DNA from: a virus
Length of the DNA stretch: 35,607 nucleotides
IMG/VR virus record: IMGVR_UViG_3300032156_000043
Location: 1-35,607 of that record
Direction: 5' to 3' (one strand)
The notes under the pieces are model-generated. The model saw only the letters and a list, made by a program, of their open reading frames with translations. It had not been told where the DNA came from and made no database searches. This document shows positions 1-35,607 of the stretch, piece by piece (within the stretch, counting starts at the first letter, position 1; the number at the start of each line of letters is the position of its first letter). Position numbers and translations under genes: made by a program.

Positions 1-255
1 AGTACAGCGCCTTAAATACAGCCGTTTTTGTGCGATTTTGCCCGATGCTAGATCGTGCTACGAATCAGGTATAATGATCTCAAACGTCAAGAGCCATAAA
101 AGCGGGCAATTTTGATCTTGCGTATAAAATGACACGACGATTCGCAACGTTCAAATTTGAGGCTCTTGTGAACAGTTCTAGAATATTCTGATCGATCTAC
201 CATCGGGCAAAAAATTGATCGCTCTTGGAATCCTGTTCACCAGGTAAATAGTGCG
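1..255. other. Non-coding left end with dispersed repeats
   Basis: No convincing gene is seen here. The stretch is AT-rich and contains several short repeats. An inverted pair CAAGAGCC (89-96) and GGCTCTTG (162-169) flanks about 65 bases. The string CGGGCAA followed by an A/T run and TTGATC occurs near 104-117 and again near 205-220. Two overlapping perfect palindromes, TTCTAGAA (176-183) and AGAATATTCT (180-189), lie at about 176-189. A TATAAT at 70-75 and a TATAAAAT at 123-130 look like -10 elements but lack a good -35 at the right distance. It may be a control region or part of an origin; neither is demonstrated. Confidence 0.35.
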
Positions 256-470
256 TTTAGCAATATGAATAAATGTGCTCAAATTACGTTCTAATATAGA
301 ACACTTTGTATGTTCTGTTTTTAGAACACATTTCGGAATAATGCTTTTCGCAATATGAATATTAGTTCTGATTCGGCGTTCTAAAAAGGAACACTTGGTA
401 TGTTCTAAAACGTAGAACAATTTTCGCAATATATCGAATCGCAATATGCGCATATGTTCTAAACGGAGTT
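256..470. repeat. Array of GTTC/GAAC palindromes in about 90-bp repeats
   Basis: Two diverged copies of an approximately 90-bp unit begin at 256 and 346. A third partial copy starts at about 422. Each full unit begins with TTTNGCAATATGAAT and then carries two palindromic boxes 24 bp apart. The boxes are 288-302 (GTTCTA, 3 bases, TAGAAC), 312-327 (GTTCT...AGAAC), 378-392 (GTTC...GAAC) and 402-418 (GTTCTA, 5 bases, TAGAAC). A near-identical 16-mer joins the boxes in both units (301-316 and 391-406). A half site GTTCTAA (456-462) and a perfect palindrome ATATGCGCATAT (444-455) sit just before the next gene's start. The arrangement resembles operators for a dimeric DNA-binding protein or origin iterons. 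The apparent minus-strand reading frame through it simply follows the repeats. Confidence 0.7.
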
Positions 471-476
471 TTGGTA

Positions 477-1382
477 ATGTCTCAATTAACACAGAGTCAA
501 ATCGCCCGACAGGCAGAACAAGACATTGTAGACTTGTTAGTTAAACTCTCAACTAATATAGCACTGATATTCGCTCATGCAGCGACAGAAAGAAACCAGA
601 TAATAGCACAAGCGAGCGCACGTAGGGAAGCATCAAGACTGATTCGCGCCACAATTGCCGGTGAAAATGGGCATTCTGCTTACTCGACTTTGCTCATGTA
701 TTGGGTTTTGGCTATGGTGTACAGTGTGGGCATAGAGCACGCACAGCATCTAGCAAGATTGCCGGAAAAAACGCCCTCAGACACCCTTCGTATAGACCCC
801 CTCTATATGACGCCCTATGCTTGGGTCGATCCTAACGGGATGCGTTTACAGGATAGAATAGACCATGTAGCACAGCGCACAGCACAGCAATTCGACCGAG
901 CTATACTGCTCTTGCTCTTGCGTACAGAGCCTGCTGATCTGCCTGCCAAGATACACAAATTGTTCACTGTCGCAGCCAACAATACAGGCTCTGCGTTAGG
1001 GTATGAATCATGGCGTTTGATGCGTCATGAGATGAATAGAATGTATGGTGCTGCTATCATCACAGCAGGCTCATATAGCCCTATTGTAGCAGGTATAGAC
1101 TGGGCACTATCACCCAGGCATCCTAAGCAAGATCATTGTGATATAGTGGCTACAATAGCAATGGATGGCACACGTATCAAAGAGCCATATACAGCAGGCT
1201 CTGTACCTAATTATCCTGATCATGTGTATTGTCTATGCTCACTACAGAATGCATGGCAAGAGTACCCTGCTGCACAGGGCAATGTAGTCTATGCTGCTAT
1301 ACTGAGTAATCCTATTATGTTTACTGTGCTCTTGACAGGGCAGAGCTATATACCTCAAAGCATCATTCGCAACGCCCAATAG
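477..1382 (+). CDS. Phage minor head protein (head morphogenesis, SPP1 gp7 / Mu gpF type)
   Basis: A 301-residue protein that I read as the minor head protein associated with portal and capsid in tailed phages. The evidence is the C-terminal part: a Trp-x-Leu-Ser-Pro-x-His-Pro-x-x-Asp-x-Cys motif (about residues 209-221), followed by a PxxPDHxxCxC segment (about 246-254). This is the usual Cys/His arrangement of the gp7/Mu-F family. An upstream helix near residues 179-192 resembles the family's Arg/Glu-rich helix. ATG 477 is chosen because GGAG at 465-468 is 8 bases upstream; the in-frame TTG at 471 is too close to it. The gene stands alone between the repeat array and a terminator. Its codon use (many ATA and GCA codons) looks different from the capsid operon. 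Portal and terminase, its usual partners, are not in the window. Confidence 0.72.
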   Translation: MSQLTQSQIARQAEQDIVDLLVKLSTNIALIFAHAATERNQIIAQASARREASRLIRATIAGENGHSAYSTLLMYWVLAMVYSVGIEHAQHLARLPEKTPSDTLRIDPLYMTPYAWVDPNGMRLQDRIDHVAQRTAQQFDRAILLLLLRTEPADLPAKIHKLFTVAANNTGSALGYESWRLMRHEMNRMYGAAIITAGSYSPIVAGIDWALSPRHPKQDHCDIVATIAMDGTRIKEPYTAGSVPNYPDHVYCLCSLQNAWQEYPAAQGNVVYAAILSNPIMFTVLLTGQSYIPQSIIRNAQ

Positions 1383-1446
1383 CGCGGTTTTTAAATCGAG
1401 CTTCGATCCGGTTCTTTTAAGCCATAACGCCCATCGTTTGGCACTC

Positions 1447-1468
1447 TCGGTCAGATCACCGATTTTTT
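1447..1468 (+). terminator. Rho-independent terminator after the minor head gene
   Basis: A 5-bp stem TCGGT (1447-1451) / ACCGA (1458-1462) with a six-base loop is followed directly by six T residues (1463-1468). It lies 65 bases after the minor head stop codon and before the next promoter, so it would insulate the endonuclease gene. The stem is short, so strength is uncertain. Confidence 0.6.
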
Positions 1469-1492
1469 ATCTCTAATTACCCTATTTGAGAC

Positions 1493-1521
1493 TTGTCAAG
1501 AATTGCGACAACGGGTATACT
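1493..1521 (+). promoter_or_regulatory. Sigma70-like promoter for the split HNH gene
   Basis: TTGTCA (1493-1498) and TATACT (1516-1521) are separated by 17 bases, and the gene starts 24 bases after the -10. A GCGACA box (1505-1510) lies 5 bases before the -10, the place where two other promoters in the window carry a second TTGACA. TTGTC (1493-1497) and GACAA (1507-1511) also form an inverted pair. Confidence 0.75.
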
Positions 1522-1544
1522 TGTGACCATACACGGAGGGTGTA

Positions 1545-2366
1545 ATGGCTGATAGAATCTGCTCCAGGTGTCATGAACCAAAACCAGCGACGATAGAGTT
1601 CTTCAGACCAGACAAAGGTGGACTGCGCGCACGATGTAGAGTGTGCGAAGCGATAGTAGATCACGCACGTTACACGAAAGACCCCGAAGGATGGAAAGAG
1701 AAAGCAAGACAATGGTTAGATGCGCATCCAGGCAAAAAATCTGAATACGCAAGCAGGTTTTATGTTAATAACAAAGAGGAAATATTGGCACACGGACAAC
1801 AATGGCGTGATCAGAATAAAGACAAAGAATAGTATAAAGAAAACAACCGACGGCGTGTGAAAGAGTGGAAAGAACGCCCCGGAAACAAAGATAGGCACAA
1901 AAAGAATGTAGAACGATTCAAAAAGAATCATCCTTTATATGGTAGGGATTATTACGCAACGCATAAGGCACAAAGCCAAGAAAATAGACGCACTCAACAC
2001 GCAAAAAGATCGGCTCGTAAACGCGGTCTGCCCGACTCATATACGGTAGAAGATTGGCGTTTCGCACTGGAATATTTTAATGATTGCTGTGCGGTATGTG
2101 GAAGACCGCAGGGGTTATGGCATACATTGGCGCAGGATCATTGGATACCGTTGAGCAATCCAGAGTGTCCTGGCACAGTGCCTGAAAATATAGTGCCGTT
2201 GTGCCATGTAAAAAAGGACGGGGAAGGCAGTTGTAATATAGAGAAGCACAACAGCGATCCGATGACGTGGTTAACAAAAAAGTATGGTGCTCGTAAAGCC
2301 AAGAAGATCGTGCAGCGAGTTGAAGCCTATTTCGAAGTAGTGCGACAGCGCCAGAGCGTGGGTTGA
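1545..2366 (+). pseudogene. HNH homing-type endonuclease interrupted by an in-frame TAG
   Basis: One reading frame encodes a zinc-finger plus HNH nuclease but is cut by TAG at 1830-1832. The upstream part (95 codons) has Cys pairs at about residues 6/9 and 31/34, then Lys/Tyr-rich repeats. The frame stays open after the TAG to 2366 and contains the HNH core: CCAVCGRPQG, a QDHW histidine motif, PENIVPLC, and a Cys/Asn segment. The minus-strand gene at 33856-34584 has the same architecture and near-identical core motifs without a break. The TAG falls between Glu and Tyr in a Tyr/Lys repeat, where TAT or TAC would suit. Many other genes here end in TAG, so general recoding is unlikely. A single nonsense mutation, sequencing variation or suppression are the options. 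The start ATG has a GGAGGG ribosome site. Confidence 0.75.
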
Positions 2367-2391
2367 CATAACGCTTGACAGGTTATATAAT
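2363..2391 (+). promoter_or_regulatory. Consensus sigma70 promoter with internal second TTGACA
   Basis: A perfect TTGACA (2363-2368), a 17-base spacer and a perfect TATAAT (2386-2391). A second TTGACA (2375-2380) starts 12 bases after the first and ends 5 bases before the -10. The element overlaps the last codons of the HNH frame and sits 29 bases before the first gene of the small-gene operon. Being full consensus, it should be very strong unless repressed, which suggests early or tightly controlled expression. Confidence 0.88.
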
Positions 2392-2420
2392 ACGCGCAAA
2401 AGTTAAAAACGAGGTGGATA

Positions 2421-2639
2421 ATGGAGTTACCCTACAGAATAGAGCGAAGTAATGGCGGCAAGTTGTACAGCACAGCGAATCGGAGTTCGAGCTATGAACC
2501 GGTAAAGGAGGGTTTTAGGGTATCGTACTGGGATAATGTGGAGCAGGATCGATACAGTGAGATGGTGGGATCGGTAGAAGAAGCGGATCGGAGATGCAAG
2601 GTATGGGTAGGAGTGCTACCTGGTGGGGGGATGAAGTGA
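2421..2639 (+). CDS. Small hypothetical phage protein
   Basis: A 72-residue protein that I do not recognise. It is rich in Ser, Arg, Gly and Tyr, contains a Tyr-Trp-Asp segment near residue 37, and ends in a Gly-rich Pro-Gly-Gly-Gly tail. No membrane segment or metal site is seen. The start has a clear AGGTGG ribosome site 5-6 bases upstream. It is the first gene after the consensus promoter at 2363-2391. Its stop shares one base with the start of the next gene (TGATG), so the two are translationally coupled. Confidence 0.7.
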   Translation: MELPYRIERSNGGKLYSTANRSSSYEPVKEGFRVSYWDNVEQDRYSEMVGSVEEADRRCKVWVGVLPGGGMK

Positions 2640-3037
2640 TGATCAACGAAAAAGACAGGGCACTGTTTAAGGCGTGTGGGTGGACAGTTAGGAAAACCGA
2701 TGTCGGATATGATGTACTAAAAGATGATTCGCTCTGGTTTGAAGCGCACAAAAGTGAAGACGATGCATGGAATATCGTAGAAATAGCTGCTCCCGACTAT
2801 TTTAACTCGGTTGACGCGGTGCTGAAGTTGCCGTGGCCGAGCGAGGATGCCACCGGTTACTACACGCGCCTGATTAATATCGCACCCGATGGAACTGCCG
2901 ATGTTTTTCTCACCCGACACGAGAATGTTCTCTTAAATGGGGACGATCACGACCAAAAAACGGATTGGTACGGCGACGGTAACACGCTCGCCCGCGCGTT
3001 GTGCAAGTGTTTTGTAGCCTGGATGGAGAAAAAATAA
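2639..3037 (+). CDS. Hypothetical phage protein, possible ABA-sandwich fold
   Basis: A 132-residue acidic protein. An in-frame ATG exists 45 bases upstream, but ATG 2639 is preferred because it overlaps the preceding stop by one base and follows a GATGAAG stretch. The middle has the pattern of an aspartate-rich strand followed by a helix that begins near DYFNSVDAVLK. The C-terminal helix reads TLARALCKCFVAWM. This is reminiscent of the widespread small phage ABA-sandwich proteins, in which a C-terminal helix often contains ALCRA-like residues. The resemblance is weak and no function is known for that family. It belongs to the run of small early genes under the 2363 promoter. Confidence 0.65.
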   Translation: MINEKDRALFKACGWTVRKTDVGYDVLKDDSLWFEAHKSEDDAWNIVEIAAPDYFNSVDAVLKLPWPSEDATGYYTRLINIAPDGTADVFLTRHENVLLNGDDHDQKTDWYGDGNTLARALCKCFVAWMEKK

Positions 3038-3038
3038 C

Positions 3039-3236
3039 ATAGTTATCGCAGTATTCGTAGCTTTATGGCTTGGTGTTTCGTTGGGATTGATGGCAAGCAC
3101 TATTGCGCGAGCGACGATCCCGCAGTTTGAGAAGCGTAATCCGTGGACATTGCTGCTGGTGATTGCGGTGATCGCACTATTCACGCCGATTGTGTATGTG
3201 TTGGCCTATTGGGCAGACAAAGGGGCGACAAAATGA
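3039..3236 (+). CDS. Small two-helix membrane protein, start uncertain
   Basis: A 65-codon frame encodes two strongly hydrophobic segments (about residues 2-20 and 37-58) joined by a short polar loop with Arg, Lys and Pro, and a charged tail. This hairpin pattern suggests an inner-membrane protein. Its TGA overlaps the next gene's ATG (ATGA), the coupling typical of this operon. No ATG, GTG or TTG lies at the natural N-terminus. The frame is closed by a TAG at 3015, and the first ordinary start is TTG 3081 or ATG 3090, inside the first helix. ATA 3039 lies 10 bases after a GGAG (3025-3028), so a rare AUA start is possible. The function is unknown; superinfection exclusion or a lysis aid are only guesses. 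Confidence 0.5.
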   Translation: MVIAVFVALWLGVSLGLMASTIARATIPQFEKRNPWTLLLVIAVIALFTPIVYVLAYWADKGATK

Positions 3237-3625
3237 GCTATAACGTATCAAACTGGACGACGGTCAGACTAAGCAAGCTAATCCTTCCATTGGATATGTT
3301 TGAGGAAGATGACGTGGATCGGGACGACAGCCCTGCGCTATCGCTGATCCTGGGCAAGGGTATTGGCGCGGAAGGTGATCTGGTCGAACCGAACTCGATT
3401 CGGGTGCGGCGGATCAATATTTACGGCGATGGTTCGGGTTATTCGGTTGACGCGCTGGTCAAAGCACTGAAACACAGCACCGGTGAGTTGGTTGCGTTTT
3501 TAACCTGGGAAGGCGGCGATTCTTTCACGCTGCTTACAAGTAAAGATGGGGTGGTTTCAGACGAGCATGTCAACATCAAAGACCTGGTGCTTGCGTGGCT
3601 GGAGAAGCAGGAGACCAAACAGTGA
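3233..3625 (+). CDS. Hypothetical acidic phage protein
   Basis: A 130-residue protein that I do not recognise. It has an acidic patch near residues 23-31 (EEDDVDRDD). An alternating strand/helix region follows, and the C-terminal helix ends in LVLAWLEKQ, similar in placement to the C-terminal helix of the gene at 2639. ATG 3233 is chosen over an upstream in-frame ATG because it overlaps the stop of the small membrane gene (ATGA) and follows AGGGGCG. The frame therefore belongs to the coupled early operon. It may share an ancestor with the protein at 2639-3037, but only a structural comparison could show it. Confidence 0.65.
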   Translation: MSYNVSNWTTVRLSKLILPLDMFEEDDVDRDDSPALSLILGKGIGAEGDLVEPNSIRVRRINIYGDGSGYSVDALVKALKHSTGELVAFLTWEGGDSFTLLTSKDGVVSDEHVNIKDLVLAWLEKQETKQ

Positions 3626-3681
3626 CTCAAGACGGCGTTCAGAATCTAGATGAATATCGCTATCGCTGAAGTCAGTGGGGC

Positions 3682-3831
3682 GTGACCAAAGCAGAGACCG
3701 AACGGTTGCTCACTGCCGCATTAGCGCGGGCCGCTCGCTCGAATGATATATGCTTCGATTGGTTGGATTATGTCGAGCATCAAGTTGAAGCAGGGATGAG
3801 CATAGAATTGATAGAGGAGTTGTTGAAATGA
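3682..3831 (+). CDS. Small helical protein, possibly the remnant of a longer frame broken by TGA
   Basis: A 49-codon frame starts with GTG 3682 and ends in TGA overlapping the next ATG (ATGA). The predicted protein is mostly helical with acidic and Ala/Leu-rich stretches. In the same frame, GTG 3622 overlaps the stop of the preceding gene (GTGA) and reads 15 codons to a TGA at 3667-3669, 12 bases before GTG 3682. Removing that TGA would give one 69-residue protein with coupled junctions at both ends. So the gene may be broken by a CGA-to-TGA change, or GTG 3682 may be the true start. No good ribosome site precedes GTG 3682. Function unknown. Confidence 0.45.
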   Translation: MTKAETERLLTAALARAARSNDICFDWLDYVEHQVEAGMSIELIEELLK

Positions 3832-4313
3832 CACAGTTTGACGAGATTCAAGCAAAACTAGCAACCATTACTCCGGGGCCGTGGCACGCCGAACCGGAGA
3901 CACGTAAGACGTTTCCAGGTTATAGTATCGAATGTGCCGATCCGAGCAAACCTGAACGCCAGATCGCTGTGGCCTATAATGTACAAATGACGGCGGACGC
4001 ACAGTTTATTGCGGCAGCGCCTGACATGGTCGCTTATTTATTGGATTCTGTACGCAATTTAAGCCGAGTGCTTGAAGTTTATCGAGTCGAAAACGAGTCG
4101 CTTCATAAGAAAGTAGAGCAAGGCGACTTATATAAAACGCTTGTTGATCTCAAAATAAGCGCCTTTGAAACCACGATGATTGAAAAACAGAACAGAATGG
4201 CCGAGTTGATCGCGCAGGTGGGCGATTTTGCCAAACTGTACAAGGCAACATTGGAAGAAAACGAGCGGTTGCGGCGTGAGGTTGCTTTATATAAACAGAT
4301 GTTGACTGAATAG
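3828..4313 (+). CDS. Phage accessory protein of the TPGPW / ADAxFIAAAP type
   Basis: A 161-residue protein. The N-terminal half contains ITPGPW (about residues 14-19) and ADAQFIAAAPDMVAYLL (about residues 57-73). These are hallmark segments of a small protein family found in many unrelated phages (Ea22-like and similar), whose role is not established. The C-terminal half (about residues 75-160) is a long Glu/Lys/Arg-rich helix with heptad-like leucines, probably a coiled coil that oligomerises the protein. The start overlaps the upstream stop (ATGA), and a GAGGAG lies about 8 bases before it. It is part of the coupled early operon. Confidence 0.7.
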   Translation: MTQFDEIQAKLATITPGPWHAEPETRKTFPGYSIECADPSKPERQIAVAYNVQMTADAQFIAAAPDMVAYLLDSVRNLSRVLEVYRVENESLHKKVEQGDLYKTLVDLKISAFETTMIEKQNRMAELIAQVGDFAKLYKATLEENERLRREVALYKQMLTE

Positions 4314-4321
4314 GGGCCACT

Positions 4322-4921
4322 ATGGTCTACAAATTGACCGATTCTCAAATAGAAGATTACGAAAACTGGGTATTGGGGATAACAATGGGCGACAGATTAA
4401 ACGACACGCAATTGAAAGAGTTACGAGAGGTGATCGAACAAAACACCGCTTTTACCGAGATTTCTTTTATGTTGGGAGTGATGCGCGATCATATTCTTAA
4501 TGCTTTACGCGAGTTGCAAGATCGGCGTAAGTTGGAAGCGCAAGTGCCCGACGATGACTTCAAGCTCTGTTACGTCGAGGGCGATACTGCTTATTTCACG
4601 ACGCAGCCGCTGGATAAACAATGGGGCGATGATTGGAACGATGCTCCTTATGAGCATAACGCGGGCACGCCTTACGCTTGGAGTGAACGAGAGGACAAAC
4701 CACGCTGGTATATTCACACCTTGAAATTCACCGGGTTTGAGTCGCCAGCGGACATTGCGATGAGCAACTCGCATTACTCGGTCGAGATGATCAATAACGG
4801 CTGCGTGGCGTGGCTGACGTCTTCGCGCAAACCGGTGGTCAATATTTATGCTGGATCGACCATCGGGGCGTTCAAACGCAAGATTCTCGAAGGCCAGGGC
4901 GCTGTATACGAGGAGGTGTGA
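4322..4921 (+). CDS. Conserved phage hypothetical protein with QWGDDWND motif
   Basis: A 199-residue protein. Residues 1-75 are helical and end in LRELQDRRK; a similar helical module heads the proteins at 4923 and 5739. The remainder carries an aromatic, acidic segment (QWGDDWNDAPYEHNAGTPY, about residues 101-119). Later come Asn-Ser-x-Tyr-Ser-Val and a C-terminal IYAGSTIGAFKR. I associate this pattern with a common phage protein family that has no assigned function. It starts with an AGGGG site about 6 bases upstream, 8 bases after the previous stop. Its end contains the GAGGAGG ribosome site of the next gene, so the two are likely coupled. Confidence 0.7.
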   Translation: MVYKLTDSQIEDYENWVLGITMGDRLNDTQLKELREVIEQNTAFTEISFMLGVMRDHILNALRELQDRRKLEAQVPDDDFKLCYVEGDTAYFTTQPLDKQWGDDWNDAPYEHNAGTPYAWSEREDKPRWYIHTLKFTGFESPADIAMSNSHYSVEMINNGCVAWLTSSRKPVVNIYAGSTIGAFKRKILEGQGAVYEEV

Positions 4922-4922
4922 C

Positions 4923-5240
4923 GTGGCTTGTGTATTGACCGATACTGAGCTAAAAGCGCTTATTCAAACGATTCGCGAAATTGCTATCCCCATCGATCAT
5001 TTTCGTGATGACATCCTTTCATCCCTGGAGGAGCTCCAGGAGCGGCGCAAGAGTCCCAATATGCCCGATGCAGAAGAACTGCTGGCGATTGAGGAGCAGG
5101 ATCAAGAAGCGCGAGACGATGCCCTGGGCTTAGACAATGGCAAGCCAGAATGTAACCGCTGTCATGGCACCGGTCTGGAAATGGACAATTTAACGCCTTG
5201 CGAAGCGTGCTTAGGCGACGGGCACGAGTGGTGGAGATGA
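4923..5240 (+). CDS. Small protein with DnaJ-type zinc-finger repeats
   Basis: A 105-residue protein starting at GTG 4923, supported by a very strong GAGGAGG located 4-5 bases upstream. An in-frame ATG far upstream lies inside the previous gene and is rejected. Residues 1-50 are a helical module (LTDTELKALI ... SLEELQERRK), similar to the N-termini of the neighbours at 4322 and 5739. The C-terminus has two CxxCxGxG-like units (CNRCHGTG and CEACLGDG, about residues 77-102), the pattern of the DnaJ cysteine-rich domain that binds one zinc ion per two units. No J domain is present. It may be a zinc-dependent adaptor or chaperone-like protein; the biological role is not known. Confidence 0.7.
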   Translation: MACVLTDTELKALIQTIREIAIPIDHFRDDILSSLEELQERRKSPNMPDAEELLAIEEQDQEARDDALGLDNGKPECNRCHGTGLEMDNLTPCEACLGDGHEWWR

Positions 5241-5241
5241 T

Positions 5242-5559
5242 ATGGATGCAGTAACTTCACGTCACCTTCTGATCTTCAAAGAGGATGACGGTAAATGTTT
5301 TCTGAATGTTGGCATTGGCAAAATAAATGGTCAATGGCGTGTAACTGGCATAAAAAGACTGCTTGTGACTGAATATGCTGGCTGGATTGCCTTTCTTAAG
5401 AGTCAGGGGCACGAAATACACATTGGTAATCTTGATCGCTCACAACAATATGGCGTGCCAGTTATTGCAGTTAAGCCCGGAAGTACCTTCGTAGAGGCGG
5501 TTGAGGGTGCTGCTTGGTTCTGGAACATTAAGCGGACTGAATTGATTGATAAAATATGA
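5242..5559 (+). CDS. Hypothetical phage protein, last of the first early operon
   Basis: A 105-residue protein that I do not recognise. It looks like a mixed alpha/beta domain, with strands rich in Val, Ile and Gly and a Trp-containing helix (residues 84-95). No membrane, zinc or coiled-coil signature is visible. GGAG lies about 6 bases before the ATG, which begins 2 bases after the previous stop. A hairpin follows 9 bases after the stop codon, and the next promoter lies 130 bases further on. This is therefore the last gene of the operon that begins at 2421. Confidence 0.6.
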   Translation: MDAVTSRHLLIFKEDDGKCFLNVGIGKINGQWRVTGIKRLLVTEYAGWIAFLKSQGHEIHIGNLDRSQQYGVPVIAVKPGSTFVEAVEGAAWFWNIKRTELIDKI

Positions 5560-5564
5560 CGAAT

Positions 5565-5591
5565 CAAAAGTCCGGCTGCGGAGGCCGGACT
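5565..5591. terminator. Hairpin between early operons, T-run only on the minus strand
   Basis: An 8-bp perfect stem AGTCCGGC (5569-5576) / GCCGGACT (5584-5591) with a 7-base loop. Read on the minus strand it is followed by TTTT; read on the plus strand it has no T-run. It sits just after the stop at 5559 and before the promoter at 5691. It may be a 3'-end stabilising hairpin or a weak terminator. The rest of 5592-5690 shows no gene. Confidence 0.5.
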
Positions 5592-5690
5592 CGTATGCGG
5601 TAAAACCATCACAAAACTGGAACTGCTGGATGTATACGATATGGATATTATAGCTCACTGACGGTTAAAAAGCAACAGCAATCTACTGAG

Positions 5691-5719
5691 TTGACAGAAT
5701 TCTTGACAAGTAGTAAAAT
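5691..5719 (+). promoter_or_regulatory. Sigma70-like promoter with internal second TTGACA
   Basis: TTGACA (5691-5696), a 17-base spacer and TAAAAT (5714-5719). A second TTGACA (5703-5708) starts 12 bases after the first and ends 5 bases before the -10. This is the same layout as the promoter at 2363-2391. The first gene starts 19 bases after the -10 with a TAGGAG site. Confidence 0.85.
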
Positions 5720-5738
5720 GGACTAAATAGGAGATCGT

Positions 5739-6050
5739 ATGACTATAAACGAAATTGAACAATTGATGGCAGATGTAACTTGCTTACGTTCAATGACTCC
5801 AGTTGGCAGACTCGACGTAATCGGACGTGTTATAAACGCTTTAATCGAACTGCGCGATCTTAAAACTGAATACAAAATCTCAGTTGGCTCGAATCCTCAA
5901 GCAAGCTTGACTTCTCTGCCTCTTGACGACGAGCCGTTCGAATATGACGTTTACTGTCCGGACTGTGGGCAGCAGTTGTCGTTTTTGCGCGGCAATACTG
6001 GATCGTGTGACAACCCACACTGCAAAAGTTATCGCGAGGAGTTGGATTAA
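5739..6050 (+). CDS. Small zinc-ribbon protein
   Basis: A 103-residue protein. The N-terminal half is a helical module (INEIEQLMADV ... INALIELRD), similar in layout to the N-termini of the genes at 4322 and 4923. The C-terminal half carries CPDCG (about residues 74-78) and CDNPHC (about residues 90-95), a four-cysteine zinc ribbon. Such ribbons occur in nucleic-acid-binding and adaptor proteins, but nothing here fixes the target. It is the first gene after the 5691 promoter and has a good GGAG site. Its TAA shares one base with the next ATG (TAATG). Confidence 0.7.
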   Translation: MTINEIEQLMADVTCLRSMTPVGRLDVIGRVINALIELRDLKTEYKISVGSNPQASLTSLPLDDEPFEYDVYCPDCGQQLSFLRGNTGSCDNPHCKSYREELD

Positions 6051-6343
6051 TGTTTGAATGGTTAAAGGAACAAACCGTCAATGAAATGATAGTGATAAAA
6101 AGAACCACTTATCATTTTCACAATGGCGAACTGGTAGAATCCACCACTTATCAGCATAAAGGTCAATATTTATCTGACGAGGTAGTTAAAGAATTGTTTG
6201 CCAATCATTTTCTCGTGATTACGGACGAGGTGCAGCGATATGATGTGAGTTATGCAGGCATTCGATATATGCATCAGTTGGATAAAAAACGAAGGATTGC
6301 AGAGCTAGTAGCCGAATTAGAACGATTGCGGCACGAGGATTAA
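6050..6343 (+). CDS. Hypothetical phage protein
   Basis: A 97-residue protein that I do not recognise. A beta-rich N-terminal part (IVIKRTTYHFHNGELVESTT) is followed by helices. The C-terminal 25 residues are a charged Leu/Glu/Arg helix (RIAELVAELERLRHE) likely to form a coiled coil. The start overlaps the previous stop by one base (TAATG), which supports translational coupling with the zinc-ribbon protein. No catalytic motif is visible. Confidence 0.6.
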   Translation: MFEWLKEQTVNEMIVIKRTTYHFHNGELVESTTYQHKGQYLSDEVVKELFANHFLVITDEVQRYDVSYAGIRYMHQLDKKRRIAELVAELERLRHED

Positions 6344-6344
6344 A

Positions 6345-6644
6345 ATGCAAGAAGATCAAAAGAACATTAGCTGGCGTCACATTTTTGATAAGATGGCCCA
6401 GGAATATGCCGATCTGATAGCGCAAGAGGAAACATTACAGGCGCTGATCACGCCCTGGGATGTAACTGATGCCAAGTTGCTGGCCGCAGCAGCGACGGCG
6501 TATGATATTTACATGATTAGTGCCACGCACCGAGGCAACAAGAATGCAGCATGGAATATCCTGGGATGGCTGCTGACGCTGGCCGGAAAGCCAGAAGCGG
6601 AACGAATAGCTATTTTTAAGGAGACAAACGATGCAAAAGGGTGA
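6345..6644 (+). CDS. Hypothetical helical phage protein
   Basis: A 99-residue, largely helical protein that I do not recognise. It has an Ala-rich helix near residues 42-52 and a moderately hydrophobic segment around AAWNILGWLLTLAG (residues 66-79). That segment is too short and too mixed to call a membrane helix with confidence. A GAGG ribosome site lies 7 bases before ATG 6345, one base after the previous stop. Its last codons overlap the start of the next gene by 14 bases and contain that gene's AAGGAG site. Confidence 0.6.
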   Translation: MQEDQKNISWRHIFDKMAQEYADLIAQEETLQALITPWDVTDAKLLAAAATAYDIYMISATHRGNKNAAWNILGWLLTLAGKPEAERIAIFKETNDAKG

Positions 6645-7272
6645 TAAAGGGTACTTCAAAGGGTTTATAGCTGGAGAATGTACGATCCTATCGGTCAGCA
6701 CCGATGGCAGTATGGCAAGGGTGGTTTTTAATCCGCCAAACGATCCGAGAAAACACGAGGTTTTATTGGCGGACATACTGCCAGCGCCAACTGAAGAACC
6801 TGCTCAAAAAATAGGACTGAGGTTTTATTCACAAACGAGCCGGTTGATGAATCCAGCGCCTATACATTACAGGGAGCAATTCGAACCTCACATTGTTCTT
6901 GACGCGCGCTGGCCGGAAAACGACGGATTCGCCATCGTTGCGATTGCGGTACGGATGACTCAATGTTTGGGGTGCGGTCGGTTGCTGTGCGAAAAACCCT
7001 ACGATAGCCGGTTGTCGCTCAGGCTTTTAGACGAATGGATGGTGCGGGCAGATACACACGCTATGTGCGCAGAATGTCAATCCAAAAAAATATATATCTG
7101 CTCGTTGTGTAGGAAGCAGTGCACAGAGATGATGTGTCAGGTGCACAATCAGACTCATTGCCTGTGTAACGAGTGTTATAAAACAACTCCAGCCGACAAA
7201 TGGGATGATGAAAAGCACGAAATACGGAAGGCGGACGATGATTATGACGAAGGCGATGATTGGGACAGTTAA
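6631..7272 (+). CDS. Cysteine-rich multi-zinc protein with SH3-like N-terminus
   Basis: A 213-residue protein. Residues 1-50 read as a small beta-barrel (GDKGYFKGFIAGECTILSV ... VLLADILPAP), the pattern of SH3/KOW-like regulatory barrels. A middle region without a clear motif follows. Residues about 110-183 contain many Cys and His: CLGCGRLLC, CAEC, CSLCRKQC, and a CxxH...CLCNEC stretch, enough to bind two or three zinc ions. The C-terminus is very acidic (Asp/Glu). The layout suggests a binding or scaffold protein rather than an enzyme. AAGGAG lies 7 bases before the ATG. The downstream gene begins inside its last 35 bases. Confidence 0.65.
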   Translation: MQKGDKGYFKGFIAGECTILSVSTDGSMARVVFNPPNDPRKHEVLLADILPAPTEEPAQKIGLRFYSQTSRLMNPAPIHYREQFEPHIVLDARWPENDGFAIVAIAVRMTQCLGCGRLLCEKPYDSRLSLRLLDEWMVRADTHAMCAECQSKKIYICSLCRKQCTEMMCQVHNQTHCLCNECYKTTPADKWDDEKHEIRKADDDYDEGDDWDS

Positions 7273-7534
7273 AATAGGCGACGTGGTCTACCGGAAGCGC
7301 ATTAACAGGGAAACCGATCCGCTGGCCGATGGCACTGTCGTTGATGTAAATGGACGCTTTGCTGTCGTTCGTTTCCCTTACCAGACTCTGGATGGATTGG
7401 CGCACCATAATATACGCATACAAATATTTGCGCTGATCCCCTGGTCGAAAGAGGAACAGACTCGACGCGCTGATTTGGTGGCAGCGAAGCTCGCAAGTAA
7501 CGACTCCTGGAGATACCGAGCATGGATACGGTAA
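7238..7534 (+). CDS. Small SH3/KOW-like protein
   Basis: A protein of about 98 residues. Several in-frame ATGs lie within 60 bases; ATG 7238 is chosen because GGAAGG lies upstream, but ATG 7256 is possible. The core reads VKIGDVVYRKR ... DGTVVDVNGRFAVVRFPY, an alternating-strand pattern typical of KOW or SH3-type beta-barrels. It is similar in style to the first 50 residues of the preceding protein. The C-terminus is a charged helix. It overlaps the gene before it by 35 bases and the gene after it by 13 bases. No function is known. Confidence 0.55.
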   Translation: MIMTKAMIGTVKIGDVVYRKRINRETDPLADGTVVDVNGRFAVVRFPYQTLDGLAHHNIRIQIFALIPWSKEEQTRRADLVAAKLASNDSWRYRAWIR

Positions 7535-7929
7535 AATGGCGTCAAATTGAGTGGCTGTCAGGCATGGGCATGATCAGCGCTGATAGCGAATTGAAACTGA
7601 AGATGCAATTGATAAACGAGGCAATAATGGACTGGAAACGTGATCTAACCGAACGGGACTTGAAAGAAGTCGAATTTGCGCAACTCTACGAGCGCGATTT
7701 TGGGCATGGCACCGTTGGGCATAACCAACTGCTGATCATTGCTAAACTGGCTAAAAACGCCAAACTGGCCGCTGAAACAGCAACTGGCCTGACTGCGCTC
7801 TCTGATAGAGAGGCGAATCGCGTATATGCACTCGTGTCGACACTGCGTGCTATTCGCGACGTGCCTGGCCTTCCCCAATCTATTTATGATGCGATTGACA
7901 CGGTAGTGCCACTGGGAGGTAAAGAATGA
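7522..7929 (+). CDS. Hypothetical helical phage protein
   Basis: A 135-residue protein that is mostly helical. It has charged helices (WKRDLTERDLKEVEFAQLYE) and a long Ala/Lys/Leu helix (LLIIAKLAKNAKLAAETATG). No metal site, membrane segment or known domain is recognised. It starts inside the end of the preceding gene (13-base overlap). It ends in an ATGA overlap with the next gene, whose AGGTAAAG site it contains. Confidence 0.6.
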   Translation: MDTVKWRQIEWLSGMGMISADSELKLKMQLINEAIMDWKRDLTERDLKEVEFAQLYERDFGHGTVGHNQLLIIAKLAKNAKLAAETATGLTALSDREANRVYALVSTLRAIRDVPGLPQSIYDAIDTVVPLGGKE

Positions 7930-8189
7930 ACTACCCACGCGATGATTACGATGAAGAAAACGCCGAGCCTGAAGAGGGTGTGCTTAAACTATACGAGGTG
8001 CACTGTGATCGCACCGATCCGTCAGACGCGGTATGCATCGATCTGGATAACGTGGCAGAATGTATCCACGGCATCCTGGAAAAGGTCGAGTTTGAAGATG
8101 GCGATCTGGATCGCGCTGTTGTTTTTGTGGTGCGGTCAATCCAGATGACCCAGGATGAATTTGACGAGTTGGAGGAACGCAGTGAGTAA
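7926..8189 (+). CDS. Acidic hypothetical phage protein
   Basis: An 87-residue, strongly acidic protein (the first 20 residues are largely Asp, Glu and Pro). A predicted strand/helix core follows, with a short hydrophobic strand VVFVVRSI near residues 65-72. The high negative charge would allow DNA mimicry or binding to a basic partner, but no specific family is recognised. An AGGT site precedes ATG 7926, which overlaps the previous stop. Its end carries the GGAGG site of the next gene and overlaps that gene by 8 bases. Confidence 0.6.
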   Translation: MNYPRDDYDEENAEPEEGVLKLYEVHCDRTDPSDAVCIDLDNVAECIHGILEKVEFEDGDLDRAVVFVVRSIQMTQDEFDELEERSE

Positions 8190-8454
8190 CGGTTACAGTT
8201 TGGAGTTACTGCGATGGGGAGACGGAGAAGTGCATCTTGTATATTGGGATTGTCTGGAAGGAAAAGACCTTAATTTTGTGATCAAGCGGGCCATGAACAC
8301 CGTGACGCAAAAATACGAGGTTTTAGTTTACAAATCAAAATACGCAAACCCAGAAGACGAAACACCAACGTTGATTCTGATCGATGATTTGCCCTGGGAA
8401 CTGCTCATGCTGTGTAATCAACTGGAACGAAGGGATTCGACCATTGAAGACTAA
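8182..8454 (+). CDS. Hypothetical phage protein
   Basis: A 90-residue protein starting at GTG 8182, chosen because GGAGG lies 6 bases upstream; an upstream in-frame ATG lies inside the preceding gene with no ribosome site. The first part is beta-rich with several aromatic residues (LLRWGDGEVHLVYWDCLEG). A conserved-looking LILIDDLPWELLMLC segment lies near the C-terminus. I do not recognise a family. It overlaps both neighbours by a few bases, typical for this operon. Confidence 0.6.
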   Translation: MSNGYSLELLRWGDGEVHLVYWDCLEGKDLNFVIKRAMNTVTQKYEVLVYKSKYANPEDETPTLILIDDLPWELLMLCNQLERRDSTIED

Positions 8455-8659
8455 ATTGACCGCTGTCCAAGAATTTACAATCAATAATCTGCGCGCACTG
8501 CCAGGTCACACGTTTTATGTGCACGAGTATGTACCAGAATCAACCATCGAAGTACTCGATTCGCTGTGCGAGTTGGGGTTATTGAACTATCTACCAGAAA
8601 ACGGGACGATCAAAGGTTGTTACGTTTTGAATCCTGATCGACAGGAGTTATCAGAATGA
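8444..8659 (+). CDS. Small hypothetical protein, TTG start likely
   Basis: A 71-residue protein, if started at TTG 8444, where an AAGGGA site lies 8 bases upstream. The alternative ATG 8384 lies deep inside the preceding gene without a good site. Helix-strand pattern (QEFTINNLRALPG ... TIEVLDSLCELGLLNYL) followed by a short beta-hairpin resembles a small winged-helix-like fold. The resemblance is generic and DNA binding is not shown. It ends in an ATGA overlap with the Ntn hydrolase gene, with GGAG about 7 bases before that start. Confidence 0.5.
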   Translation: MKTKLTAVQEFTINNLRALPGHTFYVHEYVPESTIEVLDSLCELGLLNYLPENGTIKGCYVLNPDRQELSE

Positions 8660-9207
8660 CCTGTATTATTGGTATAGAAGACGACAAGGCGGCATATTTA
8701 ATAACCGATTCGTGCGTCACCGATGGGTGGTCGGTAAGTAACCAACTGGCGTATTCAAAAATCGCAACTGTTGGGGATTTGTTGATTGGAATCACTGGCG
8801 ATACGCGCATGGCTGATGTGGTAGCATGGCACTTTGAACCACGCATCCAGGATGCGCACGAGGTTGACGCGCATTATGTATCAGTCGGAGTTGCAGACGC
8901 AATACGCCAACTTCTAAAAAATGTGGGTTATAGCGAGATAAACAACAACAAAGAAACAACATATGGCACCATGCTGATAGCTTATCACGGCATCCTTTAC
9001 CACGTCAGTTCTGAATATGGGATTATGCGGACGCAGGATCGTTTGTACGCTATAGGGTCTGGTTATTTAGTTGCATTGGGAGCAATGAAAGCATTGCAAC
9101 CCTATCTAGCCATACCTGAACGACTGCAGCGTGCCAGCGAGGTTGTTTCATCCACCATTTCAAGCGTGAGCGCCGCGTTTCTGGCTTATAAACAGGAAAA
9201 AACCTAA
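8656..9207 (+). CDS. HslV/proteasome beta-like Ntn hydrolase
   Basis: A 183-residue protein with the signature of self-processing Ntn hydrolases of the proteasome/HslV family (threonine peptidases). It begins Met-Thr, so removal of Met would expose the catalytic Thr1. Asp at mature position 17 (LITDSCVTDG) matches the family Asp17. The Lys of YSKIATVGDLLIGITGD at mature position 34 matches Lys33 within one residue. AIGSGYLVALGAMKAL near residues 131-146 carries the conserved Gly-Ser-Gly. No long propeptide is present, as in HslV. No HslU-like ATPase is visible in the window, so a host ATPase or ATP-independent action would be needed. The family supports hydrolase activity; the substrate is unknown. 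It is coupled at both ends (ATGA, TAATG). Confidence 0.75.
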   Translation: MTCIIGIEDDKAAYLITDSCVTDGWSVSNQLAYSKIATVGDLLIGITGDTRMADVVAWHFEPRIQDAHEVDAHYVSVGVADAIRQLLKNVGYSEINNNKETTYGTMLIAYHGILYHVSSEYGIMRTQDRLYAIGSGYLVALGAMKALQPYLAIPERLQRASEVVSSTISSVSAAFLAYKQEKT

Positions 9208-9515
9208 TGTCTGATGATAATCTGCGTCAAAAACGGTTTGACGCGCAACTTCCGGCGACGGTCGTGCCACGCTCTTTGAAGGCGCGATTGTTAAATTACA
9301 TAGAGCGTCAGAAGCAGGCTGGATTCGACGCCAATCAATCTGAAGTGGTGCGCATGGCATTATCTCAGTATCTGGAGCACCCGACGCTCGTGCGATTGAC
9401 TCCAGAACTGAAGACTCTTTTGGAAGGCTATGCGCGCGAGCATGATATGACGTTAGATCAGGCGGTGCAACAAGGGCTACAGTGGTTTTTGAATACGCAA
9501 AGGGGGAAACGATGA
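9207..9515 (+). CDS. Ribbon-helix-helix-like protein with two helix pairs
   Basis: A 102-residue protein. Residues about 14-50 have the pattern of a ribbon-helix-helix (CopG/Arc type) DNA-binding domain: a strand with VVPRSLKARLLNYI, a turn, then NQSEVVRMALSQYL. Residues about 54-96 repeat the pattern (VRLTPELKTLLEGYA ... LDQAVQQGLQWFL), giving a tandem arrangement in one chain. RHH proteins usually dimerise to bind operators or act as antitoxins, so a phage regulator is plausible. The ATG shares one base with the stop of the Ntn hydrolase gene (TAATG), coupling the two. The call rests on pattern only. Confidence 0.6.
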   Translation: MSDDNLRQKRFDAQLPATVVPRSLKARLLNYIERQKQAGFDANQSEVVRMALSQYLEHPTLVRLTPELKTLLEGYAREHDMTLDQAVQQGLQWFLNTQRGKR

Positions 9516-9979
9516 CTCCAGAGAATGAACGGTTGGTACGTATAACCATTGCAAAAATGGATGGCTGGTCAATTACCGTTGATGAACAAGGTGTTCGCTG
9601 GTTGATCGATGGACGCAACCGCCAGAATCGTTACATCGCTGAAAAAGGGCTGGTGGCACACGGTGGAGGCCAGGACGGTAAACTAAAACACGTCGACTGC
9701 AGCGAAGAAACCTGGGACTGGGCAATGGCGATGCGTTTGATCCCGGATTATATAAATCATCTGCCCACGATCCTGGAGACTCTGGAACGCTTGAATGTCT
9801 CCTGGAATATTGTGTCGAGAAATAAACATATTGCAATTCAGGTTGGAGAAATTGCAACTTTTATGCCATCTCATGAAATTCACGATCTGTCCATCGTTTT
9901 AAGCCAGTTACTGGCGATGAAAGACCCAGAATATGCAACCTATATCGCTGACAACCCAGGGCGTTGTGTGGCTGGATAA
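9512..9979 (+). CDS. Hypothetical phage protein, likely ABA-sandwich family
   Basis: A 155-residue protein starting at ATG 9512 (ATGA overlap with the previous stop, GGGGG-AAACG upstream). The N-terminus reads NERLVRITIAKMDGW, followed by a Trp-containing substrate-like region, then IPDYINHLPTILETLERL (about residues 77-94), and a C-terminal helix. This layout matches the small ABA-sandwich phage proteins, which begin with a helix ending in GW and carry a PDYxxxxxxxxxxxE helix. The role of that family is not known. It is the second possible member in the window, after 2639-3037. Confidence 0.6.
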   Translation: MTPENERLVRITIAKMDGWSITVDEQGVRWLIDGRNRQNRYIAEKGLVAHGGGQDGKLKHVDCSEETWDWAMAMRLIPDYINHLPTILETLERLNVSWNIVSRNKHIAIQVGEIATFMPSHEIHDLSIVLSQLLAMKDPEYATYIADNPGRCVAG

Positions 9980-10202
9980 CCATCTAAACGGTCAAATCCA
10001 GGGGCATGCTGGCGACCGGGTCTTTACCATATGGAGTGACGAACTAGACGATTGGTATTTCACCGTTGAAGAACTAGGGAAAGCTCCGTTGACTTGTGGG
10101 ACATTTCAATCTGACCTAATTGCGCTACGCAAGGCAGAGCGCTGGCAGATCAATCGTGCGAGCGCATCAACTGATAGCCCAACTCTGCGCGGCGCAATCT
10201 AG
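9966..10202 (+). CDS. Small hypothetical protein at the end of the early operon
   Basis: A protein of about 78 residues, beta-rich, with several Trp residues (VWLDNHLNGQIQGHAGDRVF and a DDWYFTVEEL strand), then a short helix. I do not recognise it. GTG 9966 is preferred because an AGGG lies just upstream and the overlap with the preceding gene is small. ATG 9933 would also be in frame but lacks a ribosome site. Its last 53 bases overlap the end of the minus-strand gene at 10150, so the two operons converge with no obvious terminator between them. Confidence 0.5.
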   Translation: MWLDNHLNGQIQGHAGDRVFTIWSDELDDWYFTVEELGKAPLTCGTFQSDLIALRKAERWQINRASASTDSPTLRGAI

Positions 10203-10422
10203 GCAGCGGCCAACAGTGAGCGCACATGCGATGCCCCAGGGCGTTGATATAAAACGTATCGCATGTGCACGGTTTACTTTTATTCAAATTAATGTGACCG
10301 TGCTGGACTCCATACTCATCCAGCGGTTGCCACCGGGGATGCCGATCATCCGGTTTCTCGTCAGGCGGCAACCAATCTTCGATCAACTCTCCAAACTCAA
10401 GCTGTTCTAACTCGTCGGTCAT
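10150..10422 (-). CDS. Small zinc-binding hypothetical protein
   Basis: A 90-residue protein. Cys-x-Cys (about residues 51-53) and CAHC (about residues 69-72) with nearby His residues suggest one zinc site. The N-terminus is acidic and the C-terminus basic. ATG 10422 is chosen because it overlaps the stop of the upstream gene (ATGA), indicating a two-gene minus-strand operon transcribed from the promoter at 10764-10791. Its 3' end overlaps the plus-strand gene ending at 10202. No family is recognised. Confidence 0.6.
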   Translation of the reverse strand: MTDELEQLEFGELIEDWLPPDEKPDDRHPRWQPLDEYGVQHGHINLNKSKPCTCDTFYINALGHRMCAHCWPLPRLRRAELGYQLMRSHD

Positions 10423-10739
10423 TGGTAGCCTCTGAAATCTTCTAGATTGATATTCATGCCGATCAGGGTGCGACCCGAATCGCTGCGAATTTGTTTGACT
10501 TCCATAATCTGCCCTTTTTTGTCCCAATATTCCCGAAAACGCAACATATCCTCTACGATGCTCAATATGCTATATGGCCCGGTGTAGAAATAAAACTTCC
10601 AGTGCATCGTTCTTTCATCAACGACGTTTCTGGATAGTACTTCTTTGAATGTCCAGCCCATACGCTCAATGCCGTCTTTTACCCAGGCGTCTACCTGTTT
10701 TTGTAGCGCCTCTGCCTCTTTTTGAGTCCTCGGAATCAT
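10419..10739 (-). CDS. Hypothetical protein, first gene of the minus-strand operon
   Basis: A 106-residue protein that I do not recognise. Charged helix at the N-terminus (RTQKEAEALQKQVDAWVKDG), aromatic strand segment in the middle (HWKFYFYTGPYSI), basic C-terminal part. ATG 10739 is chosen because GGAG (complement of 10746-10749) lies 6 bases upstream. An in-frame ATG at 10775 lies upstream of the -10 element and cannot be on the transcript. The gene is divergent from the late operon and driven by a consensus promoter, a position where phages often place regulators, but no DNA-binding motif is visible. Confidence 0.6.
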   Translation of the reverse strand: MIPRTQKEAEALQKQVDAWVKDGIERMGWTFKEVLSRNVVDERTMHWKFYFYTGPYSILSIVEDMLRFREYWDKKGQIMEVKQIRSDSGRTLIGMNINLEDFRGYQ

Positions 10740-10763
10740 GTGACACTCCGTTATTTTACATCG

Positions 10764-10791
10764 ATTATATACCACTTAATCAATATGTCAA
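10764..10791 (-). promoter_or_regulatory. Consensus sigma70 promoter, minus strand
   Basis: On the minus strand TTGACA (complement of 10786-10791), a 16-base spacer and TATAAT (complement of 10764-10769). It drives the gene starting at 10739. No second TTGACA lies in its spacer, unlike the plus-strand promoters at 2363 and 5691. It is back-to-back with the late-operon promoter region about 40-70 bases away. Confidence 0.85.
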
Positions 10792-10824
10792 CCTATAATA
10801 CAAATTTCGCAGACCGCTTGTCGA

Positions 10825-10865
10825 ATTCGCCAAGCCTTGACAGGATTGATAAAGTGATATAGATT
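10825..10865 (+). promoter_or_regulatory. Probable late-operon promoter region
   Basis: CTTGACAGG (10836-10844) is identical to the inner element of the 2363 promoter. Two readings are possible. With TTGACA (10837-10842) as -35, a 17-base spacer leads to TAGATT (10860-10865). If CTTGACAGG is instead the inner box, 5 bases later comes GATAAA (10848-10853) as a -10 with a poor -35 at 10825-10830. Either is weaker than the early promoters, consistent with activation late in infection. The capsid operon starts at 10908. Confidence 0.5.
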
Positions 10866-10907
10866 AATAGTATCTTTATTTTGTCTCAACAATCACGCGA
10901 GGCGCGA

Positions 10908-12185
10908 ATGCGAGAGCAGATATTTTTAGAGACACTCCATCAATTTTCGGGCAAATATCCACCGGTGCCGATGGCTCCTGGTGTTGATCTAGCCCAGTTC
11001 ACCGAGGGTGACGAAAATTCCGAGGGAGACAAAAAGCCGTTCTTTGTAACTTTGCCGATTGGTAAAGTGGGCGCGCGTTCGCGCAACAAGCGCAATTATC
11101 CACGCGAGGCGATTCAGGAGATTGTGCGTCAGATTAACACGAATCAACCCAGTGGTAATCTGGGCCACCCTAAAAGTGGGGCCGAAAGTGGAAATGGGTT
11201 TAATCTACCTGCGATTTACTGGGTGGGAGCCATCCTGGAAGAATCGACAGGCGTGGCATGGGGTAAGTTTTATGTGCCGATGTACCGCCAGGATTTGCGT
11301 GAATACTATCGCCTGGCGATGCGCCGGGGCGCAAACGTGGCAACATCGTTACTCGGCACTACAGAGATCGATGCCAACGGCAATGTAATCAACCCGCAAA
11401 TCACCTGGATTGACGTGGTTAATCCTCACGAGGCGGGAGTACTCGAAGCGGTTGGCAAACCCCAAATCACGATGGAAACAACAATTGATCCTCAAGAGGA
11501 GGAGAAAATGGAATACGGAGATTTGATCGCTGAACGAGACACGTTCAAGCGACAATTGGCCGAAGCGCAGACCGAAGTGGCTACGCTAAAAACTAACGCC
11601 CAGGCTACAGCGCAGACGCTGACTAGCTTGAGCGAAATCGCGGGCAGCGCGAATGTAGGGGAGACCCTCAAGGCGCTTCAGACGCTCCAAGAACAAATCA
11701 ACACCGAGTTGAAGACGGACAAGCCTTTAGAGGCCATTCGGACGCTGAAGACCGAACGTGATGGACTGGCCGAGGCGGTCGGTTCGATTGACGCGGTGAA
11801 AGTTCTGCGCGGCACCTTTGCAGAGATCGAGACTCTGGTCGGTGACAAACCGGTGGAATCTATTAAAGCGCTGCAGGGTGATCTTGCCGCTGCGCGAACG
11901 GAACTTGGCGAGATGCTCAAAGAAACCGTGAAGTTGTCGGTTGACACCGAAGTGAAAGTGCCCTCGGCGCGGCCAATGGTGCTCAAACTTCTGGAAGCCA
12001 AACAGCCACAGAATCGTGAGCAGGTTAAGACCATGTTGAGCGAAATCCTGGACAGCGAAGAGGTTAAGGCTTTGCTGGTGGATCAGGTTAAGAAAACAAT
12101 GGGCGGCGCACAACGGGGCGCTGTGGTTACCCCGCCCTCTGAACAAAAAGGTAAATACTTCACGATCCCGAAGAGGGAGGACTAA
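10908..12185 (+). CDS. Capsid maturation protease with C-terminal scaffolding domain
   Basis: A 425-residue fusion, read as prohead protease plus scaffold. The first ~195 residues contain an Arg/Asn-rich strand (RNKRNYPREAI), GNLGHPKSG with candidate catalytic His at about residue 87, and GANVATSLLGT with candidate Ser at about residue 147. This layout (GxLxHP, then a Ser strand) is that of herpes-assemblin/T4 gp21-like prohead proteases. Residues from about 201 onward are Glu/Lys/Leu/Ala-rich coiled coil, typical of scaffolds cleaved during maturation. ATG 10908 has GAGG 5 bases upstream; TTG 10881 is in frame but has no ribosome site. The next gene begins right after its stop. An internal start (11508) could make the scaffold alone. 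Confidence 0.78.
   Translation: MREQIFLETLHQFSGKYPPVPMAPGVDLAQFTEGDENSEGDKKPFFVTLPIGKVGARSRNKRNYPREAIQEIVRQINTNQPSGNLGHPKSGAESGNGFNLPAIYWVGAILEESTGVAWGKFYVPMYRQDLREYYRLAMRRGANVATSLLGTTEIDANGNVINPQITWIDVVNPHEAGVLEAVGKPQITMETTIDPQEEEKMEYGDLIAERDTFKRQLAEAQTEVATLKTNAQATAQTLTSLSEIAGSANVGETLKALQTLQEQINTELKTDKPLEAIRTLKTERDGLAEAVGSIDAVKVLRGTFAEIETLVGDKPVESIKALQGDLAAARTELGEMLKETVKLSVDTEVKVPSARPMVLKLLEAKQPQNREQVKTMLSEILDSEEVKALLVDQVKKTMGGAQRGAVVTPPSEQKGKYFTIPKRED
11508..12185 (+). CDS. Nested scaffold protein from internal start in the protease gene
   Basis: Within the protease frame, AGGAGG at 11497-11502 is followed after 5 bases by an in-frame ATG (11508-11510). This is one of the best ribosome sites in the window. 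It lies exactly at the junction between the protease domain and the coiled coil. Translation from it would give a 225-residue scaffold without the protease. Nested protease/scaffold genes are known in phages such as lambda (C/Nu3). Expression of the short form is an inference from the site and the domain boundary. Confidence 0.6.
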   Translation: MEYGDLIAERDTFKRQLAEAQTEVATLKTNAQATAQTLTSLSEIAGSANVGETLKALQTLQEQINTELKTDKPLEAIRTLKTERDGLAEAVGSIDAVKVLRGTFAEIETLVGDKPVESIKALQGDLAAARTELGEMLKETVKLSVDTEVKVPSARPMVLKLLEAKQPQNREQVKTMLSEILDSEEVKALLVDQVKKTMGGAQRGAVVTPPSEQKGKYFTIPKRED

Positions 12186-12566
12186 ATGACCACGTATACA
12201 GCAGGGCAATGGAGCGAGTTTGAGAGCGACGGCAAAGCGGTGAATGTGACCCTGTCTTACACCACCCCGGCTAAACAAGTCGCGGTTGTGGAAGGGTTTC
12301 TGGGGATCACCAACGAGGCGGGTGTTTCTGGTGAAGTTGTGGCGCTAACCCAGGATCGGCGCGAATATCAATTCACTGTGCCGTCGACACTAACTGTCAA
12401 CAAAGGCGACACCGTGTATGTTGACACCACGGATACGACCGGGCACATTCCAGACGATACTGCCTATTCAACTACCAGCGGCAGCAACAGTCCGCTATTC
12501 AAAGCAACGTCGGCAAAAGACGCCAATAACTGCGTCACAGGAATCTTGCTTCAACCGCAAGCTTAA
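12186..12566 (+). CDS. Capsid decoration (cement) protein
   Basis: A 126-residue beta-rich protein between the scaffold and the major capsid gene, the usual place of head decoration proteins. The pattern of VAVVEGFLGITNEAGVSGE, then VALTQDRREYQFTVP, then NKGDTVYVDTT and a final VTGILLQP is that of small beta-barrel capsid cement proteins (DUF2190-like). These bind the outside of the expanded shell and stabilise it. It starts immediately after the protease stop with a GAGGGAGGA site about 7 bases upstream. Confidence 0.7.
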   Translation: MTTYTAGQWSEFESDGKAVNVTLSYTTPAKQVAVVEGFLGITNEAGVSGEVVALTQDRREYQFTVPSTLTVNKGDTVYVDTTDTTGHIPDDTAYSTTSGSNSPLFKATSAKDANNCVTGILLQPQA

Positions 12567-12578
12567 AGGAGGCCAGGA

Positions 12579-13601
12579 ATGAAACTCATTACTTCTGCTA
12601 CGTTAAAGAAAAATCGGCCTCGCACGTCTATGGCGGCTGATTTCAAACTAAGTGAGCATTTTCGCATTATCGAACAGCGCGGCGCTGAACAAACGCTGGT
12701 CGAATTCATTGGTTCGCAGGACTTCCCTGCGGAGTTTCGCACGATGCAGCAGTACGAAGTTGACGCGGGGCGCGACTCCGAACCGGTGCTCTATAACGAC
12801 ATTTACAACGTCGTCTCGAACTCTGAACTGCCTGAGTGGATTCCTATTTATCGCACCGGCCCGGCTGGCGTGGTGCTTGAGGAAGTCTTTGAAGGCGGCG
12901 AAGTTAAGTTTATGACCATCGGGGAGAGCCAGGACTCGGTGCACGTTCGTCAGTGGGGCGTCGGGCTTGAGTACTCGAAGAAAATGCTGATGTACAATTA
13001 CATGTGGCAAATGGGCATTATGGAACGTCAGCTTGGCGTAGCCCACAATGCGCTGTTGAACCACTTGCATTTGTCGCCCATTCTCACGGCCACTTATGCC
13101 GCTGCGAACCAGACGGCTGCCGTGACTGGCGCGGGGAGTCTCGAGAATAACTACCTGCGCACGCTTGAAGCTGCTGTAAGCGATGGCGAAGATGACGAGG
13201 ATAATCCTCGCCGTGGCCCGTATGCTCTGATCATTTCCACCAGCAACCGGTTTGCGATGGAACGGGCCTTGACGACCGTGCCACAGGAAGGTTTCGAGAA
13301 GCAAGGATCGGTGATCGGGGATATTGATACGGTTGTGGTGTATAATGGGTGGAAGGGCAAACGCGGCAAGTTGTCGACCACTTATGCTGGCGTGACCGCC
13401 AACAAAGCCTATCTGGTGAGTTTGCAATTCAAGGATATGGACTTCCAGAGCTTTGAGAAACAACCGTTGCAGTCAACTATTGGAAATCCAGATGTGAGCC
13501 GTTTCATTCTGGAGCAACAGGTGTGGGACACGCATTTGGCTGTGTTTGCCAACCCGACGAGGGCGGTACAGGAAATAACACTGCCGACCAGCGCATCCTA
13601 A
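12579..13601 (+). CDS. Major capsid protein
   Basis: A 340-residue protein that I take as the shell-forming major capsid protein. The support is its position after protease/scaffold and decoration genes and its size. Its composition also fits: mixed alpha/beta, a segment near residues 110-150 with an aromatic, Met-rich helix, and a typical C-terminal block containing DMDFQSF and the hydrophobic WDTHLAVFANPTRAV near residues 315-330. An HK97-type fold is expected for this gene context but is not proven from the sequence. A strong AAAGGAGG site precedes the start. The long reading frame on the opposite strand here is a shadow of this gene. Confidence 0.8.
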   Translation: MKLITSATLKKNRPRTSMAADFKLSEHFRIIEQRGAEQTLVEFIGSQDFPAEFRTMQQYEVDAGRDSEPVLYNDIYNVVSNSELPEWIPIYRTGPAGVVLEEVFEGGEVKFMTIGESQDSVHVRQWGVGLEYSKKMLMYNYMWQMGIMERQLGVAHNALLNHLHLSPILTATYAAANQTAAVTGAGSLENNYLRTLEAAVSDGEDDEDNPRRGPYALIISTSNRFAMERALTTVPQEGFEKQGSVIGDIDTVVVYNGWKGKRGKLSTTYAGVTANKAYLVSLQFKDMDFQSFEKQPLQSTIGNPDVSRFILEQQVWDTHLAVFANPTRAVQEITLPTSAS

Positions 13602-13623
13602 ATAGTCTGAGGGGACACATACA

Positions 13624-14817
13624 ATGTTAGTTACAACTGATCGTTGTCGCGAGGCGACAACCTGTCGTGCTGGTGGAGGAGCCTTACGTGAGGTATTGAA
13701 CCTGGGGAGCCTCCACCTCAGTGCTTTTTTGCAAGTAAATGAAGCTGAACCTCCAAGTTATCCTCTTGTTTTGACCGTCGGTGAAAAAAGTGGCCTTATT
13801 CAGCTAAAACACACCGTCGATCACGATCTACTTTACAGAAACTACTGGTATCGCAGTGGCACCAACGAAACGATGGTTAAACACCTGGTCGAGTTGATGC
13901 ATACCGCTGCTTCGCGTGCTAACTTGCAGCCTGGCGACATTAGCCTGGATATTGGCTGCAATGACGGCACACTGTTAAATGCAGCGCCTGAAGGGGTATA
14001 TACCATCGGGTTTGATCCATCCAATATTCAACCTGAAGGCATAGACGAATATATCCCTGACTTTTTCTCCCCTGGATTTTTAGGCCAGCGACGGGCAAAA
14101 GTCGTTACCTCAATCGCAATGTTTTACGATCTGGATAACCCGGTAGAATTTGCTCAAAACGTAGCGGATGTTTTGACCGAAGATGGTTTGTGGGTCTGCG
14201 AGATGCATTACTCGCGGGCCATGATCAATACTTTCGGGTTTGACGCAATTTGCCATGAGCATTTAGCGTATTACGATCTGTGCTCACTCGAATTTGTACT
14301 CGATCAGGTTGGGCTAAAAGTGATCGACGTTGAGCGTAACGTGATCAATGGCGGATCGTTTAGGGCTTATATAGCCAAACATGGTACTGCTAGCATCGCA
14401 GTGGATCAAATGCGTCAGATCGAACGCCAGAATCCGATAGATTTTGTGATGTTCGAACGCGGCATTCGACGGCAAAGAGACGTGTGTCGCGCCATGCTGC
14501 ATAACCTCAAAAATGAAAACAAATTAGTCCTGGGGTATGGAGCCTCAACCAAAGGCTCCACGATAGCTCAATATTACGGCATTACCCAGGATTTAATGCC
14601 AGTCATTGCGGATCGTAATCCGCTCAAGTGGGGACTGTATTGTTCAGGCACTGGCATTCCTGTTATCAGTGAAGAAGCGGCTCGTAAAATGGAACCGGAC
14701 GTATTTTTCGCTTTTCCTTATCATTTTATCGAGGGATTCTTGAAACGAGAAACTGAACATTTGGCGCGTGGCGGTAAATTTATGATCACCGTGCCCCAAC
14801 CGAGGCTACTCCCATGA
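13624..14817 (+). CDS. Sugar C-methyltransferase-like SAM enzyme
   Basis: A 397-residue protein with the full layout of sugar C-methyltransferases of the TcaB9/NovU/TylC3 group, which methylate carbon 3 of nucleotide-activated deoxysugars. An N-terminal zinc-domain-like region (residues 1-80) is followed by a SAM-binding loop LDIGCNDGTLL (108-118). Then comes CHEHLAYYDLCSL (210-222), with the Tyr/Glu/His cluster used in catalysis in this family. The C-terminal Rossmann-like domain has GYGASTKGST (304-313). The zinc domain looks partly lost: Cys8 and Cys14 remain, but the second usual Cys pair is replaced (LTVGEKSGLIQL). It lies between the major capsid and connector genes and overlaps the next gene (ATGA), so it is a late gene. 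Confidence 0.75.
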   Translation: MLVTTDRCREATTCRAGGGALREVLNLGSLHLSAFLQVNEAEPPSYPLVLTVGEKSGLIQLKHTVDHDLLYRNYWYRSGTNETMVKHLVELMHTAASRANLQPGDISLDIGCNDGTLLNAAPEGVYTIGFDPSNIQPEGIDEYIPDFFSPGFLGQRRAKVVTSIAMFYDLDNPVEFAQNVADVLTEDGLWVCEMHYSRAMINTFGFDAICHEHLAYYDLCSLEFVLDQVGLKVIDVERNVINGGSFRAYIAKHGTASIAVDQMRQIERQNPIDFVMFERGIRRQRDVCRAMLHNLKNENKLVLGYGASTKGSTIAQYYGITQDLMPVIADRNPLKWGLYCSGTGIPVISEEAARKMEPDVFFAFPYHFIEGFLKRETEHLARGGKFMITVPQPRLLP

Positions 14818-16091
14818 CTTATTCAACATGCCTTAACTTTTCAGATTACCCGGTGTTAGCTGACGAAATTGCCAACTTTGATACAGTACGTGAATTGTTA
14901 GAAGTAGGGCTGGATACCGAACATCGCGCCTGGGAGTCGGCCTTAGCACTACGTGCCGTTCAAGAACGAGGTTGTGAGACCGTGCTCGTTTTAGGCGGTC
15001 ACCAGACAGTGCTCCCTGCAATTTTTAGAGATCGCGGTCTGACCGTCACTTATCTTTCATCGGTTGTCGAAATGAGCGCGCTACATTTTACGATGAAATA
15101 TGATGCCATTGTAGCTTTGTCGGTTTTGGAACACGTGGACGATCCGAATACGCTATACAATCATCTGTTAGATCAAGCCAACAAGGTAGTGGTGATCACA
15201 ACCGATTGTTCAGCCAACGGACAAGTTTATACGGTCGATCAAAAGCGGACATATACCCCACCGATGCTGTGGCAATTGTTTATGATAGCTGAATATAAAG
15301 GCTGGCGCACATTTCACCGGCCTTATTGGGGCAATATTGAACCGCTGGTTGAAGGGGCTTATAGTTTGGCCTCTCTGTGCCTCTACAAACCGCAAGAAAC
15401 ACTCAGACCGTATGATTTAACCTTGTGCTCTATCATGCGCAACAGTATGCCCTATTTGCCGCGTTATCAGCGTCAGGTACATCAAGTACTGGAGCAATTT
15501 AACCACGTTCACCTAATTGTGGTCGAAGGAGACAGTACTGATCAAACCAGAGCGACTCTCGAAAAATGGCGAGACGAACTCACCATGACCGGTCACACGC
15601 TCGATGTAATTCGTTACGACACCGGTGCGCCTATGATCGGATCGGTCGATCACTCCGGTCGCTGGATTAATCTGGAACGGTGCTGGAATGAAGCGTTGTG
15701 GCATGTAGAACCGTTATCTGGTTGGGTCGTTTGTGTAGAGTCTGATCTGATTTGGGATTGGGCTGCATTACGTACCTGTATGGATACTATAGAGAATTTA
15801 ACGGCAGATGTGGTTTGCCCGCTGTTGATGAGCTTCAGTAAAGAGGGTTGGTTTCACGACATCAACGGATTCGTAGACAAGGTGACCGGTGAAAACTTCA
15901 CCAATGAGTATCCGTGGGCACCCGCTTGGGATGGTCTCAAACGGTATATTCCGTTGGTGACCGGTGGTGGCATGCTGGTCTGTCACGCTGAAGCATTAAG
16001 CGGGGCCGAATGGCATAACAAGTGTCGTTTACATTTTAGGACTGGATTGCGCATGGTCGCTGACATGCATACAAGGATATACCACCCGTGA
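14814..16091 (+). CDS. Methyltransferase-glycosyltransferase fusion
   Basis: A 425-residue two-domain protein. Residues about 55-130 look like a class I SAM methyltransferase (VLVLGGHQTVL, then YDAIVALSVLEHVDD), but the usual acidic-Gly-Cys-Gly loop is altered, so SAM binding may be lost. From about residue 200 the chain resembles a GT-A glycosyltransferase: LCSIMRNSMPYL, then LIVVEGDSTDQT (234-245), and VVCVESDLIWDW (305-316) in the place of the DxD metal site. The opening resembles eukaryotic-type GT62/GT69 and bacterial GT2 enzymes; family is not fixed. ATG 14814 overlaps the previous stop, and the end overlaps the next gene (GTGA). A role with its neighbours in building or transferring a methylated sugar is inferred. 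Confidence 0.65.
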   Translation: MTYSTCLNFSDYPVLADEIANFDTVRELLEVGLDTEHRAWESALALRAVQERGCETVLVLGGHQTVLPAIFRDRGLTVTYLSSVVEMSALHFTMKYDAIVALSVLEHVDDPNTLYNHLLDQANKVVVITTDCSANGQVYTVDQKRTYTPPMLWQLFMIAEYKGWRTFHRPYWGNIEPLVEGAYSLASLCLYKPQETLRPYDLTLCSIMRNSMPYLPRYQRQVHQVLEQFNHVHLIVVEGDSTDQTRATLEKWRDELTMTGHTLDVIRYDTGAPMIGSVDHSGRWINLERCWNEALWHVEPLSGWVVCVESDLIWDWAALRTCMDTIENLTADVVCPLLMSFSKEGWFHDINGFVDKVTGENFTNEYPWAPAWDGLKRYIPLVTGGGMLVCHAEALSGAEWHNKCRLHFRTGLRMVADMHTRIYHP

Positions 16092-17149
16092 CTCAAATAA
16101 TAAACCTTTACTCGGCGTTGTGGAATCCGCTGGATTCTTATGGACGGTTGGCACATGAAACACGGAAAGCACTCACACGTTTGGGTGTGTATGTGAATTG
16201 TTTTGGTGAAAAAGCGCCGCAAGAACAACCTATTCGCCCTGCATGGGGCGGGTTGTTTATTTCTCCGGCTGGTTATTACGATCAATTGAATAATCCATTA
16301 TCGTGCGATGGCCCGCGTGTAGCAGTGACCATGTTTGAAAGCACGCATTTGCCTCCCAAGTGGATAACACCGCTCAATCAATGCGATCATATCATCGTTC
16401 CGGCGCACTGGTTAGTTGATGTGATGGCCGACAATGGCGTAATGGCTCCGGTGAGTGTTGTTCCGTTGGGAGTGAGTGAACCTTATTTGCATTGTGCGCC
16501 TCGGAATGCCAGGAACAAAGTGTGCACTTTTTATATCGTCGGTGATTCAGGGGTACGAGGGCGAAAAGGCTGGAGTTTAGCTGGTTGGGCTTTTGTAAAA
16601 GCGTTCGGTGACAGCCCTAACCATCGTCTGATTATCAAAGCGCGAGCAGGCGGCATGAATTTTACCTTCACCAACCCTAACATTACGTTGTTGCAAGGAG
16701 AATATTCCGATAGGGCTATGCACGCCCTATATTGCAGCACCGATGCGATGGTTTTTCCGAGTCGGGGCGAGGGTTTTGGATTGCCACCTCGTGAATATGC
16801 GGGATCGGGTGGGGCTGTTGCTGTTACTAACTGGAGTGGATTGACGGACGATTTGGATGCGTGGGGTTATCCATTACCTTATCGAATGACTCGTGCCTGG
16901 CAAAGCAACACCGATTACAGCGCATTGGGTGGCCGATGGGCAGAAGCAGGCGTGGATGAGATCGCAGAATGGATGTTATGGTACAATGATCATAGAGCAG
17001 AGGCTAACGAGCGAGCCGTCGAAGCAGCCAAAGCGATAAAGCGTCTGTATTCGTGGGATAATTTTGGTGCTCAAGTGCTGCGCGCTTGGGAACAAACTTG
17101 CGAGGATTTTTATGGTAACAGCATTACAGCGAAATCGACTGCGCGTTGA
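16088..17149 (+). CDS. GT-B glycosyltransferase (GT4-like)
   Basis: A 353-residue enzyme that would transfer a sugar from a nucleotide donor. The C-terminal Rossmann domain has VFPSRGEGFGLPPREYAG (about residues 218-235), the Glu-x7-Glu donor-binding motif of GT4. A GDSGVRGRKGW segment near residue 153 matches the glycine/basic loop at the start of the second domain. The N-terminal domain contains VTMFESTHLPP and IIVPAHWLVDVM, as in bacterial GT4 proteins. It starts with GTG 16088 (GTGA overlap). Its last 38 bases overlap the connector gene, so the sugar cassette is transcribed and translated with the head genes. Acceptor is unknown: virion protein, DNA or host glycan are options. Confidence 0.8.
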   Translation: MTQIINLYSALWNPLDSYGRLAHETRKALTRLGVYVNCFGEKAPQEQPIRPAWGGLFISPAGYYDQLNNPLSCDGPRVAVTMFESTHLPPKWITPLNQCDHIIVPAHWLVDVMADNGVMAPVSVVPLGVSEPYLHCAPRNARNKVCTFYIVGDSGVRGRKGWSLAGWAFVKAFGDSPNHRLIIKARAGGMNFTFTNPNITLLQGEYSDRAMHALYCSTDAMVFPSRGEGFGLPPREYAGSGGAVAVTNWSGLTDDLDAWGYPLPYRMTRAWQSNTDYSALGGRWAEAGVDEIAEWMLWYNDHRAEANERAVEAAKAIKRLYSWDNFGAQVLRAWEQTCEDFYGNSITAKSTAR

Positions 17150-17486
17150 TGTGGGGGATCGTAATACTCCTCCAGCGTTTTCCGATTCGGAAATAGACGA
17201 TCTATTTTTGCAGGCGTCCGAGTCTGGATATACCACCGATCTTGGGCAAGCAGCTTTTGCCAGATTGCGCGCGGTGGAGCGTTTATTGGCCGGGTCTGCC
17301 AATATGACTAACTACACGGCCAATCAATCCAGTGAGAGTTTGTCGGATATGTTCGCGCATCTGAAAGACCTGCGCAAAATATATGACGACGATCTTGCTA
17401 AAATTGATACTGTCGTAGGTACGTCTGTGATGTGGGGTGCGCCTCGTAAAAAGCCCACTCGGTTACAGGAGTGGCCCGATGCCTGA
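17112..17486 (+). CDS. Head-tail connector (adaptor) protein
   Basis: A 124-residue, helix-rich protein. RVDVGDRNTPPAFSDSEIDDLF (near the N-terminus), GQAAFARLRAVERLL and a C-terminal helical block DMFAHLKDLRKIYDDD are the pattern of gp6-like adaptor proteins that attach under the portal. ATG 17112 is chosen because GAGG lies 6 bases upstream; an in-frame ATG at 17064 is inside the glycosyltransferase gene. It contains the AGGAG site of the next gene. Confidence 0.68.
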   Translation: MVTALQRNRLRVDVGDRNTPPAFSDSEIDDLFLQASESGYTTDLGQAAFARLRAVERLLAGSANMTNYTANQSSESLSDMFAHLKDLRKIYDDDLAKIDTVVGTSVMWGAPRKKPTRLQEWPDA

Positions 17487-17853
17487 TATGGGATTGTACT
17501 CCAGTGCAATGGCTTCTCGCCTCCAACCAGAGGCGGAACGTGCTGCACGTGCCTGGGCACGGATTCAGGATAAAAAGACGGATATTGTAATCATTCGGGA
17601 TGGCACCGAGTTACCTGAACAGTCCGTGCGCCTTGAATACGATAATGCGGGGCGTATCGTTCAAACAGTGATCGGCGGAAAGTCAAAACAAGGATTAACT
17701 GTATTTGGCGTGCTCAATCATCCAGACTCAAGTATCAGCGATACGGATGTAATTGAAAATGATCGGTTTATCGTGGGCAACAAAGAATACAAGATCATTT
17801 CAATCCTGGTGCAATTAGGCGAGATTCAGGCATACGCTGTCGATATGAATTAA
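17479..17853 (+). CDS. Head closure / head-tail joining protein
   Basis: A 124-residue protein with a helical start and a beta-barrel C-terminus: VFGVLNHP ... IENDRFIVGNKEYKIISIL ... IQAYAVDM. That alternation and the GNKEYKI hairpin resemble head-closure and joining proteins that follow the adaptor in siphovirus operons. ATG 17479 has AGGAG 7 bases upstream and overlaps the previous stop by 8 bases. A second upstream in-frame ATG lies inside the connector gene. Confidence 0.65.
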   Translation: MPDMGLYSSAMASRLQPEAERAARAWARIQDKKTDIVIIRDGTELPEQSVRLEYDNAGRIVQTVIGGKSKQGLTVFGVLNHPDSSISDTDVIENDRFIVGNKEYKIISILVQLGEIQAYAVDMN

Positions 17854-17878
17854 ATTCCGAATTGTTGGGAATTTCAAC

Positions 17879-18139
17879 ATGGGCAAAGTGATCAAAACTA
17901 AAACAACCAACGGGCAACTGGCCTCTGCTACTTATCGTCAATATGGTAATCGACAAAAAGATCGTATTGCCATATTTGATCGCCAGAGCGCGTTGGTGGC
18001 AATGCGTATGCGCGATAAAATGCCCGATGCCAGGACTCGCCAGGATATTCTCAGTCGAGCCGAGAAATATGTCCCTGACATGGTTAAAGAAGCGCGCGAG
18101 ATAGACCGGTTGGCGCTTAAGAAAGTTATGAAAAAGTAG
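17879..18139 (+). CDS. Small basic protein in the head-tail region
   Basis: An 86-residue, Lys/Arg-rich, mostly helical protein that I do not recognise. It sits between the joining protein and the gp10-like gene. The 25-base gap upstream holds a short inverted repeat (AAATTCC ... GGAATTT, 17851-17873) but no strong ribosome site. It may be a small neck component or an internal virion protein. The next gene starts directly after its stop. Confidence 0.55.
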   Translation: MGKVIKTKTTNGQLASATYRQYGNRQKDRIAIFDRQSALVAMRMRDKMPDARTRQDILSRAEKYVPDMVKEAREIDRLALKKVMKK

Positions 18140-18502
18140 ATGAAAAGTTGGGCCAAGATTGAATGGACAACTCCCCCGGATATATGGATAGAAGGTACGC
18201 GTCGTTGGACTCGTGCCATTTACACTGCATCAGTGAACGCCTGGAATGATCGTTTACCCGACATTGTAAGCTGGATGCAGCAAAACGCACCGTGGGTAGA
18301 TCAATCCGGCGAGGCACGTCGCCAACTTCAGGCAGTTTTGTTCCCCGTTTTGTACGACTGGATTACCTTAGCGGTTATTCAAGGCGCTCCTCACGGTAAA
18401 TTTCTGGAATTGAATTACTTCGGCAAATACAGCATTCTTGCTCCCGCAATTGATTACTGGGGGCCAATCCTCATGGATAACATTCAAGCGATTCTACGCT
18501 AA
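18140..18502 (+). CDS. HK97 gp10-like neck/tail component
   Basis: A 120-residue protein. The segment NAPWVDQSGEARRQLQAVLF (about residues 49-68) and the later FLELNYFGKYSILAPAID (about residues 89-106) match the typical pattern of HK97 gp10-like proteins. That pattern has a Trp-x-Asp-x-x-Gly-x-Ala-Arg strand and a Tyr-Gly-x-Tyr-Ala-Ile-Leu-x-Pro segment. These proteins join the head to the tail. The gene starts immediately after the previous stop. Confidence is good because both motifs and the gene order agree. Confidence 0.75.
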   Translation: MKSWAKIEWTTPPDIWIEGTRRWTRAIYTASVNAWNDRLPDIVSWMQQNAPWVDQSGEARRQLQAVLFPVLYDWITLAVIQGAPHGKFLELNYFGKYSILAPAIDYWGPILMDNIQAILR

Positions 18503-18531
18503 AGATTGACGAATTATGGATGTGGTGTACA

Positions 18532-18768
18532 ATGGATGAAGATAAAACAACGGTATCTCAACAATCTGAAGATACACGCTCTGATCACGATATTTTATTG
18601 AGTATCGAATTGTTGCTTATTCGGATGGTGGAACTAATGGGGCGTTATCCTGTGGTAATGGGGCCAAACGATCAAATATTCACAGTTGATGGTCAGAACT
18701 TGGATAAACGCTTGCTCGAACAGATTAAACAAGCGCAACGCATATTGGATAACCGGTATCGTAAATGA
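18532..18768 (+). CDS. Small hypothetical protein in the tail-completion region
   Basis: A 78-residue protein that I do not recognise: acidic N-terminus, a hydrophobic helix (LLSIELLLIRMVELM, about residues 24-38), and a charged C-terminal helix. The helix is amphipathic rather than a clear membrane segment. ATG 18532 is preferred to the in-frame ATG 18520, though neither has a strong ribosome site. It ends in an ATGA overlap with the tail-completion gene. Confidence 0.5.
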   Translation: MDEDKTTVSQQSEDTRSDHDILLSIELLLIRMVELMGRYPVVMGPNDQIFTVDGQNLDKRLLEQIKQAQRILDNRYRK

Positions 18769-19217
18769 GCATTGAAAGTTCACTCCGCACCTATTTGTTG
18801 ACTGATGCAACCCTGGTTGCTTCAGTGGGTGCGCGTGTTTATGCTTATCCAGCGCTTAAACGAGGCGGATTAACGCGGGCAAATTACCCAGAAGCATATG
18901 GTACGACCGGTCTATTGTTGGCTTGTTTGGTAATTAAAGCCAGAGCGTCAGTGCCCGATAGGGCATTACGTGACTCAGGAGCACAAGTTAAGGGAATGCA
19001 CCAGATTGTACAATGTCAAAGCATTATCGATGGAGACGCAGGTTATATCACCATCACAACAATTCGAGATCGAGTGCGGATATTGTTAGATGAAAAACGA
19101 GTAGCCAGTGCAGGCATTGGCCGGTTGGTTAACCGTATTGAGAACGAACGGGACACGGAGTTAAACGACGCCTGTTTTCATAGGGATGACTTCGAATATG
19201 TCTATGTTTTGGGATAG
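18765..19217 (+). CDS. Tail completion protein (DUF3168-like)
   Basis: A 150-residue protein. Start SIESSLRTYLLTDATLVASVGARVYAYPA is typical of tail completion/terminator proteins of the DUF3168 group (short helix, then AxxGxRVYP), and a strand LLACLVIKA and a helix ITTIRDRVRILLDE follow the same fold. These cap the tail before it joins the head. ATG 18765 overlaps the previous stop (ATGA). It is followed after 9 bases by the tail tube gene. Confidence 0.7.
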   Translation: MSIESSLRTYLLTDATLVASVGARVYAYPALKRGGLTRANYPEAYGTTGLLLACLVIKARASVPDRALRDSGAQVKGMHQIVQCQSIIDGDAGYITITTIRDRVRILLDEKRVASAGIGRLVNRIENERDTELNDACFHRDDFEYVYVLG

Positions 19218-19226
19218 GAGATAACA

Positions 19227-19790
19227 ATGCCATCGATATTTGGGCTAGCTGGCCCTCAGTTCGGATTAGTTGACTGCCAGATTGCAAAAAACAATCTTAA
19301 TGGTACGTTTGGCACAGAAGAAGATGTACCATCGGTGCAGTTGTTGGATGTGAAATACAATACCACGACTGCGAATCTTGAAGGCGACGATACGATCACT
19401 GCCGTGCAAGCCAGGGCTATCTCTGCCGAGGTCACATTGCGCTTTGGTTCGATCAAGCAGGAAGTTTTGGAGATCATTACCGGAGAGACACTGGATGAGA
19501 GTGGTGCGACTCCTAACAGGCGTAATCGGCTCAAGTTTGATGGCGCACCCGGGTTTCCGTGGTTTGCGCTGTGCGGACGCGCAGACGCTGCTGAAGACGC
19601 GATTTCAGCTACGCTGGTGTTTATTCCTAAGCTGAAATGTACCAGTGGTTTTGCTGTCAGGATGGAATATGGGGCTTTCTCTATTCCTGAAATCACAGCA
19701 ATCGCCGTGAAAGACCCGGATTATGGGTGCTTTTTTGAAGTTACCGAGTATGAAACTGCACCAGTGGTAACTATTCCGCCGCAAGCATAA
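19227..19790 (+). CDS. Major tail tube protein
   Basis: A 187-residue protein with the features of a tail tube subunit. It is beta-rich, with an N-terminal small-residue segment, a central ISAEVTLRFGSIKQEVLEIIT region and a C-terminal strand set (SATLVFIPKLKCTSG). It precedes the overlapping chaperone pair. It should assemble as the tube of the tail, with no sheath gene nearby. A GGAG site lies about 6 bases before the ATG. Confidence 0.75.
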   Translation: MPSIFGLAGPQFGLVDCQIAKNNLNGTFGTEEDVPSVQLLDVKYNTTTANLEGDDTITAVQARAISAEVTLRFGSIKQEVLEIITGETLDESGATPNRRNRLKFDGAPGFPWFALCGRADAAEDAISATLVFIPKLKCTSGFAVRMEYGAFSIPEITAIAVKDPDYGCFFEVTEYETAPVVTIPPQA

Positions 19791-19813
19791 AAAAGTTTAG
19801 GGGACATAAAAAA

Positions 19814-20287
19814 ATGGCAAAACCACGACACCTTGTACCAACGAGTGCCTCTGACTGGGCACCCAAGACCGTTGTTAAACAGTTACCTTCCGGTAAGATA
19901 GCCGAGTTACAACCGGTCGGTTTGGATTTTTTCATCAACATGGATCACATTCCAGACTCGCTTACACCGACGATTTTGGAAATGTTCAATCCTTCAGACA
20001 ATAAAGTGTTCGCAATCGACACAAAAACCATTGAAGGAATCAAGAAAACCAGGGATTTTCTTGATTTGCTGTGTATTGCTTGTTTTGTGACACCTAAAGT
20101 GGTGGACAGCAACCCAGATTATGTTAATGGGGAAATTAGCGTAAGAGACATTTCGTTGATTGACAAGGAGGCCGTAATGGAGTTTTTTAACGCTCCAGCG
20201 ACTGCCCTGACCTCCTTTCGTGAGAAACAAACTGATGATGTGGTCAGTTTGGACGGTAGCGAAGTCAACGGGCCGCAGTCCGAGTGA
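19814..20287 (+). CDS. Tail assembly chaperone, upstream frame (gpG-like)
   Basis: A 157-residue protein between the tail tube and tape-measure genes, exactly where lambda-type G/T chaperones sit. It has a mixed helical fold with a conserved-looking helix block near residues 75-95 (IKKTRDFLDLLCIACFV). It starts with an AGGGGA site. Its 3' end overlaps a second frame (20220-20570), which begins to be open at 20211 in the +1 frame. A programmed frameshift would make a longer fusion that helps load the tape measure. Confidence 0.7.
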   Translation: MAKPRHLVPTSASDWAPKTVVKQLPSGKIAELQPVGLDFFINMDHIPDSLTPTILEMFNPSDNKVFAIDTKTIEGIKKTRDFLDLLCIACFVTPKVVDSNPDYVNGEISVRDISLIDKEAVMEFFNAPATALTSFREKQTDDVVSLDGSEVNGPQSE

Positions 20288-20570
20288 TATTGTTGGTGTA
20301 GCTGAATGGGCTACCACAAAGATCGGAATGCCTGATTTATGGACGGTTTACCAATTCGATCATGCGGTGTCTTTTTTTGGCAACACTATCGAGTCGATGC
20401 TTACCGAAACAGTGGGGCCAAAACACACACCGCGTTATCGACTGGAGGACTTGTTACAAGATAATCGGCAAGACAGTGTGTCATCCTTTGTTGATTCGGT
20501 AAAACACATCAAAGGGGCCGTCCGTGTAAGGAAAAAGAAAAACGGAGTAGCACATGTTTCCGGGCGGTAG
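20220..20570 (+). CDS. Tail assembly chaperone, downstream frame (gpT-like, probable frameshift product)
   Basis: About 116 codons in the +1 (or -2) frame relative to the gene at 19814. The frame is closed upstream by a TGA at 20208-20210, so any shift must happen between 20211 and 20287. The conserved-looking part starts near DIVGVAEWATTKIGMP, immediately after the upstream gene's stop. No good ribosome site precedes the internal ATGs at 20235-20240, which supports a frameshift rather than separate initiation. The exact slippery site is not obvious: candidates are TTT-C near 20219 or a shift at GAG-TGA-T (20282-20288). The last 17 bases overlap the tape-measure start and contain its GGAG. 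Confidence 0.6.
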   Translation: MRNKLMMWSVWTVAKSTGRSPSDIVGVAEWATTKIGMPDLWTVYQFDHAVSFFGNTIESMLTETVGPKHTPRYRLEDLLQDNRQDSVSSFVDSVKHIKGAVRVRKKKNGVAHVSGR

Positions 20571-23500
20571 TGCAGCCAATATAGGTAGCGCGCAAGGCGC
20601 GATAGTTATAGATACCCGTGGACTAGAAACTGCCGTCAACGCGGTGCTCTCTGCCGTCAATCGAATCAATGGAGCGGTCAACCAGGTTGGCAATACTGGT
20701 CGCTCTCTTGAGGACAATTTAGGCAAACCGCTCAACAACGTTAATAATCAGGTCAATTCACTGACCAAAGCAGCGGCAACCCTGGCCGCTATTTTTGCGG
20801 GCATGAAGATCGGGGAACTGGCTGCGGAAACCAGCCAGGCGCTGATCAGTGCCCAAATCCGCTTTGAAGCCATGACCGGTTCTGCTGAAAAAGCAGAAAA
20901 ACAAATCTCCTCGATCCGAGATCGCGCGAAAGAATTAGGCGTCCCAGTCAACAAAGCTTTAAATACCTTCGCGGGCATTGCTCCGCTGATTCAAAAAGGC
21001 AAAACTGGCCTTGACGCTTACGTGTCGGTTATGTCACGGTTGGCTGTCCTGGAGCCAATGCAAGGACTCGAAGGCGCTGCATTTGCAGTGCGCGAGACTC
21101 TCTCAAACGTTTCTTCTGGGCTGAACAATTATCGCTCGCTGGCAAACCGCTTTAACCTGTCAATGGGCGACATCAAAAAAGCAATGGCTGAGTCGGGCAA
21201 CGACGTGGCGATTGCCCTCGACAAAGTGCTCAATAAAATGGGCATTACCGAAGATTCGGCCAAACGTATGGCGAATACCTTTATGACGGCTGGTCGGGTG
21301 CTGACCGATGAGTTTGGCCGCAGTTTGTCTAATGCGCTAGGCCCACTGTTTGACACCCTGACTCCTATCATTCAAGGCGTGACCAAGTTTTTATCCACGT
21401 TAAACGATGCCGCACCTGGGTTGCTCGGTTTTATCGGCACTGTTACCGCGTTGACGGTTGGTGTTATCGCGTTATCGGTGGCACTCGGCAAAGTTTCATC
21501 TGCGCTTAAAATACTAAAGGCGGCAACCGGTGGTGGGTTAGGCAAAACTGGGTTAGGGATCGCTTCTCTGGGTGTTGGCGCAGAAATCGGCGTGGGCATC
21601 GTTAAACTCGCCGGTTCGTTATTCAACGATGCGCGAGCTAAATCTTTTGATTTATCTAAGGCATTTGAGACCGTTAAACAAGCGCTGTTCATTGCTGGCA
21701 TGGCCGTAGTTGATTTGTTTTTCAAAATCGTGGTGGCAGCACAGGGAGTCACCGGTGCGTTTAGCGCGTTAGATGAACGTATCAAGAATGCTGCGGCAAA
21801 CAAAGGGTTTAGAACCAACGCTGAAATAGAAGCGGACAAAAAGAAAGAATTATGGGCACCTTCTCCTATTCAACAGGCGCAAGACAAACGCATTGCTGAG
21901 ATTCAAGCCAAGCTAAAAGAACCGTCGCCGCTCAACAATCCGCCGACTCAAGAACAACGAGCAAACTGGACTCCAGAGATGGAGCGCTGGTGGGCCAGTT
22001 TGGAGGCAGATAGAAAAGCGCTTAAAGATGAGCTTGCTACAATAAAAGCTTTACGTGGCCCTGTTTTAAATCAACCAAGCCAAACAGTTTTAACGAGCGA
22101 ACAGCTAGACGAAAAAATTAAGTCGCTTCTTGCGTTAAAAAGGACTTTGTCAGCGGTTGAATACAAAGCAGCTTATGATGCTTTTATCAAAGAGACCACG
22201 CCTGTTTCTGGTTACAACGCGGATCAACTCGGCACGTTAATCGAGCGAATGCGCGCGTTGACCGATTTAACCGGTGGATTAGTGGGCGCTCCTGCTGACA
22301 CTGGAACAACAACTGCTACAGGTACTGTTGCAGTGACCGGTTTGTCTGAAGACATAATCGATGCGACTAAGGATTACTTGGCTGACATCGAGAAGATCGA
22401 AGAAGGAGCCGGTGAAGATCGGATCAACCTTACCATTGACGATGAAGAAAAACGTAATGACATCATCGCCAAATTCGCGGATAAACGCGCCGATCTGGAC
22501 AAAAAACTAGGTGAAGAACTGGCTGATCTGGATGCTAAAAAAGCAGACGATATTGCAAAGGTGCAATCAGATCGGCAAGAAAAAGAATCTAAAACGCGCA
22601 CTGATTTTGCTGACTCTGAGACAAAACGACTCGAAGATCATTATAAAGAGCTTGATCGGTTACAGCGCGATCATTATCTGACGCTCCAGGAAGCGGCGGA
22701 ACGGTTGGATGCATATGCGATTGCCAAAGAAAACCGCAATTACGCGCAACGTGAATCCGATCTAGTTGATAACTTCGGTACAGAGACCTCGCGGCGCAAA
22801 GCAGAACTTGAAAAGCAAATCGTTGATCAACGTAAATCAGATGCGCAACGTATTACCGAGATTGAATCACAAACCGCCAAAGAGCGACAAAAACTGCTGG
22901 ACAAGAATGCCCAGGCATTGATTGATCTCAATGTTCAGGAAAAGAAAGAGCAAGACGAGCGTATTAAGGATTATAACCAGCGCTTAATTGAGATCAACAA
23001 CCAGGAAACAAAAGAAAAAGTGGCTCGGAACGAAGCTTTTGTGCAACAATTGGCCGAGGCAGGTGATAACAATGCAAAGTTGCTTGAAATTGCTCGGAAA
23101 GGTGGAGTGGACATTGCAAAGGCGTCGCAAAGCCTAATTGACAGCATCCTTGCACAATACAAGGTTGCACAGCCTACATTGTTGACGTTTTTAAAAGGAT
23201 TGCTACCTGAAAACATTCAGGACTCGCTGGATATTGTAGGAAATCAAATTCAGGCAGCGATTGATCTTGTCAACAGAGTAAGAACGTCAATCGGTCAACA
23301 ACCAGATGCAAAATTTGTTCAAGACGAATTGACGCGCAAATTAAATGCTGCGGCATTTGCTCAACCACAGGGTGGCAAATACAACGAGATGGAACTGGCC
23401 GTCCAAGAAGTTGTAGCATTCCTGTACAGAGTGGACACGGTAATAAAAAAGGTAGATACTACAAAAATTGCAGGACAAGATCAATTAAAAAACCTGCCTG

Positions 23501-24078
23501 ACATACTCAACTTGTTTTTTGGCGATGTAGGCCGTGCCATAGGCACTGCGGCAGCAATGGCGCTCAATATAAACAATTCAGTTTCGAGAGCAACGAGTCC
23601 TTTACAGAATTTAGCGGATACCTTTAAAAATTGGGGCACCTCCGTTGCCAATACGATAGGAAGTATTTATAGCAGTCTACGTAATATTATCAATGCGGCT
23701 AAAGAGCGAGTCGAGAATAACCAGATCGTGCGTACCGGCCAGCGAGTTGTGACGCAGTTTGCAACAGGCACTTCGCGTCTGGCCGAAACCGGGTTGTTTT
23801 ACGGGCATCAGGACGAGATTGTAGTTAACGCTCGTGCTTCTGATGCAATACGCAGTATGATGGGCAATGGATTTACATCAAATCAACTGGCAAGTGCAGT
23901 TATGGCTGGCACACAAAGATCGAGCAACGCAGGCGCATTTCAGTTCAGTGAGGGTGCCGTCCAGATTGTGATGGGCGATGTGGGAAATCGGTCTGATCAG
24001 GAAATTATCGGACTGGCTCGTGAAGGACTGACTCAAGCGATCAATGAATGGGTCGCTAAAAGCGCGAGGACGTCGTAA
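20554..24078 (+). CDS. Tape-measure protein
   Basis: A 1174-residue protein, the longest tail protein upstream of the tip genes. Typical tape-measure features: Ala/Gly/Ser-rich N-terminal helices with an ETSQALISAQIRFEAMTG segment (near 85-105), a very hydrophobic stretch (about 285-315: FIGTVTALTVGVIALSVAL), and a long charged coiled coil (about residues 600-850) rich in Lys, Glu, Asp. By the usual rule of about 1.5 angstrom per residue, a tail of about 175 nm is expected. The start has GGAG about 6 bases upstream. It ends TAATG with the next gene. No muralytic domain is visible. Confidence 0.88.
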   Translation: MFPGGSAANIGSAQGAIVIDTRGLETAVNAVLSAVNRINGAVNQVGNTGRSLEDNLGKPLNNVNNQVNSLTKAAATLAAIFAGMKIGELAAETSQALISAQIRFEAMTGSAEKAEKQISSIRDRAKELGVPVNKALNTFAGIAPLIQKGKTGLDAYVSVMSRLAVLEPMQGLEGAAFAVRETLSNVSSGLNNYRSLANRFNLSMGDIKKAMAESGNDVAIALDKVLNKMGITEDSAKRMANTFMTAGRVLTDEFGRSLSNALGPLFDTLTPIIQGVTKFLSTLNDAAPGLLGFIGTVTALTVGVIALSVALGKVSSALKILKAATGGGLGKTGLGIASLGVGAEIGVGIVKLAGSLFNDARAKSFDLSKAFETVKQALFIAGMAVVDLFFKIVVAAQGVTGAFSALDERIKNAAANKGFRTNAEIEADKKKELWAPSPIQQAQDKRIAEIQAKLKEPSPLNNPPTQEQRANWTPEMERWWASLEADRKALKDELATIKALRGPVLNQPSQTVLTSEQLDEKIKSLLALKRTLSAVEYKAAYDAFIKETTPVSGYNADQLGTLIERMRALTDLTGGLVGAPADTGTTTATGTVAVTGLSEDIIDATKDYLADIEKIEEGAGEDRINLTIDDEEKRNDIIAKFADKRADLDKKLGEELADLDAKKADDIAKVQSDRQEKESKTRTDFADSETKRLEDHYKELDRLQRDHYLTLQEAAERLDAYAIAKENRNYAQRESDLVDNFGTETSRRKAELEKQIVDQRKSDAQRITEIESQTAKERQKLLDKNAQALIDLNVQEKKEQDERIKDYNQRLIEINNQETKEKVARNEAFVQQLAEAGDNNAKLLEIARKGGVDIAKASQSLIDSILAQYKVAQPTLLTFLKGLLPENIQDSLDIVGNQIQAAIDLVNRVRTSIGQQPDAKFVQDELTRKLNAAAFAQPQGGKYNEMELAVQEVVAFLYRVDTVIKKVDTTKIAGQDQLKNLPDILNLFFGDVGRAIGTAAAMALNINNSVSRATSPLQNLADTFKNWGTSVANTIGSIYSSLRNIINAAKERVENNQIVRTGQRVVTQFATGTSRLAETGLFYGHQDEIVVNARASDAIRSMMGNGFTSNQLASAVMAGTQRSSNAGAFQFSEGAVQIVMGDVGNRSDQEIIGLAREGLTQAINEWVAKSARTS

Positions 24079-24446
24079 TGACTTACAAAATCGCATTGGG
24101 TTATGACAATACGGCAGGTTATGTGGATATCGCCCCACAACCTGCGTGTTCGGGCATTTTATACAGCGAGTGGGCTTATTTACCTGCAGGGGGCATTGAA
24201 CCACAGGGAGATGCTCAAGCGGATTTGGTTTATAATGATGCGTTGTTAGCCGATGAGTTTTCCACCTTATTGACCAGTATGGGAATCAACGCAGATTATT
24301 GGACAGAGGTAACGATCAGTTTACCGATTGACGACCGCACTTTTGGGGATTTTAACGCGGTGATTTGTCAACCTACCTCAAAACGTTATCGGTTCTGGTA
24401 CGGGGGAATCATCTTTCAAGTACGAAAAATCGAGGAGATTGTATGA
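24078..24446 (+). CDS. Small tail protein after the tape measure
   Basis: A 122-residue beta-rich protein, probably a tail-tip component, judged by position. It has several Tyr/Trp residues and a repeat of short strands (YFRFWYGG-like end). No motif fixes the role. ATG 24078 shares a base with the tape-measure stop (TAATG), and its stop overlaps the next ATG (ATGA), so it is coupled to both. Confidence 0.6.
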   Translation: MTYKIALGYDNTAGYVDIAPQPACSGILYSEWAYLPAGGIEPQGDAQADLVYNDALLADEFSTLLTSMGINADYWTEVTISLPIDDRTFGDFNAVICQPTSKRYRFWYGGIIFQVRKIEEIV

Positions 24447-27400
24447 CCTGGCGGTTGCAACCCCAACGTTATACCTATTATGCTTATTTGTTAGCGCCCA
24501 CAAAAGTATTTGAGGCACTGGTCAATGGAAGCACCTGGGAATATCCATTGGCCGAAGTTACCTTTGATGGGGTGTTAACCGGGGCATACACCGATCTCAG
24601 TCCCAATTTGATGGTTACTTTTGGCACGACTCGTGGCGGCAGTGATTTAGGTATACAACGAGTGCGCCCCGGATCAACCGCCAGTACATTAAAAATAGGC
24701 TGGTCGAGCCGAGGTACGCACGACGGCGAGGTTGATCTCCAGAACGATACCTATATTACAGTATGGAATCTGCGCGTGGTAACTCCTAAAATGCCACGCA
24801 TTACTGACGATGGCACGATTTACAAAGACTATGATTTAGATTTTGCGACCTATGGTCTGGAGCCTCCCCCGGTGGCTAATGCAGGGCCAGGTTATGGTGA
24901 ATTTATCGATCCAGACACCGATATTGTTACGGTGCCCTTTGCCGATCAAGGTTCGTTCACAACGACCGATGGAGCAACGATAGCGACTCATGCTTGGGAT
25001 TTTGTAGACGGCACTCCGAGTAGCAGTAGCAGCGCAAGTCCGGGAGACGTGACATTCCCCGCAGGATTTAGATACATAGCGCATACAGTGACCGACAGCG
25101 AGGGACACAGCCATACCGCCTATGCGCCGGTCGTTGGAGCAGAAAAGACTGGTGCTAACCGCCCCATCAAATGTATCATCACTCGCCACAACCAGCGTAT
25201 TGAAGGCACAGAGATCAAGATTAAACTCTTGGAAAACGCTCCTCGTTCCACCTATATTGATCACACTTTGATTATGATTTGGGCGCGGGAAGTTTATGGG
25301 GCGACATTCAGACAAACAGGTGCGTTACACAGCAATACCAGCGTAACTGGACTGGCAGGCACCAAACGAATTGTGGCAGGGATGAGCGTTAGCGGCACCG
25401 GAATACCAGCCAATACGACAGTCGCTGCAGTAGTGAGTGCTTCGCAAATCACTTTGTCTCAAGCGGCGGCCATCACCGGTGCATCAACCCTGGTTTTTGG
25501 GGCGATGGTCGGTTCTCTGGCTGGAGTCTCTGGTCGTGAACATATGGTCTTTGTTGGATGGGTACAGAATGAAGATCATACTATAGATTCACTTCAACAC
25601 GGAGTAATGAAGGGCAGTATATTAACGTGCGTTGATGTGGCGAGGCGTTTAGCGGCATTACCTGGATTTCCCCAAGAAATACGCAGAAAAACGATGGCAA
25701 CCACGTGGACTGAAATGCAGATCGACAAAGCGCCTGCGCATATCGGACGGTATATCCATTATTTGTTACATTGGCATTCAACTGCGTTAGAACTGGCCGA
25801 TTTTACATGGGCGGGTACAGACTATCCGTTTTCGTGGTTACAGAGTGATGGCGCTTCATTATATGAACAAGCAGACGGTCGATGCCAGGCTATTGCTGGC
25901 CGGTTAGGTTGTAATCGGCAAGGTCAACTTAAAATGGTATTCGATCCTCAGTTACAATTATTGGCTGATCGTACCAGTACAATCGTGACCGATATTGACG
26001 AGACAGACTGGATCGGAGTGCATTACACCTATGCCGCTTCCCCGAGAACGCACTGGTCTCGCGAGGGAGCGGTATTGATCAGTACTGGAGATGCAGATTC
26101 GGAAGTACCCATTGCGTATTTTGCCATCGCTCCTGGGCGAGCGCCAGGATGGGGACTCAATGCAGAAGACAAAAACTATCAATTAGTCAAAACGGAACAA
26201 GAGTTATACGACCGAGCAGGCCGACGTTACGCCGCTTTGTTAAACAATCGTTACGGATCAATGGATATAGAACTCGTACACGGTGGAGAGATCGGCATTG
26301 ATCCAGCCGAGATGACCTGGGTGCGTTTAACTGTTTCTGCAGCAAACGGAGATCGCCGGGGAGGAACGTTTACCGATGATCGGTTATTGCCTGTCGAGGT
26401 GAATTATACTTATAATGCACAAACAGGAGTCCGCAAAGCAACTGTTGCGTGCGAACGCGAGGTGTTAGGTGATATTGCTGCTGTATCTGATCCACAACCA
26501 ACCGCACAAGCAGATACGATAGGCGATTGGTCAGGTGGCGATTGGGCCTCTGATCAAATAGACACCTCCATTAACCTGAATTTACCTGATTTTTCGATCA
26601 CAGATTGGAATGCTGAAGTCGCTTACGATCCAGCAGTGTCTGCGCCAGACCCTAAAGGAACAGGTGCGCATTACGGACGAATGTTCGCGTTAGTAAATGA
26701 TCCTTCAGATACTGACAACTGGCGTGTCGTGAGCATCACCTGGCCTGCCGGGACTGTATCTTATGCGGATATATCTCCTACGAGTGCACAACGCACCATC
26801 GTTGGTATACCGATCCGTATGGTGATCGATCCCTTCAATTACAAACACGTCATCATAAAAGGGACGACGGGAATCGTTTATACAAATAATATAACGGTTG
26901 CTGTGCCTGTTTGGGCGCTTGTTCAGACGATCTCAGACTACGATTTTACAAAAAGCGCCTATGCTACAAAATGGCAGACTCCGAGCACTACCGAATATAC
27001 AGCTTCTGTTTATACGGCTGGCGGTGGCTATTCGACATCTGATTTCAGAGATACTTCACCACAACAATTCTACCGACGCATGGTCGATCTAAAACTACCG
27101 TTCTCTCCGTCCGTTCGGTTATATTCGGTATGGATACAACATAACTATACAAAAAGTTCATTGAATGAGCACGATCCGGGGGCATTGTATTCTTATCTAA
27201 TGGGGGCAGGTGGAGTTACTTTCAAACACAAAAGCGCCGATGATGTTTCTGGTAGCGATAAAATATATAATCCTACCTGTAATATACTGGCGTCATTCCT
27301 TAACGTTTTTATCCAACCAAGTATTCATTACACGGCTCAATATTCCGGTGCGGCATTGATAAAGCGCATAAAGGTTTATACTGGCCCAGGAGAAGTAGGA

Positions 27401-28234
27401 GTTCCCGCCTACGATTTTCAACCAGCCTGTAATCGTAAAAACACCTATTTTTGGATTTCAACGCTTGACATAGGTGGCACAGATTATATTTATTTCAACT
27501 GGACTCTCGACAACTTTACCCACATCGGCTCGTCTATTGTAGGCAAATGGGACGGTACGCTTACACACGGTTTCACGGTCAATCCACACAACTGGAGACA
27601 AATTGCAGTTGTCGCTGGATTAGTTTCCGATGGAACTGCCGCCCTGTACACCTCTGAGGATGGTGGTCAAATTTGGACAAAATCAGTGGCGTTATTAAAC
27701 GCGAGGGGTGGAGCACCCTGGTGGAATTGGTCAACCCAGTCACCCAATACACGCAATAATTCGTGGGCTAATCTTTTGTGGATCAAAGGGTTGGATGGAT
27801 CGAATAACTTTCAGGTCGTTAAAGGATTATCTGGTACTCCAGTCACAATTGTGACTAATGCAACCCGATACCCGGAATCTCCGTTTGCTTTAGGAGCCAA
27901 CGCCCGCGATCTGGATTATGTGAACTATGTGGCACGCACTGGGCATTTTTACAAAAGTAGCGATGCCACGGCAACCTGGGCTTATACAGCAACTGCGCCA
28001 ACGGTTGCGGGTACCATATATCGGGGCTGGTGGCAATGGCCGAAAGACTCAGCGTTTGAGGTATTGTTCGGAACTAAATCCATTTGTTATACCAAAGACA
28101 CCGGGGCCACGTTCACCGATCTTTGGTCGAGTTATAGCACCTGGGCCAGTGGACAATATGGTAGCGCGATAGGAACAGGTATAATTAACATAGTGATCGA
28201 TTTGTCACAAGATTTTGTGGTGCCTGTCATATGA
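24443..28234 (+). CDS. Large tail-tip protein with PKD and Asp-box beta-propeller modules
   Basis: A 1263-residue protein. N-terminal tail-protein part (1-135), then a PKD-like domain (about 140-235: PVANAGPG ... THAWDFVDG ... HTVTDSEGHS). An inserted beta-module follows (about 295-355: GMSVSGTGIPANTTVAAV). Next comes a hub-like section (about 370-680) with many Trp residues, plausible for tail-tip or baseplate hub proteins. The C-terminal ~250 residues contain Asp-box motifs (TSEDGGQIW, SSDATATW, TKDTGATF), typical of sialidase-like beta-propellers that bind glycans. ATG 24443 is chosen because it overlaps the previous stop (ATGA) with GGAG upstream. Inferred role: host recognition and cell-wall/surface binding. 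Confidence 0.7.
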   Translation: MTWRLQPQRYTYYAYLLAPTKVFEALVNGSTWEYPLAEVTFDGVLTGAYTDLSPNLMVTFGTTRGGSDLGIQRVRPGSTASTLKIGWSSRGTHDGEVDLQNDTYITVWNLRVVTPKMPRITDDGTIYKDYDLDFATYGLEPPPVANAGPGYGEFIDPDTDIVTVPFADQGSFTTTDGATIATHAWDFVDGTPSSSSSASPGDVTFPAGFRYIAHTVTDSEGHSHTAYAPVVGAEKTGANRPIKCIITRHNQRIEGTEIKIKLLENAPRSTYIDHTLIMIWAREVYGATFRQTGALHSNTSVTGLAGTKRIVAGMSVSGTGIPANTTVAAVVSASQITLSQAAAITGASTLVFGAMVGSLAGVSGREHMVFVGWVQNEDHTIDSLQHGVMKGSILTCVDVARRLAALPGFPQEIRRKTMATTWTEMQIDKAPAHIGRYIHYLLHWHSTALELADFTWAGTDYPFSWLQSDGASLYEQADGRCQAIAGRLGCNRQGQLKMVFDPQLQLLADRTSTIVTDIDETDWIGVHYTYAASPRTHWSREGAVLISTGDADSEVPIAYFAIAPGRAPGWGLNAEDKNYQLVKTEQELYDRAGRRYAALLNNRYGSMDIELVHGGEIGIDPAEMTWVRLTVSAANGDRRGGTFTDDRLLPVEVNYTYNAQTGVRKATVACEREVLGDIAAVSDPQPTAQADTIGDWSGGDWASDQIDTSINLNLPDFSITDWNAEVAYDPAVSAPDPKGTGAHYGRMFALVNDPSDTDNWRVVSITWPAGTVSYADISPTSAQRTIVGIPIRMVIDPFNYKHVIIKGTTGIVYTNNITVAVPVWALVQTISDYDFTKSAYATKWQTPSTTEYTASVYTAGGGYSTSDFRDTSPQQFYRRMVDLKLPFSPSVRLYSVWIQHNYTKSSLNEHDPGALYSYLMGAGGVTFKHKSADDVSGSDKIYNPTCNILASFLNVFIQPSIHYTAQYSGAALIKRIKVYTGPGEVGVPAYDFQPACNRKNTYFWISTLDIGGTDYIYFNWTLDNFTHIGSSIVGKWDGTLTHGFTVNPHNWRQIAVVAGLVSDGTAALYTSEDGGQIWTKSVALLNARGGAPWWNWSTQSPNTRNNSWANLLWIKGLDGSNNFQVVKGLSGTPVTIVTNATRYPESPFALGANARDLDYVNYVARTGHFYKSSDATATWAYTATAPTVAGTIYRGWWQWPKDSAFEVLFGTKSICYTKDTGATFTDLWSSYSTWASGQYGSAIGTGIINIVIDLSQDFVVPVI

Positions 28235-30588
28235 CATTCAGAGCGATTGAAGGATTTGTAAATACGCTTCTCCCTACGCCTTCCGGAGTATATTATCTAG
28301 GACGAGGCGATGGTACAGGGCGAGTAATTCCAGAAGAAAAATACGATGGCCCTAAAGCGGCTCAATGGCGTTCAGAACGTCAAGTATGGATTTTTAACGA
28401 GACGAGTATCACATTAGCCATTTTACGAACTGGGGTTGGTGTAGATTATAGAAATTATGCCGAACTCGGTAATTTACGACTGGAAGTTGAAACCGAACTT
28501 GTCAAGGGAACGCGTTACATCAAAGCCATTTCTCCAAAAGGGTTAGCTCTGCTTAACGGAGAAACGTTGACTGAGAAACGCCTGAATGTTTTGACTTACA
28601 TTGATGCCGAGCAATTAATTAATTTACGGGCCACATCAACCAACCCCCCAAGTAAATCTATAAAGATACATGGGCCGTGGGTTTACAGGAATTCAGCGAC
28701 CGGAGCTTTAGATAGTTGGGAAACCGCTGATAAAGACATATCGACCACCGTCGAAGCGCTTAATCCAGGGGAGCACCAACTCGCAGTTGTTTGTTTTGAC
28801 GAAGCTGCAACGAGCGATGTGGATAAACTGGTTCTGGTAACTGCAACCGCAGCCAGCACGACAGAATCGCTCCCCGCTCGAAACGCTTTCAGCATACCAG
28901 ATATTCTTGCTCTAAGCAGTGCCATCGGTGATTACAAGCCGATTCTGGCCTATTATCTATACTACGGGCAAGAAACGATAGAGGAGGCAGATCATTATAG
29001 AAAATATCCGTTGCGTGCAATTTTTTCTTCCATCGATCAACGAATAAAATTGCCAGTCGCATCGACCATGACAATCAGTTCTGGTGCTGTAACTATCACC
29101 CAAAGCTATCATATTATTGCGGCAGAATCTGGCACAGCAGATGACCTAGCGACAATCACCGGTGCAGCCCGCATGATCGTTATACTCCAGGCCGACGCAG
29201 GCGACACGATCACGCTCAAACATGGCACTGGAAACATCAGTTTGTCGTGTGGAATTGATTATGCGCTTTCTGGAAACAAAGCCTTGATGTTGGCTTACGA
29301 TGGCACAAAATGGGTTGACATAGGCATTCCTGCTTCAGGGAATTATCAAACGCTTCAGGTGAACGGTAGTGCACAAACGCAACGTCCTATCCTCGATCTG
29401 GAGGCTGGAACAAATGTCACATTGACGCCTCTTGACGACGGAGCGGGCACCCGTAGCAAAGTCACGATTTCAGCTACACCAGGCGCAGGATCAGGGGCGT
29501 CCCCCTCTATTTGTGAAGGCAGATTAACTTTAACTAGCGGATCTCCTATCACAACAGCAGATGTTACAGGTGCTTCGACGCTTTACTTTTCACCTTTTCG
29601 TGGTACATTTGTTGGCACATTCAGTGCGGGAGGCACGGCTACTATTTCTTCGTTCACTGAAAAATCATTGGATATTTCGGCATTGCTGCGACACACCCTC
29701 TATGATATTTTTATCGTGGATAGCACGTTGGCGCTGGAGGCATTGGCCTGGAACGCAGCACCCTCTGCTGCTATTTCCAACGTCTCGAATGCCAACCCGT
29801 TTGTGGTGACCAGTAACGGGCACGGTTTGTTAGTTGGTGATATCGTAACAATCTATGCAGTAACCGGCGCAACGGGGGCGAATGGCACCTGGCGGATCAG
29901 CGCCAAAGATGCCAACACGTTCACCTGCGTGACCTTTGCGGCAACTAACCCAGGTGCGCCGGGCGCATACAGCGCAGGCGGTACCTGGGTGCAATCGAAC
30001 TATACGGCGAGCAGGGCAACAGCGCTGGTTAACGAGCAGGGCGTACTCGTTAAAACGGGAGATAAAACACGGCGGTACCTGGGGACAATCCGCATCTTTA
30101 GTGCACTCGGCCAGACTGAAAACAGCGTGCTGCGGCGCTTTGTCTGGAATTACACGAATCGGGTTCGGCAGGATTTGGTTTCTATCCAAACCAGCTTCTC
30201 GATCTGGACATATAATTCAGCTACACCGAGGCCATTCGCTAACGATTACGCTTATCGTATTGAATGCGTGATCGGAATTAGCGAAGACATCGTAGAGGCC
30301 ATCGTTTCTCATTTTAATCTGGCAGCAACCAATGTCGGCGGCGGTTGTCGCATGGGCGTTGATTCATGGAATGTAAATAGTGCATCGACCATCGGGCGTT
30401 TCACAGGAGGCGCGAGCGTTGGCGCAGGCAACTGGGGCGGGCAAACCCATGCTCGGTACATGGGCTATCTGAGCGCCGGATATCATTTTTTGTCTTGCCT
30501 AGAATCAGCGATTAGTGGCACAGTTACTTTCGGATCATCGAGTTCAGCAAATGACATCGTCGGTATATTGGCAACTATTCTGGGGTAA
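28231..30588 (+). CDS. Tail fibre / receptor-binding protein
   Basis: A 785-residue beta-rich protein directly after the tail-tip protein. An N-terminal domain (about 1-270) is followed by repeated short beta-segments, a trimer-type fibre region with GSAQTQRPILDLEAGTNVTL (about 382-401). Then comes a module with VTSNGHGLLVGDIVTIYAV (about 527-545), the pattern of FCCH-type beta domains found in phage fibres. The C-terminal ~130 residues include a Gly/Ser/Asn-rich part that may be the receptor-binding tip. The start overlaps the previous stop (ATGA). The N-terminal attachment site cannot be identified. Confidence 0.7.
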   Translation: MTFRAIEGFVNTLLPTPSGVYYLGRGDGTGRVIPEEKYDGPKAAQWRSERQVWIFNETSITLAILRTGVGVDYRNYAELGNLRLEVETELVKGTRYIKAISPKGLALLNGETLTEKRLNVLTYIDAEQLINLRATSTNPPSKSIKIHGPWVYRNSATGALDSWETADKDISTTVEALNPGEHQLAVVCFDEAATSDVDKLVLVTATAASTTESLPARNAFSIPDILALSSAIGDYKPILAYYLYYGQETIEEADHYRKYPLRAIFSSIDQRIKLPVASTMTISSGAVTITQSYHIIAAESGTADDLATITGAARMIVILQADAGDTITLKHGTGNISLSCGIDYALSGNKALMLAYDGTKWVDIGIPASGNYQTLQVNGSAQTQRPILDLEAGTNVTLTPLDDGAGTRSKVTISATPGAGSGASPSICEGRLTLTSGSPITTADVTGASTLYFSPFRGTFVGTFSAGGTATISSFTEKSLDISALLRHTLYDIFIVDSTLALEALAWNAAPSAAISNVSNANPFVVTSNGHGLLVGDIVTIYAVTGATGANGTWRISAKDANTFTCVTFAATNPGAPGAYSAGGTWVQSNYTASRATALVNEQGVLVKTGDKTRRYLGTIRIFSALGQTENSVLRRFVWNYTNRVRQDLVSIQTSFSIWTYNSATPRPFANDYAYRIECVIGISEDIVEAIVSHFNLAATNVGGGCRMGVDSWNVNSASTIGRFTGGASVGAGNWGGQTHARYMGYLSAGYHFLSCLESAISGTVTFGSSSSANDIVGILATILG

Positions 30589-30591
30589 ATC

Positions 30592-31428
30592 ATGCACGAA
30601 AAATTTATTGTTTCGTTAATTACGATTATTCTCTCGCTACTGACTTGCGAAAGTGTATTGACCGTTGTTGATCCTACCGGTATTCTGCATTACTATAACG
30701 ACGCAACCACGTTATACGTTGGCTACCGAGCCGATTCGACACGGCAGTTTGTGTTGTTACCGGATGACTATCAAATGCAACGCTGGTCGGCCACGGTGTT
30801 GGCAGATAGTTCACGCCGTGTACCTGATTCTAAAACGAACGCAGCCTGTAAATGGGTAATCCTGGGCGACAGCCTGACCTTCGGTTGGGGAGTGGACGAC
30901 AAGGATACTTGGGCTAATATTCTTGCACAACAAACGGCATGTCAGGTGATCAATGCAGGCGTACCTGCATATAATATTTGGGAAATTCTGGCAACCTATC
31001 ACGCCTATCCTGGTGCTGATCTCTATATTTATTTGCTCATCGACAACGACGCTGATCGTGACGCCGACAAAATGCCACTGGCAACTAAACCGTCGTCCGC
31101 TATCCTTACTTATCTAAACTATATGCGTTATCTCGGTAATTCTAACTATACAGTGCCGCAGGCTGATTTTTGGACAGCGCTGACCGAACTAGAGTCCGAT
31201 CCACACATGATTGTTGTTGGATTCAATGATGCGCAACTCGCGCTGAATGTACAAAAAAACGGGAGCGTTATCCACTTGATTGCGCCTTATACAGGACGTA
31301 TTTCGCGCGCCGACTGGCATCCTGACGCGCTTGGACACAGACAAATCTCCGATGAAATACAGGCGGCGATAAAGAATGTCGATCAAAAACGCAAATTCGC
31401 AACTGTTCAGAATATTGTGATACAATGA
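30592..31428 (+). CDS. SGNH/GDSL-type hydrolase with N-terminal signal anchor
   Basis: A 278-residue protein. Residues 5-25 are hydrophobic (FIVSLITIILSLLTCE...), a signal peptide or membrane anchor. The hydrolase part has block I GDSLTFGWG (Ser94 catalytic), a Gly in NAGVPAYN (block II, about 121-128) and the final DWHPDALGH (Asp241, His243), the Asp-x-x-His block of SGNH esterases. The block III Asn is not clear; an Asn lies in LLIDNDADRD. Such enzymes often remove acyl groups from glycans or lipids. The gene follows the fibre gene by 3 bases and precedes the holin candidate, so it could modify the cell envelope or bound glycans at lysis or adsorption. Confidence 0.72.
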   Translation: MHEKFIVSLITIILSLLTCESVLTVVDPTGILHYYNDATTLYVGYRADSTRQFVLLPDDYQMQRWSATVLADSSRRVPDSKTNAACKWVILGDSLTFGWGVDDKDTWANILAQQTACQVINAGVPAYNIWEILATYHAYPGADLYIYLLIDNDADRDADKMPLATKPSSAILTYLNYMRYLGNSNYTVPQADFWTALTELESDPHMIVVGFNDAQLALNVQKNGSVIHLIAPYTGRISRADWHPDALGHRQISDEIQAAIKNVDQKRKFATVQNIVIQ

Positions 31429-31457
31429 ATATACGATAAAATGAAGGAGTTTTCACA

Positions 31458-31823
31458 ATGATAGAGTTACCTGTTTCCTTGAGTGAGTTTCTCGCATGGT
31501 TGCCAACTAATGCGGCGTTTTTGCTGTTTATCGCTGTGTTTCTTGAATTGATTCCTGGATGGGCAAACTGGAATAGTAATCTCAAGGCCGCTCTTACCCT
31601 GTTGCTGGCGATTGGGCTGGCTACACTTAGTGCGGCATTAGTGCGTTGGATTCCGGCTGGCGTGCCTCCCACGGCTGAAGAAGTTTATTCGATTATCAGA
31701 AATTCGCTGGTCTTGTGGCTCGGTTCGCAATATGCGCATAACGCACTTAAACAGCGGTTGCTAAAATCGGAAACAGAAACTAAAACAACCTTCAAAGAAG
31801 GGCCAGAAGCGCCACTAGGGTAA
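31458..31823 (+). CDS. Holin candidate
   Basis: A 121-residue protein with two clear membrane segments (about residues 16-34 and 42-66) and a possible third (about 80-95). The C-terminal tail is charged (Lys, Glu, Thr). Size, membrane pattern and position just before the endolysin fit a holin, which opens the inner membrane to release the lysin. An AAGGAG site precedes the ATG. The weak -10-like TACAAT near 31421 might give an extra promoter, but no convincing -35 is seen. A different small membrane protein remains possible. Confidence 0.65.
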   Translation: MIELPVSLSEFLAWLPTNAAFLLFIAVFLELIPGWANWNSNLKAALTLLLAIGLATLSAALVRWIPAGVPPTAEEVYSIIRNSLVLWLGSQYAHNALKQRLLKSETETKTTFKEGPEAPLG

Positions 31824-31830
31824 ATGATTT

Positions 31831-33873
31831 ATGGTGAGCGTACTGAATGACCTTAGAGATCATCTGGCAGGCATTAACGGGGCACCGGTGGCCGTTGACG
31901 TTAACGACCACCAGTTTACTTTACCAGCCTCTGATCTGCTGCGCGCGTTAGGGCCAGTCGATTACGAGGGCACGTGGTGTTATCCCATCGGGACTCCAAG
32001 TAATTTACAATATCCTCCACCTAGTGAACGGTATCCGAATATCATCTGGGTACAAACTAACTACGTAGGGGCATTCTATAAACTGAACGGTACACCAAGT
32101 CGTCACACTGGATCAGACCTTGACGAGAGTGGTTATCTGGACGTAGGGGAATACCTTCATGCCATCACCAGAGGCCACGTTATTTACGCGAGTTTAATCC
32201 CTGCTCCGTCAACCTGGGGCAATGTACTGGTCATTCGTTACGAACTGCCTGAAGGCGGGTATTTTTATGCTCGTTTTGCGCATCTGAACAGTATGGCCGT
32301 CGAAGTCGGACAGGACGTTATTCCAGGGCAAATCATCGGTGAAGTGGGCAATATAGGAATGCCTACGGTGCCGCATCTTCACTGGGATATCACCAAACCT
32401 AACGACGATCTACTGGCGCAAAATCCGTTAGACTGGCCTTCAAGCCGGTTTGACGATGCTGGCGCGTTGGCGTTTATTAAACTGCATTATGTTGATCCAG
32501 GCACTTTTATCCGTGCATACTTGGTGCCTGCCCCACCGAAGCCAGAACCCGCTGGCGAATGGATGCGAGTCGATACCGCAGCGCTGAATTACCGCAACGG
32601 CAAAGGGACTGCAGCAACGATCATGGGGCATTTGCACCAGGATACATTAGCACGGATCAATGGCAGTGAAGAAATTTCTGGCAACTTATGGGGACAGATC
32701 ACGGAGTGCCTGGATGCGCCTGAAGCGATAGGGTACTGGCTTGCTCGTAATCTGATGCGCTTAGATGCTCCGGTTGAAACGGTCAAACGATATGTTCAGA
32801 TCGCCGGTTTGAATATCCGATTAACCACGCATATTGTTTCAACCAATATCATTGGGTCTTTGACATTAAATGCCCTGATTGATGTATCTGCAGCCACAAT
32901 TGTCGCAGAGGATTATATCTGGCGGCAGTACAAGGACGGATGGGTAGCCGACGCAAAACAGGATGGCACCTGGCGGGGATTGTTAGACCGCCCTTTTGAC
33001 CCTCCTGTGTCCTTGAGAAATCGTATAGGAGTTCACGTGCATTCGACTAACGCACCGAATGCAGACGTTCTAGCGATGGCACAGGAAGGATTGTTGGCTG
33101 GAGTTACCGGTCTTAACAACGCTGGATTGATTAATCTTCTGGTTGATATAGTGCCGTATGTGGTAGGTCGACTATGTTTAACTGATCACGATCCTATGCC
33201 GCCCATCCGAGGCTCGTTTAGTGATGAACAACTCGGATGGGATTGGTATTACCAACGTGGTGGAAACTTCCCATTGTATGATTACATAGAACAATTAGAC
33301 CGAAAAATAATTATTCAGGGAGTTTGCGAGCAAAATCACCCTGACGATGGGTTGTTTTATATTGGTTTTATGAAGGCTGCCGAAAAAGACGGACGAAAAG
33401 TGGTAATTTTTAACGATTCGGTTGGTAACCCCTGGGACTCCGATGCGCGAAATGGATTCGGTATCTGGCGTCGTAGGATCGCGACCGGTTGTTTACGACA
33501 TTGTAAAGCGAACGGACATTTCGTTGGGTATCATGGATATGGGAAACCAGACGAATATCCCGGTTCTGCGATAGGCGATGACGAAGCCTGGAAACTTTAT
33601 GGCGGTCGAGTCCTTGAAGCATATGCAATTACTCTGGAAGATAGTCGTCCACCTATCTTATATACAGAAGCCGGTACTAACAGAGCAAACTATATGGGGC
33701 CAGATTTTACAGTTACGGACATGCACGGCTATCAAACCCGATTGGCCGATAACCCGTATGTAAAAGCGGTCATGTATTGGGAACTTGGTGGGCGAGGGGA
33801 TCGTTCCTTTGATCGTTCGTGCATGGATGCTGCCATACCGCAAATCACGGCCTATCTACGAACGAGAAGATGA
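31831..33873 (+). CDS. Modular endolysin: M23 peptidase, two SH3 domains, glycosidase-like C-terminus
   Basis: A 680-residue protein. Residues about 45-205 are an M23 (LytM) metallopeptidase: His92-x3-Asp96 (RHTGSDLD), His151 and HxH at 182-184 (PHLHW), the full zinc/catalytic set that cleaves peptidoglycan cross-bridges. Two SH3-like wall-binding domains follow (about 243-310 and 318-385). Residues 395-680 look like a TIM-barrel glycosidase-like domain (GVHVHSTNAPN, several Trp and Glu/Asp residues, ILYTEAGTN as a possible acid/base strand), but the family is uncertain. No signal peptide is seen, so export would rely on the holin. Its end overlaps the convergent HNH gene by 18 bases. Confidence 0.8.
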   Translation: MVSVLNDLRDHLAGINGAPVAVDVNDHQFTLPASDLLRALGPVDYEGTWCYPIGTPSNLQYPPPSERYPNIIWVQTNYVGAFYKLNGTPSRHTGSDLDESGYLDVGEYLHAITRGHVIYASLIPAPSTWGNVLVIRYELPEGGYFYARFAHLNSMAVEVGQDVIPGQIIGEVGNIGMPTVPHLHWDITKPNDDLLAQNPLDWPSSRFDDAGALAFIKLHYVDPGTFIRAYLVPAPPKPEPAGEWMRVDTAALNYRNGKGTAATIMGHLHQDTLARINGSEEISGNLWGQITECLDAPEAIGYWLARNLMRLDAPVETVKRYVQIAGLNIRLTTHIVSTNIIGSLTLNALIDVSAATIVAEDYIWRQYKDGWVADAKQDGTWRGLLDRPFDPPVSLRNRIGVHVHSTNAPNADVLAMAQEGLLAGVTGLNNAGLINLLVDIVPYVVGRLCLTDHDPMPPIRGSFSDEQLGWDWYYQRGGNFPLYDYIEQLDRKIIIQGVCEQNHPDDGLFYIGFMKAAEKDGRKVVIFNDSVGNPWDSDARNGFGIWRRRIATGCLRHCKANGHFVGYHGYGKPDEYPGSAIGDDEAWKLYGGRVLEAYAITLEDSRPPILYTEAGTNRANYMGPDFTVTDMHGYQTRLADNPYVKAVMYWELGGRGDRSFDRSCMDAAIPQITAYLRTRR

Positions 33874-34584
33874 CTTGACCCAATTAAAATAACTTTGAAT
33901 ATGTTTGATAATTTTATTCGCTTTCCGTTTTCCGTATTTTTCAACAAGCCATAATTCTGGTTCGCGATTGCCTTTTTGATTATTGCACCCCTCTATTCCG
34001 TGACATAGTGGCACTACATTCTCTGGCGTATATCCTCCGCCTTTAGATAAAGATATCCAATGATCCTGCGCCAACTTATGCCACAACCCCTGCGGACGTC
34101 CACATACCGCACAACAATTGTTAAAGTAATCAAGTGAGCGCTTCCAATCGTCCACAGTGAAAGTGGCTGGCAGTGCTTGTTTTCTTGTTCTTCTTGTTTG
34201 TACTATTTTTCTTGATTGTTCTCGTATATGCGGATCGTTTTTGTGTTGTTGATAATATTTAGAACCATACTCTAAACGTTCCGACCGGTGAGATCGATGA
34301 TACAGTTTAGCATTTTTACATTTTTTTATTGCATGGGTTTTACTGTAAATAAGATCATATGCATGTTTGTCGGCGCGATGAGATTCTGTGTACTCTTGCT
34401 TGTGCTGGTGATAATATTCAAAATTGTCGTTCTTCCATGATTTGACATGATTTCTGTTACATACATGGCAATGAGAAAATAAACCTGATTTGTTTTTCTT
34501 GTATCGAGGGAAATATCGAGGAGTCGCCGGATATTCTTCCCCGCACTTTGTGCAGCGTTTAAATGGGTATGGCAAATAGATCAT
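33856..34584 (-). CDS. HNH homing-type endonuclease with N-terminal zinc ribbon (intact)
   Basis: A 242-residue protein. Cys11/Cys14 and Cys39/Cys42 form a zinc ribbon, a Lys/His/Tyr-rich middle follows, and the C-terminal part has the HNH core: CCAVCGRPQG, QDHW, PENVVPLC, GCNNQKGN. It is a full-length relative of the split gene at 1545-2366, which shares the same motifs. ATG 34584 is chosen because GAGG lies about 6 bases upstream; the longer frame to 34668 would run through the folded region at 34616-34668. Such enzymes spread by cutting phage DNA lacking them and are often free-standing. It is convergent with the endolysin. Confidence 0.78.
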   Translation of the reverse strand: MIYLPYPFKRCTKCGEEYPATPRYFPRYKKNKSGLFSHCHVCNRNHVKSWKNDNFEYYHQHKQEYTESHRADKHAYDLIYSKTHAIKKCKNAKLYHRSHRSERLEYGSKYYQQHKNDPHIREQSRKIVQTRRTRKQALPATFTVDDWKRSLDYFNNCCAVCGRPQGLWHKLAQDHWISLSKGGGYTPENVVPLCHGIEGCNNQKGNREPELWLVEKYGKRKANKIIKHIQSYFNWVKSSSRS

Positions 34585-34615
34585 ATAGCACCTCGTCATG
34601 CTATCTCGCAGAAGG

Positions 34616-34668
34616 TTGTCGGCTGATGGTACGAGTGCCATCTTTTCGGGAGCTACCCTAGCCGACAA
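34616..34668. other. Compact three-way-junction fold upstream of the HNH gene
   Basis: A 9-bp outer stem TTGTCGGCT (34616-34624) / AGCCGACAA (34660-34668) encloses two hairpins. The first is GATGGTA (34625-34631) / TGCCATC (34636-34642), one G-T wobble, 4-base loop. The second is GGG (34648-34650) / CCC (34656-34658). The first inner stem stacks directly on the outer stem. The fold can form on either strand. It lies 32 bases before the HNH start and may be an RNA leader or recognition structure. No known riboswitch or ribozyme core is recognised. Confidence 0.5.
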
Positions 34669-34703
34669 ATGGTAGTATACTATAAATTATGGTATAGTAC
34701 CAT
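34669..34703. repeat. Imperfect inverted repeat next to the three-way junction
   Basis: Arms of 12 bases (34669-34680 and 34692-34703) pair with one mismatch around an 11-base AT-rich centre. It abuts the folded region exactly. It may be an operator or a strand-exchange/cleavage site. The rest of 34704-34801 shows no gene and ends with the ribosome site of the next gene. Confidence 0.6.
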
Positions 34704-34801
34704 AGAATATCCGTTTACCGGAAATCCTGGAGATCGCTGGCGCGGATTTGATATGGAGCCGGTTTATCCATATCAGCAACAATATCTATTGGAGGCTTAA
34801 C

Positions 34802-35182
34802 GTGAGCATTTTTACAATTGCAGTAAACACTCTGGGAGCGAATGGATCGGCTACGGGCACGACCACCTATACGCCTCCAGTGCAAAGGGCTACAATAGAA
34901 GGATTCTTGACAGGCATCAAACTTGACTTTGCTGCTACAGCGCCTGCTTCGACAGTAGTTAAGATAGAAGAAGTCGGCGGTCTGGGCCGGACTCTCTTGA
35001 CTGCGCCTGCAGGCAATACTGACATTCTATACTATCCGACAGTTCCGGAGCACGACGCTGCTGGAGCACTACCTGGCGGACGCATGTATCCCCACCTTGA
35101 ATGCACAGGCATTAAAGTGACGGTCACCTTGTCAAATGCCTTGTCTCCTGCCGTCACGGTGACCTTAGACATAATGAACTGA
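34802..35182 (+). CDS. Small beta-rich putative structural protein
   Basis: A 126-residue protein of Ser/Thr/Val-rich strands that I do not recognise with certainty. Its pattern (STVVKIEEVGG, then DILYYPTVPEHD and an aliphatic C-terminal strand set) resembles small beta-barrel phage structural proteins. GTG 34802 is chosen because GGAGG lies 6 bases upstream; an upstream in-frame ATG (34748) has none. It is followed 6 bases later by the Ig-like gene, and the GAGG site of that gene overlaps its stop. Confidence 0.55.
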   Translation: MSIFTIAVNTLGANGSATGTTTYTPPVQRATIEGFLTGIKLDFAATAPASTVVKIEEVGGLGRTLLTAPAGNTDILYYPTVPEHDAAGALPGGRMYPHLECTGIKVTVTLSNALSPAVTVTLDIMN

Positions 35183-35188
35183 GGCGAC

Positions 35189-35607
35189 ATGAAGACCCGA
35201 ACGTTTTTAGCAATACTGGCACGAGGGTATGTCGATATAACGCCTGCCTCCATTGCTGTTGTAGCGGGGACTCCGCAGTCGGCCAACTGCGGGGCCGAAT
35301 TCTCGGTTCCGCTGTCTGTTATTGTTAAAAACGCGGCTGGTTCGCCTTTATCTGGTATTGCTGTGACCTTCACCGCGCCCGGCAGCGGGGCCAGCGGCCT
35401 GTTTGCCAACGGGCTGACGACGGAGACGGTGCTCACGAATGCCAGCGGCCTGGCGACGAGTTCGCCGTTTACGGCTAGCGCCACAACGGGCGGCGCGTAT
35501 AGCGTCGTGGCGAGTGCGGGGTCGCTGACGTGCAATTTTGCACTGACGAACGTCGATTACCAGGCCAAGCAACTGGCAACGTTCGGATCGGTTATTTTGG
35601 CCTATTG
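35189..35607 (+). CDS. Ig-like (Big-1 type) domain protein, cut by the window end
   Basis: An open frame from ATG 35189 runs to the window end (139 codons, no stop), with GAGG 4 bases upstream. After about 17 residues it has the pattern of a bacterial Ig-like Big-1 domain: VVAGTPQSANCGAEFSVPL, VIVKNAAGSPLSGIAVTF, APGSGASGLF, TNASGLATSSPFTA, then a VVASAGSL strand. Such domains serve as spacers or adhesion modules in surface and fibre proteins. Here they follow a small structural protein, so a fibre or virion-surface protein is plausible. The 35250-35600 part is visibly richer in G and C than the left flank, consistent with domain exchange. Only the N-terminal part is visible. Confidence 0.65.
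   Translation, partial: MKTRTFLAILARGYVDITPASIAVVAGTPQSANCGAEFSVPLSVIVKNAAGSPLSGIAVTFTAPGSGASGLFANGLTTETVLTNASGLATSSPFTASATTGGAYSVVASAGSLTCNFALTNVDYQAKQLATFGSVILAY

Follow-up and report, generated by a model that had tools for sequence, protein, structure and literature searches.

The closest described systems are the proteasome homologs surveyed by Fuchs, Alva and Lupas in 2021, who reported 22 new homologs and discussed PPH and AAH as present in many phages (PMC8665760). Both have neither a propeptide nor a known unfoldase, no genomic context suggested a function, and no measured activity or assembly was reported for AAH or PPH proteins (PMC8665760). AAH occurs in alpha-proteobacteria and Actinobacteria, and also in Firmicutes and phages, with no actinobacterial phage found to carry it in that survey; PPH is about 140 residues long and lacks helix H2 (PMC8665760). 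Connectase, which is also proteasome-like, is not a protease but a ligase, and it is monomeric (PMC8665760). The betaproteobacterial proteasome homolog (BPH) forms a double ring and binds epoxomicin, and no unfoldase is known for it (PMC5777263).

Here, we analyzed one gene of this kind in the window, i.e., the whole 35,607-nt stretch of the virus record IMGVR_UViG_3300032156_000043. By its sequence, the encoded protein belongs to a phage proteasome-like family (PHROG 1040); phage proteasome homologs have been described since 2021 (PMC8665760), and the window protein adds a distant member to this known kind. The reading that we favor, and hold to be fairly probable, is that of a phage-encoded group-I proteasome homolog, probably AAH, which would act as a self-assembling threonine peptidase without a dedicated unfoldase. 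The open reading frame marked by an earlier, sequence-only reading of this DNA (the first-pass annotation) at 8656-9207 is present as described, with an ATG start and 183 codons (N-terminal sequence MTCIIGIEDDKAAYLITDSC..., given also as MTCIIGIEDDKAAYLITDSCVTDG...). An AGGAG lies shortly 5' of this ATG. The start codon overlaps the preceding frame (ATGA) and the stop codon overlaps the next start by one base (TAATG); this tight spacing resembles that of an operon with translational coupling. The coordinates of all features are collected in Table 1, in which mature numbering refers to the protein after removal of the initiator Met, so that the ORF residue number equals the mature number plus one.

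Table 1. Features of the window around the predicted peptidase gene, with coordinates in the whole stretch
Feature	Position	Strand	Remarks
Minor head / head morphogenesis protein	471..1382	+	PHROG 1657, E = 2.8e-16
Small upstream ORF	8384..8659	+	Overlaps the peptidase start codon by four bases (ATGA); no family match
Proteasome-like (Ntn hydrolase) threonine peptidase gene, predicted	8656..9207	+	183 aa; PHROG 1040; probable AAH subfamily
Predicted nucleophile Thr1 codon (ORF residue 2)	8659..8661	+	Exposed by initiator Met removal
Asp17 codon (ORF residue 18)	8707..8709	+	95/95 sequences
Lys34 codon (ORF residue 35), equivalent of proteasome Lys33	8758..8760	+	95/95 sequences
Gly-Ser-Gly motif (ORF residues 134-136; mature 133-135)	9055..9063	+	Counterpart of conserved Gly-Ser/Cys/Thr-Gly
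Weak Arc/ParD-like (RHH) gene	9207..9515	+	TAATG overlap with the peptidase stop; not conserved beside relatives
Candidate prohead protease (weak)	10881..12185	+	PHROG 3219, E = 4e-9; PHROG 207 head maturation protease, E = 2e-4
Major capsid protein	12579..13601	+	PF25209 Phage_capsid_4, E = 2.6e-9

We compared the protein to curated and phage-derived profiles. The PHROG 1040 "peptidase HslV family" profile matched residues 1-146 with E = 4.1e-17, whereas the Pfam model PF00227 Proteasome gave 17.7 bits (E = 0.003), below its gathering score of 22.4, and two NCBIfam HslV models gave 17.9 bits against a cut-off of 137 and 17.1 bits against a cut-off of 157.75. PF00227 matches only 18 of the 80 family members at E <= 0.01 (best 1e-8), so that the curated model covers the family too narrowly. 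The first-pass annotation had named an HslV/proteasome-like enzyme and proposed a profile search against these families; the proteasome-like Ntn assignment stands, but HslV itself does not. The protein shares with HslV (ClpQ) the fold, the catalytic residues and the Gly-Ser-Gly motif; however, HslV proper was rejected because the scores fall more than 110 bits below the curated cut-offs, and the window contains no HslU gene. Like PPH, the window protein is a phage-borne homolog without a propeptide or a known unfoldase, but PPH membership was rejected as well: the protein has 183 residues compared to about 140, and its model contains both helix pairs, whereas PPH lacks helix H2. PPH-sized phage entries (131-146 aa, from Caulobacter phages) matched the structure much less well (TM by query length, 0.51-0.58). 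Given this misfit and the occurrence of genomic relatives in alpha-proteobacteria, Actinobacteria and Firmicutes, AAH is the most likely subfamily, an assignment made from the published description and the taxon distribution. The AAH description that applies here is that of a compact group-I homolog with an N-terminal Thr, no propeptide, and conserved Asp and Lys. The AAH-type distribution (alpha-proteobacteria, Actinobacteria, Firmicutes and phages) is a property of the family as a whole and not of the window copy itself, which, compared to AAH, is a lone divergent lineage with at most 32% identity to any relative.

The AlphaFold2 model built from an 80-sequence alignment (pLDDT 94.1, pTM 0.89) has the Ntn-hydrolase alpha-beta sandwich of a proteasome beta subunit, with helix pairs at 51-59 and 71-89 and at 137-147 and 153-167; a run on the single sequence, with no alignment, gave a meaningless model (pLDDT 35) that was discarded. 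Foldseek placed BPH first among PDB entries (5ovs; E = 6e-11, probability 1.00, TM 0.77), followed by HslV and then by 20S proteasome beta subunits, again with probability 1.00, and it also retrieved phage entries with TM up to 0.90. The family profile run against PDB sequences gave the same order, with BPH at E = 6e-13, HslV at 1.5e-12 and archaeal proteasome beta at 3e-7. These matches, like that to PHROG 1040, lie well outside what chance would produce. The proteasome/HslV fold that had been read from the sequence is therefore supported by the predicted structure, by Foldseek and by the profile, and the high-confidence model, far from departing from the Ntn sandwich, matches the proteasome fold. 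BPH (5ovs/5ovt/5ovu; PMC5777263) is the best solved match by both profile and fold, and it resembles the window protein in its Thr1/Lys active site as well as in having no known unfoldase. The two differ in that identity is only 18-22% and that BPH is chromosomal, tetradecameric (a double heptameric ring) and equipped with a long acidic pore loop, whereas the phage protein was modelled as a monomer.

All the active-site elements that the first-pass annotation had listed were found in the window protein, i.e., Thr directly after Met, Asp at mature position 17, Lys at position 34, and Gly-Ser-Gly at mature 133-135. In an alignment of 95 non-redundant viral sequences, ORF position 2 is Thr in 92, Ser in one, and truncated in two; Asp18 and Lys35 are each present in all 95, and ORF position 45 is Gly or Ala in all 95. 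The motif is similarly constrained: Gly134 and Ser/Cys/Thr135 occur in 95 of 95 sequences and Gly136 in 94. Across the window protein and 16 proteins of phage records, Met1-Thr2, Asp18, Lys35, Gly45, Gly134 and Gly136 are invariant. Lys34 sits one residue later than Lys33 of the proteasome and HslV, and Gly44 and Gly47 (mature) fall in the oxyanion-loop region. The active site thus looks complete, as had been suggested, with N-terminal Thr, Asp and Lys in place and near-invariant across relatives. One relative (L078, 4510-5070) starts Met-Ser-Thr rather than Met-Thr, and its nucleophile has possibly switched to Ser, as reported for some BPH.

If the enzyme operates as we propose, host methionine aminopeptidase would remove the initiator Met and expose Thr1, no propeptide being involved; Lys34 and Asp17 would activate Thr1, and the Gly44-Gly47 loop would form the oxyanion hole. 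Peptide bonds would then be cut in the manner of a proteasome beta subunit. In the manner of BPH and HslV, the protein probably assembles from identical subunits into stacked rings that enclose the active sites. Family, fold, active-site conservation, purifying selection among relatives and the lack of a detectable AAA+ partner in the window are computational results, whereas catalysis, ring assembly, ATP-independence and substrate are inferred. It should be noted that connectase is a ligase despite its proteasome-like fold, so that fold and catalytic triad together do not prove proteolysis.

As the first-pass annotation had stated, the window shows no ATPase partner: neither an AAA_2 (PF07724) nor an AAA (PF00004) domain was found in the window record, which may be a fragment. 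Among the 40 family-bearing phage records, 33 had no match to a Clp/HslU-type ATPase (AAA_2) and seven had one; five of these seven were above the cut-off, all five in jumbo-sized phages. Because viral records may be fragments, a missing ATPase is not proof of absence. With no unfoldase of its own, the peptidase would most likely need no ATP and attack protein segments that are unfolded, short or exposed, or it would borrow a host chaperone, and such unfoldase-free working would resemble what has been proposed for BPH. In Escherichia phage 121Q, a ClpP-like protease annotation lies two genes ahead of the proteasome-like gene (L011, 3065-4597), and a Clp-type AAA_2 ATPase is encoded elsewhere in the genome.

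Relatives were found in 40 phage records by tblastn, at about 22-32% identity, with carriers ranging from jumbo Escherichia/Salmonella phages to phages of Moorella, Geobacillus, Vibrio, Microbacterium and Tunturiibacter. Two profile scans of viral contigs returned 441 and 452 relatives, and a scan of genome contigs returned 203, including those in Azospirillum, Rhizobium, Mesorhizobium, Actinoplanes, Dactylosporangium, Paenibacillus and others. The contig scans used sub-alignments, the profile of all 17 sequences being too diverse, as was A2 against the genome contigs; single-sequence scans of viral contigs with the Ntn protein and with the capsid found no relatives. The tree places the window protein with the larger MTC-type clade (97/92), a position that is unsure because of long branches: its end branch measures 3.28 changes per column, and the nearest relative has 32% identity. 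The window protein is thus a lone, divergent, long-branch lineage, and as a deep lineage with a fully kept active site it helps to show which residues are important. In pairs of relatives, dN/dS is about 0.035-0.135, indicative of strong purifying selection; these pairs, and hence the figure, concern the relatives and not the window copy. In contrast to the AAH distribution surveyed in 2021, the relatives found here include actinomycete phages, namely Microbacterium phage Pumpernickel and Actinomycetia phage DSL-LC01 (L004, L009). A WhiB gene lies near the family gene in several other contigs.

The gene immediately downstream was considered as a possible partner, since the first-pass annotation had coupled it to the peptidase. 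The stop/start overlap fits such a coupling, but the partner is shared with no relative examined. The assignment of the product to the RHH proteins is weak (PHROG 582 Arc-like repressor, E = 6e-4; ParD-like, E = 0.004), and a comparison to PDB sequences gave no match. By eye, residues of about 20-56 and 58-93 seem to form two similar segments, each with the look of a ribbon-helix-helix unit, so that the protein is possibly a tandem RHH. Neither it nor any other window neighbor had a cluster mate in the neighborhoods of about 175 related loci. A single-sequence scan of 2.9 million viral contigs revealed no close relative of the RHH-like protein. When 122 immediate neighbors in related loci were compared to PHROG, the 25 families matched most often included none of the RHH type. 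The co-occurrence of peptidase and RHH gene that had been suggested as a check was therefore found neither in these loci nor among the frequent neighbor families, and with no counterpart beside relatives the link to the RHH gene goes no further than operon packing in one phage.

The surroundings of the relatives provide a lead. Recurrent neighbor clusters in related contigs include portal, terminase and a protease-capsid fusion. A first head-module count (29 compared to 13.3 expected) was partly circular, as its markers had themselves been found near the gene; it was therefore replaced by a search for large terminases over whole contigs with two PHROG families. This search detected a terminase in 33 phage contigs; 17 of them have the Ntn gene no more than 1.5 kb from it, compared to 2.1 expected for random places, and 23 have it no more than 5 kb away, compared to 6.8 expected. 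None of 200,000 random placements reached 17 contigs at the shorter distance; the contigs are partly related, so that these counts are not of independent events and overstate independence. In a group of phages of about 39 kb (L029, 7445-7981, and related), the order is TerL, portal (PHROG 104), Ntn hydrolase, small genes, a protein of about 1,700 aa and capsid. The minor head gene identifies the window as a tailed-phage head region, and the window copy also has head-gene neighbors, less tightly placed: the peptidase gene forms part of a cassette of small, unannotated ORFs, about 20 in number, with the minor head gene on one side and the candidate prohead protease, capsid and tail genes on the other. 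This terminase/portal context is the only new lead on function, for part of the family, and is absent from the 2021 paper.

The context raises the possibility that the enzyme is a protease of the head-assembly or packaging stage, made with the late genes, which trims or clears a structural component during capsid maturation, for example, scaffold fragments, the portal or a minor head protein, or terminase. The proximity to terminase, the gene order in the 39-kb group, and the place of the window gene between the minor head gene and the protease/capsid genes all favor this explanation. Against it, an ordinary head maturation protease is present in many related loci, even adjoining the Ntn gene (PHROG 9644/80; PHROG 617 protease-capsid fusion), and in the window a weak candidate of this type lies 1.7 kb downstream of the Ntn gene; the candidate has a long coiled-coil, scaffold-like C-terminal half and no match in PDB. 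In large phages, the gene is instead often surrounded by genes of nucleotide and NAD metabolism. Accessory genes, HNH nucleases among them, are, moreover, often located beside terminase genes, and HNH families are frequent neighbors of the family gene; the partial relatedness of the contigs weighs on the same side. To our knowledge, a role in capsid maturation has so far been found only for other, non-Ntn phage prohead proteases. That the Ntn enzyme generally takes the place of the prohead protease was considered and rejected, since ordinary head maturation proteases are encoded beside it. A head-stage protease is thus an unlikely explanation, and the same low probability applies to the idea that the proteasome-like ring peptidase of ordinary-sized tailed phages belongs to the head-packaging module and serves in capsid maturation or in packaging quality control. 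The placement beside terminase and portal is nonetheless the first testable functional lead for part of the family, to be weighed against the habit of accessory genes of occupying such flanks.

We regard head assembly, action with host HslU and counter-defence all as less likely than the threonine-peptidase reading. Slightly less probable than the head-stage role is that the protein is a phage HslV that replaces or joins the host HslV and, driven by host HslU, degrades host or phage regulators. In the PDB profile comparison HslV comes close behind BPH, most family-bearing phage records have no phage-encoded unfoldase, and Escherichia and Salmonella, whose phages carry the gene, possess HslU. 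The gap to the curated HslV models speaks against this, as do the nearest sequence and fold, which are those of BPH, without a known unfoldase (PMC5777263). An enzyme of counter-defence or host takeover, which would use limited cleavage, or ligation like connectase, to inactivate a defence protein or a regulator of the bacterium, seems improbable: very diverse phages carry the gene at variable places, as is typical of accessory genes, and the window gene lies in the small-ORF cassette between head genes, but no defence-related family is among the frequent neighbor families. Furthermore, six phage head/terminase markers had no match within 6 kb in 70 of the 80 genome loci, so that some copies are chromosomal and the family is not accounted for by a purely anti-host role. 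That the protein is a degenerate or non-enzymatic remnant, as the long branch might suggest, is highly improbable given the intact active-site positions, the intact frame with coupled start and stop, and the high-confidence fold.

Several other genes of the window are worth recording. An Endonuclease VII/HNH-like ORF (PHROG 1035, E = 2e-6) lies at 1545-1832, adjoined by further small head-region ORFs (1545-2366). A protein of 680 aa encoded at 31831-33873, downstream of tail-fibre-like genes, has a metallo-endopeptidase/endolysin-like segment (residues about 84-202). Between the capsid and tail genes, at 13624-17149, there are a C-methyltransferase gene (PF08484, E = 8e-35) and two glycosyltransferase-like genes, a group that may represent a sugar-modification cassette.
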